DNA of 64,000 nucleotides from NCBI RefSeq assembly GCF_007988905.1, contig NZ_BJVA01000014.1, positions 1-64,000 on the forward strand, in the 5' to 3' direction. This stretch comes from Gluconobacter kanchanaburiensis NBRC 103587 (GTDB lineage: Bacteria; Pseudomonadota; Alphaproteobacteria; Acetobacterales; Acetobacteraceae). Below the pieces are notes generated by a model. The model ran no database searches, was not told the origin of the DNA, and saw only the letters and a program-made list of their open reading frames with translations. A program made the position numbers and the translations under genes. Below, piece by piece: positions 1 to 64,000 of this stretch (its first letter is position 1; each line of letters starts with the position of its first letter).

Positions 1-15
1 GGGGCCTGAGCCTAG
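1..15. mobile_element. Terminal end of an IS5-family element cut by the window edge
   Basis: The first 11 bases end in CCTGAGC and are followed by CTAG (12-15). The same CCTGAGC+CTAG pattern closes the IS5 remnant at 16286-16290. Its reverse complement (TTAG then GCTCAGG) opens the IS5 remnant at 17973. YTAR is the usual target of the IS5 group. I infer that an IS5-type element lies just left of the window. Only 11 bases are visible, so confidence is limited. Confidence 0.4.
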
Positions 16-78
16 TGATTCCTCTTCCCCAGCCTTTGGTAGCAATCCGCAAATGAGCGGTTTTGGGGCAATCTAACG

Positions 79-109
79 CGCCTCAAGAGAAGTAACTTCT
101 CTTGAGGCG
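79..109. terminator. Perfect 15-bp hairpin, probable transcription terminator
   Basis: CGCCTCAAGAGAAGT (79-93), one A, then its exact complement ACTTCTCTTGAGGCG (95-109). There is no long T-run on either side. It lies about 100 bp beyond the stop codon of the leftward dehydrogenase gene, so it most likely ends that transcript; it could also serve a gene to the left of the window. Confidence 0.6.
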
Positions 110-205
110 TTCTCAACCGAACACAGTTTAATGTGTAGTACATGAGAGATATGGGACAAAATAACCATATTATCTACCTAAAGCGTCAACCTTAGGTATT
201 TTTCG

Positions 206-2651
206 CTATTTTTGGTTCAACGAAAAGGCAATTACATAATCACCTCTATCCGGTGATTGTCGAGCTCCTCCAACAGAAACAACCACATACTGCCGGTGTG
301 TTACTGGTGAGATGTACGACATGGGTCCACCCTGACTTCCAACCGGTAGGCGTGCTTTCCAAACTTCCTTTCCGGTCGAGCTATCAAACGCACGGAGATA
401 GTAATCCTGCGTTCCCGCTATGAATACAAGACCACCCTTCGTCGCAAGAGTTCCCCCTAATGTAGGCATGCCAATAGGCATTTTCATATGCATTTTAACG
501 CCAAATGGACCAGTATCCTGCACAGTTCCAACGGGGACCTGCCAAAGGATTTTATGCGTCTTCAAGCTCACTGCTGACAAAGTACCAAAAGGCGGCTTCT
601 GGCAGGGAATTTGTAATGGTGACATGAAGCGATTCTTAACAACCGAATAGGGAGTGCCACCAAGAGGAACAGCTCCCATGCCAGCATTGACTGATTCACC
701 ACCATCAGACTCTTTTTGCGAATTGTGAGGATCAGTCCCACTTTTTGGCGCGTTTGGAACCATCCGCACCCATAGACCCAGACGCATATCATTTACAAAA
801 ATAAGATCATTATTAGGATCTGAGGAGATGCTGCCCCAGTTCATACCGCCCAATGAACCTGGAAAGCTTAGCGAGGTATCGGTACCTGGAGCAGTAAACA
901 ATCCTGTATATCGCATTGAGCGGAAATTAATCCGACATACGAGTTGATCAAATGGCGTTGCTCCCCACATATCAGATTCATGCAACGGACCGGCGCCAAT
1001 CTGAGGCATTCCTACAGAGAAAGGCTGTGTAGCAGAATATTGTTCGTTCGGGATATCAGCTTTTGGAACTGGAATTTCTTTTACTGTAGTAATCGGTTTT
1101 CCAGTCAGACGATCTAAAACAAAAATTTGTCCGGATTTGGTTCCGAAAACGACTGCCGGTTTTTGTCCATCCTTAGTCGGAACATTGATAAGAGAAGGCT
1201 GCATGGGAATATCAAAATCCCATAGATCATTATGCACTGTCTGATATACCCAGCGCAGATGGCCCGTCGTGGCGTCTAGCGCAAGAATCGATGTAGCATA
1301 TTTATGGTCTTCGGGAAGGCGGTTAGCGCCCCACAAATCCACCGAAGAACTACCCATCGGAATAAAAACCGTATTCATTGCGGCATCATAGGACATGGGA
1401 GCCCATGAGTTTGCTGAACTTCGACGGTAAGTCTCCCCCGGCGCCAGAACATGATTAGGATCGGGGTTGCGAGGATCAAAAGCCCAGCGCAGCGCACCCG
1501 TTATGACATCATAGCCCCGAATGACACCACCAGGCATGTCGGTTTTAACGTTATCCGCAACGCGTCCGCCAACGACAACGGTCGTGCCGGCTACGGTGGG
1601 AGCAGATGTGAGCTGATATTGAGGGTCGGGCGCATTACCCAGTCCTGCTAGAAGATTAACAGTTCCGTTATTTCCAAACTCTGTACAAAGTTTACCATTA
1701 TCAGCATTTATCGCGATCAAACGACCATCTGGTGTGTTGGTAAAGAGCCGCTTCTGACATGAAACAGAAGGATCATAAGTAACAGGAGCAGGATCTGAGA
1801 CCGCATTCAGTGTCGCAGGACGCTCCGCAGCCGCATCAAAATACCCCAACCCTCGGCAACGTTGCCAAACCTTTGACTGTGAATTTACCTTTGCTTCCCA
1901 GCGAGTTTTACCAGTATCAACGTCTACTGAAATGACATTGTTATGTGGAGTACACAGATATAGGCTTGTGTCTATCTGTAATGGAGTCTCCTGATCTTCC
2001 GCACCATTGCCACCCGGACTAATAGGGATATCACCAGTATGCATGACCCATGCTTGGTGCAGATGAGAAATATTATTCCGATTAATTTCAGAAAAGGGTG
2101 CGAAGCGCGTCCCTGCAGCCGTGCGACCGTAAGCCTCCCAATCACCATGACCATCCTGCGTACTCGCAAGAGGCAACTCTGCATCAGAACCTACCACCGG
2201 CGCATGAGGCATAAACATTTCTACAAACGCTACAGCGATACCCGCAAAGGTGATCCCCGATAGTCCATAAAACACCGGGCGCAAAGCGGTTTTACCGTTA
2301 AGCTGTCGAAGATATGGAACCAGGACTAGAAAAATAAGCAAAAAAACAGAAGGCACCATTAATCGTGAGAGTAATGGCCAAAAATCCCAACCGGCATCCC
2401 AGAAAGACCATAAAACAGTTGTCGCATAAAAGGTTATAAAAAGAGGAAAAGCCAGTATCTGACGGCGTACCAGGAAATATGCCGAAGACAGTAGCAACAG
2501 ACCTTCAAGAACAAAATAAGGGCTGCCTCGCAAAGATAGTAGCCAAGCCCCCCCCAACAAAAAAATATAATCCTGTTATCGTCAAAATGGCACTAAGCAA
2601 CCACGTTAGTGCCAGCCCAAGCCGGCTATCAGGCCTATCAATCCGATACAT
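206..2651 (-). CDS. Membrane-bound PQQ-dependent dehydrogenase (glucose/quinate/shikimate family), frameshifted near the N-terminus
   Basis: Oxidises a sugar or polyol at the periplasmic face and passes electrons to ubiquinone. The long frame (from TTG at 2560, 784 residues) has four membrane segments within residues 5-120, then an eight-bladed quinoprotein domain. The HNDLWDFD motif near residue 443 carries the expected catalytic Asp, and the Lys in GTKSGQIFVLDR near 475 fits the PQQ-binding Lys of Gcd. The natural start is probably ATG at 2651, which has AGGAGG just upstream and opens a first membrane helix in another frame. That frame would join the main one if the G8 tract at 2548-2555 had seven Gs, giving about 815 residues, the usual family length. 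The frame of the TTG start has an upstream TAA, so the visible ORF lacks helix 1. The divergent TetR gene and the OprB porin form its context. Glucose versus quinate specificity cannot be decided. Codon use is AT-richer than the core genes. Confidence 0.85.
2548..2555. repeat. Homopolymer C8 (G8 on the coding strand) causing the frameshift
   Basis: Eight consecutive Cs, followed after two A and one C by an A7 run. Reading from ATG 2651, the helix-1 frame stops soon after the tract. Removing one G joins it to the 784-residue frame at the family-typical GGAWLLSL region. It is a slippage-prone tract inside the coding region. A sequencing error is equally possible. Confidence 0.8.
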
Positions 2652-2701
2652 AGCACCCTCCTAATCGCAACAATACGCTGCTGCCATAAAAGTATTTTTA
2701 C

Positions 2702-2719
2702 ACTAACTAGATAGTCAGT
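2702..2719. promoter_or_regulatory. Probable TetR operator in the divergent promoter region
   Basis: The 18-bp ACTAACTAGATAGTCAGT is an imperfect palindrome (ACTRACT-N4-AGTYAGT). Its reverse complement matches the element at 3597-3614 at 15 of 18 positions. It lies 51 bp upstream of the dehydrogenase ATG and 140 bp upstream of the TetR ATG. Confidence 0.6.
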
Positions 2720-2858
2720 TGATTCGTCGAATAAGCTAAACAGCACACCTAACCCAACCGTCAATTGCCTTTTAGTAGGTCAACTCCTCGTGATAAGCTC
2801 GCTTCAGCGCTTCGTAACGCAGAAAATTTCGGACAAACCACGAAAAATAGGAGTTTTT

Positions 2859-3500
2859 ATGAGTGGCGACATAACGACATCACGCGATGCGGACCAGACA
2901 AGACAAAACATTCTTGAGGTAGCCCTTAAAGAATTTTCTGAATACGGCCTAACCGGAGCCCGCGTTGATAGGATTGCCAAAGGAACCCGCACTACAAAAG
3001 GTATGATTTACTATCATTTCGGTGACAAAGATGGCTTATATAAAGCGGTATTGGAAGAAATATACCCAAAACTTAGAAAATCAGAAGAAAAACTAGATAA
3101 ATCAAATCTTAGCCCCATAGAAGAGCTCGAAAAAATAATAGATTTTACATTTGAATATCACAAGAATAACGAAAATTTTGTAAGAATGGTGATGATAGAA
3201 AACATAAACAACGGAGAAACCCTAAGAAAAACAGACGTAGATACTGGAGTAAGCCAGAATATTCTTATGGAATTAAGTTCAATACTAATTAGAGGTCAAA
3301 AAGAAAAAGTATTTAATAGAAATATTTCACCCATTGACCTGCATTTGTTATATACATCCTTCTGTTTTTATAGGGTCAGCAATCATCATACGGTGTCAAC
3401 TGTACTTGGAATGAATATGTTAAGCTCATCGAATAGCATAAGGCATAAACGCTTAGTGAAAGATGTGATAATCGCGTATTTGTTATCATCGGAGCCATAA
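2859..3500 (+). CDS. TetR/AcrR family transcriptional regulator
   Basis: A 213-residue dimeric repressor-type protein. The N-terminal helix-turn-helix runs from about residue 15 to 60 (RQNILEVALKEFSEYG, then TTKGMIYYHFGDKDGLYKAV), the canonical TetR signature. The C-terminal ligand domain is AT-rich and typical only in length. I chose ATG 2859 because AGGAG lies 7 bases before it; the frame could extend to 2790, but that adds a non-family leader. It is divergent from the PQQ dehydrogenase and followed by the porin gene. Matching 18-bp palindromes stand before both neighbours, so it probably controls both units and itself. The inducer is unknown. Confidence 0.9.
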   Translation: MSGDITTSRDADQTRQNILEVALKEFSEYGLTGARVDRIAKGTRTTKGMIYYHFGDKDGLYKAVLEEIYPKLRKSEEKLDKSNLSPIEELEKIIDFTFEYHKNNENFVRMVMIENINNGETLRKTDVDTGVSQNILMELSSILIRGQKEKVFNRNISPIDLHLLYTSFCFYRVSNHHTVSTVLGMNMLSSSNSIRHKRLVKDVIIAYLLSSEP

Positions 3501-3596
3501 TTGGGCGTTCGTAGTCACTTTCCCGTCATCCCTGCGCTAATCTCAAAAGCGTGATTTTTGTGGAATTTATTTTCATCCTATCGGCTTAAAAATCAT

Positions 3597-3614
3597 ACTG
3601 ACTGACTAGTTGGT
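3597..3614. promoter_or_regulatory. Second copy of the TetR operator, upstream of the porin
   Basis: ACTGACTGACTAGTTGGT has inverted arms ACTGACT and AGTTGGT. It matches the complement of the 2702-2719 element at 15 of 18 positions. It ends 31 bp before the porin ATG, a position suited to repression. Confidence 0.6.
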
Positions 3615-3645
3615 TATCATTCACGAGATTTAAGTTGAATAGTCG

Positions 3646-5091
3646 ATGCCTCGCATTTACCTTGCCCCTCGTTATTCCGTAGCTCGCATAATCCTGTTTT
3701 GCGTGGTGATGTGCTCCTGGGGCGTCTTGTTCCCGGCAGATGCCGCTACGGAAAATAGCACATACACCCCCGCAGAGCCCCCTAACTCTGATCCGGGAAA
3801 TGTTTTTGTAAAGCCTCCGAAGGCTCCTATTGAGCTATCAACCAATAAGTCTCCTTTCAGCAATAAAGCCTTGGGAGATCCTTTTGGCGCCCGTACATGG
3901 CTTCATAAAAAAGGAGTAGATTTAACATTAACTTATTTGACTGAAACACTAGCTAACGTTTCTGGCGGGCGGCGAAAAGGCATAGCCTATGATCATCAAA
4001 TTACAATGGGTATTGATATTGATCTGCAAAAATTAATCGGCGCTAAAGGGCTTAGCTTCCGAATGCTTGGCGTACAACGCGCTGGACGTGATGTCGCCAA
4101 AAACTACGTTGGAGACCTAACATTGCTTGAGCCGCAGCAAAGCTTTGGTGTGGGTGGCAATGTTCTCTACCATCTTGTGCAGCTTTATTTGCAGCAGAAG
4201 CTCGCGAACGATCGTGTCACAATTACAGCTGGTTTTTATCCACCGAATATGAGTTTTGGTTCATTTCCACTTGGATGTTATGCACTCGACAACGTAACAT
4301 GCTCGCACCCAACAGCTGTTTCGGTTTCGTCTCATTGGCGCTCTTGGCCATATGCAGAGCTCGGAACTCAAATAGAGTATGATCCAATAAAATCGGTTTA
4401 TACCCGCGTGGGATTATTTCAAGACACAAAAAAAGACGGCGGGATTGCTGGATTTACAATTACTACGGCATCACTTGGGATCATGATCCCCATGGAAATC
4501 GGCTGGAATCCCCAATGGGGGCGAGATAAATTACCCGGACATTATAAGATCGGTGGCTATATTGATACATCAAACAATAAAGACCTCTATAGATCTGTTA
4601 CTGGAGAACCAATCGTCCTTTCACATGCTCCAGCCCGCATAGAGCGCCAAAGAGGAGCCGCCTATATTGGTGGTGATCAAATGCTATTTCGATTTGGTCC
4701 GGGACCACGAGATGGTCTAATTGTGATGGGGATTGCGACTGACGCAACAGGGTCATCTCTGCCTTTCAGACACCAATATACCGCGGGATTGGTTGCTCAG
4801 CACTTCATCCCAGGCAGAGATGCGGATTATGCATCAATTTTCTTTTCAAATCTTCAAGTTAACCCCAACCTTACCAGAACGCAGGAACTTCAACAGGATC
4901 TCGGCATTAAATTACAAAATGGCGTTCACGCCGTAGAAACCAATATTCAGGTCTTAGAAATGGACTATTCCTTTAAATTATATTCTGGAATATCCATAGT
5001 TCCCGATTTGCAAATTATATTTCGTCCAGACGCTGGAAGTTATTACAACAATGCACTTGTAACCGGATTTAGAATTTTAGCGGACCTATGA
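3646..5091 (+). CDS. Carbohydrate-selective porin, OprB family
   Basis: A 481-residue outer-membrane protein. Residues 1-34 form a signal peptide (hydrophobic IILFCVVMCSWGVLF, cleavage after ADAA). The mature protein has the OprB pattern: an N-terminal GDPFGARTWLHKKGVDLTLTY segment, alternating amphipathic beta strands, and a C-terminal strand ending in aromatic/hydrophobic residues (GFRILADL). Family members let sugars and small polar solutes cross the outer membrane. Its place beside a periplasmic PQQ dehydrogenase under one TetR operator suggests it delivers that enzyme's substrate. No clear Shine-Dalgarno precedes ATG 3646, so the start is fairly but not fully certain. AT-rich like its neighbours. 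Confidence 0.88.
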   Translation: MPRIYLAPRYSVARIILFCVVMCSWGVLFPADAATENSTYTPAEPPNSDPGNVFVKPPKAPIELSTNKSPFSNKALGDPFGARTWLHKKGVDLTLTYLTETLANVSGGRRKGIAYDHQITMGIDIDLQKLIGAKGLSFRMLGVQRAGRDVAKNYVGDLTLLEPQQSFGVGGNVLYHLVQLYLQQKLANDRVTITAGFYPPNMSFGSFPLGCYALDNVTCSHPTAVSVSSHWRSWPYAELGTQIEYDPIKSVYTRVGLFQDTKKDGGIAGFTITTASLGIMIPMEIGWNPQWGRDKLPGHYKIGGYIDTSNNKDLYRSVTGEPIVLSHAPARIERQRGAAYIGGDQMLFRFGPGPRDGLIVMGIATDATGSSLPFRHQYTAGLVAQHFIPGRDADYASIFFSNLQVNPNLTRTQELQQDLGIKLQNGVHAVETNIQVLEMDYSFKLYSGISIVPDLQIIFRPDAGSYYNNALVTGFRILADL

Positions 5092-5230
5092 ACCTTTATG
5101 GATTTCTTCAAACGGGCTTCGAATAGTCGTCATATCAAAGATGGAAAGACTGTTTGAAAATCCTCTGATAAAATCGTCTCGCACCTGTTCTCAATGACAC
5201 AAGCCATAATGGCGCACGGTAGTCAGGCTT

Positions 5231-5261
5231 ATGATGTCAGGGACCAGTTCCCCGACATCAT
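5231..5261. terminator. Hairpin downstream of the porin gene
   Basis: ATGATGTCAGGG pairs with CCCCGACATCAT around a 7-base loop with one mismatch. It lies 140 bp after the porin stop codon. A weak T-rich stretch follows about 10 bases later. Probable terminator. Confidence 0.5.
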
Positions 5262-5269
5262 CTAAAGAA

Positions 5270-5386
5270 AGTTTTGTTGCATAAATGGTTTGTAGAGATT
5301 TTGATTTTTTGTTCAGTTTGTTAACTGCGCGTGATGAGCAAACCAAAGGCTAAACGTTACCACACGACAAACTGGTCCTCCCCCGG
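5270..5386 (+). mobile_element. Left-end remnant of an IS903-like IS5-family insertion sequence
   Basis: The sequence opens with GTTTTGTTGCATAAATGG, close to the terminal repeat common in IS903-type elements. An ATG at 5334 follows and reads MSKPKAKRYHTTNWSS, the usual transposase N-terminus of that group. The match ends near 5386 and no further transposase is visible. The element is therefore broken after about 17 codons. Confidence 0.6.
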
Positions 5387-5951
5387 CTTCTTGCAGGAGA
5401 TCCCTGAAGATGAAGGCGTCGTCAACCGTGGCGCGCAGACTGTCATACCTTTCAGAAACAACTCAAAGCTATGCCCCCCACATCAGTAGGAGGCATAGCC
5501 TGAAATGAAGCTCAGCAAGCTTGCGCGCATCTCGGACGGGCGAGCTGGAAGCGATAGAGCGAATATGCCGCGTCGAGACAAAAGGCTCTGTATCAAGCTT
5601 CTGGGACAGAGCCTAATAGATCGGAATTTCAATCGTCAACTCATCGAAATTTATATCCGCGCCGGCATTGTCACGTCATCACAGTAAATTACGCAATAAA
5701 ACCGTACGTTTTCGAGAGCAGATCGGAACTAAGGACAGGACTTACCGCATGGATAACGTATTACAACCGAGAGGGCCCCGCATTGAACATTGGCGGGAGG
5801 TACGCCTGATGAAACGATCATGACTTACCGACGCCATTGTCGTCCGGGGGTAATTCCAGACCCAATAGCCAACAGAAACACCCTCAAAATGGCGGCATAA
5901 CAATAACCAGCCATAGATTATTACGATAATAAAACCATCAAAAAGGATGGA
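5387..5951. other. No recognisable gene; decayed AT-rich DNA
   Basis: Only short open frames occur on either strand. One of them, around 5508-5610 (frame ending ELEAIERICRVETKG then a stop), looks like real coding sequence but is too short to identify. It lies between an IS fragment and a decayed hydrolase, so I read the stretch as debris. Confidence 0.4.
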
Positions 5952-6745
5952 TCAAACCAAATATCCGACAATAAATTCCAGAATGTCCAAATTGATAATG
6001 TCTGCATGTGCCGTGTGCATGTCACGCGAATAATTCTGCAGGAGCTAATCCCGGAGAATGGCTGCACTCCTATAGCGGACCACCTACCCTGAAGAACGAA
6101 AGTCAGTACGGTTATGACCTTCAGGTCCTCGCTCTGATCCGTTTCTAAAAGCACTTTTATCCCGTCATAATGGGCCTTTGCACTTCCCATGTTCCCCTGA
6201 CGCCACCAATTATGGATCGTGCCTTCTGAAACCTGTGCTCCCGGACGGTTGAAACCGTAGAACGGACTGGTCGGGACATTGAGGAAGAACTACGCGCGAT
6301 TGGCAGTCATTGCGTCACGCAGGTCATTCAAAACCTCAATGCGCGTTTCTTCAACGCTGCGCTTTATTTTTAAGCATGAACAACTCTACGGCATTACTGA
6401 GCACAGTTTTGGCAACACGTTTCCGAGACTGCCCATACCTTGCGACATGGCGATCCACTTCGCCACCTTCCGTGAAAGGTCCGATATGAATAGCGCTTTT
6501 CAACTCCAGATATTCGATTAACAGAGCAATATCAGAAGCATAATGATCCATATCATGAGCGTGGCTACCCTAAGCCGAGCGTCCATGTCCGCGACGGTCA
6601 TGCGCAATCACACGAAACCTTTTATTCAAGAAAAAGAGCATCTAAGCGTCTCAGTCATACGCACCAAGAGACCAGCCATTATGGAAAACAATTGGCTAAG
6701 CCTCTTTCGATCTCCAGTATTTGGAAAAAATCTGCATGCTGTCGG
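5952..6745 (-). pseudogene. Decayed alpha/beta hydrolase (non-haem chloroperoxidase type)
   Basis: Reading leftward across frames reproduces most of a chloroperoxidase-like hydrolase: PIVFHNGWSL, then RVIAHDRRGHGRSA, MDHYASDIALLIEYL, GGEVDRHVARYGQSRKRVAK, FYGFNRPGAQVSEGTI with NWWRQGNMGSAKAHYD, and an end HADIINLDILEFIVGYLV before TGA at 5952. Intact relatives run about 275 residues. Here in-frame stops interrupt the frame near 6690, 6650, 6585 and 6290, and there is a frameshift after about 6080. The nucleophile elbow is ruined, reading GPFTEGG where the family has GHSTGGG. It cannot encode a working enzyme. It sits beside IS debris in the AT-rich segment. Confidence 0.8.
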
Positions 6746-6881
6746 ATGTAGTGACAAATAGCATGAATGTATTCCTTTACTGACTTCTGCCTTCAAAATT
6801 TCAGTGCCGGCACCATGTTCGGTACCTGATAGGAACTTTAAGGCGGAGAATAAGGAGCTTATATAGAAATAATAAAAATTA

Positions 6882-6899
6882 ATTGTTTCCCGTTTTTAT
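6882..6899. promoter_or_regulatory. Possible regulatory element upstream of the LysR gene
   Basis: ATTGTTTCCCGTTTTTAT differs by one base from ATTGTTTCCTGTTTTTAT at 11421-11438 upstream of the YceI operon. Only the right half of the GAAAC-N5-GTTTC palindrome is conserved here. It lies about 70 bp before the LysR start and may be an autoregulatory half-site. Confidence 0.4.
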
Positions 6900-6969
6900 C
6901 TATTTCACATATGCCTTAATAAGATTCACTCGTTCCCGTGTAGCGAAATCTCTTCTGAGGACTGTTGAT

Positions 6970-7890
6970 ATGAGATTGCCGGATTTTGAAGCCTGGGCCA
7001 TTTTTGCCAAAGTCTCTGAACGCGGGTCTTTCGTGCGAGCTGCCGAAGAGCTTCAGCTTTCCAAACCAACGATCTCCAAAGCCATCAATCGTCTGGAGCA
7101 GTCTCTGGGCATTGCATTATTCAATCGGAATTCCCGGCAGATGTCCGTAACGGAAACGGGCCGCATGCTGCTTGGACATGCCAACCGAATTCTTGCTGAA
7201 GCAGAAGCGGCCGAAAGCGAAGCCCGCGGAGGCACCCACCGTCCTTCAGGCCTGATCCGGGTCGCTGCTCCCATGGCGTTTGGAATCCGGCATCTCTCAC
7301 CCGCGCTCCCAGCTTTTCTGGAGAAATATCCAGATATCGACATCACTGTCGATTTCAGCGATTCCCTCGTCGATCTCGTGGCTGAAGGTTATGATCTGGC
7401 TTTAAGGATTGCGTCTCTGGCCGATTCATCTCTGCGTGCCCGGCATCTTTGTGGAGTCCGCCTGCTTCTGGTCGCAACTCCAGAATATCTGGATCGTATC
7501 GGGCGCCCAACGCATCCACGTGATCTCGAAGGGCAGAAAAGCTTCGTTTATACGAATACCTCCGCTCCTGGTACACTGCGCCTCACCTCCATAGAAACCG
7601 ATGAGGATTATGTGCTGTCGCAGGCTTCGCGCTTTAGGGCCGATAATGCAGAAGCATTTCTTCCGGCCTTGAAAGCGCATCTGGGGTTTGGCCTGTTTCC
7701 AGAATTCATGGTCTGGGACGGCCTACAGGACGGGCGTTTCGAACAGATCCTGCCGGACTGGGATGCCGCAAGTATTGCACTTTATCTCGTGACATCCAGT
7801 AGTACGCTCCGCCCCTTCCGTGTCAATGCCTTGATGGAGCATCTGGTCTCTACATTTGAACATCCGCCCTGGGCCAAAACGGGCACCTGA
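6970..7890 (+). CDS. LysR family transcriptional regulator
   Basis: A 306-residue regulator. The winged HTH occupies residues 3-62 (FEAWAIFAKVSERGSFVRAAE, then SKPTISKAINRLEQSLG). The effector domain begins near residue 90 with GLIRVAAPMAFGIRHLSP and resembles the CrgA/PecT-like subgroup that responds to small organic molecules. I chose ATG 6970, which gives the normal family N-terminus; the frame is open to 6883 but adds an unlikely leader. It converges with the DoxX gene, and the elements at 8443 and 11414 suggest its regulon includes that gene and the YceI operon. Its effector is unknown. Confidence 0.9.
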   Translation: MRLPDFEAWAIFAKVSERGSFVRAAEELQLSKPTISKAINRLEQSLGIALFNRNSRQMSVTETGRMLLGHANRILAEAEAAESEARGGTHRPSGLIRVAAPMAFGIRHLSPALPAFLEKYPDIDITVDFSDSLVDLVAEGYDLALRIASLADSSLRARHLCGVRLLLVATPEYLDRIGRPTHPRDLEGQKSFVYTNTSAPGTLRLTSIETDEDYVLSQASRFRADNAEAFLPALKAHLGFGLFPEFMVWDGLQDGRFEQILPDWDAASIALYLVTSSSTLRPFRVNALMEHLVSTFEHPPWAKTGT

Positions 7891-7911
7891 GGTCCGATCA
7901 AAAAAGTACTC

Positions 7912-8322
7912 TTATCGACGCAGGGCATCTACAGAGAAACGACCCGCTCCAGAACCAGCGAGGGAAAGAAGACCGCCTGCGATACTAAAGTTCTTGTAGA
8001 AATGAATCCACATATCATAACGAACCATACCATCAAACGCCCAGTAATGATGCCCGATAAACGCTGTAACGATTGTATAGATAGCTAGTATGATCGACAG
8101 CGGTTTTGTCAAGAAGCCGGCGACAAGTGCCAGACCGATACCCAGTTCGGTAACGATAGCGATGATGGCCGATAAAGTCGGGACCGGAGCACCCGTGCTG
8201 GCCATGTAGCCTACGGTGCCCTCAAAACCCATTAGTTTGCTCCATCCCATCAGGACAAACAAAAGAGCCAGAAGAATGCGTGAGGCGAGAAGAAGCTGAT
8301 CGCGAGGGAAGAACGTGTTCAT
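7912..8322 (-). CDS. DoxX family membrane protein
   Basis: A 136-residue inner-membrane protein with four hydrophobic segments. The family signature is clear: ASRILLALLFVLMGWSKLMG at residues 13-32, then TELGIGLALVAGFLTKPLS near 60-75. DoxX proteins are small quinone- or redox-linked membrane subunits, some tied to oxidative stress or thiosulfate oxidation; the exact role here is not known. A GAAAC-N5-GTTTC element sits 121 bp upstream of the start, the same element and nearly the same distance as in the YceI/cytochrome b561 operon, which links it to periplasmic redox functions. Confidence 0.85.
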   Translation of the reverse strand: MNTFFPRDQLLLASRILLALLFVLMGWSKLMGFEGTVGYMASTGAPVPTLSAIIAIVTELGIGLALVAGFLTKPLSIILAIYTIVTAFIGHHYWAFDGMVRYDMWIHFYKNFSIAGGLLSLAGSGAGRFSVDALRR

Positions 8323-8442
8323 TGGTTTATCTTTCGTCTTTGGAAAGTATCTGACGTTCGGCTGGAAGCTTGCGCTTTTGCGTTCCGGGACCGTTGATGT
8401 CTGTTTTATCTCCGCCGCATAAACAAATAAATGGAAATGATA

Positions 8443-8457
8443 GAAACTATATGTTTC
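8443..8457. promoter_or_regulatory. GAAAC-N5-GTTTC operator upstream of doxX
   Basis: GAAACTATATGTTTC is a perfect-arm palindrome starting 121 bp upstream of the DoxX start codon. The same arms and spacing occur at 11414-11428, 124 bp upstream of the YceI operon. I infer a common regulator, probably the adjacent LysR protein. Confidence 0.55.
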
Positions 8458-9306
8458 TTTTTTTTATCGTAATACGTATTTTCTGAGCGACAAATTTCTC
8501 AACAGAATCCAATCTGAAGACTCGTCCCGAGAACAATCGCATGATGATAAACACCGGCTGCGCCAGGGGCGGGCGATAACGTACTGGATGTCAGGCGTCG
8601 GAAACGTACCCGAAGCGAGATGCACACCATATTGAGCTTCCAGAACACCAGTATGGTTCTGGGCGTCCCGATGTTCCAGTGGCGCCCCTTTCGACAGAGT
8701 GAAAAGATTTCCCTATCAATTCAGGACGATATCCGAAGCCTATGCAGTACAGGCGTAAAAACTTGCCCTCAGATGAAGCGGCTTCTGACTCTTTCCCCAA
8801 TGATGAGCCCAACCCGTCTCAACGGGAAGCAATCGCAGAAGATCGGCGCAGCATTGAAAAGCATCACAGCGCCCACCCGGCCTGCCATAGAGAGGGGTGC
8901 CGAAGCCATTCAAACCGGCCAGAAGTTCCCAGCCTGCATCAGCGTCAACAGATGTCTTCCCTGCATAATCCGCGCATTTCTGCATTCCGCCGGAAACATT
9001 TCCAACGGCCATGCCAAAGTAATTCATTCTCAGAACAATCCCTTAGCGTGCAAGAAATGGACGGATGCCCCACCAGTCGCCCGGAAGAGCCTCATCATGT
9101 TGTGCGCCGGGCGTGTGGCGGGAGTGGTCGATACTTACAGAACAGGCCATGCCGAATAAGCGATGGCCATTTTCTGGTCGGCTTGTGCAGATCGTTTCTA
9201 ACGCTCTTCTTCAGCTTTTATCGACCGGAGAAAAGAAGAAGAAAACTTCCACTTTTACGCCGATATAGAGCTTTCTGGACGCTTTCGTTGGTAATGCAGT
9301 ATCCAG
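8458..9306. other. No assignable gene; possibly decayed coding DNA
   Basis: Long open frames occur on both strands (for example 8742-9323 forward and 8740-9027 reverse), but none shows a convincing start, a family motif or compositional bias that separates it from the opposite frame. Short plausible stretches shift frame on the reverse strand, which suggests a degraded gene that I cannot name. Confidence 0.35.
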
Positions 9307-9465
9307 CTATTCATAAAACGTGACGATACTCTCATCTGACGAACTCTCGGGCTTCACTTGGTCTTTCAAGGACGAAGCAACACGAGATGACAGACCTGTC
9401 AGCCCAATACCAAACGCAAATACCACGATCACCCATCTGGCTAAAACCGCTATTAAAGTCGTCAT
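9307..9465 (-). CDS. Small single-span membrane protein (putative)
   Basis: A 52-residue frame whose ATG overlaps the TAA stop of the upstream YceI gene (TAATGA), an arrangement that favours translational coupling. Residues 2-25 are hydrophobic and form one likely membrane span (TLIAVLARWVIVVFAFGIGL); a charged tail follows (SSLKDQVKPESSSDESIV). It would be the last gene of the YceI/cytochrome b561 operon. I do not recognise a family. It could be a chance frame, but the overlap and the hydrophobic profile support it. Confidence 0.4.
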   Translation of the reverse strand: MTTLIAVLARWVIVVFAFGIGLTGLSSRVASSLKDQVKPESSSDESIVTFYE

Positions 9466-10052
9466 TATGGACGCGGTGATGACCCAGACGTCTGGTTTGC
9501 GATAACATCGATGTTTACACCCGCCTGAAGCGCAACCCACTGCCCAGTAGCCCACGGGCCCTGACCAACGCCGAAGGTGGAGCGGATCAGATCAAGATGG
9601 CCTTTGGCGTGAGCTGTCTGGCCATTGATATCGAGTGTGAAAGGCAGGGTTTCGGGCCTGCTGACACCACGGATCGTCAGCGTGCCCACAGCTTCGTACG
9701 CATTCCCACCTTTGGCCCGGAAGCTACGGGCTTCAAACGTCGCAGTCGGGAAACTGGCCACACTGAACCAGTCGCTTCCCGGCATAGCCCCATCACGCTG
9801 CTTGTCCGCTGTCGTGGCGCTGGCAGTATCGATCGTGATTTTTGCATGTCCTTCTTCAGGGTGAGCAGGGTCGAAAGAAATGGTTCCGTCGAATTTTCCG
9901 AAATGCCCCGTAAAAGCATTTCCGGTCTGCGTTCCCGAAAAACCGATCGTGCTGTGAGCAGAATCAATCGTCCAGTCTGCGGCGAAAACAGGTGTAGCGG
10001 CCAGAAAGCTCATGGCGAACGCTGAAAAGGCTGCTTTTTTAAGGAAAGCCAT
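9465..10052 (-). CDS. YceI family periplasmic protein (downstream copy)
   Basis: A 195-residue secreted lipocalin-like protein. The signal peptide covers residues 1-24 (FLKKAAFSAFAMSFLAATPVFA), and the mature protein begins ADWTIDSAHSTIGFSGTQTG, the YceI signature. Later motifs (GTLTIRGVSRPETLPF) also fit. YceI proteins bind polyisoprenoids such as ubiquinone-8 in a beta barrel. ATG 10050-10052 is chosen because it gives a proper signal peptide; the frame is open to 10091. It follows a cytochrome b561 gene, as in many genomes, which points to a quinone-related periplasmic function. Confidence 0.92.
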   Translation of the reverse strand: MAFLKKAAFSAFAMSFLAATPVFAADWTIDSAHSTIGFSGTQTGNAFTGHFGKFDGTISFDPAHPEEGHAKITIDTASATTADKQRDGAMPGSDWFSVASFPTATFEARSFRAKGGNAYEAVGTLTIRGVSRPETLPFTLDINGQTAHAKGHLDLIRSTFGVGQGPWATGQWVALQAGVNIDVIANQTSGSSPRP

Positions 10053-10056
10053 GATG

Positions 10057-10668
10057 TCAGTCTCCGTGTCTGGAAGCAGATTTCCTGCCAATGGCAGGAA
10101 GCATCTGTCGCATGATGTTATCGTTCAGAACGAAATGGTGACGAAGGGCAGCGGCGACATGCAGCCCAATCAACGCCAGCAGAAACCAGCCGCCCCAGTG
10201 ATGAACCGCTTTCAGTGCGACTTCGACGGGGGCCTTGTTCTGCAACGTTGAAAGCACTGGCAGATCAGGCCAGAGGATAGTGCCGTACAGAAGAGTTGGG
10301 ATCCCAAGAGTGGACACCGACACCATGGCCCATCCGCTGAGCGGCATGAACATTTGAAGGCTGTATAGAGCTGCATGCGTCAGATGGGCTGCCATGCGCT
10401 CGAACCCCTTCATGTCACCGGGAAGCTCTGGCGGCCTGTGCGTCAGGCGCCAAATAATCCGCAGGGCAATCAGGACCATGACCGTAATGCCGATCGACTT
10501 GTGAAGCTGGTACAGCTGAAAAACACGCATCGGATCGAGAGACAGGTGATCCATGACCAGCCCCATGACGATCAGGATCAGGATCCCCGCAGCGATCAAC
10601 CAGTGAAGGATGATCGCCACGCCCGTATATCGCGTGATCCCGCGGCTCTGCTTTGCGGGCGCTGTCAT
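10057..10668 (-). CDS. Cytochrome b561 family membrane protein
   Basis: A 203-residue di-haem b-type cytochrome of the inner membrane. Four membrane helices are visible: residues about 15-38 (VAIILHWLIAAGILILIVMG), 50-70, 95-118 and 150-172. Histidines suited to haem ligation occur in AIILHW, YQLHKS, KAVHHWGG and ALIGLHVAAALRH. The family moves electrons between quinone and periplasmic partners. ATG 10668 lies 5 bases after the stop of the upstream YceI gene. It is flanked by two YceI genes, an arrangement also known from other proteobacteria. Confidence 0.92.
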   Translation of the reverse strand: MTAPAKQSRGITRYTGVAIILHWLIAAGILILIVMGLVMDHLSLDPMRVFQLYQLHKSIGITVMVLIALRIIWRLTHRPPELPGDMKGFERMAAHLTHAALYSLQMFMPLSGWAMVSVSTLGIPTLLYGTILWPDLPVLSTLQNKAPVEVALKAVHHWGGWFLLALIGLHVAAALRHHFVLNDNIMRQMLPAIGRKSASRHGD

Positions 10669-10672
10669 GAAC

Positions 10673-11290
10673 TCAGTCCTGCTTTTCGAAAGCGCCAGCA
10701 ATCCGCAGCTGCACGGCATCGCTGACATACGGGACATACATCTTCACACCAAAATCGCTGCGCTTGATGGTACCTGTTGCTTCAAAACCGGCTGTATATT
10801 TCTTGTCAAGCGCATTCACACCTGCGCCGATGAAATGAACCTTGAGCGTCTCAGGTTTCGTCACACCATGAAGCGTCAGATTACCTGTGACAATGGCGTC
10901 AGCCTTGCCCGTACGGCGGACGGAGGTGGATTCAAACGTGGCGTTCGGATACTGCGCCGCGTTGAACCACTGGTCGCCCTTGAGTTCTTCGGTCAGCTTG
11001 GCGCTGGTCGTCTGAACTGACCCAACCGGAATGCTCACGGAAAGATGGGACGCAGCCGGATTTTTGTCATTGAGGTCCAACGTGCCGGAAACGTCCGAAA
11101 AGACGCCCTGATAATTGGTGAACCCAAAATGCAGAACGGAAAAGCCAACCTGCGTGTGGCCGGGCTCAACATTATAGGTGCCGGACTGAACTTGTTCAGG
11201 GGCAGTGACGACCTGAGCTGTTGCCGGATGCGGAACGACAGATGCAAATGTCAGGGCGGTAAGGGAAAGCAGAAAGAAGGAGGATTTCAT
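10673..11290 (-). CDS. YceI family periplasmic protein (first gene of operon)
   Basis: A 205-residue exported protein. Residues 1-25 are a signal peptide (SSFFLLSLTALTFASVVPHPATA). The mature part carries SGTYNVEPGHTQVGFSVLHFG, the typical YceI opening, and GNLTLHGVTKPETLKVHF further on. ATG 11290 is preferred over 11332 because it gives the clean signal peptide. It leads the operon YceI - cytochrome b561 - YceI - small membrane protein. The GAAAC-N5-GTTTC element begins 124 bp upstream. It is only distantly similar to the second YceI, so the pair is not a recent duplication. Confidence 0.92.
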   Translation of the reverse strand: MKSSFFLLSLTALTFASVVPHPATAQVVTAPEQVQSGTYNVEPGHTQVGFSVLHFGFTNYQGVFSDVSGTLDLNDKNPAASHLSVSIPVGSVQTTSAKLTEELKGDQWFNAAQYPNATFESTSVRRTGKADAIVTGNLTLHGVTKPETLKVHFIGAGVNALDKKYTAGFEATGTIKRSDFGVKMYVPYVSDAVQLRIAGAFEKQD

Positions 11291-11413
11291 GTCGGGTTCT
11301 CTGGTCAGAATGAAAAAGCAGGGACAGAGCAACAGGTTCTAAAAGAGCCTGTTGTGCATCCTTGTTGATCAGAAAACTAAGCGAGAATTGCCGAGGAATA
11401 TATATAAACAACG

Positions 11414-11428
11414 GAAACTCATTGTTTC
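11414..11428. promoter_or_regulatory. GAAAC-N5-GTTTC operator upstream of the YceI operon
   Basis: GAAACTCATTGTTTC, with perfect 5-bp arms, is the same element as at 8443-8457. Downstream sequence ATTGTTTCCTGTTTTTAT is shared with 6882-6899 at 17 of 18 positions. It lies between the YceI gene and the antiporter stop codon. Confidence 0.55.
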
Positions 11429-11434
11429 CTGTTT

Positions 11435-13042
11435 TTATGCCATTCCTTCTTCTGAAGCTCCCAGATAACCAGAAGCCTCGATTTCCTGCATATCCATGGC
11501 CTGTTCCATTTCCCGCAGAACCCGGTCATGGATCTGCCCTGCATGATGCAGGCGCAGGATTTCCTCCCGCCCCGCTCCTATGGCTTTTAGAACAGCTTCA
11601 TAATGGGCAATTTCCTCAGGGCGATGCTTCGCAGTATCCTCCGCATACTGAAGTGTCACATCCAGACGATAGCGGTATTGTTCGAGAAGACGCGGATGGC
11701 GCTCACTTCCGTCCGGAAGACGGGACGCCTCTTCAATGGCACGAAGCTGCGCCTCCGCAACCGCAATCCAGGCCCGGTTTTCATCCGACTGGATAACACG
11801 CAGTTCTGACGCTCCATTAATCCTGAGCAACCCAATCAAAGGCGCCAGCGTTGTCCCCTGAACCAGGACGGTGACCAGAATTGAGGCAAAGGCGCAGGCA
11901 AGCGCCAGATCACGTCCGGGGAACCCTTCCGGAAGCGAAAGAGCCGCTGTCAGAGTCACGACCCCTCTCATGGCTGCCCATCCCATAATCGTTGAAATGG
12001 CCACAGACGGACGCGCAAACCGTTCCGGCCAGCGCCGACGCAACAGACCGACAATGCCGTCCGATGCGAACAACCAGACAAACCGGGAAAACACCATCGC
12101 TACCAGCACGATCCCGACGGGATAGACAAGATGATGCAGAATATCGGGCGTGCCCCGAAGGCGGCCCAGAACACCCCGAAGGGATAGCCCGATCAGAATG
12201 AACAGAACGGATTCCAGCAGAAAGACAAGCACTTTCCAGAATGCATGAGACTGAAGACGTGTCTCCGCATCAAAATCCCTGTGCTGATGCCAGCCCAGAA
12301 CCAGCCCCGTGGCGACGGTAGCCAGAACACCCGAAACATGAAGATGGTCCGCACCAATATAAGATACTTCGGCCAGAAGAACTGTCGTAATGATAACCAT
12401 GTCGCTGTCGCGTAACCGGCGGATGACAAACAATCCCAGGAACCCGACGACAAGACCAATCAGCACCCCGCCCACAGAAACAACACAGAATGTTGTCAGG
12501 GCCTGAAGCGGGCGAAAGATTCCTGTCAGAGCCGCAACAACCCCAAAGCGGAAAAGAACCAGCCCCGTCGCATCATTCAGCAGACTCTCCCCCTGAAGCA
12601 GGGACGTCACACGACCGGGTAACGACAGGCGCTCCAGAGCCGCTTCGGCCGCAACTGCATCGGGCGGAGAAACGATCGCGCCCAACGTGAAACACGCGGC
12701 CCATGGAAGAGCGGGCACCACCAGATGCGCCGCCACCCCTACGGCTGCGGTCGTGAACGTCGTGGTACCAACAGCCAGAAGAAGGATACCGGACAGGTTT
12801 TTCCGGAACTCCCGCCAGGCTGTAAACCACGCACTGCTCATCAGCAGGGGCGGAAGAAAGACAACCATGACCAGTTCGGGGTCGATCGTGACTTCAGGTG
12901 ACCAGGGCGAAAGAGCAAGCCCCGTACCTCCCAAAATGAACGCTGCCGCAGGAGGGAGCTTCAGTTTCCGCGATAACAGCTCCAGAATCAGGATGACAGT
13001 CAGAAGAAACAGAAAATACTCGTAACGCGCCGTATCAGACAT
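11435..13042 (-). CDS. Na+/H+ antiporter, CPA1 family
   Basis: A 535-residue inner-membrane exchanger. About 12 hydrophobic segments fill residues 8-410. The conserved CPA1 ion-site region reads GAIVSPPDAVAAEAALERL near 145, and LLNDATGLVLFRF follows near 176, with the acidic residues expected for cation exchange. The C-terminal 110 residues are cytoplasmic and helical (REEILRLHHAGQIHDRVLREM), as in plant SOS1/NhaP-like members. It probably exports Na+ or K+ for protons. It stands alone on this strand between the YceI operon promoter and a LysR gene. Confidence 0.9.
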   Translation of the reverse strand: MSDTARYEYFLFLLTVILILELLSRKLKLPPAAAFILGGTGLALSPWSPEVTIDPELVMVVFLPPLLMSSAWFTAWREFRKNLSGILLLAVGTTTFTTAAVGVAAHLVVPALPWAACFTLGAIVSPPDAVAAEAALERLSLPGRVTSLLQGESLLNDATGLVLFRFGVVAALTGIFRPLQALTTFCVVSVGGVLIGLVVGFLGLFVIRRLRDSDMVIITTVLLAEVSYIGADHLHVSGVLATVATGLVLGWHQHRDFDAETRLQSHAFWKVLVFLLESVLFILIGLSLRGVLGRLRGTPDILHHLVYPVGIVLVAMVFSRFVWLFASDGIVGLLRRRWPERFARPSVAISTIMGWAAMRGVVTLTAALSLPEGFPGRDLALACAFASILVTVLVQGTTLAPLIGLLRINGASELRVIQSDENRAWIAVAEAQLRAIEEASRLPDGSERHPRLLEQYRYRLDVTLQYAEDTAKHRPEEIAHYEAVLKAIGAGREEILRLHHAGQIHDRVLREMEQAMDMQEIEASGYLGASEEGMA

Positions 13043-13094
13043 GTTGCGTCCAGTGCTGCAACCTGCTCAGGAAGAGAGGGATGTGACTCCGGAT

Positions 13095-14003
13095 CTAGCA
13101 CATCGAACGCGACACTGTTTCCAGTTCTCTGACTACTCCGGCAACGAAATCCGAAAAAGCTCGCGCCTTGGCACTCGTCAGCCTGCCAGAAGGATAGACG
13201 ACCCACAGATCAACAGGCGGCAAAGACCAGCCCGTCAGACAGCGGACCACCGTTCCGCGTTCCAGTTCCGGCAGGAACATCCAGTCCGCCGCAATGGTCA
13301 GACCCAGATCCGCAAGCACGGCAGCCCGGATCCCTTCGGCCGCACTCAGGTTCAGACGCGAACTCAGTGTTGCGCTTACGTCTCTTCCCTTCTGGTGGAA
13401 AACATATCTTTCTCCATCGTCCCGCGCATAGGTGACAGCCTGATGCTGAACCAGGTCTTCCGGTGTTTCCAGAGCCAGGGACTGTTCCAGATACCGGGGC
13501 GTAGCAAGAACAGAGCGCCGCCCTCTTGCCATGCGCTTTGCAATCATCGTGCTGTCGTTCAGAGGCCCCACGCGAATGGCAACATCAATTCCTTCCGCCA
13601 CCAGATCCACACGCCGGTCATCAAGTTCGATATCCATTTTCAGTCGGGGATGTTCCTTCAGAAACTCACCAAGACGGGGCACTATCTGAATTCGCCCGAA
13701 GGTTGTCGGAACTGCAACCCGGAGCCTTCCCTGCAAACTGAACGTACTGTCACGCGCCGCAGTATCGGCATCCTCCGCATCGGACACGATCCGGGCCACA
13801 CGCTCGAAATAACGCTGCCCTGCATCCGTCGGTGTCAGACCATGTGCAGAGCGAAGCAGAAGCTGCACGCCCAACTGGCGCTCAAGCTGTGCAACGGCCT
13901 TTGAGACCGCTGGCTGCCCAAGATGCATCAGCCGCGCCGCCGCAGAAAAAGAGCCACTTTCAACGACCCGTACGAAAACGGTCATGGCCTGAAGACGATC
14001 CAT
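13095..14003 (-). CDS. LysR family regulator, divergent to old yellow enzyme
   Basis: A 302-residue regulator. HTH residues 1-60 (DRLQAMTVFVRVVESGSFSAA, then GQPAVSKAVAQLERQLG) are followed by a substrate-binding domain with GRLRVAVPTTFGRIQIVPRL near residue 93. It is transcribed away from the old yellow enzyme gene. The intergenic palindrome at 14011-14023 has the T-N11-A form of LysR sites. This arrangement is common for regulators of alkene reductases that answer to reactive electrophiles or quinones. Confidence 0.92.
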   Translation of the reverse strand: MDRLQAMTVFVRVVESGSFSAAARLMHLGQPAVSKAVAQLERQLGVQLLLRSAHGLTPTDAGQRYFERVARIVSDAEDADTAARDSTFSLQGRLRVAVPTTFGRIQIVPRLGEFLKEHPRLKMDIELDDRRVDLVAEGIDVAIRVGPLNDSTMIAKRMARGRRSVLATPRYLEQSLALETPEDLVQHQAVTYARDDGERYVFHQKGRDVSATLSSRLNLSAAEGIRAAVLADLGLTIAADWMFLPELERGTVVRCLTGWSLPPVDLWVVYPSGRLTSAKARAFSDFVAGVVRELETVSRSMC

Positions 14004-14010
14004 TTTATTA

Positions 14011-14023
14011 TTCCATTATGGAA
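14011..14023. promoter_or_regulatory. LysR-type operator
   Basis: TTCCATTATGGAA is a perfect 13-bp palindrome fitting T-N11-A. It lies 8 bp upstream of the LysR start and 99 bp upstream of the old yellow enzyme start, so it could serve autoregulation and activation. Confidence 0.6.
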
Positions 14024-14121
14024 TTCTCTCTATACTAAAATGATAACTGCCAATCCAATACGGAAATCTTCATCCTCAGGAACACAGCGCAGCTAGCGCG
14101 TTTCACACAGGATTTTTTCCC

Positions 14122-15210
14122 ATGGCCGATCTTCTCTTTTCCCCGAAATTCGTAGGGCCCATGCGGCTCGAACATCGCATCGTCATGGCACCCCTGACCA
14201 GAATGCGTTCCAGCATCGGCAATCTGCCCAACGACCTGATGCGCGAATACTATACCCAGCGCGCCACGCCGGGCGGTCTGCTTATTTCAGAGGCCTCTCC
14301 GGTTGCCCTGACCGGATATGGCTTTGAACGCGCCGCTGGAATTTACGATGATGCACAAATCCCCGGCTGGAAACGCATCACGGATGCTGTTCACGCCAAA
14401 GGGGGACGTATGTTCCTGCAACTCTGGCATGTCGGTCGTCAGTCCGCACGCAGTCTTCAGCCCGACGGCGCTGCACCTCTTGCTCCTTCCGCTATCCGAG
14501 CCGACGGCACAGCATGGACGCTCAACGGCACAGTCCCCTATGACATGCCCCGCGCCCTGGAACTCAATGAAATTCCATCTCTGATCGATGCCTATCGTCA
14601 AGCCGCAGCACGCGCCCTTCAGGCAGGATTCGACGGTGTGGAAATCCACGGTGCCAACGGCTATCTGCCCGACCAGTTTTTGCAAGACGGCACGAACAAG
14701 CGCATTGACGCCTATGGCGGCCCGCTCGAAAACCGCGCGCGCTTTCTTCGGGAAATTACTCAGGCGGCGATTGACGTATGGGGTGCCAATCGCGTCGGTG
14801 TCCGACTCACGCCAAGTGGATCTTACGGATCAATGTCCGACAGCAACCGACACGCCACATTCAGCTATGTCGCCACGATGCTGGAGACAATGGGGGTTGC
14901 CTATCTGCACATCGTTCAACCACGGGTCGGCGTAGATGCAGAACCCGACCCGGTCGATGTGTCTGTCCTGCGTCCCCTCTTTTCCCGAACCATCATCGCC
15001 GCAGGCGGTTTCACAGCCGAGAGCGCCGAAAGGCTTCTGGCATCCGGGAACGCAGACCTGATCGCATTCGGACGCGCCTTCATCGCCAATCCGGATCTGG
15101 TCTTGCGATTACGGAATCATTGGCCGTTGAACCGATACGACCGTTCAACTTTCTATGGCGGTGATTTTCATGGATATACGGACTATCCGACGTTCAGTGG
15201 AAATTTGTAG
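14122..15210 (+). CDS. Alkene reductase, old yellow enzyme family
   Basis: A 362-residue FMN-dependent TIM barrel that reduces activated C=C bonds of enones, nitro-alkenes or similar electrophiles with NAD(P)H. Signature motifs: RIVMAPLTRMRS near residue 19, LQLWHVGRQS near 100, and HGANGYLPDQFLQDGTNKR near 175, which holds the His/Asn substrate pair. FMN phosphate binding fits AAGGFTAESAERLL near 292 and FGRAFIANPDLVLRL near 315. Length matches NemA/OYE enzymes. It is divergent from a LysR gene. Confidence 0.93.
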   Translation: MADLLFSPKFVGPMRLEHRIVMAPLTRMRSSIGNLPNDLMREYYTQRATPGGLLISEASPVALTGYGFERAAGIYDDAQIPGWKRITDAVHAKGGRMFLQLWHVGRQSARSLQPDGAAPLAPSAIRADGTAWTLNGTVPYDMPRALELNEIPSLIDAYRQAAARALQAGFDGVEIHGANGYLPDQFLQDGTNKRIDAYGGPLENRARFLREITQAAIDVWGANRVGVRLTPSGSYGSMSDSNRHATFSYVATMLETMGVAYLHIVQPRVGVDAEPDPVDVSVLRPLFSRTIIAAGGFTAESAERLLASGNADLIAFGRAFIANPDLVLRLRNHWPLNRYDRSTFYGGDFHGYTDYPTFSGNL

Positions 15211-15456
15211 ATGACGTGCTCCCCAGGAATGTAACCATTTAAAAATAAACCCGAAAGGAAATTGTTGGCAAAAGTGGTAACGCCTGTCGCCAAGTGACAG
15301 AAATGGCCCCCATTTTTCAGACAGAGTGGCAGGCTATAAGCCGGCCTGAGAGAGAACATTGGCAGAGTTTTTGTCAAAGCACAGTGTGCATCAGGCCATT
15401 GAGAGCATGGCGGGCATTTTTCCGGCACACAGGCGCCAAAAATAACGGCCAGTTTC

Positions 15457-15546
15457 TGGAGACGCCGTATCGCGGGTCGTGGCAAATGACACGACATCTT
15501 CGTAGGCTAGGGCATGATGTTAGCCACAAACGCGTGCGGCGCCTCA
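15457..15546 (+). mobile_element. IS3-family orfB fragment
   Basis: About 30 codons read LETPYRGSWQMTRHLRRLG followed by HDVSHKRVRRLM, the N-terminal part of an IS3-type transposase (orfB). The match is cut at both ends and abuts the 3' end of an IS5 remnant near 15546. This looks like a nested or recombined insertion scar. Confidence 0.65.
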
Positions 15547-16286
15547 TGCCGCCAGCCCTTGATCCTTCCAAACATGATTTCGATAGGGTTGCGACGTTTA
15601 TATTTTCGCCTGTCGTATTTGACTGGTTTTCCGCGGGATCTCCGCCCCGGAATGTAGGGCCTGATCCCCTTCAGAGCATCTCGGAACCAGTCAGAAAGTC
15701 AGCATCATAGCACCCGTCCGCCAGAATCCACTGTGCCATGGACAAACTGTCCAGCAGAGCAGAGGCACCGGTGTAATCGCTGAACCTGTCCTGCCGTCGT
15801 GAAAAGGCTCAGCGGTGGTCCGTTCTGGATCGGCCGCCGACATGGCGTCAGGTATTCATTCCGCCTTTGGTGCGACCGATCAGACGGCATGGATCCCCTT
15901 TTTTGGCCGCAGGCTCGAAGCTATGCGGTGCGCCTTGAGATACGTCGCATCAATCATGATGGTCCGGGGCTCGGCCTTTGCAGCAGATAAGCCATCCATC
16001 ATCCGCATGAAAATGGCCATGTCGCCCCAACGCTTCCAGCTGTTGTAGAGCGTCTTGTGTGGGCCGTATTCCCGGGGTGCATCCCGCCAGCGCAGGCCAT
16101 TACGGTTCACAAAGATGATGCCGCTCAGCACACGGCGATCACCAACCCGAGATTTACCGTGGCTTTGGGGAAAACGGCCGCAGACGATCCATCTGGTCAT
16201 CCGTCAGCCAGTACAGATCGCTCCTCTTCAGTCTCCTTGTGGGAGACTGAATCAGACTTCCACAATCAAATCAAAGGATCCTGAGC
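15547..16286 (-). mobile_element. Degenerate IS5-family insertion sequence
   Basis: Reading leftward from 16286 gives an IS5-type transposase in pieces. These are SDLYWLTDDQMDRLRPF, then after a frameshift RRVLSGIIFVNRNGLRWRDA, PREYGPHKTLYNSWKRWGDM and TIMIDATYLKAHRIASSLR; then PLSLFTTAGQV, RGKPVKYDRRKYKRRN and PIEIMFGRIKGWR. Several frameshifts and stops break it, and the C-terminus is missing after GWR, where IS3 sequence begins. The right end is CCTGAGC followed by CTAG, the IS5 target type. A second, shorter relative lies at 17977-18330. Confidence 0.8.
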
Positions 16287-16381
16287 CTAGCATCCTCAAC
16301 CAAGGCGACCTGTTCCCCTATTATGGAAACCATCCGGCACGACGAGACTTTATTCTCTTGAACTTTGCAGGAGAAGCATTC

Positions 16382-17167
16382 ATGCCCATCAACGGACTAT
16401 CGCGTTTCAAAGGTCAGAAGGTTCTCGTTACGGGCGCTGCTTCAGGAATTGGCCACGCCACCGCGGTCCGGTTTCTTGACGAAGGCGCTCATGTGATCCT
16501 TGTTGATCGAGACAAGGCAAAACTCGATGACGTCATGAAAGCACTGAATCCCAAATACGCTATTCCGTCTTTGATGGACATCTCTTCTCCAGAGCAGGTT
16601 AAGGCTCTTTTTCATTTTGTAGAACAGAAGTTCGGGACACTCGATATTCTGGTCAACAATGCCGGCGTGACGGCCATGGGAACCGTTCTGGACTGCGATC
16701 TGGCAACCTGGAGCACGGTCTGTGCAACCACCCTCACCGGCACTCTGAACATCAGTCGAACATTCTTGCCTATGCTCATCAAAACTAAGGGTAACATTGT
16801 CAACACCGCCTCAGTTTCTGGGATGCGAGGAGACTGGAATACCGCCTATTACGATGTCGCCAAGGGGGGCGTGGTGAACCTAACCCGCGTGATGGCCATG
16901 GATCACGGCAAGAGTGGTGTGCGCGTTAACGCAATCTGCCCCGCTGTCACACGCACCGGCATGACCGCAGAAGCTGTTAAAGACGAAGCCTTTGTCAAAA
17001 GTGTTGAAGATCGGGTGCCGTTGCAGCGACTGGGAGAGCCGGAAGATATGGCTGCAGCCATCACATTTTTAGCCAGCGCTGACGCGACGTTCATCACAGG
17101 CCTAATCATGCCCGTAGATGGTGGCGTGACCGCGTCCAACGGTCAGCCACCATTCCCAATGCCATAA
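16382..17167 (+). CDS. Short-chain dehydrogenase/reductase
   Basis: A 261-residue classical SDR using NAD(P)H. The Rossmann motif TGAASGIG lies at residues 17-24, NNAG near 90, the catalytic Ser in NTASVSGMRG near 140 and YDVAKGG (YxxxK) near 154. The C-terminus ends with TGLIMPVDGG, typical of the family. The Asp in LVDRDKAK after beta-2 favours NAD+ over NADP+. ATG 16382 is chosen because AGGAG lies 8-12 bases upstream; the frame runs open to 16055 only through IS5 remnant sequence. The substrate is unknown; sugar alcohols or gluconate-type ketones are likely for this group. Confidence 0.9.
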   Translation: MPINGLSRFKGQKVLVTGAASGIGHATAVRFLDEGAHVILVDRDKAKLDDVMKALNPKYAIPSLMDISSPEQVKALFHFVEQKFGTLDILVNNAGVTAMGTVLDCDLATWSTVCATTLTGTLNISRTFLPMLIKTKGNIVNTASVSGMRGDWNTAYYDVAKGGVVNLTRVMAMDHGKSGVRVNAICPAVTRTGMTAEAVKDEAFVKSVEDRVPLQRLGEPEDMAAAITFLASADATFITGLIMPVDGGVTASNGQPPFPMP

Positions 17168-17239
17168 GACCAGTCCACCTTCAGGCAGCGTGCAAGGATC
17201 TCGCACTTTTATAAAAACCGGAAAAGTTGGGAGAACGTC

Positions 17240-17419
17240 ATGCGCCTCATTCTCGTATCGCTGATTGCCGTATTTCTTACTGGCTGCGCTTGTCATTCAC
17301 ATACGCTACCGAAGCATGAAACGACAGCTTGCATGAACTACCGGGCTATGATGGCCGCGCCGATGCCGCCAGACGCTATGCATCGGCTGCAGGAAAAATG
17401 CACGGCCTCACGGCAATAA
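17240..17419 (+). CDS. Small lipoprotein, 59 residues
   Basis: ATG 17240 follows GGGAGA by 5 bases. The peptide has a short lipoprotein signal (MRLILVSLIAVFLTGC) with lipobox LTGC at residues 13-16. The rest is short, His- and Met-rich (HSHTLPKHETT, then YRAMMAAPMPPDAMHRLQEKC), and carries two further cysteines. I do not recognise a family; the His/Met content could mean metal binding, but that is a guess. It lies 72 bp after the SDR stop. Confidence 0.6.
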   Translation: MRLILVSLIAVFLTGCACHSHTLPKHETTACMNYRAMMAAPMPPDAMHRLQEKCTASRQ

Positions 17420-17585
17420 TGGGATTGGGGTTTTCTAGCCCCAACCTGGACCAAAACCATAAGCTGTTTCGAAATTTCAGAACAGAGCGAGACTGGAAAG
17501 TATGGCGCCGAAACGCACCGTTGCCATTCCTTACTGGCAATTTAAGGGGGGGCATTTCAAGAGTGAGGCATCATACCTCGGGAAG

Positions 17586-17966
17586 ATGTCTATGAGCCTT
17601 CGAATTGTAGCTGTGACCATTTTGGCCGTTAGTATCATGCCTTTGCCTCTCTTGGCTCAGAGCAAAACCGTTTATAACGGCCAGACCTATACAACCCTTA
17701 GCACCGCAGCACCGTCTTACAACGAGACCGAGCAACGGGAGCGGAGCGGTGATGCAAAGTCACACCACAGATGCGGGCCGCCTCCAGACGGCTTCGGTCA
17801 CAGGCCGCCGCCGGGAATGGACAAGGACGGCAATCGACCGCCGCCTATGGACAGCAATGGCCGGCCACTACCGCCACCAGACGGATGCCGCCCACCGCCA
17901 CCGCCACGGACACCACCTGAAAATTCTTCAGAAAAATTCCGTGGGGCGAACCAGTATCCGAACTGA
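17586..17966 (+). CDS. Secreted proline-rich protein of unknown function
   Basis: About 126 residues. After MSMS a signal peptide runs to residue 25 (LRIVAVTILAVSIMPLPLLA, then Q). The mature protein starts with a short ordered part (VYNGQTYTTLSTAAPSYNET) and becomes a low-complexity tail rich in Pro-Pro with repeated units such as GxxRPPP. Two cysteines occur in CGPPPDGFG and DGCRPPPPP. I assume periplasmic or surface location. No family is recognised. The start could be 17586 or 17592. An IS5 remnant follows within 10 bp of the stop codon. Confidence 0.65.
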   Translation: MSMSLRIVAVTILAVSIMPLPLLAQSKTVYNGQTYTTLSTAAPSYNETEQRERSGDAKSHHRCGPPPDGFGHRPPPGMDKDGNRPPPMDSNGRPLPPPDGCRPPPPPRTPPENSSEKFRGANQYPN

Positions 17967-17976
17967 GGTCCCTTAG

Positions 17977-18330
17977 GCTCAGGGCTCATTGATTTGATTT
18001 CGGAAATCTGATTCAGGCTCTGCAAGGAGACAGAAGATGAGCGACCTGTATTCGCTAAGGGATGACCAAATGGAGCGTCTGTAGCCAACTCTTCCCCAAT
18101 AACCACAGCAAAACCCGCGTTGATGACCGCCGCATGCTGGGCAGCATCATTTTTGTCAACCGCAATGGCCTGCGCTGGCGTGATGCGCCCCCGAAATACG
18201 GCCCACACAAGACGCTCTACAAACACTGGAAGCATCGGAGCTATGATACTGACTGCTTCAGGGACACTCTGAAGGAAAAAGGGATCAGGGCCTGCCTGAT
18301 CCTCTCCCTGACCTTGAAAAGTCTCTAAAG
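17977..18330 (+). mobile_element. Second degenerate IS5-family remnant with internal deletion
   Basis: It begins with GCTCAGGGCTC just after TTAG (17973-17976) and reads MSDLYSLRDDQMERL, then a stop and frameshift, then RMLGSIIFVNRNGLRWRDA and PKYGPHKTLYKHWK. It then jumps to SYDTDCFRDTLKEKGIRACL, skipping the middle of the transposase. The first 44 bases closely match the inverted end of the remnant at 16286. The 3' end has no terminal repeat and borders the aconitase gene. Confidence 0.75.
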
Positions 18331-18358
18331 CCGGCTGAGAATCAGGAAATCCAGTGTC

Positions 18359-21052
18359 TCAGTCTCCTGAAGCCATCCCGCGCAAGACGTAAGGCAGGAT
18401 ACCTCCGTTGCGATAATATTCCGCTTCATCGACCGTATCGACACGACACAGCAGCGGGACATCCAACGTGCTGCCATCCTGACGGGTGACCGTCATGGTC
18501 AGGGTCGCGCGTGGTGTGAGGGTTTCGATGCCGTGGATGGCAATCGTCTCCGTTCCATCCAGCCCTAGCGTCGTGCGTGTTGTGCCCGGCTCAAAGGTCA
18601 GGGGCAGGACGCCCATGCCGACGAGATTGGAGCGGTGGATGCGCTCGAAGCTTTCGGCGACGACGGCCTTGATGCCCAGGAGACGCGTGCCCTTTGCGGC
18701 CCAGTCACGAGACGAGCCCATTCCGTATTCCTTGCCGCCGAACACCACGAGCGGTACGTCGTCCTGAGCGTAACGGCTGGCGGCATCATAGATGGACATT
18801 TGTACGCCGTCCGGCTGATGCAGCGTGACGCCGCCTTCAGTTCCCGGTGCCATCTCGTTGCGGATGCGGATATTGGCGAAAGTCCCCCGAACCATGACGC
18901 GGTCATTGCCGCGGCGTGAGCCGTAGGAATTGAAATCCTTCACCGCGACCTGCCCTTCCTGAAGATAGACGCCTGCAGGCGAAGAGGCCGCAATCGCACC
19001 AGCCGGGGAGATGTGGTCGGTCGTGATGTTATCGCCCAGAAGCGCCAGAATCCGCGCGCCGGCAATGTCCTTGGTCGGCGCGGGCTCGGCGGTCAGACCA
19101 TCGAAATAGGGCGGGTTCTGCACATAGGTTGAGCCCGGCTGCCAGTTATAGGTCGCCGAAGTGCTGGCCGAGGCTAGAGCCTGCCACTCCTTGGTACCTT
19201 CCGTGATGTGGCTGTAACGCTCGACGAAGGCTTCGCGCGTGACGGCAGAGCCGACGAGTTCTGCGATTTCGTGATTGGTTGGCCAGATATCGCGCAGATG
19301 AACCGGTGTGCCGTCAGGTGCATGTCCCAGTACGGCCGTCGTGATATCTTCGCGCATCGTCCCCAGCAGCGCATAGGCGACAACGAGCGGAGGGCTTGCG
19401 AGATAATTGGCGCGGACGTTGGGCGAAATGCGGCCCTCGAAGTTCCGGTTGCCGGACAGGACGGAGGTTGCGACCAGACCATTGCCTTCAATGGCGTCCA
19501 CAAGTTCCTTCGCCAGCGGGCCGGAATTGCCGATGCAGGTCGTGCAGCCATAGCCGACTGTCTCGAAGCCCAGCGCGTCCAGATCGGCGCTCAGATTGGC
19601 GCGATCCAGATAATCCGTGACGACCTGCGATCCCGGCGCGAGCGACGTCTTCACCCAGGGTTTCGGCATCAGGCCAAGCGCGCGGGCCTTGCGGGCGACC
19701 AGTCCGGCGGCAACCAGAACGGCCGGGTTGGACGTGTTGGTGCAGGACGTGATGGCGGCAATGACAATGGAGCCATGCCCGACCGCATACTCCGTCCCAG
19801 CGACAGGAGCGGTCTTGTGGATATCGCCTGGCTTGACGCCGAGCGTCTCCGTCAGGGCTTTTTCAAAAGCCGGGGTGGCGGCGGCGAGTTCAATCCGGTC
19901 CTGCGGGCGCTTGGGTCCGGAAATGCATGGCGTAACCGTAGCCAGATCCAGCGTCAGAACGTCCGAGAACACCGGCTCCGGCGTGGAGGCATCGCGGAAC
20001 ATGCCCTGTGCGCGCAGCCATGCTTCGGTCAGCGCAATGCGATGCTCGTCACGGCCGGTCTGGCGCAGATAGTCCAGCGCCAGCGCATCCACGGGGAAAA
20101 AGCCGCAGGTCGCGCCATATTCCGGGGCCATGTTTGCGATGGTCGCACGATCCGCGACGGGCAGATGATCCAGCGCCGGGCCGAAAAACTCTACAAACTT
20201 GCCGACCACGCCCTTGGTCCGCAGCATCTGCGTGACCGTCAGCACCAGATCGGTCGCGGTCGTGCCTTCCGGCAGACGCCCGTCCATGCGGAAGCCTACG
20301 ACATCGGGGATGAGCATGGAAATCGGCTGTCCGAGCATGGCAGCTTCGGCCTCGATCCCACCAACGCCCCAGCCCAGAACGCCCAGACCATTGACCATGG
20401 TCGTGTGGGAATCCGTGCCATACAGCGTATCGGGATAGGCGTAGGTGACGTCGCCGACCGTTCCAGTCCAGACGACCTGGGACAGATATTCCAGATTGAC
20501 CTGATGACAGATGCCAGCACCCGGCGGGACGACGCGGAACTGGTCAAACGCCTCCTGCCCCCAGCGCAGGAACGCATAACGTTCGCTATTACGCTCGAAT
20601 TCCAGCGCGACGTTCTGCTGGAGCGCGTCCTTGCGTCCGGCGACGTCCACCATCACGGAATGATCGATCACCAGATCGACGGGGACGAGGGGATTGACCT
20701 TCTGCGGATCACCACCAAGTGAGACGATGCCGTCGCGCATGGCCGCCAGATCGACGACGGCCGGAACGCCGGTGAAATCCTGCATCAGGATGCGCGCGGG
20801 CTTGAACGGGACTTCCTGCGTCGAGTGCGCGGTTTTCGTCCAGTCTACGATCGCCTGCGCGTCCTCGACGCGATAGGTCGAGCCATCCGTAAAACGCAGG
20901 ACATTTTCGAGCAGCACCTTCAGGCTGACGGGTAGGCGCGAAATGTCGCCCAGCTTTTCAGCGGCGACAGGCAGAGAAAAATAGCGATAGGAGCGCCCCT
21001 CAATCGAGATGTCGCGCTGGCAGTCCAGAAGGTCGTGTCCAACCTGTTTCAT
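18359..21052 (-). CDS. acnA: Aconitate hydratase A
   Basis: An 897-residue cytosolic [4Fe-4S] enzyme that interconverts citrate and isocitrate. Cluster cysteines occur in AITSCTNTSNP near residue 437 and in GYGCTTCIGNSG near 503-506. The swivel domain shows RILALLGDNITTDHISPAG near 680 and GSSRDWAAKGTRLLG near 778. Length is normal for AcnA. The isocitrate dehydrogenase gene lies just upstream on the same strand with a 47-bp gap, so both are probably one transcript. This gives the citrate-to-oxoglutarate branch for glutamate synthesis in organisms with an incomplete cycle. Confidence 0.97.
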   Translation of the reverse strand: MKQVGHDLLDCQRDISIEGRSYRYFSLPVAAEKLGDISRLPVSLKVLLENVLRFTDGSTYRVEDAQAIVDWTKTAHSTQEVPFKPARILMQDFTGVPAVVDLAAMRDGIVSLGGDPQKVNPLVPVDLVIDHSVMVDVAGRKDALQQNVALEFERNSERYAFLRWGQEAFDQFRVVPPGAGICHQVNLEYLSQVVWTGTVGDVTYAYPDTLYGTDSHTTMVNGLGVLGWGVGGIEAEAAMLGQPISMLIPDVVGFRMDGRLPEGTTATDLVLTVTQMLRTKGVVGKFVEFFGPALDHLPVADRATIANMAPEYGATCGFFPVDALALDYLRQTGRDEHRIALTEAWLRAQGMFRDASTPEPVFSDVLTLDLATVTPCISGPKRPQDRIELAAATPAFEKALTETLGVKPGDIHKTAPVAGTEYAVGHGSIVIAAITSCTNTSNPAVLVAAGLVARKARALGLMPKPWVKTSLAPGSQVVTDYLDRANLSADLDALGFETVGYGCTTCIGNSGPLAKELVDAIEGNGLVATSVLSGNRNFEGRISPNVRANYLASPPLVVAYALLGTMREDITTAVLGHAPDGTPVHLRDIWPTNHEIAELVGSAVTREAFVERYSHITEGTKEWQALASASTSATYNWQPGSTYVQNPPYFDGLTAEPAPTKDIAGARILALLGDNITTDHISPAGAIAASSPAGVYLQEGQVAVKDFNSYGSRRGNDRVMVRGTFANIRIRNEMAPGTEGGVTLHQPDGVQMSIYDAASRYAQDDVPLVVFGGKEYGMGSSRDWAAKGTRLLGIKAVVAESFERIHRSNLVGMGVLPLTFEPGTTRTTLGLDGTETIAIHGIETLTPRATLTMTVTRQDGSTLDVPLLCRVDTVDEAEYYRNGGILPYVLRGMASGD

Positions 21053-21099
21053 GATGGGAATGTTCCTCGGAGGGCTGTCATTAGAGTGGGGGCAGAAAA

Positions 21100-22122
21100 T
21101 TACTGGATGGCACGTAGAAGGGCCTGCGTGACGTCCTGCGTGGTGGCCTTGCCGCCCAGATCGCGCGTGCGAAGACCCTCGACCTGAAGGATCTGCTTCA
21201 TGCCGCCGTCCAGCCGCTTGGACAGATCCTGCCGTCCGACATGCGCCAGCATCATGCTACCGGCCATCATCAGCGCCAGCGGATTGGCGATGCCCTGTCC
21301 GGCAATGTCCGGCGCAGAGCCATGGACGGCTTCGAAAATGCCCATTTTCTCGCCAATATTCGCGCCAGGCGCCATGCCCAGGCCGCCCACGAGACCCGCC
21401 GTCAGATCGGACAGGATATCACCAAACAGATTGGTCGTAACGATAACGTCATAATTCTCCGGACGGATGACGAGTTCCATCGCGCAGGCGTCAACGATGC
21501 GTTCTTCTAGGGCCACGCGGCCTTCATATTCCGCAGCGACCTTGCGACCTTCATGCAGGAACAGACCGCTCAGGATTTTCAGGATATTCGCCTTGTGGAC
21601 GAGCGTGACCTTCTTACGGTTGTTCTTGATGGCATATTCGAAGGCGAAGCGGACAATCCGATTGCATTCGGCGCGGGTATTGAACCCGGCGCCATACGCC
21701 ACGGCTTCCGGGTCCCCATCCACGGCCATATAATGCTCCATCGCGGCATACAGGCCTTCGATGTTCTCGCGGATCACGACCAGATCGACGTTCTCGTAAC
21801 GGCCGCCGGGCACGATCGTCTGGGTCGGGCGCACGTTGGCATACAGATCGAACGCCTGACGCAGCGTGACATTGATGGAGCGGAAACCCTTGCCGACGGG
21901 GGTGGTCAGCGGACCTTTCAGCACAAGGCCAGTACGGCGGATACTATCGAGCGTAGCTTCGGGAAGGGCGGTTCCGTACTGATCGAACGCACCTACGCCT
22001 GCGCTCTGGTGATCCCAGAGAAAGGGGGCTTCAAGGGCCTCCATGACGGTCGTGACCGACTGCATGATTTCCGGGCCAATTCCGTCACCGGCGATGAGTG
22101 TGGCGGGAATGGTCTTGGTCAT
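21100..22122 (-). CDS. NAD+-type isocitrate dehydrogenase
   Basis: A 340-residue beta-decarboxylating dehydrogenase. The start [19 protein letters not shown] at ATG 22122 has AGGAA upstream; the frame is open to 22143. Substrate residues lie in the [16 protein letters not shown] stretch near 85-100. The second site is [16 protein letters not shown] near 230, and [18 protein letters not shown] near 260 forms the cofactor loop. The length fits NAD-dependent homo-oligomeric IDH rather than the longer NADP type. It sits upstream of acnA and opposite a LysR gene. Confusion with 3-isopropylmalate or tartrate dehydrogenase is possible but the neighbour favours IDH. Confidence 0.88.
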
Positions 22123-22215
22123 GGCGCGTTCCTGTTCGGTCAAGGGATGTGTCTGTGACGCGGCGGACCTTAAAGAAGTTTCGTGTCAGCACCAATGTTT
22201 GCCGAAAGGTTTCAT

Positions 22216-22232
22216 CATACTTTAAAGGTATG
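22216..22232. promoter_or_regulatory. Possible LysR operator next to the IDH/aconitase regulator
   Basis: CATACTTTAAAGGTATG has inverted arms CATAC/GTATG, and contains a T-N11-A core (22218-22230). It ends 2 bp before the LysR ATG and 94 bp upstream of icd. This position suits autoregulation. Prediction rests on shape only. Confidence 0.35.
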
Positions 22233-22234
22233 GA

Positions 22235-23161
22235 ATGATCGAACTTCGCCACCTTCATGCTGTTGTCGCCATTGCGGAAGAACGCAACCTGACACGCGCC
22301 GCAGAGCGTCTCGGAATCCAGCAGCCTCCCCTCACCCGCCTCCTTCGGGGCATGGAACAGGAACTTGGGGTCCAGCTTTTCGAGCGCCATGCAAGAGGAA
22401 TGCGCCTGACCACAGCGGGACGGAGCATGCTCAAAGGGGCGTATGATGTCATCGCGCGTATGAATGAGACGGTGGAGGATGTCCGACGTATTGTAAGAGG
22501 CGAAGCAGGCGAACTCTCGATCGGCTTCACCAACTCCGCACTCTGTCACCCCAGCCTACCGGACATGCTGGGGCAGTTCCGTGAAACATGGCCGGATGTG
22601 GGGCTGACGCTGACGGAAGGCAATTCCAGCCAGCTTCTCGAAGCCCTGCGCGACGATACAGTAGATGTCGCTTTTGTCAGAACGTCTATCCCCTATGTTT
22701 CGGACGTCATGGTCGAACTGATCGTCGAAGAGCCAATGGTAGTCGCGGTCCCCCGCACCCATCCGCTTGCAAACAAGGCTTTGACAGAGGGGATCAGACT
22801 TACCGAACTCGAAAACGAGGACTTCATCCTGTATCAGAGCCAGTACAATAACGGGCTTTACAAAACGATCGTCGATGCGTGTCTGGGAGCGGGTTTTACA
22901 CCACGCATCCGGCAGAAAGGCCCGCAGCTTCTCGCGGCTCTCAACCTCGTGGCGGGCGGTCTCGGCCTCTCCCTCGTCCCGCAATCCATGCAGCAGCACC
23001 ATGCCGGACAGATCGCCTATCTACCCCTTTCATCCCGTACGGCTCTGACGGCTCCACTCTATCTTGTGTTCCGTTCCGTGCGGATGACGGGCGCCAAACT
23101 TTATTTCATCCATCAGGCCCGGCGCATCCGGCAGACTTACGGTCCGGGTAAAGCGCAATAA
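22235..23161 (+). CDS. LysR family regulator, divergent to icd-acnA
   Basis: A 308-residue regulator. Residues 1-60 form the HTH (MIELRHLHAVVAIAEERNLT, then IQQPPLTRLLRGMEQELGVQ). The effector domain starts near residue 91 with GELSIGFTNSALCHP and resembles the CatR/BenM-like or AlsR-like group. It is transcribed away from the IDH/aconitase operon with a 112-bp gap, so it may adjust that branch to organic-acid supply. That link is inference from position only. Confidence 0.92.
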   Translation: MIELRHLHAVVAIAEERNLTRAAERLGIQQPPLTRLLRGMEQELGVQLFERHARGMRLTTAGRSMLKGAYDVIARMNETVEDVRRIVRGEAGELSIGFTNSALCHPSLPDMLGQFRETWPDVGLTLTEGNSSQLLEALRDDTVDVAFVRTSIPYVSDVMVELIVEEPMVVAVPRTHPLANKALTEGIRLTELENEDFILYQSQYNNGLYKTIVDACLGAGFTPRIRQKGPQLLAALNLVAGGLGLSLVPQSMQQHHAGQIAYLPLSSRTALTAPLYLVFRSVRMTGAKLYFIHQARRIRQTYGPGKAQ

Positions 23162-23170
23162 CGTCTGGGA

Positions 23171-24262
23171 TCAGGAGTTCGGCGGCAAAGACGGAGTCTC
23201 CGTCCGGGAATCACTGATCCAGCTCTTGGTCAGGGTATAGGCCACGGACAGGACCAGCGGACCGATGAAAATTCCGACCAGTCCGAGGCCCCCAAGACCG
23301 CCAATGACGCCGAGCATGATGAGAATGAGCGGAATATCAGCCTGCTTGCGGATCAGGAACGGGCGCAGGACGTTATCAATGATGATCGTTATGATCGTCA
23401 CAACCAACAGAAGCACCGCAGGCATCAGCCCCTGATCAAAATAGACCCAGATCACGGCCGGGATCAGGATGACCCCCGGACCGGCCTGTAGCAGGCAGAC
23501 CATGAAAGTGAGCGCTGTCAGAATACTGACCCATGGTGCACCCGCGAGTTTCAGTCCGATCCCCGCAACCACGGCCTCCACAACCGCAGTTACCGTAACA
23601 CCGAATGCAACACCCCGGATGGTATAAGCGGCGAGCTGAAGCATCTCCCGCCCCCGGCTACCCGCCAGAATGGTCACCAGACTGTCTGCCACCCCAATCG
23701 CCGATTCAGCGCGCATAAGAAGCACGCCCAGAATGATCAGTGTAAGCACGAACTGAAGAGCAAGAAGGCTGAAACTTCCCGCATAGGCCAGAAATGTGTG
23801 GATCAGGGTCTCCGGAGACGGCACGACCTGCCTGACCATTTCCGGAAACTGCATATGTTGCATCCGTGTCCAGAACGGACCGACATGCGGTCCGATCAAC
23901 GGCAGCCGCGCAAGCCATGCGGGTTCATCCGGTAGACGAAGAGTGGGCAAAGACGAAACAAGGGCGGCAATATCGCCGAAATGACTTGAAACCGTTGTGA
24001 TGGCAAGCCAGAGCGGCAGGATGAACAGCACCATCGCAATCAGAATGGTCAGGGAAACGGCGGCTCGCCGGCTGTTTCCAACACAGGCCTGAAGCCGGCG
24101 CAGCATGGGCCAGGTCGTAACCGCGATCGTGACGGCCCAGATCGTTGCTGGCAGGAATGGCCGGAGGATCCAGATCGCGCTGATAACAATACCGCAGGCC
24201 AGCAGGGCGACCAGAACGGAGCGGGTGCTGTCCTGCGGACCGTTCTGGAAAAGATCTGACAT
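23171..24262 (-). CDS. AI-2E/PerM family membrane permease
   Basis: A 363-residue inner-membrane protein with about eight hydrophobic segments (first near residues 17-45, last near 310-345). The family motif GIFIGPLVLSVAYTLTKSW near 325-345 and IDNVLRPFLIRKQADIPLIL near 290 fit the AI-2E transporter superfamily. Members are linked to autoinducer-2 export, Na+/H+ exchange or unknown substrates, so the name does not fix the role. It converges with the LysR gene with a 9-bp gap. The last ten residues are Pro/Ser-rich and hydrophilic. Confidence 0.85.
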   Translation of the reverse strand: MSDLFQNGPQDSTRSVLVALLACGIVISAIWILRPFLPATIWAVTIAVTTWPMLRRLQACVGNSRRAAVSLTILIAMVLFILPLWLAITTVSSHFGDIAALVSSLPTLRLPDEPAWLARLPLIGPHVGPFWTRMQHMQFPEMVRQVVPSPETLIHTFLAYAGSFSLLALQFVLTLIILGVLLMRAESAIGVADSLVTILAGSRGREMLQLAAYTIRGVAFGVTVTAVVEAVVAGIGLKLAGAPWVSILTALTFMVCLLQAGPGVILIPAVIWVYFDQGLMPAVLLLVVTIITIIIDNVLRPFLIRKQADIPLILIMLGVIGGLGGLGLVGIFIGPLVLSVAYTLTKSWISDSRTETPSLPPNS

Positions 24263-24332
24263 GTCATCGCCCTCGGGTCTGAAAATGAAATCCTATGAAA
24301 CATGTATCAGGGATATGGCCCGGGGCGAACCG

Positions 24333-25250
24333 TCAGGGTGCAACCGAATTTGCGCTGAGAATATCGCGCCACAGATCGAACGCCGCAGGCATCAGCCGAC
24401 GTCCAGCCCGGATCGCAACATAACGCTCGAATGTATTGGCAATCGGATGATCTAGCGGGACGGCGCAGACACGGTTGAGATCGACATAATCCTGCGCGGC
24501 CCCTTTCGTCATGAAGGCAACCCCAAGATTATGCGCCACAAGCGACAGGGCGGTTCCAAACAGATCACAGCGGAACGCTGGGAAATAGGTGAGCTGCCGG
24601 TCTTCGAGAATGGCATCTACATAGGTCTGGGCGGCAAAATGCGGCTGAAAGAAAATCAGCGGACTGGCCACCACGTCTTCCATCGTAACTTTTTCCCTCC
24701 GGGCTAGAGGATGAGTTACGGGCAAAATCGCACATAACGGTTCAGTCTGGAACGGGCGGGCATTCAGAATGGGATCCCGTGCCGCCCCGGCATAGATACA
24801 GACATCCACTTCATCATCGCGGACCATCTGGACAAGTCGCGGAAGGGGAGCTGTACGAATTTCGATCGTAACGCCGGGATGACTGGCAGCAAACCTGTGC
24901 AGGACCGTCTTGACCAGCACGCTCACAATGCCCTCGCCGCTCCCGATCGTCACATGCCCGCGTTCGAGATTACGGTATTCCTGAAGACTGCTCTGGAAGC
25001 GGCGCGTAAGACGGGCCCGTTCCCGGGCGTAGTTACAGACGACTTCACCCATTTCCGTAAGCGCGGTTACACGTCCCCTTTTCATCAGGAGACTGAGGGC
25101 AAGCTGGTTTTCCAGAGCCGCGATCTGACGACTGATGGTCGAAGCGTTGACGCCGGTCGCTGTCGCTGCGGACCGGATGCTGCCAAAGCGCGCCACCGCG
25201 TCCAGATACTCCAGGGTCCGTTCACTCAGTTCGTGACCGCCAAACATCAT
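24333..25250 (-). CDS. LysR family regulator of the TonB-receptor/MFS/M20 locus
   Basis: About 305 residues. The HTH is ERTLEYLDAVARFGSIRSAA, followed by NASTISRQIAALENQLALSL. The effector domain begins near residue 95 with GHVTIGSGEGIVSVLVKTVL. ATG 25250 or 25247 is preferred because GGAGAG lies just upstream; the frame is open to 25277. It is divergent from the TonB-dependent receptor gene with a 165-bp gap, which suggests it controls that receptor and the genes behind it. Confidence 0.88.
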   Translation of the reverse strand: MMFGGHELSERTLEYLDAVARFGSIRSAATATGVNASTISRQIAALENQLALSLLMKRGRVTALTEMGEVVCNYARERARLTRRFQSSLQEYRNLERGHVTIGSGEGIVSVLVKTVLHRFAASHPGVTIEIRTAPLPRLVQMVRDDEVDVCIYAGAARDPILNARPFQTEPLCAILPVTHPLARREKVTMEDVVASPLIFFQPHFAAQTYVDAILEDRQLTYFPAFRCDLFGTALSLVAHNLGVAFMTKGAAQDYVDLNRVCAVPLDHPIANTFERYVAIRAGRRLMPAAFDLWRDILSANSVAP

Positions 25251-25287
25251 GTCTCTCCGTTGCATGGAACGCAACATTCTTGTTCTT

Positions 25288-25298
25288 CATACGGTATG
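25288..25298. promoter_or_regulatory. Short palindrome in the LysR/TonB receptor promoter region
   Basis: CATACGGTATG is a perfect 11-bp palindrome centred between two divergent genes (38 bp from the LysR start). The arms CATAC/GTATG also occur at 22216-22232. It may be the LysR site. Confidence 0.35.
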
Positions 25299-25415
25299 GA
25301 TTCAATCGATTTTTTAATATTCCAATTAGGCAACGAGTTGAGGTTCCCTTCCATTCCGGCGGGAGCAGTCACAACCCACTCGTTGAAACCGATGGGCCCG
25401 TAAAGGAGGCTTTTC

Positions 25416-27761
25416 ATGGTGCTGCGTGCTCTTTCCCGGACTTACAAACTGACAACCGCGCTGGCATTCGGCACAGTCAGCACGACTCTTTTTCCCGCTG
25501 AGGCTGCACAGAGACATTCCGTGCATCCCCTGCGACACGCCTCCGCAAAAGGGGCGACAAATACGACTGCTGCTGCGCGGCACAGAAATGCGGGCCATGC
25601 AACATCACGAGCGGCAACTGACACCGAAACAATCCGGGTCTCGGTTCGCAGGTTGCCAACACGTTTCAACACCGAACAACATGTCGGTTCGTCAACGACG
25701 ATGATCAGTTCAGAGACCCTTCAGCAGCGCGCTGTGATCACCACGACTGATATCCAGAAACTCGCGCCCAATCTCCAGATCGAAAGTCAGTACGGCTCCA
25801 GCGCCCTGAATTTCCATCTTCGCGGGGTGGGTTTCAATGACCTGACCATGAACAATACACCATCCGTCATGCCTTATATCGATGGCGTGGCTTACTCCAT
25901 CTCTTCCATGACTTCAGGACCGCTCTTCGATATCGACAGCATTGGCGTCGATCCGGGACCTTCAGGTTTCACGCACGGCCAGACCACGACAGGCGGCGAG
26001 GTCCGCATCACGACAAAGGCTCCGGAGAAACAGTTTCACGCCGGCATTTCCGAAGATTTCGCGTCTTATAACAGAAGCAAAACGGATGCCTTCGTCACCG
26101 GTTCCATCACGCATAACCTGCAATACCGTCTTGCGGCGGAACTACTCGAGGATGGCGGCTATTACCGGAACCGCGATACCGGACAGTCGCTTGGCAACCA
26201 GCATACCGGAGCAATTCGCGGCAAACTCGCCTGGCAGCCGGATGAAAATACCGATGTCAATCTGACCGGATACTGGTCCCTGAACCGTTCAGAAGCACCC
26301 GGCTTTCGCATCAACAACAATCTTTCGGCCTATGCCGGACAGTACGGACGTGATCTCGGCTATTACCAGACAGGCTGGGACATCAAACCCGCTTTCGCAA
26401 AGCTCATCGGCTATCACGACACGAAACCAGATTTTAATGACCTGAACTGGGGCTTTCATCTGGCGATGGCGCACCGTTTCCGCTTCGGACAGCTCGACGT
26501 TTCCAGCGCCTATGATGCCGTGCAACTGCACGAATATCAGGATCAGGACGGCATGCTCTATGCAACGGCGGACAATTACCGCACCCAGGTCGCAAACTCC
26601 TTCACGCAGGAAGTCAGCCTGCATAACCTCAAAGACAGCCCGAGCCGTTTCACATGGGACGCCGGTCTGTATTACAACCGGGTGATGCAGAAGCAGAACA
26701 ATTACTACGACTTCACCGATTATGCTCTGCGTGGATATCTGTCGGAAACGAGCTTCAGTTCGCCACAGGAAACATTCAACCAGTATGTAACTCTGGGCTA
26801 CAAGGTTCTGAAGAACCTGCGCTTCGTGGGAAGCATTGCCCATGAATCGGACTCAAGGCAGCTTGTCGATCTGACGACAATCCATGTCGGACACAACGAT
26901 CTCAACTTCGGAACCCATGGGGCGCTGGCCAACCAGTTCACCGGCAAGATCGGTGTCGAATATCAGGCAACACCGACCAGTCTGTTCTACGCGGATATCC
27001 GCAAAGGCATGAAGCCGGGTGGTTTTACCGCCAACAATACGGTCGTGGCGCAACAGGCCCAGCCCATCAAGCCCGAGACAATTCTGGCGTATGAGATCGG
27101 CACGAAGAACGACTTCTTCTCCCACCGTCTCCGTCTGAATGCCGCCGCCTTCTATTACGATTATCGCGACCAGCAGGTCCTCGGGAACATCGTCGTTCCC
27201 AGCTATGGCTCCGTCGGCTCCTATGTCAGCGTTCCGCGCTCGACGATCTGGGGTGTTGAAGGCTCCATGGAGGCACATCCGACCCGGGACCTGACCCTGA
27301 CGCAGGTCGTAGGATACCAGCGCGGCGTCTATGACCAGTTCCATTCGATCAACGCGACACAGGTGAACGCCTATTACGCCAAGACCGGCATCTGGCAGGC
27401 CTTTTACAGCGACTATCATGGCGTCGACAGCGGCATCCCGAAAATTTCGATGAACGGATCCGCCATTTACACCTTCCATGTTCTTCCGCGGTATCATGTC
27501 CTGTTCGACGTCGATTACTCCTATCGCGGCGCCGAAGGTCTCATTCCCGGAAATCCACCGTACAGGACCGTTCCGGCCTATTTCCTTCTGAATTCTTTCC
27601 TGACCTTCGAGCCCAATTCAAAAAAATGGTCCGCCACGATCTATTCGACCAATCTCGCCAACCGGAAATATGATCTGACGCGCTCCCAGGCCACGAACGT
27701 CCAGACCGCCATTTCGGGTCCGCCTCGTTTCATTGGCGGCCGTGTGAATTACAATTTCTGA
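25416..27761 (+). CDS. TonB-dependent outer-membrane receptor
   Basis: A 781-residue receptor. ATG 25416 follows AAAGGAGG. A signal peptide ends near residue 32 (FPAEAA). Residues 70-180 form the plug (MISSETLQQRAVITTTDIQ near 90 and FHLRGVGFNDLTMNNTPSV near 130). The barrel ends with the aromatic C-terminal strand GGRVNYNF. A His/Ala/Thr-rich linker lies between the signal peptide and plug. Energy from TonB-ExbB drives import. It leads a locus with an MFS symporter and an M20 peptidase, so the ligand may be an organic acid, amino-acid conjugate or peptide-like molecule rather than a metal chelate. Confidence 0.93.
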   Translation: MVLRALSRTYKLTTALAFGTVSTTLFPAEAAQRHSVHPLRHASAKGATNTTAAARHRNAGHATSRAATDTETIRVSVRRLPTRFNTEQHVGSSTTMISSETLQQRAVITTTDIQKLAPNLQIESQYGSSALNFHLRGVGFNDLTMNNTPSVMPYIDGVAYSISSMTSGPLFDIDSIGVDPGPSGFTHGQTTTGGEVRITTKAPEKQFHAGISEDFASYNRSKTDAFVTGSITHNLQYRLAAELLEDGGYYRNRDTGQSLGNQHTGAIRGKLAWQPDENTDVNLTGYWSLNRSEAPGFRINNNLSAYAGQYGRDLGYYQTGWDIKPAFAKLIGYHDTKPDFNDLNWGFHLAMAHRFRFGQLDVSSAYDAVQLHEYQDQDGMLYATADNYRTQVANSFTQEVSLHNLKDSPSRFTWDAGLYYNRVMQKQNNYYDFTDYALRGYLSETSFSSPQETFNQYVTLGYKVLKNLRFVGSIAHESDSRQLVDLTTIHVGHNDLNFGTHGALANQFTGKIGVEYQATPTSLFYADIRKGMKPGGFTANNTVVAQQAQPIKPETILAYEIGTKNDFFSHRLRLNAAAFYYDYRDQQVLGNIVVPSYGSVGSYVSVPRSTIWGVEGSMEAHPTRDLTLTQVVGYQRGVYDQFHSINATQVNAYYAKTGIWQAFYSDYHGVDSGIPKISMNGSAIYTFHVLPRYHVLFDVDYSYRGAEGLIPGNPPYRTVPAYFLLNSFLTFEPNSKKWSATIYSTNLANRKYDLTRSQATNVQTAISGPPRFIGGRVNYNF

Positions 27762-27812
27762 TGCTGCAGAACACACCACGGAACACAGTCGCCAACCAGA
27801 AGGCCCCCCTGA

Positions 27813-29096
27813 ATGACGGATAAGAAAGCTGTCAGGACAATCGCCGCCGCAACCGTTGGCAACGCACTGGAATTCTTCGACTTTACCGTCTTTACGGCCT
27901 ATGCGGTCTATATCGGCGACTATTTCTTCGGAAGTACGGACGATTATGTCCGGATTCTTCAGGCTGTTTCCGTCTTCGGTCTCGGTTTCGTCGCCCGCCC
28001 CCTGGGCGCTCTTCTGATCGGCTATTACGCCGATACGCGGGGCCGGAAGGCAGCGATGACCCTGACCCTGCTGTCCATGTGCATCGGCTCGCTGCTCATT
28101 GCGATCCTTCCGGGGTACAGGTCGATCGGCATCGCCGCTCCGGCCCTGCTGCTCGTAGCGCGCCTGCTTCAGGGATTTTCAGTAGGCGGCGAAATGGGGC
28201 CAGCCACGGCCTTTCTGGTCGAAGCCGCACCCGATACGAAAACATCACGCCGGGCCGCATCCTGGCAACTGGCCAGCCAGTCCTTCGCCACCATCGCTTC
28301 CGGCCTTCTAGGAGCGCTCCTGAGCATTCTCCTGACCCGTCAGGAACTTGCGGGCTGGGGATGGCGCATTCCCTTTGCGATCGGGGCGATGATCGGCCCC
28401 ATTGGCCTCTGGCTCCGGGGCGCCCTGGAAGAGACACTCGTCCCTGCCGAAAACGATACACCGCCTCCGCATATCCTATCAGTCTTCACGCGAATGCCCG
28501 TGGAAGTGCTGTCCGGAATGCTGATTACCGCAGGCGGAACCGTCCTTCAGTATTTCTTCCTGTACTGCGCCCTGTTTGCCGGTAAGAATCTGCATTTTCA
28601 TGCGCTACCCGCCCTTTCGGTCAATATCGCGATCGGTGCGGGAACGGCTTTCGGGGCAATTGCGAGCGGCTATCTGGTCTCAAGAGTCGGGCAAACGGCC
28701 ATCGTCGTAACATGCCGCATCATTCTGGCCTGCACCATCGTGCCGGTCTTCGTCCTGTTCTCTCACGGCGCGGGCTTCGTCACCGTCTTCGCCCTGCTTG
28801 GTTTTCTCGCCATTTTCCACGGCGCAGCCTCCGGGACCGGGACGGGAATTCTTGCGCGCCTCTTTCCCATGCCCGTCAGAACCATCGGCGTCGGATGCGC
28901 CTATTCACTGGCAGTCACGGTGTTTGGCGGCTCGGCCCAGCCAATCTTCACCGTCATCATCAACCACACCGGTAGCTCAGTCTCGTGGTGCTTCTACGTC
29001 GTGGTCATGGCGCTCCTGTCCACGGTGCCCTTTCTGTGGATGAGAAAACGTCTGCGCGACACCCCGACCATGCTGTCCACAGCGTCTGACACCTGA
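27813..29096 (+). CDS. MFS metabolite:H+ symporter
   Basis: A 427-residue inner-membrane transporter with 12 helices, of the ProP/KgtP/ShiA group. N-terminal ATVGNALEFFDFTVFTAYAV near residues 13-33 and RPLGALLIGYYADTRGRKAA near 62-82 (the MFS motif A) are diagnostic, as is GEMGPATAFLVEAAPDTKTS near 126. Relatives carry 2-oxoglutarate, shikimate, citrate or betaine. It follows the TonB receptor by 51 bp and precedes the M20 peptidase by 42 bp, so the three genes probably act on one nutrient. Confidence 0.92.
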   Translation: MTDKKAVRTIAAATVGNALEFFDFTVFTAYAVYIGDYFFGSTDDYVRILQAVSVFGLGFVARPLGALLIGYYADTRGRKAAMTLTLLSMCIGSLLIAILPGYRSIGIAAPALLLVARLLQGFSVGGEMGPATAFLVEAAPDTKTSRRAASWQLASQSFATIASGLLGALLSILLTRQELAGWGWRIPFAIGAMIGPIGLWLRGALEETLVPAENDTPPPHILSVFTRMPVEVLSGMLITAGGTVLQYFFLYCALFAGKNLHFHALPALSVNIAIGAGTAFGAIASGYLVSRVGQTAIVVTCRIILACTIVPVFVLFSHGAGFVTVFALLGFLAIFHGAASGTGTGILARLFPMPVRTIGVGCAYSLAVTVFGGSAQPIFTVIINHTGSSVSWCFYVVVMALLSTVPFLWMRKRLRDTPTMLSTASDT

Positions 29097-29138
29097 TTTT
29101 CATCACCCTGATCTTTCCAGCCATCTGAAAGCATTTTC

Positions 29139-30275
29139 ATGAAGATGTCCTCCGAAGACCTGTCGTCCTTCCTCGCCGAACTCAAGGACTGGGTCAGCAT
29201 CGAGACACCGACCACAAGCCCCGAAAAGGTGAACGAACTGGGACGGCTGATCATGTCCCGCGCCGAGGAGGCGGGCCTTGCCACCGAAATCCACACTGGA
29301 AACACGGATACCCGCGGCGCGGCCCTCGGCGACCACATCGTGCTGTACGACCCGCAAAGACGGTCGAACGAAAAGGGCATCCTGCTTCTCAGCCATATCG
29401 ACACCGTCCATCCGATCGGAACACTTGCCTACACCCTTCCCTGGAAAGAAGAGGGCGACCGGATCTATGGCCCCGGTATTGCCGACATGAAAGCAGGCGT
29501 CCTGCTCGCCTTCAGGGCGCTTGCGCGTCTGGCGCGGACATCACCGCTGCCGATCCGGATGCTGATCGTCTCCGACGAGGAAATCGGCAGCCCATCCTCC
29601 CGTCGGCTGATCGAGGAAGAAGCCGCAAAGGCAAAATATGTTCTCGTGACGGAGCCCGGGCGGCCGGGCAACGGGATCGTCAGCGGTCGCAAGGGTGTCG
29701 GGCGCTATTTTCTGTCCTGTCACGGACGACCCGCCCATTCCGGCCGGGCGCACGCCGAGGGACGCAGCGCCATCCGCGAACTGGCCCATCAGATCCTTGC
29801 CCTTGAAGCCATGACGGATGAAAGCCGGGGCATTACGGTCAATGTCGGTCTCATTACCGGCGGCACGGGGGCCAATGTCGTGGCGGAACATGCCTCTGCC
29901 GTCGTTGACCTCCGCGTGCCGGACCGTAAAACCGGAGCGGAAATGAACGCGCGTATTCTTGGTCTCAAGTCGGTTGATCCGGATGTTGCATTCACGGTGG
30001 AAGGCGATCTCAACCGTCCCGGTTACGTCAAGGATCAGGGCATTTCCGATCTGGTCCTGAAAGCCGAAAGCATTTCGAAGGCCGCTGGCCAGACCGTTTT
30101 CGATCTATCCAGCGGCGGCGGATCGGACGGAAATTTCTCCGCCGCCATGGGTGTCCCCACACTCGATGCACTCGGGATCGTCGGGGACGGTGCCCATACA
30201 TTGCAGGAGTACATCGAAGTCTCCAGCATCCCGGTACGATGGAATCTTCTGACGGAACTAATCCTGCAAGGCTGA
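29139..30275 (+). CDS. M20 family metallopeptidase (glutamate carboxypeptidase-like)
   Basis: A 378-residue two-zinc hydrolase. Metal ligands are visible: the HxD in LLSHIDTVHPIG near residue 88, Asp in GPGIADMKAG near 117, the catalytic Glu pair in VSDEEIGSPS near 150, and the last His in GDGAHTLQEYI near 352. Lid-domain residues such as CHGRPAHSGRAHAEGRSAI near 197 are typical of carboxypeptidase G2 and acetylornithine deacetylase relatives. It hydrolyses an amide or carbamate bond of an N-acyl amino acid. No signal peptide is visible, so it acts in the cytosol after uptake by the preceding MFS. The stop is followed by a bidirectional hairpin. Confidence 0.9.
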   Translation: MKMSSEDLSSFLAELKDWVSIETPTTSPEKVNELGRLIMSRAEEAGLATEIHTGNTDTRGAALGDHIVLYDPQRRSNEKGILLLSHIDTVHPIGTLAYTLPWKEEGDRIYGPGIADMKAGVLLAFRALARLARTSPLPIRMLIVSDEEIGSPSSRRLIEEEAAKAKYVLVTEPGRPGNGIVSGRKGVGRYFLSCHGRPAHSGRAHAEGRSAIRELAHQILALEAMTDESRGITVNVGLITGGTGANVVAEHASAVVDLRVPDRKTGAEMNARILGLKSVDPDVAFTVEGDLNRPGYVKDQGISDLVLKAESISKAAGQTVFDLSSGGGSDGNFSAAMGVPTLDALGIVGDGAHTLQEYIEVSSIPVRWNLLTELILQG

Positions 30276-30283
30276 CTGAAAAT

Positions 30284-30307
30284 GGCGCGCCTCAGAACAG
30301 GCGCGCC
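30284..30307. terminator. Bidirectional terminator hairpin
   Basis: GGCGCGCC occurs twice, 8 bases apart (30284-30291 and 30300-30307). Since it is self-complementary, the copies form a strong GC stem with loop TCAGAACA, followed by CGTTTCC. It separates the convergent M20 and LysE units. Confidence 0.65.
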
Positions 30308-30355
30308 CGTTTCCTGACTTTCAGGAAAATCTGCGCATATCGGCGGGGCGTGCCT

Positions 30356-30439
30356 TCAGTGATGGGCAATGCCGTAAGACACGATGGCGCAGGTTGCTCC
30401 TACGACGAAGCAGATCATGAAGAGAGAGGTTCTGGTCAT
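30356..30439 (-). CDS. Tiny membrane protein, 27 residues (putative)
   Basis: ATG at 30439, stop at 30356. The peptide MTRTSLFMICFVVGATCAIV followed by SYGIAHH is a single hydrophobic span with a basic N-terminus. It begins 3 bases after the LysE stop and GAGGG lies a few bases upstream, so it may be translated with LysE. It is too short for confident calling and no family is recognised. Confidence 0.35.
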   Translation of the reverse strand: MTRTSLFMICFVVGATCAIVSYGIAHH

Positions 30440-30442
30440 CGG

Positions 30443-31075
30443 TCAGGCCCTCCGGCTCAGCGCCAGTTTAAGGCTGAACGCCAGAAAAATGCTACCCGTC
30501 AGCCGGTCCATGCGCCGCACGACCGTCGCACTCGACAAAAACCGGCCCAAAGGCACCGTCAGCACAACGAGCAGCGCCAGCCACGAGAACGACAACAGCG
30601 CCTGAATGGCCGTCAGCAGGAGCGAAAACTCCTTCACGTTCACATGCGGCGGAATGAACTGCGGCATGAACGTCATATAGAAAATGCCGACCTTGGGATT
30701 GAGCAGATTCGTCAGCAATCCTCGGCTGAAGGCCGCACGGGCATCGGCCTGCACCGGCACCGCTTCCGCTGCCCCGAGCGACGTCCGGGGACGCAGGATC
30801 AATCCGATCCCGAGCCAGGCCAGATACAGCGCACCAGCCCATTTGACGACCGTAAACGCCGTTTCCGACGCGGCCAGCAGAGCCGTGAGACCAAATGCCG
30901 CCGCCAGCCCCCAGATCCCAAGCCCAAGACAGATCCCGACAACCGCCGCCAAACCAGCCTTCCAGCCCGACGTCGTGGCGGTGCGCAATGTCATGGCCGT
31001 ATCGAGGCCCGGCGTAATCGTGAAGACAGCAGCGGCGGCCGCAAAAGTAAGAAGAGGGATCAGGTAAGGATGCAT
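30443..31075 (-). CDS. LysE family amino-acid exporter
   Basis: A 210-residue inner-membrane exporter with six hydrophobic segments. The LysE/RhtB signature FTITPGLDTAMTLRTATTSG lies at residues 18-37, followed by GWKAGLAAVVGICLGLGIWG. The third segment has TAFTVVKWAGALYLAWLGIG near 72-92. Members export basic, branched or homoserine-type amino acids; substrate cannot be told. It is convergent with the M20 gene and may be part of the same island of amino-acid handling, but is on the other strand behind a terminator. Confidence 0.92.
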   Translation of the reverse strand: MHPYLIPLLTFAAAAAVFTITPGLDTAMTLRTATTSGWKAGLAAVVGICLGLGIWGLAAAFGLTALLAASETAFTVVKWAGALYLAWLGIGLILRPRTSLGAAEAVPVQADARAAFSRGLLTNLLNPKVGIFYMTFMPQFIPPHVNVKEFSLLLTAIQALLSFSWLALLVVLTVPLGRFLSSATVVRRMDRLTGSIFLAFSLKLALSRRA

Positions 31076-31121
31076 GATCAGAATCTACACCCCGCCCTGA
31101 AAATCCCCAATCCTCTTTTCT

Positions 31122-32693
31122 TTATCCGACCTTTGCAGCCACTGGCAGACGAATCAGGTAATCGAAAGCCGACAGGGACGCCTTTGCCCCCTCACCCATA
31201 GCAATGACGATCTGCTTGTATGGAACAGTCGTCGCATCACCGGCCGCGAAAACGCCTGGAACAGATGTCGCGCAATGATCATCAATGATGATTTCTCCGT
31301 AAGGGCTGAGCGTCAACGCGCCCTTGAGCCATTCGGTATTCGGCAGCAGGCCAATCTGAATGAACACGCCGTCCGTCCTGATCTGATGTAGCCCACCATC
31401 ACCGTCGCTATAGGCCAGGGCCGTGACCTCCTTGCCATTCCCTTCGATCTTCGTGGTGAGGGCATTGGTCAGGACCGTCACATTGGACAGACTCAGCAGC
31501 TTGTCCTGCAACACCTTGTCCGCCTTCAGATGCGCGCCACGCTGCAGCAACGTGACATGCGAGACGATGCCGGCAAGATCGATTGCCGCTTCCACACCGC
31601 TATTGCCACCGCCGGTGACAACAACCGGACGCCCCTTGTAGAATGGACCATCACAATGCGGGCAGTAAGCGACGCCCTTCGTGCGATATTCCTCTTCGCC
31701 CGGAACCCCCAGATGCCGCCAGCGCGCGCCGGTCGCAATGATGACCGTCTTCGAACGCAACGTCGCACCGCTTTCCAGAACGATCTGGTGCAGACCACCG
31801 ACTTCCTCAGCCGGGATCAGCTTCGCTGCAAGCTGGGATGCAATGATCTGCACGTCATACTGACGCACATGGGCTTCGAGCGCTGCCGAGAGTTTCGGCC
31901 CTTCCGTTTCCTGCACGGAAATGAAGTTCTCGATCCCGGCCGTATCCATGACCTGACCGCCAAACCGCTCCGCCACAAGACCAGTCCGCAGCCCCTTACG
32001 CGCGGAATAGATCGCCGCCGCATCGCCCGCAGGCCCAGCGCCAAGTACCAGCACGTCAAACGGTGCCATGTCGTTCAGCTTTTCCGCCGAACGTGCGACC
32101 GAAGCCGTATCCAGCTTGGCCAGAATATCCGCCACTTCCATCCGACCCGACGCAAAAGGCTCGCCATTCAGATAGACCTGCGGGACAGAACGAATGCCAA
32201 GACGCTCCACCTCGTCCTGAAAATCCGCGCCATCAATAGCGGTGTGACGGATCTTCGGATTCAGCACACTCATGGCATTGAGCGCCTGCACTACGTCCGG
32301 GCAGTTCTGGCAGGACTGCGAGAAATACGTCTCGAAATGGAACTCCCCGTCCAGTGCGCGGATCTGCTCGACCACATCTGCCTCGATTTTCGGCGGATGG
32401 CCGCTGACCTGAAGCAACGCCAGAACCAGAGACGTGAACTCATGCCCCATCGGCAGACCCGCAAAGCAGACCTGAATATCCGTATCGGGGCGGCGGATGA
32501 CGAAGGACGGCGTGCGGGAACCCTGCCCTTTGTCCGAAAACGTCACCTTGGGGGACAGGCTTGCAATGTCTTCCAGCAAGCCGCGCACTTCTGCCGAACG
32601 AGCATCCGCGCCAAGGGTCGCCTCAAGCACGACCGCATCACGCAGGTACTCCATATAGGCGCGCATCTGGGTTTTCAGGTCGTCCTGAAGCAT
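31122..32693 (-). CDS. ahpF: Alkyl hydroperoxide reductase subunit F
   Basis: A 523-residue FAD disulfide reductase that reloads AhpC. The N-terminal double thioredoxin fold ends with [15 protein letters not shown] near residue 130, and the flavin domain starts with [20 protein letters not shown] near 215. The second redox pair is in [17 protein letters not shown] near 345. NADH binding fits [18 protein letters not shown]. Length equals E. coli AhpF (about 521). The start is the first Met of the family pattern. It follows ahpC on the same strand with a 124-bp gap. Confidence 0.96.
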
Positions 32694-32817
32694 CTTTTTT
32701 CTCCGGATTTCGGGACTGGAAAATTTCGAACCGGAAGACTGTCCGGCTCAGCCGCCCCCTAAGGAGGCGGAAGCGGGTGGCGCCCGAAAGCCCCACCCTG
32801 ATCAGATCCGGGAAAGA

Positions 32818-33381
32818 TCAGATCTTGCCGACGAGGTCGAGGGACGGCTTCAGCGTTTCGCCGCCTTCCTTCCACTTGGCCGGGCAGACTTCGCCCGGAT
32901 GGCTTGCGACATACTGCGCAGCCTGAATCTTCTCCAGAAGTTCGGTCGCGCTGCGGCCGACACCACCGGCGGTGATCTCAATGTACTGGATCTTGCCTTC
33001 CGGATCGATCAGGAACGTGCCGCGATCGGCCATGCCGGCTTCTTCTATCAGCACATCAAAGTTGCGTGCAATCGCACCCGTCGGATCGCCCAGCATCGTG
33101 TACTTGATCTTGCCGATAGCCGGGGACGTGTCGTGCCAGGCCTTGTGCGTGAAATGCTTGTCCGTGGAGACGGAGAAAATTTCCACGCCCAGCTTGTCGA
33201 AAGCGGCCTGATTGTCGGCGAGGTCTTCGAGTTCCGTCGGACAGACGAACGTGAAATCGGCCGGATAGAAGAAGAAGACGGACCACTTGCCGCGAACGTC
33301 GGAGTCCGTGACCGTGAGGAACTCACCGTTGCGGAAAGCATCGGTAGAGAAGGGCTTCAGCGGGGAGTTGATGCGTACCAT
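32818..33381 (-). CDS. ahpC: Alkyl hydroperoxide reductase subunit C (typical 2-Cys peroxiredoxin)
   Basis: A 187-residue peroxidase reducing H2O2 and organic peroxides. The peroxidatic Cys is C47 in [19 protein letters not shown], and the resolving Cys lies near residue 166 in [17 protein letters not shown] 33381 gives the exact E. coli AhpC length; the frame is open to 33432. Divergent OxyR lies 246 bp away, and AhpF follows downstream. Confidence 0.96.
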
Positions 33382-33627
33382 CAGACTGTCTCCTGACCTT
33401 GGGTTGGTGTTGTGTTGCGGACTCTGTGTCACACAGAAAGAGAGAGACAGGAAACAGTTCCTGTCAATATGACTGATCGCTAAAACCGAACTTATGAGAT
33501 GAAGATATCAAGCATCCCGATCATGATATGAACCCTGCCCTTAGGAAACAGCCTCTTCCGACGTTATTTTCCTTTAACAGGCAGAACCGCACTTCCCCAT
33601 GACGTTATTCGATCCTATCTATGAAAT

Positions 33628-34557
33628 ATGAGCTATGTTCCCCTTTCCGGCCTGTCCCTCCGCGATATTGAATATGTGGTTGCGGTCGATGACCTGCGCA
33701 ACTTCTCTCGCGCGGCTGAACGCTGCGGCGTCAGTCAGGCCGGACTGTCCGAACAGGTCCGCAAGCTCGAACAGCTTCTGGACGTCACCCTTTTCGAACG
33801 CTCACGACGTCACGTTGCGCCAACTCCCGATGGTGAGCGCCTGCTCGCACTGGGTCGCGAGGTGCTGGCGGCGGCGCGTAATCTGCTCGAAGTCGCCCGG
33901 GCGCAGACCGGCCCGATGGACGGCGCGTTGCGCCTCGGCGTCATCCCCACACTTGGCCCATATTACATTCCCGGCCTTCTCCCCCGGCTGCGGGAACATT
34001 ATCCCTCCCTTAGCCTTCGTCTGCGCGAGAGCATGACGAATACGCTCATTCACGCTCTGCGCAACAGCGAACTCGACGTTGCCCTGATGGCGCTACCCGT
34101 CCCTTCGGACTCCCTGGAAAGCGCGCCGATCTTCGAGGAATCCTTCCTCGCCGTTTTCCCGAGCACGCATGAGTTAGCACAAAAGCCGAAACTCTCCCTC
34201 AGCCAGCTTGGACGCCCGGACCTGCTCCTGCTGGAAGACGGCCACTGCCTGCGCGATCAGGCCCTGTCCGTCTGTCCGACCGTCCCCCGCGACGGCGAGC
34301 AGCGACTGGCCACCAGCCTTGAAATGCTATGGTACATGATCGGCGCCGGAGAAGGCTTTTCCCTTATTCCTCAACTAGCCCTGCGCAACCGAACCGATTT
34401 CGAGGACCTGATCACCGTCCGCACTCTCCCCGAGCGTGAGGCGCGCCGGACCATCGGCCTCACATGGCGCGCCTCCGATCCACGTGCACCCGTGTTCCGA
34501 GAATTTGCCGCCTATCTGCGCAGTATCACGCCGGAACACTGCCACCCACGTTCCTAA
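33628..34557 (+). CDS. oxyR: Hydrogen peroxide-responsive LysR regulator OxyR
   Basis: A 309-residue LysR protein. HTH residues 9-65 (LSLRDIEYVVAVDDLRNFSR, then SQAGLSEQVRKLEQLLD). The redox cysteines are C207 and C216 in DGHCLRDQALSVCPTV, nine apart as in E. coli C199/C208. The location divergent to ahpCF supports it as their activator. The intergenic region 33382-33627 probably holds the OxyR sites; I cannot pick them by eye. Confidence 0.93.
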   Translation: MSYVPLSGLSLRDIEYVVAVDDLRNFSRAAERCGVSQAGLSEQVRKLEQLLDVTLFERSRRHVAPTPDGERLLALGREVLAAARNLLEVARAQTGPMDGALRLGVIPTLGPYYIPGLLPRLREHYPSLSLRLRESMTNTLIHALRNSELDVALMALPVPSDSLESAPIFEESFLAVFPSTHELAQKPKLSLSQLGRPDLLLLEDGHCLRDQALSVCPTVPRDGEQRLATSLEMLWYMIGAGEGFSLIPQLALRNRTDFEDLITVRTLPEREARRTIGLTWRASDPRAPVFREFAAYLRSITPEHCHPRS

Positions 34558-35029
34558 ATCCAGAATTCCATGAACAGACGAAATATCGCGATCCTGATAT
34601 AGCCGGAACGGTTTACAGCGTAGTGCTGAGCTTTATGATCTTAGGAATCGCGGTGCAGACCTTCATCCTCCCGTCCACTGTCTGGCAGGGCTGCTGGATT
34701 TTGTCGTGTGGACAGCCCGGTGTGGCGATGAGCGGACCTTTCCCTGGCCATCGCGGGGAAAATTCCTAGACGAGAGCGCCCATTTCCGGAGCTGGACTTC
34801 CGGACTACTGCCCGGTCCGGACATGACATACTGGCGGGGTACGGCCTCTTCTGCCTCTTATTACGCACACTGGGAGCCGGGCACTTATCATCCCACCTAT
34901 CCCGGTTAAGAGACACAATCCGCCCTGCAATATTTCGGCAAAACGACGTTTCATTTCCGGCCAGCCGTCAGCACCTAGGTCCTCCGGCCTCCCCTTAAGC
35001 GTGAAGCCGTAAAGACCTGAGACTTATTT
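34558..35029. other. Intergenic region without a recognisable gene
   Basis: Short open frames occur on the plus strand (34706-34909) and minus strand but lack starts with ribosome sites or known motifs. The stretch lies between convergent oxyR and the secreted protein at 35030-35512. I see nothing to annotate. Confidence 0.5.
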
Positions 35030-35512
35030 TCACTGAACTGCGTTACAGCGACGGGTTGAACCCGGGAAATCGGAGCATTCGCCCTTCGCAGCTTCCCAGC
35101 CAAAGTCCATTTCGGGCCCTGCCATTCCGTTGTTCTGGAATTCGGTCGTCACCGCATTCACCTTGGTCACGCGTCCCTGGCCATACACCAGATCGACATA
35201 CCCGTTATGGAAACCCGGAACCTTTCCAACCCCTTCAAAATAGGTCGGTTTGCCGTCCTTGCCCGGCACGCCGAACAGCTTAACCACCTGCGCGGGCGTT
35301 GCATGTTCAAGCTTTCTGAGAAAATCCGGAGAGAGACTCTGACAACTGATTTCAGGTCGCGGATCCTCACCCACATTCGACTGCCAGCAGGCTCTCTGCC
35401 CCTTCAGGGGGGTCGCCCGCGCGTCCTGCATTCCTACAAACCCGGTACCCGCTAGCCCGCATCCAAAAACTACGGCTACCAAGAAACCCTTCGAATACCG
35501 CAAACGTACCAT
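35030..35512 (-). CDS. Exported hypothetical protein
   Basis: A 160-residue protein. ATG 35512 gives a signal peptide: MVRLRYSKGFLVAVVFGCGL, then AGTGFVGMQDARA and cleavage near residue 33. The mature part has cysteines in RACWQS, ISCQSLS, GECSDFPG and TRRCNAVQ, so two disulfides are possible. Middle text reads LEHATPAQVVKLFGVPGKD and FHNGYVDLVYGQGRVTKV, resembling small beta-rich periplasmic domains of the SmpA/BamE-like group; that similarity is weak. No family can be named. It is a single gene between oxyR and the antiporter. Confidence 0.65.
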   Translation of the reverse strand: MVRLRYSKGFLVAVVFGCGLAGTGFVGMQDARATPLKGQRACWQSNVGEDPRPEISCQSLSPDFLRKLEHATPAQVVKLFGVPGKDGKPTYFEGVGKVPGFHNGYVDLVYGQGRVTKVNAVTTEFQNNGMAGPEMDFGWEAAKGECSDFPGSTRRCNAVQ

Positions 35513-35622
35513 ATGTGAACACTCCACCAGAATTCTGTGTTTTCCAAACCTATCACAGCCGGCTTCACAGACCGACAGGGAGAACCGAACACCTTTTCCT
35601 GAAGTCTTTCTTCCCGACGGCG

Positions 35623-36882
35623 TCAGGCAGGAGGCGCGGTTTCGGGATAAAGACGCCGCACCACACGCTCCATCGTCAGGCCCTGCACGATGATCGTAAA
35701 GACAACCACGCCATAACAGACGGGAAGGAGCGTATCGCGCAGCTCGCCCGCAGGCAGCCCAAGCGCCAGCGCTACGGAAATGCCGCCCCGCAGCCCACCC
35801 CATGTCAGAACACCCAGCGCACGACCGCGCTCCCCCGGCCGCAGATGGACCGGCATCGTGGACAGGAAAACACTTGCCCCGCGAACCAGCACAGAAAGCG
35901 GAATCACCACCAGCATTGTCAGGAACGGAGGCAGATGAGGCCTGATTTCCAGCAGTTCAAAACCAATCAGCAGGAACAGCAGCGCATTGAGGATTTCGTC
36001 GATCAGGTTCCAGAAAAGGACCATTTCCTCGCGGGATTTCGCAGGGATCGACCGGTGCCCCGTTTTGCTGGCCAGACTCATTCCAGCCACCACCACAGCG
36101 ATAGGGCCTGACATATGCAGCCCATTCGCCAGGCTGTACGTCCCCGTGGCCAGCGCCAGAGACCCCAGAAGGTCGATCTGCATGTCGTCCACGCCCCGCA
36201 GCAGCAGGAGCGTCAGCCAGCCCGTGACAGCACCAAGTAGTCCTCCGCCCACGGCCTCAACCAGAAACCGCACAACGAAGTCCCCCATGGAAACAGACTC
36301 CGCCTCCCCCGTCGCCAATCCGATCATGGTTCCGAAAATAACGACCCCCACGCCGTCATTGAAAAGGCTCTCACCCGCGAAAGTCGCCTGAAGCGCGGGG
36401 GGCAGACCAAGACGCCGAAGCATCCCCACAACAGAAACGGGATCGGTCGGTGCCAGCATGGCACCTAAAAGCACACACCAGCTAAAGGGAACGGCAAGCC
36501 CGAAGACCGGAAAAATCAGCCAGACCGGCACAGCCAGCAGCCCCACGGCAAGCGATGTTCCCAGAATCGCAAGGGCGGCAACAGACTTTCCACGCGATAC
36601 CAGCAATCCGAGATCCACCTGCATCGCGCCCGCAAAAAGCAGGAAGGACAGTGCGCCGTCCAGCAAGGTGCGCGGAAGGTTGATCGTCCCGAGAAGGGTC
36701 TGGGGAACCTGTTGCAGGTCGTAGCCTGGAAACAGCGGATTCAGGAGCATGACAATCAGGGAAATCAGCATCGAGATCAGCAGGATCCCGATGGTCAGCG
36801 GAAGCTTCAACGTCCGGTAATTGATAATCCCGAACAACGTCGCCACAGCCAGCAACAGAGCAAACAGCCCCAGAGAGTTCAT
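35623..36882 (-). CDS. Na+/H+ antiporter, CPA1 family (second)
   Basis: A 419-residue inner-membrane exchanger with 12-13 helices. Motifs GAMLAPTDPVSVVGMLRRLG near residue 135 and GESLFNDGVGVVIFGTMIG near 160 contain the acidic pair of CPA1 exchangers. The last helices hold TWGGLRGGISVALALGLP near 375. ATG 36882 is chosen because GGGAGAGG lies upstream; the frame is open to 36954. It lacks the long cytoplasmic tail of the antiporter at 11435. It may maintain cytosolic pH in an acid-forming bacterium, which is an inference. Confidence 0.9.
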   Translation of the reverse strand: MNSLGLFALLLAVATLFGIINYRTLKLPLTIGILLISMLISLIVMLLNPLFPGYDLQQVPQTLLGTINLPRTLLDGALSFLLFAGAMQVDLGLLVSRGKSVAALAILGTSLAVGLLAVPVWLIFPVFGLAVPFSWCVLLGAMLAPTDPVSVVGMLRRLGLPPALQATFAGESLFNDGVGVVIFGTMIGLATGEAESVSMGDFVVRFLVEAVGGGLLGAVTGWLTLLLLRGVDDMQIDLLGSLALATGTYSLANGLHMSGPIAVVVAGMSLASKTGHRSIPAKSREEMVLFWNLIDEILNALLFLLIGFELLEIRPHLPPFLTMLVVIPLSVLVRGASVFLSTMPVHLRPGERGRALGVLTWGGLRGGISVALALGLPAGELRDTLLPVCYGVVVFTIIVQGLTMERVVRRLYPETAPPA

Positions 36883-36999
36883 ATCCGCAGGCCTCTCCCA
36901 GTTTTGCGCTCGGCCGTCCCGGTCGCGCCTCACGATATCGCAGGCTGGCGACACATTACCGCCCTTCTCCTAACTCCTTACAACAGGGCGAAGTTTCCT

Positions 37000-37400
37000 G
37001 CGAAAGCTCTCCTGCCCCATACTATCAGCGCCACCAGCCCTTCCGCCCCTGATCACAGACAGCCGTGGCAGCAGTCCCCTCGACATTGAGATCCGACAGA
37101 CGACTGACCAGAAAGCCCACAATCGCTGAGTCCTCCGCCGCCAGACCGTAACCTTCATGATCCAGAACATCCTGCGCACGCCTTTTGAAGCCTCGCGCAG
37201 GTTGCCCTCCAGCACACAGGGATTGATGTAGCTGCGCTTGCAGGCCGCAGGTGTGTTGCCAAGCTTGACCGCCATGGATTTGACGGCCGTGACGAGCTGT
37301 TTCTTGGTCTTGGTGTCGTACTGGGTGAATACACAAAACGTCACGGCAACAAGCTGTGTCACGGCCCAGGTGCATGAGCCCGCGTCTTTGCATTCATTCC
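37000..37400 (-). pseudogene. Remnant of a DNA topoisomerase IB C-terminus
   Basis: Reading leftward gives TWAVTQLVAVTFCVF, then KKQLVTAVKSMAVKLGNTPA, AACKRSYINPCVLEGNL, and after a frameshift GLAAEDSAIVGFL. These match the end of poxvirus-type bacterial topoisomerase IB, where the catalytic Tyr is in the SYIHP motif (here SYINP, His changed to Asn). Only the last third of the gene is present, and there is no start. It is a decayed copy. Confidence 0.65.
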
Positions 37401-37599
37401 GTGCATCCCATCCCTATTTCGGGACATAGAGCGTTGAGCAACGGCCGCAGTTTCTGAAGAAGGATGACCACCCCCCTCTTTCCTGCCACGTGACGGTAGA
37501 CCTGTGTATCTGCAATTACGCTTTCTTACCGTTCCTGACATGACAGTCATACGGTCCCGACGCATGACTTTTACGACGCATCCAAAGGAACCGGGCATC

Positions 37600-37809
37600 G
37601 TGAAACACACAGGCGCCGTCGCGCTCTTCGTCCTACTCGCAGCCTGCGCCTCCAGAGGGCCGGCTGACATGGCGACCACAACCAACGACGACGACCCGGG
37701 TTACAGCGTCCGAAGCCATCAGGGCGGCGGAATGGGCGGCAATGGCAGTATCTGGAGCGAAGTCCTGCGGACTGCACTCCAAACCGGCATGGGCTTCGTC
37801 CATCACTGA
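37600..37809 (+). CDS. Small lipoprotein, 69 residues
   Basis: A GTG start at 37600, about 10 bases after AAGGA, opens VKHTGAVALFVLLAACASRG with lipobox LAAC at residues 13-16. The rest is Gly-rich (HQGGGMGGNGSIWSEVLRT) and ends in GMGFVHH. ATG 37564 in the same frame is an alternative start but would put extra residues before the signal. Probably an inner- or outer-membrane-anchored lipoprotein; function unknown. It converges with the GST gene 3 bp away. Confidence 0.6.
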   Translation: MKHTGAVALFVLLAACASRGPADMATTTNDDDPGYSVRSHQGGGMGGNGSIWSEVLRTALQTGMGFVHH

Positions 37810-37812
37810 GCG

Positions 37813-38460
37813 TCAGTAAATCAGACGCCACTCCGGCGGCTCTGCTATTGCAAGATCGTACCATTCCCGCATCAACGGATGATCGAGCATCATCCGGACC
37901 CATACCTTTACGACAGGATCGACATCCAGTTCGAACGTGTGAATGCGGATGGCGATCGGCGCATACATGCAGTCCGCAACCGTCATCCGCTCTCCGAACA
38001 GGAAGGGCGTCGGCTGCCCCGAACGCAGAAGCGCGCCTTTGAGTGTACGGCTCAGCAGCGCCACATCGGCCGCGAGCTCCTCACTGATCTCCGGCAGAGG
38101 CGCGGGAGTGCGCTCGACATCCATGGAGCAGTTCTGGCGGATCGGACGGAAACCGGCATGCATCTGCGCGCTGATGCTACGGGCATGTGCCCGCACGACC
38201 CGGTCTTCGGGCCACAGGGACGGCGCAATTTCCGCGCAATACTCGCAGACCGCCAGACTTTCCCAGACATCCGCACCGTCATGCTGAAGATACGGCACCA
38301 TCCGGTTGGGCGAACGCGCATGAATCTCGGTCGTCCGGCCAGCACCCTTGAGCGCAATGACCTCTTCCGTCACGTCCAGCCCGGCCAGCCGCACTGCCAG
38401 CCAGCCCCTCAGGGACCAGGACGAATACCGGCGCGACCCCAAAAGCAGCACACCCGCCAT
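37813..38460 (-). CDS. Glutathione S-transferase family protein
   Basis: A 215-residue GST-fold protein. N-terminal thioredoxin-like domain GSRRYSSWSLRGWLAVRLAG at residues 8-27 has the Ser/Tyr start typical of the zeta or maleylacetoacetate isomerase-like group, and the Pro of cis turn is in MVPYLQHD near 56. The GSH gamma-glutamyl site is DVWESLAVCEY near 66. The C-terminal helical domain follows residue 90. Its ATG overlaps the mnmA stop codon (ATGA), so the two are co-transcribed. Role: detoxification or GSH-linked reduction; substrate unknown. Confidence 0.85.
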   Translation of the reverse strand: MAGVLLLGSRRYSSWSLRGWLAVRLAGLDVTEEVIALKGAGRTTEIHARSPNRMVPYLQHDGADVWESLAVCEYCAEIAPSLWPEDRVVRAHARSISAQMHAGFRPIRQNCSMDVERTPAPLPEISEELAADVALLSRTLKGALLRSGQPTPFLFGERMTVADCMYAPIAIRIHTFELDVDPVVKVWVRMMLDHPLMREWYDLAIAEPPEWRLIY

Positions 38461-39545
38461 CAGGCCTCTCCCGCAGTAATAAAACCGCCACCCAGCACGC
38501 GGCTTCCATCATACAGCACACAGGCCTGACCGGGCGCGGGCATCGCGGCCTCGTTCAGCTCAACCAGTGCGCCACCATTCTCCAATGGCTTTACGACAGC
38601 CTCGCGCAGCTTCTCCCGCGCGCGGATCTGTACGCCACAGCGCACACCCTCGGCAGGGGCATCAATCAGCCAGTTCATGTCGCGCAGACGCACCGTACGG
38701 CGGCTATCAGCTTCCGAAGCCTGCACGCGCGGCCCGACCACGATGCGACGCTTCGGCACATCAATGCGCGTCACCATCTGGCGCTCGCCGGTTGCGGTGT
38801 GGATATCGCCCAGACGCTTGCTCTGCCCGACCGTATAACGCGCCACGCCTTCGTGACGACCTAGAACCCTGCCGTCCTCGTCTACAATCTCGCCCTCGCC
38901 CCGTACTTCCGGACGCAGCTTCTCGACCAGTTCCGCATAGGAGCCGGTGGGGACGAAACAGATATCCTGACTGTCCGGCTTGGCCGCAATCGACAGCCCG
39001 AGCTCTTCGGCGAGCGCACGGACATGCGCCTTGTCCGGCATCTCGCCCAACGGAAAGCGCAGATAATCGAGCTGATCTTTGGTCGTGGCGAACAGAAACC
39101 AGGTCTGGTCCCGCTCGGCATCGACAGGGCGGTGCATTTCCGCCCCGTCCGGCCCTTCGACACGGCGGACGTAATGCCCGGTCGCCATGGCCTCGCAGCC
39201 CAGATCCCGCGCCATGCCCAAAAGGTCCGTGAACTTCACGCCCTGATTGCAGGCCACGCAGGGAACAGGCGTTTCGCCACGCGCATAGGCGTCCGCGAAG
39301 CTCTCGACCACACTGTCACGGAAGCGGCTTTCCGCATCAATGACGTAGTGCGGAAAGCCCAGACGGTCCGCCACGGCGCGCGCATCCATGATGTCACGCC
39401 CCGCACAGCACGCGCCTGGCTTGGCCGCCTGTCCGTGGTCGTAGAGCTGAAGAGTCGCACCAATCACCTCGTGGCCCTGCCGTTTGAGCAGCGCGGCCAC
39501 TACGGAACTGTCCACGCCTCCCGACATGGCAACGAGGATCCGCAT
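38460..39545 (-). CDS. mnmA: tRNA-specific 2-thiouridylase
   Basis: A 361-residue enzyme placing sulfur at U34 of tRNA-Lys, -Glu and -Gln. The PP-loop SGGVDSSV is at residues 8-15. The catalytic cysteines are C99 in PVPCVACNQGVKF and C196 in DSQDICFVPTGSY; C96 precedes it. C-terminal substrate domain follows. It sits directly downstream of ferredoxin (5 bp gap) and two cysteine desulfurases that can supply persulfide, a coherent sulfur-transfer operon. Confidence 0.96.
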   Translation of the reverse strand: MRILVAMSGGVDSSVVAALLKRQGHEVIGATLQLYDHGQAAKPGACCAGRDIMDARAVADRLGFPHYVIDAESRFRDSVVESFADAYARGETPVPCVACNQGVKFTDLLGMARDLGCEAMATGHYVRRVEGPDGAEMHRPVDAERDQTWFLFATTKDQLDYLRFPLGEMPDKAHVRALAEELGLSIAAKPDSQDICFVPTGSYAELVEKLRPEVRGEGEIVDEDGRVLGRHEGVARYTVGQSKRLGDIHTATGERQMVTRIDVPKRRIVVGPRVQASEADSRRTVRLRDMNWLIDAPAEGVRCGVQIRAREKLREAVVKPLENGGALVELNEAAMPAPGQACVLYDGSRVLGGGFITAGEA

Positions 39546-39550
39546 GGTGC

Positions 39551-39865
39551 TCAGCCCGCCTTCGGAAGGCGGACGGTCAGGCCATCCAGCGCATCCGTCA
39601 TAACAATCTGGCAGCCCAGACGGGAGGTCTTTTCCAGACCGAACGCCAGGTCGAGCATGTCTTCCTCGTCATCCGTCGGCGCGCTCAGTTTCGCAGCCCA
39701 TTCCGGATCGACAACCACATGGCAGGTCGCGCAGGCCAGCGAGCCTTCGCAGGCACCCTCAAGATCGAGGTCGTGCTTATGCGCAATTTCCAGCACCGAC
39801 AGGCCGACAGGCGCGTCCACGTCACGACGGGTTCCGTCACGCTCGATAAAAGTCATCTTGGGCAT
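39551..39865 (-). CDS. fdx: [2Fe-2S] ferredoxin, adrenodoxin type
   Basis: A 104-residue electron carrier. Cluster ligands C39, C45, C48 ([14 protein letters not shown]) and C84 (SRLGCQIV) match the ISC-associated type with C-x5-C-x2-C. It lies between a cysteine desulfurase and mnmA in one operon. ISC ferredoxins provide electrons for reduction of persulfide sulfur during Fe-S cluster assembly, which fits. Confidence 0.93.
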
Positions 39866-39887
39866 AGGTCGTCCGTTTTTTCCGGTT

Positions 39888-41030
39888 TCAGTTGTGGTGG
39901 CACGCCCGGGCGGCTGCGATCAGAAAAGAGGCCGCACGGTCAATATCGGCCTTGGAGGTAAAGCGTCCGACCGACAGGCGCAAGCATCGCGATGCATCCT
40001 GTGCAGAAAGTCCTATTGCGGTCAGAACATAGGACGGCGCAATTTCCGCTGCCGTACAGGCGGATCCGGTCGAGGCGGCGATGTCCGGACAGGCTTCCAG
40101 CATATCCAGCGCTGCCAATCCTTCCGGTAGACACACATTCAGCGCGCCCGCCAGACGCGGCGCTCCAGCGCCGTTCAGAACAGTTCCCGGGAGGCCGTCC
40201 CGAAGCTGCGCCCACAGATCGTCCCGCAAAAACACCTGACGCGCGACCTCATCCGCCAGAGTGGCCGCAGCCAGTTCCGCAGCGACTCCGAACCCAACCA
40301 CGAGAGGCGTCGGAACTGTTCCTGATCGGAATCCCCGCTCCTGGCCGCCGCCGGACAACAGAGGCTCCAGACGCACACGCGGACGCCGCCGGACATACAG
40401 CGCACCAATCCCTTTTGGCCCATACATCTTGTGTGCGGAAACAGATGCTAGATCCACATTGTGCAAGGACATCGGCATTTTCCCGGCCATCTGCGCCAGA
40501 TCGACATGCATCAGCGCACCCGCCTCCTTCACGATTGCCGCAAGCCGGGGAATATCCTGCAACACGCCCGTCTCGTTGTTCGCGGCCATGATACTGACCA
40601 GCAGCGTCGGCACCTTCAGCGCCTCCCGCAGGGCCTCAGGATCAACCCGCCCCTCACCATCCACGCCCAGCACGACCGCCTCAAAGCCTTCGCCCATCAG
40701 CGCACGCACCGATTCCAGAACGCACTTATGCTCGGTAGCGACCGTGACGATCCGCCGTCTCGGGTCCCCCAGTCGCGCCAGATGCCGCGCCGCCCCCTTG
40801 ATGGCGAGGTTGTTCGCCTCCGTCGCCCCGGACGTGAACACAATCTCCCGCGCCTCCACGCCCAAAAGCTTCGCCACGCTTTCCCGCGCCCGCTCCACGG
40901 CCTGCGCCGCCTTCCGCCCCGGCCCATGCACACTGTGCGGATTGCCAAAATCTTCCCCGAACCACGGCAACATGGCCTTCACAACCGCCGGATCACACGG
41001 CGTTGTCGAAAGATAATCGAGATAGATCAT
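39888..41030 (-). CDS. Cysteine desulfurase (IscS/NifS family), first
   Basis: A 380-residue PLP enzyme converting cysteine to alanine and persulfide. The PLP Lys is in [16 protein letters not shown] near 200, and the active Cys is in [17 protein letters not shown] near 323. The PLP-phosphate site TSGATEANN is near 71-79. ATG 41030 gives the classical start [13 protein letters not shown]; the frame is open to 41189. It probably serves ISC or tRNA thiolation with the next genes. It starts 22 bp after the stop of a second desulfurase. Confidence 0.94.
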
Positions 41031-41052
41031 ACCTACTGCCTCTTTGCCCGTC

Positions 41053-42153
41053 TCACTTCCGCAAACGTCGTGCCATGGCCTCATAGGCCTCACAGAACGC
41101 CTCGACCTGGGCTTCCTGCACATTCCAGGGCAGCGACACGCGAATGGCCTGCGACGCGCCGTCCGTCTCCCCCATCGCCCGCAGGACATGCGAGGACGAC
41201 ACTTTTCCTGACGAACAGGCCGAGCCCGCCGAAACGCAGAATCCAGACAGATCCAGCGCCATAAGCTGGACCTGAGCCGCTACCCCGTCCAGAATCAAAC
41301 AGCTCGTGTTCGGCAACCGCGCCACAGCCTCACCCGCAATCCGCGCGCCAACGCTTTTCGCAGCCGCTTCGACACGCCCCCGAAGACGCTGCACCGGAGC
41401 CCAGTCCTGAGCACGGGCAGCATCGAATGCTGCCGCCATTCCCAGAATAGCTGGAAGCGCCTGCGTCCCGCCCCGGCGCCCCCGCTCCTGACCGCCACCA
41501 GCCACCAGCGCATCCATAGGCTCGTCTTCCGCCAGCAGGAGCGCGCCCGCCCCTTTTGGGCCACCCATCTTGTGCCCGGACACCGCAACACTACACCCGC
41601 CCAGCGCAAACGGCATCCGCCCCGCACTCTGCACGGCATCGACATGCAGATGTGCTCCCGAGTCGCGACAGACCACCAACACCTCCTCCAGCGGCGAAAG
41701 CACCCCCGTCTCGTTATTGGCGGACATCACGCAGACCAGCGCCGGACCGGTGTCCCGCAACCGCGAGCGCAAGTGTTCCACGTCCAGAATCCCGTCCCTG
41801 TTTACGGGCAGGATTTCAGCCTCTGGTGCAGCCCTGAGAATAGCATCATGTTCCGTAGTCCCAACGAAAATCCGGCGCTCCTGTCCAAACGCATGAACCG
41901 CCATCGCATCGGCTTCCGTCGCCCCCGATGTAAACACACAGGTGCCGGAAATCCGCCCGAAACCCGAGGCAACCCGGCTGCGGGCATCCTCCAGAAACCG
42001 GCGAGCTTCCCGCCCCTCGGCATGCACCGAAGACGGGTTCCCGGACAGCAGCATCCCCTCCAGCGCCGCCTCCTTCGCGCCGGGACGTAGAGGCTCGGTG
42101 GCATTGGCATCCAAATAGGTCGTCCCGGAGACGGTCTTGAGTGCAGTCATCAT
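41053..42153 (-). CDS. Cysteine desulfurase (IscS/NifS family), second
   Basis: A 366-residue homologue. Lys in AVSGHKMGGPKGAGAL near 196; Cys in SAGSACSSGKVSSSHVLRAM near 316. It differs clearly from the first copy, so they are not a recent duplication. The frame extends upstream via TTG to 42171, but ATG 42153 (or 42150) follows GGAAAA and gives a typical start. Together with the first copy, fdx and mnmA it forms one operon. No IscU or SufBCD gene is visible in the window. Confidence 0.92.
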   Translation of the reverse strand: MMTALKTVSGTTYLDANATEPLRPGAKEAALEGMLLSGNPSSVHAEGREARRFLEDARSRVASGFGRISGTCVFTSGATEADAMAVHAFGQERRIFVGTTEHDAILRAAPEAEILPVNRDGILDVEHLRSRLRDTGPALVCVMSANNETGVLSPLEEVLVVCRDSGAHLHVDAVQSAGRMPFALGGCSVAVSGHKMGGPKGAGALLLAEDEPMDALVAGGGQERGRRGGTQALPAILGMAAAFDAARAQDWAPVQRLRGRVEAAAKSVGARIAGEAVARLPNTSCLILDGVAAQVQLMALDLSGFCVSAGSACSSGKVSSSHVLRAMGETDGASQAIRVSLPWNVQEAQVEAFCEAYEAMARRLRK

Positions 42154-42289
42154 GTTTTCCAGATTGGACAAACTGGCGGAAATCGCAACGCCATGTCGAT
42201 TTTGGTGGAAATCAGGTTTTGCGAATCGATATACACAGCACCACCGGACGGCAGAGTTCCAATTCTGCCTGACACAGTGCGAGAGTATT

Positions 42290-42955
42290 ATGCCTGAAGT
42301 GATGTTCGCCGGCCCAGACGGCCGGCTTGAGGGTCGTTACCACCACTCCAGCGAACCCAACGCTCCGCTTGCCCTGGTGCTGCATCCCCATCCGCTCCAC
42401 GGCGGCACCATGAACAACCGTATCACCTACACGATGTATCGTAGCTTCGAGAAGATGGGCTTCTCGGTCATGCGTTACAATTCACGTGGCGTAGGCCGCT
42501 CCCAAGGCCGTTACGATGGCGGTATCGGCGAGATTTCCGATGCAGCTGCAGCCCTCGACTGGATGCAGATGGTCAATCCGAACTCCACCGAACTGTGGAT
42601 CTCGGGCTATTCCTTCGGTGCCTTCGTCGGCATGCAGCTTCTTATGCGCCGTCCCGAGATCAGCGGCTGGATCAGCGTGGCCCCGCCGGCCAACGACTAC
42701 GATTTCGGCTTCCTCGCACCCTGCCCCTGCGGCGGCCTGATGATCGCTGGCGGCAAGGACGAACTGGCCCCGGAGCCAGGAATCCGCAAGCTGGTGGACA
42801 AGCTGAACACCCAGAAGAATGTGACCGTTGACTATCGCATCTTCGAAGACGCCGACCACATTTTCGCCAAACAGGCAGACCGGGTCGCTGAAGCACTTGA
42901 AGACCACGTCAATACGATGCGTGGCCGCAAAGCCCTGGCTCTGGCCGCCGACTGA
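42290..42955 (+). CDS. Alpha/beta hydrolase
   Basis: A 221-residue hydrolase of the COG2945-type family. ATG 42290 gives MPEVMFAGPDGRLEGRYHHS. The oxyanion region reads LHPHPLHGGTMNN near 33. The nucleophile Ser is in SGYSFGAFVG near 107, the acid is in GGKDELAPEPG near 155, and His lies in EDADHIFAKQ near 190. The three form the expected catalytic triad. The substrate is unknown. It is divergent from the cysteine desulfurases and followed by a strong terminator. The upstream frame to 42137 looks like non-coding leader. Confidence 0.85.
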   Translation: MPEVMFAGPDGRLEGRYHHSSEPNAPLALVLHPHPLHGGTMNNRITYTMYRSFEKMGFSVMRYNSRGVGRSQGRYDGGIGEISDAAAALDWMQMVNPNSTELWISGYSFGAFVGMQLLMRRPEISGWISVAPPANDYDFGFLAPCPCGGLMIAGGKDELAPEPGIRKLVDKLNTQKNVTVDYRIFEDADHIFAKQADRVAEALEDHVNTMRGRKALALAAD

Positions 42956-42987
42956 TCTGAAAAATCTTCTTCCATCAGATGTTTTTT

Positions 42988-43020
42988 CAGAAAGGCTCTC
43001 CTCAATGGAGAGCCTTTCTG
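42988..43020 (+). terminator. Rho-independent-like terminator
   Basis: CAGAAAGGCTCTCC pairs perfectly with GGAGAGCCTTTCTG around the loop TCAAT. It follows the hydrolase stop by 33 bases and is followed by a short CTTTC. It separates the hydrolase from tyrS. Confidence 0.8.
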
Positions 43021-43106
43021 CTTTCGGGCCGGAGTTTCCGCCCGCCCATCGGTCATGCTAGGGTCCGCATCCCTTCTTTTCAGCAGCAGCGTAGCAAGAC
43101 CGATCC

Positions 43107-44357
43107 ATGCCAAAGAGTCCGTTCCTCCTTGAAGCCCAGGCCCGTGACCTGATCTTCCAGTGCACCGACCTCGACGCCCTCGACGAGGCCATGCTGGCCG
43201 GACCGATCACCGCTTATGTAGGCTTCGACCCGACAGCGGACTCCCTTCATGTCGGCAACGCGCTCTCCATCATGGCACTGCGCCTGCTCCAGAAGCACGG
43301 CCATCGCCCGATCGCCCTGATGGGTGGCGGTACGGCCAAGATCGGCGATCCGTCCTTCCGCGACGAGGCCCGGTCTCTGATTACAAACGAAACCATCGCG
43401 CACAACATCGCCGGAATCGAGAAATCCCTGCGCCAGTTCATCACCTTCAGCGACGAAGACCCGTCCAGCGGCGCCATCCTCGCCAACAACGCTGACTGGC
43501 TGGACAAGCTCTCCTACATCAACCTGCTTCAGGACGTTGGCGCACATTTCTCCATCAGCCGCATGCTCTCCTTCGACAGCGTGAAGCAGCGTCTGGAGCG
43601 GGAACAGGGACTGACATTCCTGGAATTCAACTATTCCATCCTCCAGTCCTACGATTTCCGCGAACTGAACCGCCGCCACGGTGCCGTCCTCCAAATGGGC
43701 GGCTCGGACCAATGGGGCAACATCGTCTCCGGCATCGACCTCGCCCGTCGCACAGACGGAAAACAGATCTTCGGTCTGACCACACCGCTCGTCACCACGT
43801 CCTCGGGCGCAAAAATGGGCAAGTCCGCCAACGGCGCGACATGGGTCCGGGCAGAGCGTCTGCCAGTTTTTGAATACTGGCAGTTCTGGCGCAACACCGA
43901 AGACGCCGATGTCGGCCGTTTCCTCAAGCTTTTCACGGATCTTCCGATCGAGGAGTGCGAACGTCTCGGCGCGCTCGAAGGCGCGGACATCAACGACGCC
44001 AAGAAGATCCTCGCCACCGAGGCCACTGCCATCTGCCACGGTCGCGCCGCCGCCGAAGACGCCGCTGAAACAGCCCGACGCGTTTTCGAGCAGGGCTCTG
44101 CACAGGCCGCGCTACCGGAAATCGACCTGCCCGCTACCCTGATCGCGGAAGGGCTGCCTGCTTTCCGGGTCTTTCAGGAAGCCGGACTGGCCGCGAGCGG
44201 TGGAGAAGCGCGCCGTCTGATCCGGGGCGGCGGCGGGCGCGTCAACGATGTGGTGATCTCGGACGAAAACCAGACCTTCACACTCGACGATCTGCGGGAC
44301 GGTACCCTGAAAGTCTCGTCTGGGAAAAAGAAGCACATCCTCCTCCGTCCGGTCTGA
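43107..44357 (+). CDS. tyrS: Tyrosyl-tRNA synthetase
   Basis: A 416-residue class I aminoacyl-tRNA synthetase. The HIGH-like motif is HVGN (residues 48-51) and the KMSKS-like motif is KMGKS near 236-240. Tyr-binding residues are in AYVGFDPTADSLHVGN and QMGGSDQWGN near 195. The C-terminal S4 domain (ASGGEARRLIRGGGGRVNDV) binds the tRNA arm. Length is typical of the TyrRS type 1. It is a single gene after a terminator. Confidence 0.96.
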   Translation: MPKSPFLLEAQARDLIFQCTDLDALDEAMLAGPITAYVGFDPTADSLHVGNALSIMALRLLQKHGHRPIALMGGGTAKIGDPSFRDEARSLITNETIAHNIAGIEKSLRQFITFSDEDPSSGAILANNADWLDKLSYINLLQDVGAHFSISRMLSFDSVKQRLEREQGLTFLEFNYSILQSYDFRELNRRHGAVLQMGGSDQWGNIVSGIDLARRTDGKQIFGLTTPLVTTSSGAKMGKSANGATWVRAERLPVFEYWQFWRNTEDADVGRFLKLFTDLPIEECERLGALEGADINDAKKILATEATAICHGRAAAEDAAETARRVFEQGSAQAALPEIDLPATLIAEGLPAFRVFQEAGLAASGGEARRLIRGGGGRVNDVVISDENQTFTLDDLRDGTLKVSSGKKKHILLRPV

Positions 44358-44499
44358 GCGCCTCACGCGCGCGCCATGACGGCTGTCATCCAAGACACCT
44401 GACACTGCGCCCTGTTTTTTCTGTCCCGAAACGGGCATCCTTACAGCGGGTTGCTCCCCCACGGAGATACGGGGGAGATGAGGCGGAGATGCAGTACGG

Positions 44500-45051
44500 A
44501 TGACGACGGAACGGAAAAACTGGCGTGGCCTTCTGACCGACTGCGGAGGACTGGCATTCGCCATCGTCTGGGCGGCAAGGGGCGCACATGCGGGCAGACT
44601 TCCCATCTCTTTGACCGTCGCACTCATCGCGATCCCGACACTCCTACTGCTCCTTGGTTTCATACGGCGTGACCTCGTTCTGCGACGTCCTGAAATTTCT
44701 CTCGACCCCAAACTGACGCGGCGGATCAAAATCCTACGCTTCGCAGGGATTTTCGCTGCCGTCTCCTGGACGCAGGCCCATCACCGAGTGGATCTTTTCT
44801 ATCCCATGCTCGGCGCCATCATCGGGCTGTCTTACATTCCGCTGGGCCGCGCCATGAAAGAGCCGATCCATATCGGGATGGGCGCTGCCATCATCGTGAT
44901 TTCGGGCCTTTCCCTGCTTCTGCCTGAACCTGGCCATCTCGAGGTCGCAGGCTTCGGAACTGCTCTGGCGATCTGGGTGGGAAGCATGCTGCGACTGCAC
45001 CGTTCGAGCCTTTCGCCCGGCGTAGAGCCCTCACCAGCCACGCTCTCCTGA
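44500..45051 (+). CDS. Polytopic membrane protein linked to DesK/DesR-like system
   Basis: A 183-residue membrane protein with about five hydrophobic segments, for example LLLLLGFIRRDL near 50, ILRFAGIFAAVSWTQAHHRV near 78-97 and GMGAAIIVISGLSLLLPEPG near 125-145. No family is recognised. The last codons overlap the ATG of the histidine kinase gene by one base, so it is the first gene of that operon and may be a partner or target of the sensor. A hairpin (CTCCCCC at 44454-44460 with GGGGGAG at 44471-44477) precedes the gene. Confidence 0.6.
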   Translation: MTTERKNWRGLLTDCGGLAFAIVWAARGAHAGRLPISLTVALIAIPTLLLLLGFIRRDLVLRRPEISLDPKLTRRIKILRFAGIFAAVSWTQAHHRVDLFYPMLGAIIGLSYIPLGRAMKEPIHIGMGAAIIVISGLSLLLPEPGHLEVAGFGTALAIWVGSMLRLHRSSLSPGVEPSPATLS

Positions 45052-46175
45052 TGGCCACAGACTCCCTTTCCCGCCATCTCGCCGACCGTCGTACGCCTTG
45101 GCCGCACTTCAATCACTATCTGGTGGCCTATCTGAGCTACCTGCTCTTCTATCCGGTTCCATGGCTGCTGGGCTATCACCGCCCCACACTTTCAGGCGTC
45201 ATGTTCTCAGCGGCGGCAATGCTGCTGTTCCTGCTTGTCTATTTCGCGCCCTACCGCAAAGACCGCTATTACGGCTACGGCGAAATCATCCTCACCGATC
45301 TGATCGGCTATGCCTGTGCCTGGACGCGTGGCGACTGGCAAGTCTACTGCATTTTCGCAGCCGGAATGTGCGCCCGATTACCTGGAAAGCGGCAGTCCAT
45401 CACGATGGTCATCCTGCTACAGGTCGTCCTGATTATTTCCGGCCATTTCCGGCACAAGACCACACTGGAAGTCATCCCCGGCGCCTTTTTCAGCATCATC
45501 ACCTATATGGGCACGCTGGTGCAGTGGCAGCTCGGCATCCGCAATTTCGAACTTCGCGAAGCCCAGAACGAGATCCGTACCCTCGCCACCACAGCAGAGC
45601 GCGAACGCATCGCCCGCGACCTGCACGATCTTCTGGGCCATTCCCTGACTGTCATTTCCGTCAAAGCCGAACTCTCAGAACGGCTGTTTATGGCTGATCC
45701 CCCCCGCGCCCGGCAGGAAATCAACGAAATCAGTCAGATCGCCCGCACATCCCTGCGCGAGGTGCGCGAAGCCGTATCCGGCATGAACGGCGCGTCCCTC
45801 CTACGGGAACTGGACCGTGCCCGTAGAGCTCTCCACACCGCTGGCATTACCCTTATACTGAACGACCCTAAACCGTCCGCTGAACAGCCACCGAACAGCG
45901 TTCTGGCCCTTGCGCTACGGGAAGCCGTTACGAATGTCATCCGTCATTCCGAAGCCCGGACCTGCACCTTGACCTTCGGATACGATGCAAAAGGCCAGAT
46001 CCATACGTTCAGCCTTGAAGACGACGGCCCGATCCAAACGCCCAGGCCGGGAAGCGCGCTCGTTGAAGGTAATGGTCTGCGCGGCATGCGCGCGAGGCTC
46101 GCCGCGTCTGGCGGCACACTCACAATTTCTCACCGCTCCCAGAGTTTCAAACTGACTGCGACGACACTGCCATGA
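45051..46175 (+). CDS. Sensor histidine kinase, DesK-like (NarL-linked HisKA_3 family)
   Basis: A 374-residue kinase. Five to six membrane segments fill residues 22-160, with no large sensor domain, as in thermosensor DesK. The phospho-acceptor His is in ERIARDLHDLLGHSLTVISV near 193, the HisKA_3 motif. The ATPase domain shows LREAVTNVIRHSEA near 290 and GNGLRGMRARLAASGGTL near 340. Overlaps its regulator gene by 4 bases. Role is inferred as sensing of membrane state; the true signal is not known. Confidence 0.88.
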   Translation: MATDSLSRHLADRRTPWPHFNHYLVAYLSYLLFYPVPWLLGYHRPTLSGVMFSAAAMLLFLLVYFAPYRKDRYYGYGEIILTDLIGYACAWTRGDWQVYCIFAAGMCARLPGKRQSITMVILLQVVLIISGHFRHKTTLEVIPGAFFSIITYMGTLVQWQLGIRNFELREAQNEIRTLATTAERERIARDLHDLLGHSLTVISVKAELSERLFMADPPRARQEINEISQIARTSLREVREAVSGMNGASLLRELDRARRALHTAGITLILNDPKPSAEQPPNSVLALALREAVTNVIRHSEARTCTLTFGYDAKGQIHTFSLEDDGPIQTPRPGSALVEGNGLRGMRARLAASGGTLTISHRSQSFKLTATTLP

Positions 46176-46777
46176 TCCGCCTCATCCTTGCCGAAGACCA
46201 GACCATGCTCCTCGATGCCTTTGAGGCGCTCCTGCAACTTGAAGACGACATCAAAATCGTCGGTCGCGCCACCGATGGTCGCGAAGCGCTGGCGATGATT
46301 CGCGAACACCGCCCCGATGTCGTTCTGACCGATATCGAAATGCCGCATGTCACGGGTATCGAACTGGCGGAAAAAATCCTTGAGGAAGGTCTCCCCAGCC
46401 GCGTCATGATCGTGACGACCTTTGGCCGCTCCGGCTATCTACGCCGCGCGCTTCAGGCTGGCGTCCGGGGCTACATGCTCAAGGACGCGCCCATCACACA
46501 GCTTGCGGCCGCCATCCGCAAGGTCGCGGCAGGTGGACGCGCCATCGCGCCCGATCTGGCCGAGGCCGTCTGGGACGCACTGCCCGACCCGCTCTCCGAA
46601 CGCGAACGCGCCATGCTCCGCCTCGCCGAGGCCGGACGCACCAACCGCGAGATCGCCGAGGCACTGTCCCTATCCTCCGGCACGGTCCGCAACTATTTTT
46701 CGGAAATCGTCCAGAAACTGGATGCCCGAAACCGGATCGAAGCAGGACGCATCGCCCGCTCCAACGGGTGGCTCTGA
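46172..46777 (+). CDS. Response regulator, NarL/FixJ family (DesR-like)
   Basis: A 201-residue regulator. The receiver runs from residue 1 to about 120 with Asp54 in DVVLTDIEMPHVTG as phosphorylation site and acid pocket AEDQ at 7-10. The C-terminal LuxR-type HTH is LSERERAMLRLAEAGRTNRE, then IAEALSLSSGTVRNYFSEIV near 148-180. Partner of the kinase immediately upstream. Its regulon is unknown; a fatty-acid desaturase would be typical for DesR, but none lies in the window. Confidence 0.9.
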   Translation: MIRLILAEDQTMLLDAFEALLQLEDDIKIVGRATDGREALAMIREHRPDVVLTDIEMPHVTGIELAEKILEEGLPSRVMIVTTFGRSGYLRRALQAGVRGYMLKDAPITQLAAAIRKVAAGGRAIAPDLAEAVWDALPDPLSERERAMLRLAEAGRTNREIAEALSLSSGTVRNYFSEIVQKLDARNRIEAGRIARSNGWL

Positions 46778-46855
46778 TCGGCAAGACAGGGAAAGCTCCC
46801 GGAGACGGATCACATCATGATATGATGAGACGACAAGACCGTTGAAAGGCCTTCC

Positions 46856-47284
46856 ATGCAGGTTCTCGCGCTGATCGGGGCGGCATTCGTCGTCTACTGG
46901 CTCCTGACACATCTCGGCTTCGTGCTCGGCCTCCTGTTTGCATTCGCGAAATTCATCGTCCTGGCGCTGGGAGCGCTCGTTCTGCTGGGATTTGTCATGC
47001 AGCGCTTCTTTGGGAAGACGGAGACACAAAACGAAGACGCGCGGCAGGAAACCCCTGAAGACCCCATTGACGAACCATCTGCGGAACGGACCTGGTTCGA
47101 AGTTCTCGGTGTCAGCGAATTCGCCTCTCCAGAAGATATCAAACGCGCCTATCGGGACCTGATCAGACAGTATCATCCGGACAAGGTCGGCGCGATGGGG
47201 GAGAAAATCCGTGAACTGGCGATGCGGGAGACACAGATCATCAACGCCGCCTTTCAGGAGGCCCGTCTCAGCAGAGGCTTCTGA
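46856..47284 (+). CDS. Membrane-anchored J-domain protein
   Basis: A 142-residue co-chaperone. The N-terminal 50 residues form one or two membrane helices (LALIGAAFVVYWLLTHLGFV). A short acidic linker follows (residues about 62-78). The C-terminal J domain has WFEVLGVSEFASPEDIKRAY and the DnaK-stimulating HPD in RQYHPDKVGAMG near 105. The C-terminus ends soon after the J domain. This architecture resembles small DjlA-like or type III J proteins in the inner membrane. Client is unknown. Confidence 0.85.
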   Translation: MQVLALIGAAFVVYWLLTHLGFVLGLLFAFAKFIVLALGALVLLGFVMQRFFGKTETQNEDARQETPEDPIDEPSAERTWFEVLGVSEFASPEDIKRAYRDLIRQYHPDKVGAMGEKIRELAMRETQIINAAFQEARLSRGF

Positions 47285-47290
47285 AAGGCC

Positions 47291-47497
47291 TCCCTGTACT
47301 CCGTCTCCCCCTATGCCAGACGCCTGTTCGACCCAATACCGGCCCCGATCGTGGCGTCCATCGAAGGACTACCGCCATCCGTCGCTTTTCAGCAGAAGCG
47401 CGGCAGATATATCCTCTATGTTCTGGACAAACCCACAACCGGCCTGCATCCCATCGTTATCGGCCGACTGATGCTTCTGCTTCAGGACGCGGGATGA
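47291..47497 (+). pseudogene. Internally deleted UvrA remnant
   Basis: One open frame reads SLYSVSPYARRLFDPI, then ASIEGLPPSVAFQQKRG, and jumps directly to YILYVLDKPTTGLHPIVIG with RLMLLLQDAG and stop. The first half matches the UvrA region SVSPYARRLI...SIEGLPPAVALQQ from the N-terminal ATP-binding part. The second half matches the C-terminal Walker B region LYILDEPTTGLH. A large middle section is missing, and the Walker B Glu is replaced by Lys (DKP). It is a pseudogene formed by internal deletion. Confidence 0.75.
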
Positions 47498-48075
47498 AAC
47501 AGCACGCTCAGGGAGCGCACACCCTGTGCACCATGGACCAGTACGCCTTCGATATCCGCCGTCGCTGACGGGCCGCTCTGAAACACGACATAATGCGCCT
47601 GCGTCCATTCCGGACGTTGATAGGCATTATGCAGATTGTAGACGATCTGCGCCGGATCCAGCAGGATCACCAGATGCTGCGGCAGAAAACCCGTCGTGTT
47701 CACGAGAAGCTGCTTTTCAGTGAAACAGAGCGATCCCGTCTCCGCCACGCCGAACGCCGCGCGCAGAATGGCATATTCCACTGGCGCGATATCCGTCGGC
47801 TTCGTCTGGGGCGTGATCTGCATGTCACCCTGAAATTCTGAAACGCAGGACACGACCGGACCCGGCTTGACGAACGCCTGCCGCACCGGCGCCATCGGAT
47901 CAGCCGCATCAGGGGTCAGCATTTTCCCACCCATTCGCTCCAGGGACTTCTGGAATAGCGCTCTTAGATCGGCCGGGACCGCCTGATCGAACAAGGGCAC
48001 CACGGGGCGCGGGCGCTCACCCTGAACATGGTTTTTGCGGATTGCCCCCAGAATGGCCTCGCGTGAGCCACTCAT
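47482..48075 (-). CDS. lutC: Lactate utilization protein C (LUD domain)
   Basis: A 197-residue cytosolic LUD-domain protein. Sequence in the second half, AILRAAFGVAETGSLCFTEK near 105-124 and LPQHLVILLDPAQIVYNLHN near 131-150, is typical of YkgG/LutC. Its start overlaps the lutB stop by 4 bases (ATGA-type). With LutA and LutB it forms the iron-sulfur L-lactate dehydrogenase system that oxidises L-lactate to pyruvate. The role of LutC itself is not fully known. Confidence 0.9.
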   Translation of the reverse strand: MSGSREAILGAIRKNHVQGERPRPVVPLFDQAVPADLRALFQKSLERMGGKMLTPDAADPMAPVRQAFVKPGPVVSCVSEFQGDMQITPQTKPTDIAPVEYAILRAAFGVAETGSLCFTEKQLLVNTTGFLPQHLVILLDPAQIVYNLHNAYQRPEWTQAHYVVFQSGPSATADIEGVLVHGAQGVRSLSVLFHPAS

Positions 48076-49595
48076 GATTTTTCTCCCTCAACCTGCGACT
48101 TGCGGTTCTTGCGATACCACTCATTGAACGTCTGTTTGGGTGTCTCAGGGACATCGCGCTTGCGGCCCCATGTGTTGAGCTTGTTGTACAGCATGAAATG
48201 CGGCAGATGCCGCAACGCGCTGCGACCAAGCGGCAGACTTGCCCGATAGACCATAGGCGATGCCAGAACTTCGCCGGCGGCCTTCATCATGACTTTCTTG
48301 ACCGGGGAGATTTCCCCCTCGCCCGCCAGCGTCTTGCGCCAGTCGGCGATCTGTTCGTGAATATTGATCTTCACCGGACAAACATTGGTGCAACTGCCAT
48401 TCATCGTCGAAGAGTATGGCAGGTTGCGATATTTATGGACGTTGAAGGTCGGATCGATAATCAGCCCGATCGGCCCGGCATAGGTCGCGCCATAGCTCAG
48501 ACCACCGCTGCGCCGGAACACCGGGCAGGTGTTCATGCAGGCGCCACAGCGGATACATTTCAGCCCCGGCCAGAACTTCTCCATTCCCAGACGCTCGGAA
48601 CGCCCGTTATCCACGAGCACGACATGCATTTCGCCACCCTCACGCGGGCCGCGGAAATGCGACGTATACTGCGTGATCGGGGACCCCAGCGCGCTCCGCG
48701 ACAGCAGCCGGATAAAGACCGGCAGTTCATTCAGGCCGGGAATGAGCTTCTCGATCCCGATGGACGCGATATGCAGCGGCGGCGTATTGGCGGACAGATC
48801 CGCATTGCCCTCATTGGTGCAGACAACGAATGTTCCCGTTTCCGCAACCACGAAATTACCGCCCGTCATCCCGGCCTGCGCCGAGAGAATCAGCGGGCGC
48901 GTAGCCTCGCGCTGACATTCCGTCAGGTAACGCGCATCGGCATTGTCAGGGTCGGAGCCGATCGTTTTGGCAAAAACACTGGCGACATCGGTGCGCAGCT
49001 TGTGCACGGCCGGAACCACCACATGGCTCGGCGCTTCGTCATCAAGCTGCTGGATGCGTTCGCCAAGATCGGTTTCGATGACCTCGACATTATTGTGGGC
49101 CATGAACTCCCGGAAGCCACACTCCTCCGTCAGCATGGACTTGCTCTTGATCAACAGCTCGACGCCCTTGCTCCGCAGGATCTCCAGAACGATCGCGTTA
49201 TGCTCCGCGCCATCCTTTGCCCAGTGGACCTTGATCCCGTTGGCCGTCGCATTTTTCTCAAACAGCTCAAGATAATAATCGAGCTTGGAAAGCGTGTGCT
49301 CCTTGATGCCCGAGGCGAGGTCCCTCAACTCTTCCCATTCCTCGATCCCATGCATTTCCTTGTCACGTTTCTGGCGCAGATCCCACAGACGCGCATCATG
49401 CATGGCCTCATGCTCGGTCGCGGCCATGAAGCGGTTCGCGGCTTCGGACTGATCAACCGGCCGGTTGCCACGGATCTTGGCACCGCGGGGCTGGGGTTCC
49501 GAAATCCGGGATTTAAGGGGCTGGGACGAGGCGCCACCGTGATCAAGCTGCTCGGCATGGGGGTCCGTCAGCTCTTCATGCAGTTCGGCGGTCAT
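48072..49595 (-). CDS. lutB: Lactate utilization protein B (Fe-S, LUD domain)
   Basis: A 507-residue protein. An N-terminal 40-residue extension precedes a LUD domain (residues 60-330). Two 4Fe-4S motifs follow: CIRCGACMNTCPVF near 345 and GSCTNVCPVKINIHEQIADW near 397. It lies between lutA and lutC with 4-base overlaps on both sides, so the three are one operon. Length is slightly above the usual 475 because of the N-terminal extension (MTAELHEELTDPHAEQ...), which is polar and probably disordered. Confidence 0.93.
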   Translation of the reverse strand: MTAELHEELTDPHAEQLDHGGASSQPLKSRISEPQPRGAKIRGNRPVDQSEAANRFMAATEHEAMHDARLWDLRQKRDKEMHGIEEWEELRDLASGIKEHTLSKLDYYLELFEKNATANGIKVHWAKDGAEHNAIVLEILRSKGVELLIKSKSMLTEECGFREFMAHNNVEVIETDLGERIQQLDDEAPSHVVVPAVHKLRTDVASVFAKTIGSDPDNADARYLTECQREATRPLILSAQAGMTGGNFVVAETGTFVVCTNEGNADLSANTPPLHIASIGIEKLIPGLNELPVFIRLLSRSALGSPITQYTSHFRGPREGGEMHVVLVDNGRSERLGMEKFWPGLKCIRCGACMNTCPVFRRSGGLSYGATYAGPIGLIIDPTFNVHKYRNLPYSSTMNGSCTNVCPVKINIHEQIADWRKTLAGEGEISPVKKVMMKAAGEVLASPMVYRASLPLGRSALRHLPHFMLYNKLNTWGRKRDVPETPKQTFNEWYRKNRKSQVEGEKS

Positions 49596-50335
49596 GCGCG
49601 TGCTCCATTCAGGATCTGGGCGATGTGGATATATTTGAGGTTGGCGCCCATCCGCCGGGCACAGCCTTCCTGATGCATCATGCAGGAGCTGTCAGACGAC
49701 GTGACATATTCCGCGCCGGATTTAAGCTGATCCGTGACCTTGTCCTGACCCATCTTGGCCGAAACGCCTTCCTCGAAAACGGAGAACGTGCCGCCGAACC
49801 CGCAACATTCGTCAGGCCGCGTGAGGTCGGTGAACTCGATACCCTTGACCATCTTCAGCAGCGCTTTCGGCTTGGAAAACGGCTCTTCCCGGCGCTCGGT
49901 CATACTAGCGATCCGCAGGTTCCGCAGCGTGTTGCAGTTGTTGTGAAGTGCAACACGATGCGGAAACTCGGCCCAAGGGAAAGCATCGACTTTCAAGACA
50001 TCGTGCAGAAACTCGACCAGCTCATAGGTCCGGCTGCGAACATGTTTGACAGCGTCGGTCTGATCGATGGCCGTCATGTTGTTGCGAACCTGGTTGGTAC
50101 AGCTTCCGGAAGGTGTGACGATATAATCGTATTTTTCAAAATTCCGGACGAACAGTTCTTCCGTCTTCGCCGCCTCACGCTCGCAGCCCGTATTGGTCAT
50201 GGGCTGACCACAGCATGTCTGGTCAACGGGATATTCAACGGACATCCCAAAACGCTCCAGCAGTTCGAGCGTCGCAATCCCTGTCTCGGGGTGAAACATA
50301 TCCACGTAACATGGAATAAAAAGACCGACCTTCAT
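49592..50335 (-). CDS. lutA: Lactate utilization protein A (CCG-domain Fe-S protein)
   Basis: A 247-residue cytosolic Fe-S protein. Two CCG motifs are visible: YPVDQTCCGQPMTN near 40 and RPDECCGFGGTF near 170, which bind iron-sulfur clusters in this heterodisulfide-reductase-like family. ATG 50335 gives the normal N-terminus (MKVGLFIPCYVDMFHP); the frame is open to 50401 but adds an atypical leader. It is the first gene of lutABC; the 320-bp leader region to 50658 must hold the promoter. Confidence 0.93.
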   Translation of the reverse strand: MKVGLFIPCYVDMFHPETGIATLELLERFGMSVEYPVDQTCCGQPMTNTGCEREAAKTEELFVRNFEKYDYIVTPSGSCTNQVRNNMTAIDQTDAVKHVRSRTYELVEFLHDVLKVDAFPWAEFPHRVALHNNCNTLRNLRIASMTERREEPFSKPKALLKMVKGIEFTDLTRPDECCGFGGTFSVFEEGVSAKMGQDKVTDQLKSGAEYVTSSDSSCMMHQEGCARRMGANLKYIHIAQILNGARA

Positions 50336-50658
50336 GGGGAATACCTTTGTCTTCAATAATCTCGTGCGCGGGGTACTGTCTCCAAAACAGTACATAAACA
50401 AAAGACAAGTTTATGGGATATTTTCAGTCATGATAAAAAGAGTATTCCAGTCCGGAAAATAACACCAAAAACAAATCGTAGATTCATACTCCGAAAAACC
50501 CAATAAAACTCACCATGACGGATGTCTTTCAGTATCCAATCACCTTCAGAACGCTTTTTATTGAGAAGGGTTATCATCTCCAACCCATGCCGACACATCA
50601 CGCAAAAGGCTGTTTGGCAGCAGGGCGGATAGACCCAGTGCCCCGATTGCTTTCTGGG
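50336..50658. other. lutA promoter region
   Basis: An AT-rich stretch between the glycosyltransferase stop and the lutA start. The only open frames run into the glycosyltransferase and look like shadows. I find no clear operator by eye, though it must carry the lutABC promoter. Confidence 0.4.
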
Positions 50659-51789
50659 TCAGGAAGAAATGCGCCGAAAAGACTCTTCCATAAGCGCAAC
50701 GACACGCCTGAGAATACGGCGTTCATCATACGACTCGACCGCAATTTTCCGCCCCGAACACCCCATTTCTTCTCTCAGGGCCCTGTCCTGCGTCAAACGG
50801 CACAGCGCGCGCGCCAGCGGTGCGGAAAGTCCCGGCGGAACCAGAAAACCGGTTTTCCCGTCGACCACCTGCTCGCGAGGTCCGCGCACATTCGCAGCCA
50901 CGACCGGCAGCCCCGTCAGCATCGCTTCGATGACCGACATGGGCAGACCTTCGAAATGACTGGGCAGCGCAAAAATATCCGCCGCCGTCAGAAGTTCGGC
51001 GACATCGTCCCTGTACCCGAGCAGCCGCAGCCGGGACCCCAGCCGCTCTGTGGCTCGCGCAAAAGCTGCGGTCATGTCCGCTCCGTGATCCGAAGGCAGC
51101 CGCTCACCGACGACCCAGAGTTCCGCGTCCGGGACGTCTTCCATGGCCCGTAGCAATTCAGGATGTCCCTTGTGCCGTACCAGACGGGACACCACGATCA
51201 CCACAGGACGCGTCTCCGGCACGCCAAGCTCCGCACGCAACCGGGCCCGCGTTTCAGGCGAAGGGCGATAATGCTCCGGATTGCGGCCGTTGCCGATGGC
51301 GATCGGGATTCGGTTGAGGTGAAGCCTGCGTGCATCGCGTGCTTCTTCGCTTGAGACGGTCATGTAAAGGTCGGTGATGCGCCCCGCTGCCCATTCCAGA
51401 ACCAGCGAAAGCGTGCGTCGATTCCATGAACCCGGCTGATTGAACAGGAAGCCGTGACAGGTATAGGCGACGACACGCACGCCGCAGACCCGTGCGGCAA
51501 AACGCGCCAGAATACCACTGATCGGCATATGTCCGTGCACAAGGTCAGGTTTTTCCTTCCGGATCAGCCGGACCAGCGCCATAAACGCCCGATACTGGGC
51601 CACCGGCGAAAGCGAGCGCGCCATGGGAACGCCATGTACCGTGAAGCCCTCGGCCCTTACCGGCTCCAGATGCGTGCCTTCCGCACAGGCCCCCTGGACC
51701 TCATGACCAGCGTCCCGGAGGTCACGCATCAGGGGCAGCAGAAACTGTCTGAGCGCGAAGTCAACATTGGTGATTTCAAGGATCTTCAC
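50659..51789 (-). CDS. Glycosyltransferase family 4
   Basis: A 376-residue GT-B enzyme. N-terminal domain begins MKILEITNVDFALRQFLLPL. The nucleotide-sugar part shows VIVVSRLVRHKGHPELLRAM near 205-224, and the GT4 motif is in ADIFALPSHFEGLPMSVIEA near 292-311. It transfers a sugar from an NDP-sugar to a lipid- or polysaccharide precursor, probably for exopolysaccharide or LPS. It is the last gene of a same-strand run with the heparinase II/III-like protein and Rpe (25 bp after it). Confidence 0.9.
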   Translation of the reverse strand: MKILEITNVDFALRQFLLPLMRDLRDAGHEVQGACAEGTHLEPVRAEGFTVHGVPMARSLSPVAQYRAFMALVRLIRKEKPDLVHGHMPISGILARFAARVCGVRVVAYTCHGFLFNQPGSWNRRTLSLVLEWAAGRITDLYMTVSSEEARDARRLHLNRIPIAIGNGRNPEHYRPSPETRARLRAELGVPETRPVVIVVSRLVRHKGHPELLRAMEDVPDAELWVVGERLPSDHGADMTAAFARATERLGSRLRLLGYRDDVAELLTAADIFALPSHFEGLPMSVIEAMLTGLPVVAANVRGPREQVVDGKTGFLVPPGLSAPLARALCRLTQDRALREEMGCSGRKIAVESYDERRILRRVVALMEESFRRISS

Positions 51790-51814
51790 GATCGCACCTT
51801 CAGTCCGGAAACCG

Positions 51815-53479
51815 TTATTCCGGAATACGTTCGAGAAGCCATGTCACGCTCTGATGGACGCGTCCGGCAGTTTTGGGCGTGTCGGAGGCTACTGGCATGG
51901 CTTCACTTTGCCCATCCGGCAACACGGCATCGGCCTGCGCTGGCGGCGATGGCAACGGTGTGATGATGATCTGCTGACCGGATTCGCGCTTTCCGCGCCC
52001 GAGATAGACGTCGCTTTCGAGACGAACGACACCCCCGCGCTGCCTGAAACGCCAAATCATCCCACCTGCCTGAAGAATGATGTCTTCATCATCCTGCGTC
52101 ACCATGACATCGGGATGAATATGGAAGCGGATCGCAAAGTCGATGTTCCGTTCGCCGTCGATCAGTTCCTGCCCGCGGAAATCCTCACCGTCCGACCCGA
52201 AATAGAGACGGCGCGTCCATTTCGCACCCAGCGGCGCATGGTAGCCGTCATGCGCCATGTCCAGCCAGTGCGCGGAACCGTCGGTCTGGTGTTCACAGGA
52301 GACGGTGACCGGCCGGCGGGTCATGCCACCATCAGGACCGAAATCCGCCGAAGACAGTCCATCCGCCACGAGGACTGTGTGCGCAGCACTACACCGCATA
52401 GCGTCCCGCCACGCTCCGACCACCGCGCTGCCGCAGTTGACGAACAGACGATGCCGCTGATGCGAAAATTCAAAGGACATCGTTCCAGCATGCGCCATAT
52501 GATCGAACCCGGCCGCGGCGGGTGCACCGCTGTCCACAATCAGCAGCGATTTTCCGAGCGCAAGGCGCGTAAATTTCCCCTGCGGCATGGCTGGCGCAAT
52601 CAACTTCTGCCGGGAGCCCTGAGCCAGTACGTCCTCGACGGCAGCACTGTACCGCTCGTTCGCTCCATTGAAAACGGCAAGCCCTCCGTCACCGTGGCGC
52701 ATGGCTCGCAGGACGGGACAGACCCTGTCCAGCGCCCGGTCGATGAAGGGAGGAACGCTGGCATGCGCCGTACGGAACATGACGGACATCTCAGCCAATT
52801 CGCGCGCCACGAGAAACTGGGCCTCGGGGCTGCGCTCGATCACCGTGCCATCCGCAAGGATGAGGCGTTCCAGTTCGGCGGGGAGATAACGCAGATAGCG
52901 CGACATGAAACCCGTATGGTCCGGCATCGCCATTGCCGCGGCGAGAAGCCCTCTGAACGCCATCAGTCCGCGTGCGCCCTGCGGCGGAAGGGGCAGAAGG
53001 GCAGCGATAGTCCGTCCCTCCACCAGCATCCGGTCCATCAGGCGCTTCTGCAGAGCCAGGTCGGCGGACGCGAGACAGAATTCATGATTCGACAGCCATG
53101 AGGCCAGCCGGGATCCGGTGACGCAGGCATCGCCGACCAGCGGATCGGTGGGCGGATGCGCCAGCCAGTCACTGACAAGCATCCGCGCCGTCATTCTCGC
53201 CCGGTCGCTTCCCAGCGTCCGCAAATCCCGAAGCCAGCTGAAACCATGCAGCCATTCCCGCACAGGCCCCGGCCAAGGCCCGCGCTCCCAGCTCCCCTTT
53301 GGCAGGGCATAATCCTGCCGGTCGAAACAGAAATGCCCGGCAATCAGACGCGCCCCCTGTTCCGGATCGCCCTTCCATGGGTCCCGGAAAGCATGAACAG
53401 GCTCCTGAGACGTCTGCCCCCCCAGCGGGAGACGAGCGAGGGAGAGACGAAGACCGCGAAGCCAGCGACTGCCTGTCAT
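51815..53479 (-). CDS. Heparinase II/III family protein
   Basis: A 554-residue protein. N-terminal region of about 300 residues is an alpha/alpha toroid (residues 1-300, with MARLPLGG/W-rich helices). The C-terminal beta-sheet part carries GKSLLIVDSGAPAAAGFDHM near 315-335 and SFEFSHQRHRLFVNCGSAVV near 340-360, the heparinase II/III-like motif (FEFS...). Family members cleave acidic polysaccharides by beta-elimination. No signal peptide is evident. Its start overlaps the stop of rpe. In alphaproteobacteria this family often neighbours rpe; the true substrate is not established. Confidence 0.82.
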   Translation of the reverse strand: MTGSRWLRGLRLSLARLPLGGQTSQEPVHAFRDPWKGDPEQGARLIAGHFCFDRQDYALPKGSWERGPWPGPVREWLHGFSWLRDLRTLGSDRARMTARMLVSDWLAHPPTDPLVGDACVTGSRLASWLSNHEFCLASADLALQKRLMDRMLVEGRTIAALLPLPPQGARGLMAFRGLLAAAMAMPDHTGFMSRYLRYLPAELERLILADGTVIERSPEAQFLVARELAEMSVMFRTAHASVPPFIDRALDRVCPVLRAMRHGDGGLAVFNGANERYSAAVEDVLAQGSRQKLIAPAMPQGKFTRLALGKSLLIVDSGAPAAAGFDHMAHAGTMSFEFSHQRHRLFVNCGSAVVGAWRDAMRCSAAHTVLVADGLSSADFGPDGGMTRRPVTVSCEHQTDGSAHWLDMAHDGYHAPLGAKWTRRLYFGSDGEDFRGQELIDGERNIDFAIRFHIHPDVMVTQDDEDIILQAGGMIWRFRQRGGVVRLESDVYLGRGKRESGQQIIITPLPSPPAQADAVLPDGQSEAMPVASDTPKTAGRVHQSVTWLLERIPE

Positions 53480-54153
53480 CAGGGCATCTGTTCCACGAAC
53501 GGCCCTTCAAGAGACCGGATCGCAGCGGCGCGGTCTTCTTTTCCAAATACCGCGGAGCCCGCGACAAGCATGGTTGCTCCCGCTTCCACGACAAGGGGAG
53601 CGGTCTGCGGATCGATTCCGCCATCCACGGCCAGAACAATGTCCCGCCCGCTTTCGCGGATCATGGCCGCCAGCGTCCGGATTTTGGCCAACTGGCTGTG
53701 CAGGAAGCTTTGACCGCCAAATCCCGGATTGACCGTCATGACGAGAATGATGTCCACCAGATCCAAGACTTCGGACAGCGCCACCGCAGGCGTTGCCGGA
53801 CAGATCGCCACACCCGGGCGACAGCCCAGCGCCCGGATGGTCTGCAGCGAGCGATGCAGATGAAGGGCATTCTCGACATGGACAGTGATATGGTCGGCGC
53901 CCGCCTTTGCCGTCGCCTCCAGATACGGATCCACAGGATCGATCATCAGGTGAACGTCGAACTTCGCGTCCGTATGGTTTCGCAACGCGGCGATGACAGG
54001 CGGGCCGAATGAGATGTTGGGCACGAAATGCCCGTCCATCACATCCAGGTGAAGCCAGGGGGCGCGCGCAACGGAAGCGACCTCTTCACCAAGGCGGGAA
54101 AAGTCGGCAGCCAGAAGGCTCGGGGCGACAATGATCGAGGGACGGTCAGTCAT
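53479..54153 (-). CDS. rpe: Ribulose-phosphate 3-epimerase
   Basis: A 224-residue TIM-barrel enzyme interconverting ribulose 5-phosphate and xylulose 5-phosphate in the pentose phosphate pathway. Motifs are [16 protein letters not shown] near 10, [17 protein letters not shown] near 35 (metal His and Asp), [10 protein letters not shown] near 65, [14 protein letters not shown] near 137 and [18 protein letters not shown] near 175. ATG 54153 is the family start; upstream frame to 54525 is noncoding. The pathway is central in Gluconobacter, which oxidises sugars mainly through it. Confidence 0.96.
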
Positions 54154-54331
54154 ACTGTCATGTATCGGCAAACCCATCGCGCGACGCAAGCCACATCCGC
54201 ATGGACGCGCATCTTCGTGAGCAGACAGGCTGCCCGCAGGTGTTCCCGACAGGCTCCTGAACAGTCTCCGGAACCCCGACCCTCCTGAAACGTCCTGATG
54301 CCGACACCTCTCGACCTGCCCGGAGTGCTTC

Positions 54332-55591
54332 ATGACCGATCGCCTTTCGCCCACCCTGCTCAGCCGTGACAGCTGGATCCGTCGCCCCTCCCACCGGGCA
54401 TGGCTGGAAATGCAGGGGCGCCGGCTTCTGGACTTCAGCAAGGCCGGCTGCGTCGATGGCGGCTTTACCGGCCTTGATCTCGAAGGAATGCTTCCCGAAA
54501 ATGCACGACCCGAGGCAACCCTCACTGCGCGCTGCGTTCACGCCTATGCAGTCGCGGAACTTCAGGGCCTTCCCGGAAGCGCTCCTTTGGTCACGCACGG
54601 CATCCACGCCCTGCGCGCGAACTTCCGGGATGATGCCCATGGCGGCTGGCAGCATTTCGCGGACAAGGACAACGACCGCAAACAGGCCTATCTGCATGCT
54701 TTCGTCGCTCTTGCAGCCTCTTCAGCTGTGTTGATCGGAGCGGAAGGTGCCGGAGAACTCCTTCAGGACGCCATCCATCAGATCGAAACGCATTTCTGGA
54801 GCGAGGAAGAAGGAGTCATGCGCGAAAGTTTCGCGCCGGACTGGTCCGACGAGGAGGACTATCGGGGGGCGAACAGCAACATGCACTCCACCGAAGCCTT
54901 CATGGCTCTGGCCGATGTCACGGGGGACGTAAAATGGCTCCATCGGGCGCGAAGGATCGTCACGCGCTTCGTCCACGAACTGGCTGCGGGAGAAGGATTT
55001 GCGATGCCCGAACACTTCAATCGCAACTGGAATCTTCTGCGCGACTATCACAAAGACAAGCCAAACGACGACCTGCGCCCATATGGCATGACGCCCGGAC
55101 ATTTCGTGGAGTGGTCACATCTGACCGTGAAGCTTGAAGCCGCTCTCCTGCGACATGGACTTACGACCCCCGAATGGATGCTGCATGACGCACAAGCCCT
55201 GTTCGAGACGGGCATGAACACCGGATGGAACGCCGATGGCCGCCCGGGCATGCTTTATACCATCAACTGGGAGCACGGCCCTCACAACCGCAGCCGTATC
55301 CACTGGGCTCAGGCGGAGGCGTTGACAGCCTCCATCAATCTCTACAAACGTACGGGAAACCCCCATTACGAACACTGGTACCGGACGATCTGGGACTATA
55401 TCGACACTACCCTGATCGACCGCGACTTCGGAAGCTGGTTCAACGAGGTCAGTCCTGAAGGAGAGCCGACCGAAACGATCTACAAAGGCAAAGGCGACCT
55501 GTATCATGCCTATCAGTCGACGCTTGCGCCCATGATGCCACTCGCCCCGTCCCTCGCCACGGCGATCGAACAGATCGGGGTTCCCTACTAA
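54332..55591 (+). CDS. AGE family epimerase/isomerase (mannose isomerase-like)
   Basis: A 419-residue (alpha/alpha)6 barrel protein. Motifs are [20 protein letters not shown] near 110, [20 protein letters not shown] near 172-192, [20 protein letters not shown] near 310, and [11 protein letters not shown] near 370. His and Glu in NMHSTEA and HWAQAEA are candidates for catalysis, as in YihS and mannose isomerases. It isomerises an aldose to a ketose or epimerises an N-acyl sugar. It is divergent from rpe. Precise substrate is unclear; mannose/fructose is my preferred guess. Confidence 0.83.
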
Positions 55592-55595
55592 TCCG

Positions 55596-56186
55596 TCAGC
55601 CTGACGGCGCTTTCGTCAGAGCATAGACAGGAAGCGCCACACATTCCCGGAACAGGTACCAGAGCTGGGTCGAACGGAACCGGGAAGGCGCCGCTCCTGA
55701 GACCGGATGCACGCCAACGCGGTGCAGGGCCCATTCGGCACGCGGAACATGAAACCATTGCGTCACGACGACCGCACCTGCCGGATGCAGCCGGGCAACA
55801 TGCAGAGCCGTCAGCCAGGTGTTGTTACCATGCGAGTCGGTAATAATAGCTCTTGCCGGAACCCCCCGCGCAGTCAGCCAGTCAGCCATGATCCGCGCCT
55901 CATCCTGATTGTTACCGCTCTCGATCGCACCACTCACCATCACCCTGCGCACCAATCCGGCGCGCCAGAGCCGAAGGCCTTCTTCCAGCCGCTCCCGCAG
56001 CGCGGGATGTGGATGCCCTTTCGCATCCACTGCCGTCCCGAAAACGACTGCCATGTCAGAGGAGGCCGGAACCGCGGAGGCTCCGAGAGCAGCGACACAG
56101 CCCATCCAAAGAACAAGCCCCACCGTCAGAATGCCCCAGATGATCAGTCCTTTCATGACTGCCCGACACCACAGACCGGATGTCAT
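55596..56186 (-). CDS. YdcF family membrane-anchored protein (DUF218)
   Basis: A 196-residue protein. One N-terminal membrane segment (LIIWGILTVGLVLWMGCVAA) anchors it. The DUF218 domain shows VVFGTAVDAKGHPHPALRER near 48-68, a loop with GLRLWRAGLVRRVMVSGAIE near 70-90, and DSHGNNTWLTALHVARL near 117. The family resembles SanA and YdcF, linked to envelope or vancomycin sensitivity, with unproven nucleotide or S-adenosylmethionine binding. Its ATG overlaps the stop of the MFS gene. Confidence 0.85.
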   Translation of the reverse strand: MTSGLWCRAVMKGLIIWGILTVGLVLWMGCVAALGASAVPASSDMAVVFGTAVDAKGHPHPALRERLEEGLRLWRAGLVRRVMVSGAIESGNNQDEARIMADWLTARGVPARAIITDSHGNNTWLTALHVARLHPAGAVVVTQWFHVPRAEWALHRVGVHPVSGAAPSRFRSTQLWYLFRECVALPVYALTKAPSG

Positions 56187-57424
56187 CAGATCACTTTTCC
56201 CTGACCATCACGTTGCCGGCGCAGGTACAGAAAGGCGACTGCCGCAGCACAGACTCCTGACAGACCTCCGACGCCCAGAGCCCAGCGCGGACCAAGACAG
56301 TTCGCAATCATACCTACCAAGGGCGCTCCCAGCGGAGACGACCCGGCGAACACAGCAAAACGGATCGAGACCACACGTCCGCGCAGACCGGGATCGGTCG
56401 CGAGTTGCATGTAACTGTTGCTTACAGCCGTAAACGTCAGGGAGGCCATGCCCGCCATGACCAGAGAAACCGCAAAAGCCCAATACCCCGGAGAAAGCGC
56501 GCCAAGGAAACAGGCAATACTAAACACCACGGCTCCCTGCGGCAGCGCCGAAAATTTCATGGTCTTGCGACTGGCGGCAAAGAGCGCGCCTGAGATCGTT
56601 CCGACAGCCATGGCGGAATTGAGAATGCCATAGCCATGCGCCCCCACATGAAAGACGCTCACGGCCATGGTCGAAATATAGATTGGGAAATTAAGACCGA
56701 AGGCGCCCAGCAGAAACAGCATGAACAGAATGGTGCGGAGGTCGTCGCGCTGCCAGACATACCGGATGCCTGTCAGCAGATCCTGTTTTTCCCGCTCCGC
56801 GCGCCCGGATTTTGCGGGTCCAAGGTGATGCAGTTCCTGTGTTCGCAGAGAGAGGAGTGACATCAGCACGCCGTAGAACGACAGCCCGTTCAGGATGAAT
56901 GACCATCCCGAACCCAGTTCCGCGATACAGAACCCTGCTACGGCCGGTCCGATCATACGCCCCGCATTATAGGAGACCGAATTAAGCGCCACCGCATTGG
57001 CCAGGTCTTTTTCACCGACCAGTTCGCCTGCGAAAATCTGTCGCACCGGACTATCGAACGCTGCCACACAGCCGCTCAGAAACGCGAACAGATCAACCTG
57101 CCACAATCGCACCATACCCGTTACGACGAGAAGACCCAGACCAACAGCCAGTGTTCCGAGGGCAGCCTGCGTCAGAAGCAGAAAACGGTGCTTCTCAACC
57201 CGATCGGCGATACTTCCCGTCCAAAGAATCAGCAGAAGGGGCGGCGCGAGCTGAAGAGCCGTAACGATACCCACAGCCGTGGCGTCGTACCGGGTCAGTT
57301 CCGTCAGCACGAGCCAGTCCTGCGTCGTCATCTGCATCCATGTCCCGATATTCGAGACCAGAGCGCCCATGGCCCAGATGCGATAATTGCGCCTCCCAAG
57401 AGACCGGAAGGCCTGTCCCATCAC
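56186..57424 (-). CDS. MFS transporter, EntS/MFS_3-type
   Basis: A 412-residue inner-membrane transporter with 12 helices. N-terminal FRSLGRRNYRIWAMGALVSN near residues 6-25 and GTWMQMTTQDWLVLTELTRY near 28-47 are the MFS_3 signature; the loop LWTGSIADRVEKHRFLLLTQ near 72 resembles motif A. Relatives export enterobactin or drugs. No siderophore biosynthesis gene lies nearby, so a general efflux function is more likely. Co-transcribed with the YdcF-like gene. Confidence 0.87.
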   Translation of the reverse strand: MMGQAFRSLGRRNYRIWAMGALVSNIGTWMQMTTQDWLVLTELTRYDATAVGIVTALQLAPPLLLILWTGSIADRVEKHRFLLLTQAALGTLAVGLGLLVVTGMVRLWQVDLFAFLSGCVAAFDSPVRQIFAGELVGEKDLANAVALNSVSYNAGRMIGPAVAGFCIAELGSGWSFILNGLSFYGVLMSLLSLRTQELHHLGPAKSGRAEREKQDLLTGIRYVWQRDDLRTILFMLFLLGAFGLNFPIYISTMAVSVFHVGAHGYGILNSAMAVGTISGALFAASRKTMKFSALPQGAVVFSIACFLGALSPGYWAFAVSLVMAGMASLTFTAVSNSYMQLATDPGLRGRVVSIRFAVFAGSSPLGAPLVGMIANCLGPRWALGVGGLSGVCAAAVAFLYLRRQRDGQGKVI

Positions 57425-57599
57425 GGGCAGACCCTCTCAATCAGGAGGAAAAAGCGAGAGAAACCGGAAAACATACCATCAGTGTCGGGAATATCCGATC
57501 CGATGTCGAGACATGTCTCGAAAATGTTCCCTCAATGCCTTCCAAAAGCCTGTCTCTGCCGTCAGGAGACGGCACCTGTGAGCGCGGCCGCGAAGGATG

Positions 57600-58270
57600 C
57601 ACCATATGACGACGAAGACTGCGACTGGCCGAAACGGAATTGCAGCGGACTACACTCACCTGCTCTACCATGGCCGCGCTCCTCAGGGTCATCTGCTTCA
57701 TTTCGTTGATGACCTAAGTGAATCCTCTCGAGGCTTTCCGCCTCACCGGTCGTGGAATGGGAGATATCCTCAAGCGGCAACGTAATGCCGTCGACAGGCT
57801 CGCTAATGACGTTCATCGAACAGTAGGCTTCACCCACAAGTTGCACACCTTCCTCGACCTGTCGTCCTGAGGACATAATGATGTTGCGAATATCCTGCGC
57901 CAATTTTTCCGTACTCTGCGCAAGGACACGGATTTCCTTGGTCAGCACATCGAAGTCCTGTCCGGCTCCACCCGCACGTGCGGCCTCGATTATGGCCGCA
58001 TTCGCGGAATGCATGATCACCGAAATCACACCTGTCTGACCACGCATTTCCAGAGCTGTTCCACGGGCTTCGACCGCCGAACGCGCGGTCTGCCCCACAG
58101 TCTGAGTGGTGCTTGGGTGGTGCTATTGATGGAAGCGGAATCTCCGCGAGATTGCCTGCCTGACGCTCCGTGCGCTCACTCAGTTCTGCAGAAGCGGGCA
58201 CGATTTCGGACGTCGCATCGGAAATTTTGGCAGTTGCCGTGCGGTAGATCTGGATCATAAATTCTGCCGG
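57600..58270 (-). pseudogene. Decayed methyl-accepting chemotaxis protein
   Basis: Reading leftward, the frame SDATSEIVPASAELSERTERQ (near 58250-58140) is typical of the MCP helical bundle start. After a frameshift follow SANAAIIEAARAGGAGQDFD, EIRVLAQSTEKLAQDIRNII and RQVEEGVQLVGEAYCSMNVI, and finally INEMKQMTLRSAAMVEQVSV. The MCP hairpin tip (usually ILALNAAVEAARAG) appears as ANAAIIEAARAG. Several frameshifts separate the pieces. No intact receptor or other chemotaxis gene is in the window. The region 58271-58774 probably includes its lost N-terminus but shows nothing identifiable. Confidence 0.75.
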
Positions 58271-58774
58271 AATTCTTCATGCCGGCCCTGAAACTCTTCC
58301 CGAAACGTGAAGGTCAGATCACCCTCTTTACGAACTCCATTCCAGCACAGATCGTTCCGAGCGTATCGTCCTGAACGCGGCAGATATTCTCACTCCGGCT
58401 GGAAAGGTCTTTCTGGATGCAGGCAGCTTCCCGCGCTTCATGAGCGGAGTTTTCCCAAAATTTCAGATGGTTCCAGCTATTTTCATGAAACACCTGAAGG
58501 AAACGCGCCAGGCGGCCTGCATACCGGGAGAGAGCCTCGATTTTCTGACGGACATTGGAAGTTTTCCAATCTCATGAAGCATGATGGTCATTTTTACCTA
58601 CGGCCTCACATGATTTTCGGAAAAGTCGTGTGATATTTTCTAAATCCAGGCGTGTCGTTACTAATGACAGGTAAAAATTTCTCTCGAAATTGTTTGAAAT
58701 ACATAACGAACCGAACGCCCACACCCGGCTGGACCAATATTGACAATTTCGCGCCCAGGGAGGATTGGTGGCGT

Positions 58775-58890
58775 TTCACCGTGGGGAGCCCGGCAAAGGG
58801 CTGAGATTCTGCTGGTATATCCGTCAAGGACCGCGCGGCGCAGTGACCCATTGAACCTGATCCAGTTCGTACTGGCGGAGGGATGGTGGT
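58775..58890 (+). promoter_or_regulatory. TPP (thiamine pyrophosphate) riboswitch
   Basis: GTGGGGAGCCCGGCAAAGGG followed by CTGAGAT (58781-58807), and GACCCATTGAACCTGATCCA (58844-58863) followed after 7 bases by GGCGGAGGGATGGTGG, are the two conserved halves of the THI-box. CACC at 58777-58780 can pair with GGTG at 58885-58888 as P1. It lies about 100 bp before the start codon of a TonB-dependent receptor on the same strand. TPP binding would reduce expression of the receptor, kinase and permease genes behind it. Confidence 0.93.
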
Positions 58891-58992
58891 CGCTGTCTGC
58901 CCGACGCATAATCATGCAGGACGCAGCCGGCAGCTTGAACCTTTCCTGTCAGAGCTGAGATCTCATTGCTTGCAGGCGAGGAGTCTCTCATC

Positions 58993-61416
58993 ATGGCATA
59001 CAGATCGTACCGCAGCGTCCTGCCCGTCCTGATCGGCACGACGGTCTGTCTGTCAACCGCGGGTGCCGCCGACAGGCCTTCTCCCCGCGCCCTGGAGGTC
59101 ACACAGAGCGGGGCAATCTCCCCGTCAAAATCTGCGGCACATTCTACCTACGCCCGGCCTTCGCCCCACCCCGAACACATCATCGTCCACCGGCTTGCGG
59201 AGAGCGCGCCCGGAAACCAGCCGGGAGGCGGCCTAATCCATCTGCAGGACGGCGTGAAATCCGTCAGTACCGTCAGTCAGGATTTCATTTCCAAGCAGGC
59301 TCCCATGGCCACGGCCTTCCAGCTTGCCGCCATGCTACCCGGCGCCAATGTGTCCTCGTCCGATCCAATGGGATTTTCCCCCAATACCGACATCACCGTC
59401 CGCGGGCTCGATAACAGCGCTATCGGTTATGTGCTCGAAGGCATGCCGCTGAACGATGTCGCCGCCTATTCCGGCACGCCCAGCCAGTTCGCGGACAGTG
59501 AGAACTATCAGGAAATTGCCCTGTCACAGGGCTCGGCCGATCTGGACAGTCCGGTCCTGAACGCCGCCGGGGGCCTGATGAACCTGACCTTCCGCGACCC
59601 CGCCAAAAAAGCGGGTGGTGACGCCAGCGTGTCTTACGGATCCTACAACACCAACCGCGAATTCATCCGCCTCGACACTGGCGACATCGCCCATACCGGC
59701 ATCCGTGGCTTCGTCTCCTACTCCCATGGCGCGACCGACAACTGGCGCGGACCGGGACGCGACGAGAAGCAGCATGTCGATTTCAAGCTCCTCAAGGAAT
59801 GGGGGCAGGGCAACCGCGCCAGCCTCATCGGCACCTTCAACACGACCATCACGAGCTGGTATCCCGAACCCACCATGGACACATGGAAATTGGACGGGAT
59901 CAAAGGCCAGAACAACCTGCTGGCTCATTATGACAGCAGCAATCCGGAAAACGGCGCGAATTACTGGCGTCTGTGGCGGGACGGAGAGCGCACGCTTTAT
60001 GGCGGCGCGCCGGTCCATCTGACCCTGACCGACCATCTGACCCTGGACGTCACACCCTACGCGCAGCTTGCCTATGGCAACTGGCCAGGCGGAAGCACGC
60101 TGTCCGAAACCGGACTTTACCAAGGCACACAGGCCCTGTCGGACACGCTGAACCTCCCCGGCGCGCAGGACGGCGTGGGCGTTGTCCGCGCGGATTACAC
60201 CCAGCGCAGCTACCGTTCGGGCTTTACCAGCGCGCTGCACTACAAAACCGGCTGGAACGATTTCGTCCTCGGATACTGGTACGATTACGGCGACGACAAC
60301 GAGCAACAGCCCTTCACGGCGGTTCAGACCAATGGCTATGCCCCGGATATCTGGGCGCAAAACGGTCGCGACGTGATCCGCCTGTCCAACGGCGAACGCC
60401 TTCTGGGCGGCAGCTTCCACACCATTTCGCAGACCAACGCGCTGTTCATCGGCGACCACATGTCCCTGCTGCACGACCATCTGACCATCGACCTCGGCTT
60501 CAAGGCCGTCATGATGAGCCGCGATGGCACGAACAGCATGCCAGGCCCGCAATACCATGTCGGTTCCAACAGCATGGAGCCCCTGCCCCGCCTCGGCGTG
60601 CGCTGGCGCATTGACGCGGAAAACCAGCTCTTCTTCAACGCCACGACCAATTTCCGCGCCCCGGACCAGAGCGCGTTGTACAACACCTATGACCCCTCTT
60701 CGGGCGAAATGTACGGAACCGGATCGGCCGACGTTCGCAACGAATATTCCATTTCTGAAGAGCTGGGATACCGCCGCACGGGACGCTGGATCATCGGCAG
60801 CCTGACGCTGTTCAACTACAACTTCACCAATCGCCAGATCTCCACGCAGGCTGTCCAGAACGGCTCCATTGTCAGCACGACGATGAATGCGGGTGGCCAG
60901 ACCTCACGCGGCGTGGACGTAGAAATCGGCCTGCGCCCTTGGCATCATTTCAGCCCCTATGTCTCGGGCGAGTACCTGCATGCCACGATCGACAATGACC
61001 TTATGTCAGGCGGGGACCTTCTACGCACCCGCGGCCGCATCGCCGTCCGCAGCCCGACCCTTCAGGCCGCGGCCGGGCTGAGCTACGATGACGGGCATAT
61101 CTTCGGTGTCGCCACCGTGCATTACACCGGCCACCAGTACGCAACCTTCATGAATGACGAGCGCGTCTCGGATCACACGACCGGCGATCTCGCCATTGGC
61201 TACCGCTTCTCGGACCATATCCATCTGCATCAGCCGACCCTGCGGATGAATTTCATCAACATCACGAACGAACACTACCTTTCCGGCGTGGCAAGCCCGA
61301 CCATGAATGCGAAAGACACGACCGGCGTGTATGGCACCACCATCGCCGGAAGTGCCCCGAGCTACTTCATCGGGGGCGGGTTTGCCGCACTGTTCACCGC
61401 TTCGACGGGGTTCTGA
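58993..61416 (+). CDS. TonB-dependent receptor, probable thiamine (or thiamine precursor) uptake
   Basis: An 807-residue outer-membrane receptor. ATG 58993 follows GAGGAG at 58978-58983; an earlier Met at 58966 gives no better start. The signal peptide ends near residue 26 (LSTAGA). The plug domain has DFISKQAPMATAFQLAAMLP near 98-117 and ITVRGLDNSAIGYVLEGMPL near 137-157, and the barrel ends in GFAALFTASTGF. The TPP riboswitch directly upstream, and the permease and kinase genes downstream, point to thiamine or a thiamine derivative as ligand. Thiamine import by TonB receptors is known in other proteobacteria (for example BtuB-like ThiB/OMR-type); here it is inferred from regulation. Confidence 0.92.
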   Translation: MAYRSYRSVLPVLIGTTVCLSTAGAADRPSPRALEVTQSGAISPSKSAAHSTYARPSPHPEHIIVHRLAESAPGNQPGGGLIHLQDGVKSVSTVSQDFISKQAPMATAFQLAAMLPGANVSSSDPMGFSPNTDITVRGLDNSAIGYVLEGMPLNDVAAYSGTPSQFADSENYQEIALSQGSADLDSPVLNAAGGLMNLTFRDPAKKAGGDASVSYGSYNTNREFIRLDTGDIAHTGIRGFVSYSHGATDNWRGPGRDEKQHVDFKLLKEWGQGNRASLIGTFNTTITSWYPEPTMDTWKLDGIKGQNNLLAHYDSSNPENGANYWRLWRDGERTLYGGAPVHLTLTDHLTLDVTPYAQLAYGNWPGGSTLSETGLYQGTQALSDTLNLPGAQDGVGVVRADYTQRSYRSGFTSALHYKTGWNDFVLGYWYDYGDDNEQQPFTAVQTNGYAPDIWAQNGRDVIRLSNGERLLGGSFHTISQTNALFIGDHMSLLHDHLTIDLGFKAVMMSRDGTNSMPGPQYHVGSNSMEPLPRLGVRWRIDAENQLFFNATTNFRAPDQSALYNTYDPSSGEMYGTGSADVRNEYSISEELGYRRTGRWIIGSLTLFNYNFTNRQISTQAVQNGSIVSTTMNAGGQTSRGVDVEIGLRPWHHFSPYVSGEYLHATIDNDLMSGGDLLRTRGRIAVRSPTLQAAAGLSYDDGHIFGVATVHYTGHQYATFMNDERVSDHTTGDLAIGYRFSDHIHLHQPTLRMNFINITNEHYLSGVASPTMNAKDTTGVYGTTIAGSAPSYFIGGGFAALFTASTGF

Positions 61417-61418
61417 GC

Positions 61419-62573
61419 ATGGCGGAGGCTTCCGGGCAGTTCGGCGTCAACGGCCTCGAAAACAGACGGGACTGGCCTGCGCTGGCCGATCCCGAGGTCC
61501 GAAGGGTTCTCTCCCATTTTCCACTACCGGCTCCGGCCCGGCAGGTAGTCTGGCATGGTCGGCGACCATTTTCCTCAACGGGCGTTGTATCACTTGAAAA
61601 CGGAAGCCGCGTCTTCGTCAAACGCCATGACCATTGCCTGCGCAACGCCACAGCGCTAGCGGAAGAACACCGCTTCATCGCGCACCTGTCCGGAAGAGGC
61701 ATTCCCGTTGGCCAGACGTGGCGCACGACTGATGGTCAGGCCGCTCTCGACTTCAATGGATCAGCCTACGAGGTTTTCTCCATCATGCCCGGCCATGACC
61801 TGTACGAGACCGTGCAGTCCTGGGAGCCGTTCCACAACATCAGGCACGCCTTTTCAGCCGGCCTGCATCTTGGTCAGCTTCATGAGGCGGCAAGGAGTTT
61901 CGATGCTCCTGCACGCCCCTCATCACGCCCCCTGCTTTCAACATTCGAAGTCATCACATCCCCCGATCTGATGGCGGGTCTGAACTGCTGGATTCCCCAA
62001 CAATCGGGACTGGCAGAAGCTCTGACACGACACTTCTGGCGAAAAGACATCCCGGCGGCCCTGCTGAAATTTCATGAACGGCTTAAACCGCACTTATCAG
62101 AAATCCAGCCGCGCTGGGGACATGGCGACTGGCACCCATCAAACCTCTTCTGGGATGACACCGGTCCGGATGCCCAGATCTGCGGCATTCTGGATTTTGG
62201 CATGTCCGACCAGACCTGTGCTGCCTATGATCTGGCCGTCGCCATTGAGCGGAGCGCCATCGAATGGCTGCGTCCAGAAAATGACTGTCCGGTCGCCTTC
62301 GACAGACTAGACGCATTTCTACGCGGATATCAGACCCGGTATACAATTTCTGATACGGAGCGCTCGCTGGTATCGCTCTTTCTTCCTCTGGTCCATGTTG
62401 AATATGCACTCTCGGAAGTCGCGTATTATGAGACGCTGGTTCATGACCAAAACGGCGTAAAAGCAGCCTATACGGACTACCTCCTTGGGCACGCGCACTG
62501 GTTTTCTTCCCCTAGCGGCCAGAAGATGCTGGACTGGCTTGAACAAACTCTCAAGACATCCGCATGTCCCTGA
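61419..62573 (+). CDS. Phosphotransferase (APH-fold) kinase, probable thiamine kinase
   Basis: A 384-residue kinase-fold protein. Catalytic motif GHGDWHPSNLFWDD near residue 230 contains the catalytic Asp and Asn, and ICGILDFGMSDQTCAAYDLA near 250 the Mg-binding Asp. The N-terminal nucleotide lobe holds VSLENGSRVFVKRHDHCLRN near 55. These are the features of aminoglycoside/choline/thiamine kinases. It begins 3 bases after the receptor stop and overlaps the permease start by 10 bases, so it belongs to the riboswitch operon. Phosphorylating imported thiamine would trap it. The substrate is inferred. Confidence 0.82.
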   Translation: MAEASGQFGVNGLENRRDWPALADPEVRRVLSHFPLPAPARQVVWHGRRPFSSTGVVSLENGSRVFVKRHDHCLRNATALAEEHRFIAHLSGRGIPVGQTWRTTDGQAALDFNGSAYEVFSIMPGHDLYETVQSWEPFHNIRHAFSAGLHLGQLHEAARSFDAPARPSSRPLLSTFEVITSPDLMAGLNCWIPQQSGLAEALTRHFWRKDIPAALLKFHERLKPHLSEIQPRWGHGDWHPSNLFWDDTGPDAQICGILDFGMSDQTCAAYDLAVAIERSAIEWLRPENDCPVAFDRLDAFLRGYQTRYTISDTERSLVSLFLPLVHVEYALSEVAYYETLVHDQNGVKAAYTDYLLGHAHWFSSPSGQKMLDWLEQTLKTSACP

Positions 62574-63145
62574 TCGAAGTTCTAGGTGCGGTTCTCAGTG
62601 CCCTCGCCGTCTGGCTGACGTCCCGCCGTAGCATGATCTGCTGGCCGGTGTCGCTGACAGCAGCGGGCCTGTACTGCTGGATTTTCCTTAAAGCACGCCT
62701 TTACGCCGATGCGGGACTTCAGATCGCCTTCTGCCTTTATGTTGTCTATGGCTGGCGCCACTGGCAGAAAATACAGAGCCCGGATGGCCGCATCCAGGTT
62801 CGACGCCCCAAAACTGTTGCGATTCTAAAAGGACTATTATCGGGTGCGACAGGAAGCGCCGTATGGGCCTTCATTCTGGCACGGTTCACTAATGATCCAA
62901 CCCCAATTACCGACGCGACACTGACCGCCTACAGCATGCTTGCCCAATATTGGGATACGATGCGCTACAGAGAAACATGGGCCCTGTGGATCGTGGTAGA
63001 CAGCGCATATGTGGCTCTATTCATCAGTCGCGGCCTTTATCCCACAGCAATGCTTTATGCCGGGTTTGTTATACTTGCTGCCTATGGTTATCGCCTCTGG
63101 AAACCCGAGGCTTCAATCCGGGTCATTGCCAACACAGATATGTGA
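62564..63145 (+). CDS. PnuC-family permease, probable thiamine transporter PnuT
   Basis: A 193-residue inner-membrane protein with seven hydrophobic segments. The PnuC pattern is visible: VLGAVLSALAVWLTSRRSMI near residues 6-25, WPVSLTAAGLYCWIFLKARL near 28-47, then YVVYGWRHWQK near 60. PnuC relatives carry nicotinamide riboside; the PnuT branch carries thiamine and is typically under TPP riboswitch control. The operon position supports PnuT. The start codon lies 10 bases inside the kinase frame. Confidence 0.86.
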   Translation: MSLIEVLGAVLSALAVWLTSRRSMICWPVSLTAAGLYCWIFLKARLYADAGLQIAFCLYVVYGWRHWQKIQSPDGRIQVRRPKTVAILKGLLSGATGSAVWAFILARFTNDPTPITDATLTAYSMLAQYWDTMRYRETWALWIVVDSAYVALFISRGLYPTAMLYAGFVILAAYGYRLWKPEASIRVIANTDM

Positions 63146-63263
63146 TTTTCAAAAAATACATTAAACTCATCAAAAAAAGGCATAAAAATACCAATATTAT
63201 TGACTCGCCCTACCGATAAGTATTTATTAAGGAGAATAAAATTTTTTTTAAAGGCTGGATCTT
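63146..63263. other. AT-rich junction
   Basis: A strong drop in GC begins just after the permease stop and continues through the window end. No gene or repeat is seen in this 118-bp stretch. TTATTAAGGAGAATAAAA near 63225-63245 could be a start signal for the downstream gene. Confidence 0.4.
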
Positions 63264-64000
63264 ATGGTCATAATGGAAGGAAAAGAACTGGTTCTTCATT
63301 ATAATGAAGGAAAAACAGAATACTGTGTCATAACTTTTCCAGGAAGATTTCATACCCATGAGGCAAAAGAAAAATTTTTTGGCGGAAATATTTTTGCAAA
63401 AAATGATATTTCGTCTATTGGACTAACAACAAAAATAGACAACTGGTTTATATGCGATGAAATAGATGAATTTATTGAAAAAATAAAGGAAATATCATCA
63501 AAATACACTAAAATTGTTGCAATAGGTCCATCCATGGGATCGTACCCGGCTATAAAGTATTCTAAAAAATTAAATATCCATAGAATACTTTCGCTAGCCC
63601 CAAAATGGACGATAGATCCTAAACTAATACACTCTGAACCTGATAAAATAAGAGATGGACTACTAAGCGATGACATGAATTCTTTAATAGAAAATATTTT
63701 TTCTGATGAAAAATCAGGCCACTGCATAGAATCCGGCGACGTCAACAATGAATTAATCGTTTGCTATGATACATATAGAAAATTGGATAAATTCAATGTC
63801 CAAAAATTAAGAACCATCATTAACTTTGAAGAAGTGTTATTTCCTAAATGTGGTCACGTTATTATTGATCAACTTCAAGGATCCGAAAATCTTCTTAAAA
63901 TTGTTCACTCATTAGTTTATGATGATATAAAAACAACCTGTGAACTTCTAACAAAAATCAGAAGATCACATAAAAATAAAATCAAGAAGTATTACGATGT
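63264..64000 (+). CDS. Alpha/beta-hydrolase-like protein, cut by the window end
   Basis: An open frame from ATG 63264 (or 63273) with no stop to the last base; at least 245 residues. It begins MVIMEGKELVLHYNEGKTEY. The nucleophile elbow is KIVAIGPSMGSYPAIKYSKK near 84-103 with Ser in GPSMG, and a candidate catalytic His is in FPKCGHVIIDQL near 198. The C-terminal part is lysine-rich (RRSHKNKIKKYYD). Codon use is extremely AT-rich compared with the upstream genes. Similar hydrolase domains are found in capsule or glycosyltransferase-linked proteins; I cannot assign function. A minus-strand frame at 63350-63748 is its shadow. Confidence 0.7.
   Translation, partial: MVIMEGKELVLHYNEGKTEYCVITFPGRFHTHEAKEKFFGGNIFAKNDISSIGLTTKIDNWFICDEIDEFIEKIKEISSKYTKIVAIGPSMGSYPAIKYSKKLNIHRILSLAPKWTIDPKLIHSEPDKIRDGLLSDDMNSLIENIFSDEKSGHCIESGDVNNELIVCYDTYRKLDKFNVQKLRTIINFEEVLFPKCGHVIIDQLQGSENLLKIVHSLVYDDIKTTCELLTKIRRSHKNKIKKYYD

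Follow-up and report, generated by a model that had tools for sequence, protein, structure and literature searches.

A TPP riboswitch precedes genes for a receptor, a kinase, and a permease

In the stretch of DNA that we analyzed (64,000 nucleotides, here called the window), a TPP riboswitch stands ahead of genes for a TonB-dependent receptor, an APH-fold kinase, and a PnuC-family permease. This raises the question of which substrate the three proteins share and what the kinase makes from it. We consider it highly likely that the genes form a TPP-repressed thiamine-salvage operon, in which the receptor and a PnuT-type permease bring thiamine in and the kinase makes TMP.

When the whole window was searched with all 4227 Rfam families, the TPP riboswitch (RF00059) was the sole match at gathering score. 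It lies at 58772..58900 on the plus strand, covers the full model (positions 1-105 of 105), and scores 66.2 bits in cmscan against a gathering score of 54.3 (E 8.5e-11). This bears out the original prediction, which had placed a TPP riboswitch ahead of the operon. All TPP counts given here are counts of Infernal matches, as a regular expression for TPP elements was too noisy. The 3' end of the aptamer is 92 bases from the receptor ATG. Upstream, TTGACA at 58740..58745 (plus strand) is a likely -35 promoter element: TGACA at 58741-58745 is invariant across nine aligned leaders, from the window and eight other Gluconobacter loci, and the first T is visible in seven of the nine, the remaining two stretches starting one base later. 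A simple promoter scan did not report this conserved TTGACA. Directly 5' of the start codon, TTGCAGGCG is also invariant in the nine leaders, and the purine-rich bases after it are variable.

Between the aptamer and the receptor gene, a stem at 58940..58981 (plus strand) is predicted to pair GGCGAGG, the ribosome-binding region, and may be an expression platform that acts as a translation-off hairpin. A stem across this region was predicted in all five leaders folded. However, the hairpin of the window was not more stable than shuffled sequences (z 0.38, compared with -1.10 to -1.78 for the other four leaders), nor was its whole leader (z -0.08), and the expression platform is therefore suggestive only. 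By eye, the 5' strand of the hairpin could alternatively pair with the 3' side of the aptamer when TPP is absent.

The receptor gene (58993..61416, plus strand, 807 aa) is the first gene 3' of the riboswitch. Its frame ends at 61416, and the kinase gene (61419..62573, plus strand, 384 aa) begins with its ATG at 61419. The last 10 bases of the kinase gene (62564-62573) also belong to the permease gene (62564..63145, plus strand, 193 aa). The Pfam assignments fall on the same frames: TonB_dep_Rec_b-barrel and Plug at 58993-61413, APH at 61419-62570, and NMN_transporter at 62564-63142. Thus, the three families had been named correctly, as had their overlapping or abutting arrangement. In all five Gluconobacter loci scanned (17 were fetched) and in three of four sphingomonad plasmid loci, the genes stand in this order behind a TPP match. 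That the arrangement recurs in both groups argues that it is not by chance.

In the mechanism that we propose, low cytoplasmic TPP would let the riboswitch permit reading of the message, and the TonB-dependent receptor would take thiamine across the outer membrane. PnuT works by facilitated diffusion, and a permease of this type would equilibrate thiamine across the inner membrane. The APH-fold kinase would then convert thiamine and ATP to TMP, trapping thiamine inside, and ThiL would make TPP from TMP, with TPP closing the riboswitch. ThiL is encoded elsewhere in the genome of the window, on another contig (G000:C19:37472-38410). The operon had been described as complete; all three genes are present, but this word is too strong, because a thiamine kinase would stop at TMP, leaving ThiL to complete the pathway. 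The same genome is also predicted to make thiamine: its thiC follows another TPP riboswitch and shares a run of genes with thiG and thiE. Therefore, the operon would be a salvage backup in this organism.

The receptor and the proposed route across both membranes have known parallels

The receptor has the plug and beta-barrel domains (PF07715, 1.5e-8; PF00593, 5.5e-26) and the position behind a TPP riboswitch expected of an OMthi-type thiamine receptor. Its sequence had no relative in the PDB at 0.001. In Gluconobacter oxydans, GOX1347 is listed as a predicted thiamin TonB-dependent transporter (PMC7142613, PMC3400609), and candidate thiamin receptors have been described as colocalized with PnuT (PMC2771747). 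Judged by the scores of the receptors at the 17 fetched Gluconobacter loci (1389 to 1743 bits), GOX1347 is very probably the orthologue of the window receptor. The passages concerned in these three sources mention no kinase, unlike the operon described here (PMC7142613, PMC3400609, PMC2771747). For strain 621H, the relevant passage of PMC5756330 lists only the TPP riboswitch of thiC. A dedicated TonB receptor in one unit with a kinase and PnuT had been put forward as a useful example of an outer-to-inner thiamine route in acetic acid bacteria. The domains and TPP context of the receptor are consistent with this role, but GOX1347 means that a Gluconobacter thiamin receptor had already been predicted.

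Tnr3 is a thiamine pyrophosphokinase (TPK)-type enzyme and is the partner of the receptor OMthi and the permease PnuT in Bacteroides. This system (BT2390, BT2396-BT2397) resembles the window operon in its TPP-riboswitch control and in combining a TonB-dependent receptor, a PnuT permease, and a thiamine-acting partner enzyme (PMC5613172). According to the same source, OMthi, PnuT, and Tnr3 form a single operon in most of the genomes surveyed, and deletions in Bacteroides showed that, with biosynthesis removed, the transporters are important when thiamine is scarce (PMC5613172). Where Bacteroides has Tnr3, however, the window has an APH-fold kinase, and its genome has no TPK; it would therefore depend on TMP plus ThiL. 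For Bacteroidetes, the TonB-PnuT route and its TPP control are already known, and for Gluconobacter they have been predicted; what our analysis adds is a genomic case for the kinase family as the missing thiamine kinase of many Proteobacteria.

The permease probably groups apart from nicotinamide riboside transporters

The permease belongs to the PnuC family (PF04973, 3.5e-48; 164.3 bits against a cut-off of 27.3). This led us to ask whether it might instead import nicotinamide riboside (NR), with the APH kinase making NMN. By the NCBIfam model for NR transporters, TIGR01528, the permease scores 80.4 bits against a cut-off of 42.45 and would therefore be named PnuC. Among PDB sequences, it matches only the NR transporter 4QTN (E 1.9e-6), its relatives in plasmid records are called PnuC, and an e(P4)-type 5'-nucleotidase adjoins one Acinetobacter plasmid locus.

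However, in a 43-row permease tree, which includes no experimentally proven PnuT, none of the six NR-type rows (E. coli, Persicobacter, Nostoc, Miltoncostaea, Vibrio, and phage D414) falls within the 35-row group of the window (support 82/96, unstarred). Tyr149 is present in 34 of the 37 other rows and in 0/6 NR-type rows. The partner enzyme is an APH-fold kinase, not one of the P-loop type found beside the Persicobacter PnuC, and the regulatory element is a TPP riboswitch. An NR system is accordingly very improbable. Grouping with the NR-type PnuC proteins would have counted against thiamine; the tree places the permease apart from them, although the NR model is passed. The group of the window also includes an A. 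baumannii row that has no kinase gene next to it, and the TPP-linked Sulfurovum row lies outside it. The position of the latter is unsure because this row, which has a very long branch, covers only part of a gene that the record splits.

The kinase is an APH-fold protein distinct from ThiK

The kinase belongs to the APH superfamily (PF01636, 87.6 bits against a cut-off of 23.2). K68, H235, D237, N242, and D259 are invariant in 34 aligned rows. We take K68 to be the catalytic lysine, H235, D237, and N242 to belong to the HxDxxxxN loop, and D259 to be the metal-binding aspartate. A single-sequence search of the PDB at 0.001 returned no relative, and a profile search returned only five distant APH-type chains.

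E. coli ThiK (YcfN) is also an APH-family protein, and its reaction is the one predicted here, from thiamine to TMP, which ThiL then uses. Deletion of thiK in E. coli is reported to do away with repression by thiamine (PMC4112796). A comparison of the kinase with ThiK found no meaningful pairwise or profile similarity, and we rejected this identity: BLASTP gave an E value of 1.7 and hhalign a probability of 1.3. Neither TIGR02721 nor NF007620 (PRK10271) was among the model matches of the kinase at E values up to 10. Besides this difference in sequence, ThiP was not found over the cut-off in the genome of the window, nor in any of the seven genomes tested. A search with the E. coli ThiK protein matched 0/7 genomes, which shows nothing alone as it lacked a positive control. 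In plasmid records, relatives of the kinase are named phosphotransferase or aminoglycoside phosphotransferase family protein, and no paper on a kinase of this type was recognized among the matches listed in our search of the open-license literature.

Could the kinase be a stray member of the fold, such as a homoserine- or protein-kinase-like enzyme, with the riboswitch and transporters still serving thiamine and the vitamin trapped in some other way? Its best curated-model matches are to homoserine kinase and SrkA-type models, all of them subthreshold, and its best fold match is N-acetylhexosamine 1-kinase. Its neighborhood argues otherwise. In the best 80 of 511 confirmed kinase stretches, which are the GTDB loci that we examined, the kinase gene in every case adjoins a gene for a receptor, for a Pnu permease, or for an ABC transporter, and the types of receptor and permease vary while the kinase remains constant. 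In one species, Robbsia andropogonis, permease and kinase are fused in a single protein of 637 aa (PF04973 at 4-184, PF01636 at 299-547). These observations, together with the lack of another evident TMP source in the auxotrophs described below, make a stray kinase extremely unlikely.

Some Acetobacteraceae that lack thiamine biosynthesis genes keep the kinase

We surveyed 44 Acetobacteraceae genomes, 30 with a strong kinase match and 14 without, chosen by hand. ThiL was over the cut-off in 44/44. TPK (PF04263) was found in a single kinase-negative genome and in none of the 30 kinase-positive ones, the genome of the window included. ThiK (TIGR02721) was over the cut-off in 0/44 genomes; one control genome passed, presumably E. 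coli. Where ThiL is present and TPK is not, something must make TMP.

Six of the 30 kinase-positive genomes (G080, G049, G128, G136, G032, and G070) lack both ThiC and ThiG. Their best ThiG matches are 2.7e-8 or weaker, or there are none, compared with 1e-80 or better in the remaining 24. G136, G032, and G070 also have no convincing ThiE (best PF02581 matches 6.0e-6, 7.2e-8, and 1.2e-8, respectively). We call only these three ThiE-less because the PF02581 matches are stronger in the others: G049 and G128 have a strong match, which may represent either ThiE or a paralogue; in G080, the best match is 4.3e-17. Without ThiC, ThiG, and ThiE, the HMP and thiazole moieties cannot be joined; therefore, thiamine or its phosphates must enter the cell. 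In the auxotrophic relatives, there is no other recognized thiamine-phosphorylating enzyme, which makes the kinase of the operon the evident candidate for the TMP source. Thus, the proposal of thiamine as the shared substrate is supported by elimination: the six genomes without ThiC and ThiG have the kinase with a TPP match, ThiL, and no TPK.

A TPP match adjoins the kinase/TonB unit in 12 of the 30 kinase-positive genomes, as read by eye from coordinates after strict search filters that lost some weak matches. The 12 comprise 6/6 of the genomes lacking ThiC and ThiG and 6/24 of the others (hypergeometric 0.0016, kinship ignored). No TPP match lies beside the unit in the other 18, among them G030, whose unit is near a contig end, so that adjacency there cannot be judged. 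In G136, G032, and G070, the one TPP riboswitch match of each genome is ahead of the kinase operon; the TonB gene of G136 consists of two separate open frames. In G080, G049, and G128, the match lies between the kinase and TonB genes and is below gathering score. In these three, the PnuT permease appears to be replaced by an NMT1/THI5-type ABC system: in G080 (Pfam-typed) and G049 (by eye), genes for an ABC ATPase and a permease come before the kinase gene, and the TonB gene is followed by one for an NMT1-like protein in G080 and G049 (both Pfam-typed) and in G128 (by eye). Broken kinases in G001 and G080 were considered and rejected, as the open frames end where the match ends.

The kinase family accompanies varied transporters outside the Acetobacteraceae

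Members of the kinase family occur alongside B1-type transporters of several kinds in Acetobacteraceae, sphingomonads, Burkholderiales, Acinetobacter plasmids, and Firmicutes. We think it probable that they are a second family of thiamine kinases, unrelated to ThiK, in Alpha-, Beta-, and Gammaproteobacteria and Firmicutes. In its full form, this proposal holds that the kinase is the constant element of B1-salvage modules in which the receptor and the transporter (PnuT or an NMT1/THI5-type ABC system) have been swapped, that it was once fused to PnuT, and that certain acetic acid bacteria that lost thiamine synthesis have no other means of turning thiamine into TMP. This role of the family seems to be unreported. 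If true, it would correct annotations and improve predictions of vitamin B1 need for gut, plant, and fermentation bacteria; Acetobacter pomorum, for example, provides thiamine to Drosophila (PMC5845000).

TPK was absent from all six Gram-negative kinase carriers tested outside the 44-genome set. It was present in 4/4 Firmicutes genomes tested, and the kinase would therefore be redundant there if thiamine were its substrate. This would fit salvage not of thiamine but of one of its precursors or breakdown products (HMP, formylaminopyrimidine, or hydroxyethylthiazole), with the kinase phosphorylating that compound. Known members of the NMT1/THI5 family handle pyrimidine precursors, and the kinase occurs with NMT1/THI5-like proteins in 8/8 Firmicutes loci (by similarity to proteins Pfam-typed in one locus) as well as in the Acetobacteraceae of the ABC type. 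A rhodanese gene is also in the run in 8/8 Firmicutes loci and in six Paraburkholderia/Burkholderia loci. However, the operon is the sole TPP-riboswitch unit in G032, G070, and G136, and precursors would be useless to these three because they have neither ThiC, ThiG, nor a convincing ThiE. Furthermore, the genome of the window is predicted to make both thiamine halves itself. Precursor salvage is thus an unlikely explanation of the operon, and we retain thiamine as its probable substrate.

Among the loci scanned, no TPP match at gathering score was found at five Burkholderiales pnu loci, four Acinetobacter plasmid kinase loci, four Herbaspirillum/Duganella loci, two Acetobacter loci, and seven Firmicutes loci. 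A module of similar logic occurs in Sulfurovum mangrovi, in the order TPP riboswitch, TonB gene, PnuC-family gene, kinase gene, TPP riboswitch, and thiS-thiG. The kinase of this module resembles ThiK, with a TIGR02721 score of 60.3 bits that falls short of the 299.45 cut-off, and is unlike the window kinase outside the catalytic loop.

A riboswitch-led operon with an unusual kinase

The original prediction was of a thiamine-salvage operon behind a TPP riboswitch, and we found this operon to be real. Rfam gave a full-length riboswitch match at 58772-58900 on the plus strand (66.2 bits, cut-off 54.3), the sole match at gathering score in the 64-kb window. Downstream, the three genes form one unit in a single direction, as had been proposed. 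The receptor, which is TonB-dependent, runs from its ATG at 58993 to 61416; the kinase, at 61419-62573, is of the APH family; and the permease, at 62564-63145, belongs to the PnuC family. Two bases separate receptor from kinase, and kinase and permease overlap by ten.

Receptor and permease together represent a known kind of system, one that had already been predicted. GOX1347 of G. oxydans is tabulated as a predicted thiamin receptor in sections of PMC7142613 and PMC3400609, and a passage of PMC2771747 describes PnuT as co-localized with candidate thiamin receptor genes. A comparable OMthi/PnuT/Tnr3 system, with its phenotypes, is described for Bacteroides in part of PMC5613172. The kinase, on which our searches of an open-licence library turned up no paper, is what makes the operon a variant and is the part that deserves experiment.

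Nine aligned leaders have in common TGACA and TTGCAGGCG ahead of the start codon. Folding predicts a paired ribosome-binding region in five of five leaders; the fold of the window's leader is no more stable than its shuffles. Judging from these modeled folds, control would likely be by translational repression.

The kinase is the constant part of varied loci

A single scan of GTDB contigs with a nine-member kinase alignment confirmed 511 stretches. Among the best 80 of these 511, which were retained, the arrangements were receptor-permease-kinase (29 loci); receptor-kinase-permease (18); receptor-kinase (16); two NMT1/THI5-like proteins with kinase, ABC permease, ATPase, and rhodanese (8, all Firmicutes, one with an extra ATPase match); receptor, NMT1-like protein, permease, kinase, and rhodanese (6); and one each of kinase-permease, receptor-permease-kinase with a second receptor, and receptor with a permease-kinase fusion (L069). 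In all 80, at least one such transporter gene shares the kinase's strand and lies no more than about 4.6 kb away. Because the receptor queries were mixed (the window receptor and four others out of the loci), the label means a TonB receptor and not one orthologous family; a check of Burkholderia, Herbaspirillum, and Acinetobacter loci at 1e-5 did not find the window's receptor type. Receptor and transporter types vary around the kinase, and thus the kinase is the constant part.

At gathering score, all 5 Gluconobacter loci that were scanned, out of 17 fetched, have the TPP riboswitch, as do 3 of 4 sphingomonad loci. It was found in none of 4 Acinetobacter plasmid kinase loci, 5 Burkholderiales pnu loci, 2 Acetobacter loci, 4 Herbaspirillum/Duganella loci, and 7 Firmicutes loci, and a more permissive rescan of five negative loci gave no TPP match up to E 0.5.

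Thirty-five plasmid records contain the kinase; 25 are from Acinetobacter and 24 are typed mobilizable. The kinase-TonB-PnuC-like unit may therefore be mobile. We observed such triads on Acinetobacter plasmids L010, L012, L013, and L142, the last with an e(P4)-type 5'-nucleotidase downstream.

Rhodanese and an NMT1/THI5-like protein stand beside the kinase in Firmicutes loci L077, L082, L085, and L088-L092 and in L031-L034, L039, and L048, a pairing that recurs in both Firmicutes and Paraburkholderia/Burkholderia. By eye, the NMT1/THI5-like protein starts without a signal peptide; if it is cytoplasmic, its role would be unlike that of a binding protein.

A Sulfurovum mangrovi plasmid (L136) has the order TPP, TonB, PnuC-family permease, ThiK-like kinase, TPP, thiS, thiG, with its receptor and permease genes split in the record. 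In L143 (MT837608.1), a "Bacteriophage sp." record from human feces, the receptor, kinase, and permease resemble those of Sphingomonas; the record is most likely a bacterial contig.

Permease and kinase substrates

The thiamine reading of the permease depended on its not grouping with nicotinamide riboside (NR) PnuC, and here the evidence divides. In a 43-row tree without an experimentally proven PnuT, the window permease fell in a 35-row group (support 82/96). Kinase loci supplied 34 of these rows; the other is an A. baumannii row that has no kinase neighbor. None of the six NR-type rows, defined by NAD-related or nucleoside-gene neighbors (E. coli by annotation), lies inside this group. Trp139 and Trp142 are common to all 43 rows. 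Tyr149 occurs in none of the 6 NR-type rows and in 34 of the remaining 37. However, the window permease passed the NCBIfam NR-PnuC model, which counts against the PnuT assignment.

In Robbsia andropogonis (L069:5266-7179), permease and kinase occupy one 637-aa open frame, with PF04973 at residues 4-184, PF01636 at 299-547, a kinase-family match at 246-627, and a linker between; it is the sole such frame in all loci compared. Such a joining of a transporter to the kinase expected to trap its cargo is good evidence that permease and kinase share a substrate.

Searching Acetobacteraceae for other thiamine-phosphorylating enzymes

Strong kinase matches (best E 1.5e-55 or lower) were found in 30 of 200 genomes of the family; the remaining, numerous matches were weak APH hits at 1e-8 or worse. 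The match is cut by contig ends in G180 and G128 and lies in two frames in G126. At this last locus (L123) the frames overlap, and the receptor gene of L126 (G136) is in two open frames; both splits are either decay or draft error.

The 30 kinase-positive genomes and 14 without a strong match, picked by hand, made a test set of 44. ThiL was above cut-off in all 44, ThiK in none (one control genome passes), and TPK in one, the kinase-negative G040. Larger sub-threshold ThiK matches were restricted to kinase-negative genomes (G140, 54.5 bits; G068, 51.7; G062, 29.5), and 19-20 bit fragments occurred in four kinase-positive genomes (G000, the window's own; G001; G192; G128). TPK in G040 and the ThiK-like matches in G068 and G140 hint at other enzymes in the kinase's slot in kinase-negative Acetobacteraceae.

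ThiC was absent from 15 of the 44 genomes, including seven kinase-positive ones. One of the seven, G001, has ThiG; G080, G049, G128, G136, G032, and G070, from five genera, gave no ThiG match better than 2.7e-8. For ThiE, no PF02581 match better than 1.2e-8 was found in G136, G032, and G070 (drafts of 99-100% completeness), and all 23 kinase-positive genomes with ThiC had one at 2.9e-35 or better. Without ThiE, these three could not use HMP or thiazole; with ThiL present and TPK and ThiK absent, they therefore need a thiamine kinase. The operon kinase is the evident candidate in these auxotrophs, and some unknown enzyme could be substituting.

We read riboswitch adjacency by eye from kinase-match and TPP-match coordinates. 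A TPP match lies directly upstream of the receptor-kinase-permease unit in 9 of the 30 kinase-positive genomes (G000, G136, G170, G158, G101, G032, G118, G070, and G066). Three more (G080, G049, and G128) have one that separates kinase from receptor, in each case under gathering score. Such a match accompanies the unit in all 6 auxotrophs that lack ThiC and ThiG and in 6 of the remaining 24 genomes (hypergeometric P 0.0016, kinship ignored), and it is the genome's only one in G136, G032, and G070.

In G080, Pfam identifies an ABC ATPase and permease immediately ahead of the kinase, with an NMT1/THI5-like protein behind the receptor. G049 has an NMT1-like protein by Pfam and ABC genes by eye; the upstream part in G128 is on another contig. 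The PnuT permease thus appears replaceable by a ThiXYZ-like system around the same kinase and a TPP-linked receptor. ThiP was above cut-off in none of seven genomes tested, with weak sub-threshold matches in G080, G049, and G128.

Thiamine genes elsewhere and flanking sequence

A second TPP riboswitch lies on another contig of the same genome (G000:C20:135-6408, locus L004). After it, a single run contains, in order, thiC, genes for a ThiO-like oxidase and a small ThiS-like frame, then thiG, thiE, and ThiF/MoeB-like and ThiD-like genes; ThiC, ThiG, and ThiE were placed by family search and the rest named by eye. With this biosynthetic run, the organism is therefore predicted to make as well as salvage thiamine. 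ThiL is at G000:C19:37472-38410, and a family search of the genome gave no TPK match. For G. oxydans 621H, a section of PMC5756330 gives one TPP riboswitch, ahead of thiC.

On the minus strand at 57562-58258 is a methyl-accepting chemotaxis protein remnant that looks like a decayed gene: the match of its 177-aa frame is confined to positions 55-167 of the 172-position MCP signaling domain, and a second frame overlaps it. Directly after the operon, an AT-rich open frame (63264-63998 and beyond), by eye unlike its surroundings in composition, is weakly hydrolase-like (Pfam Hydrolase_4, E 0.014, below cut-off).
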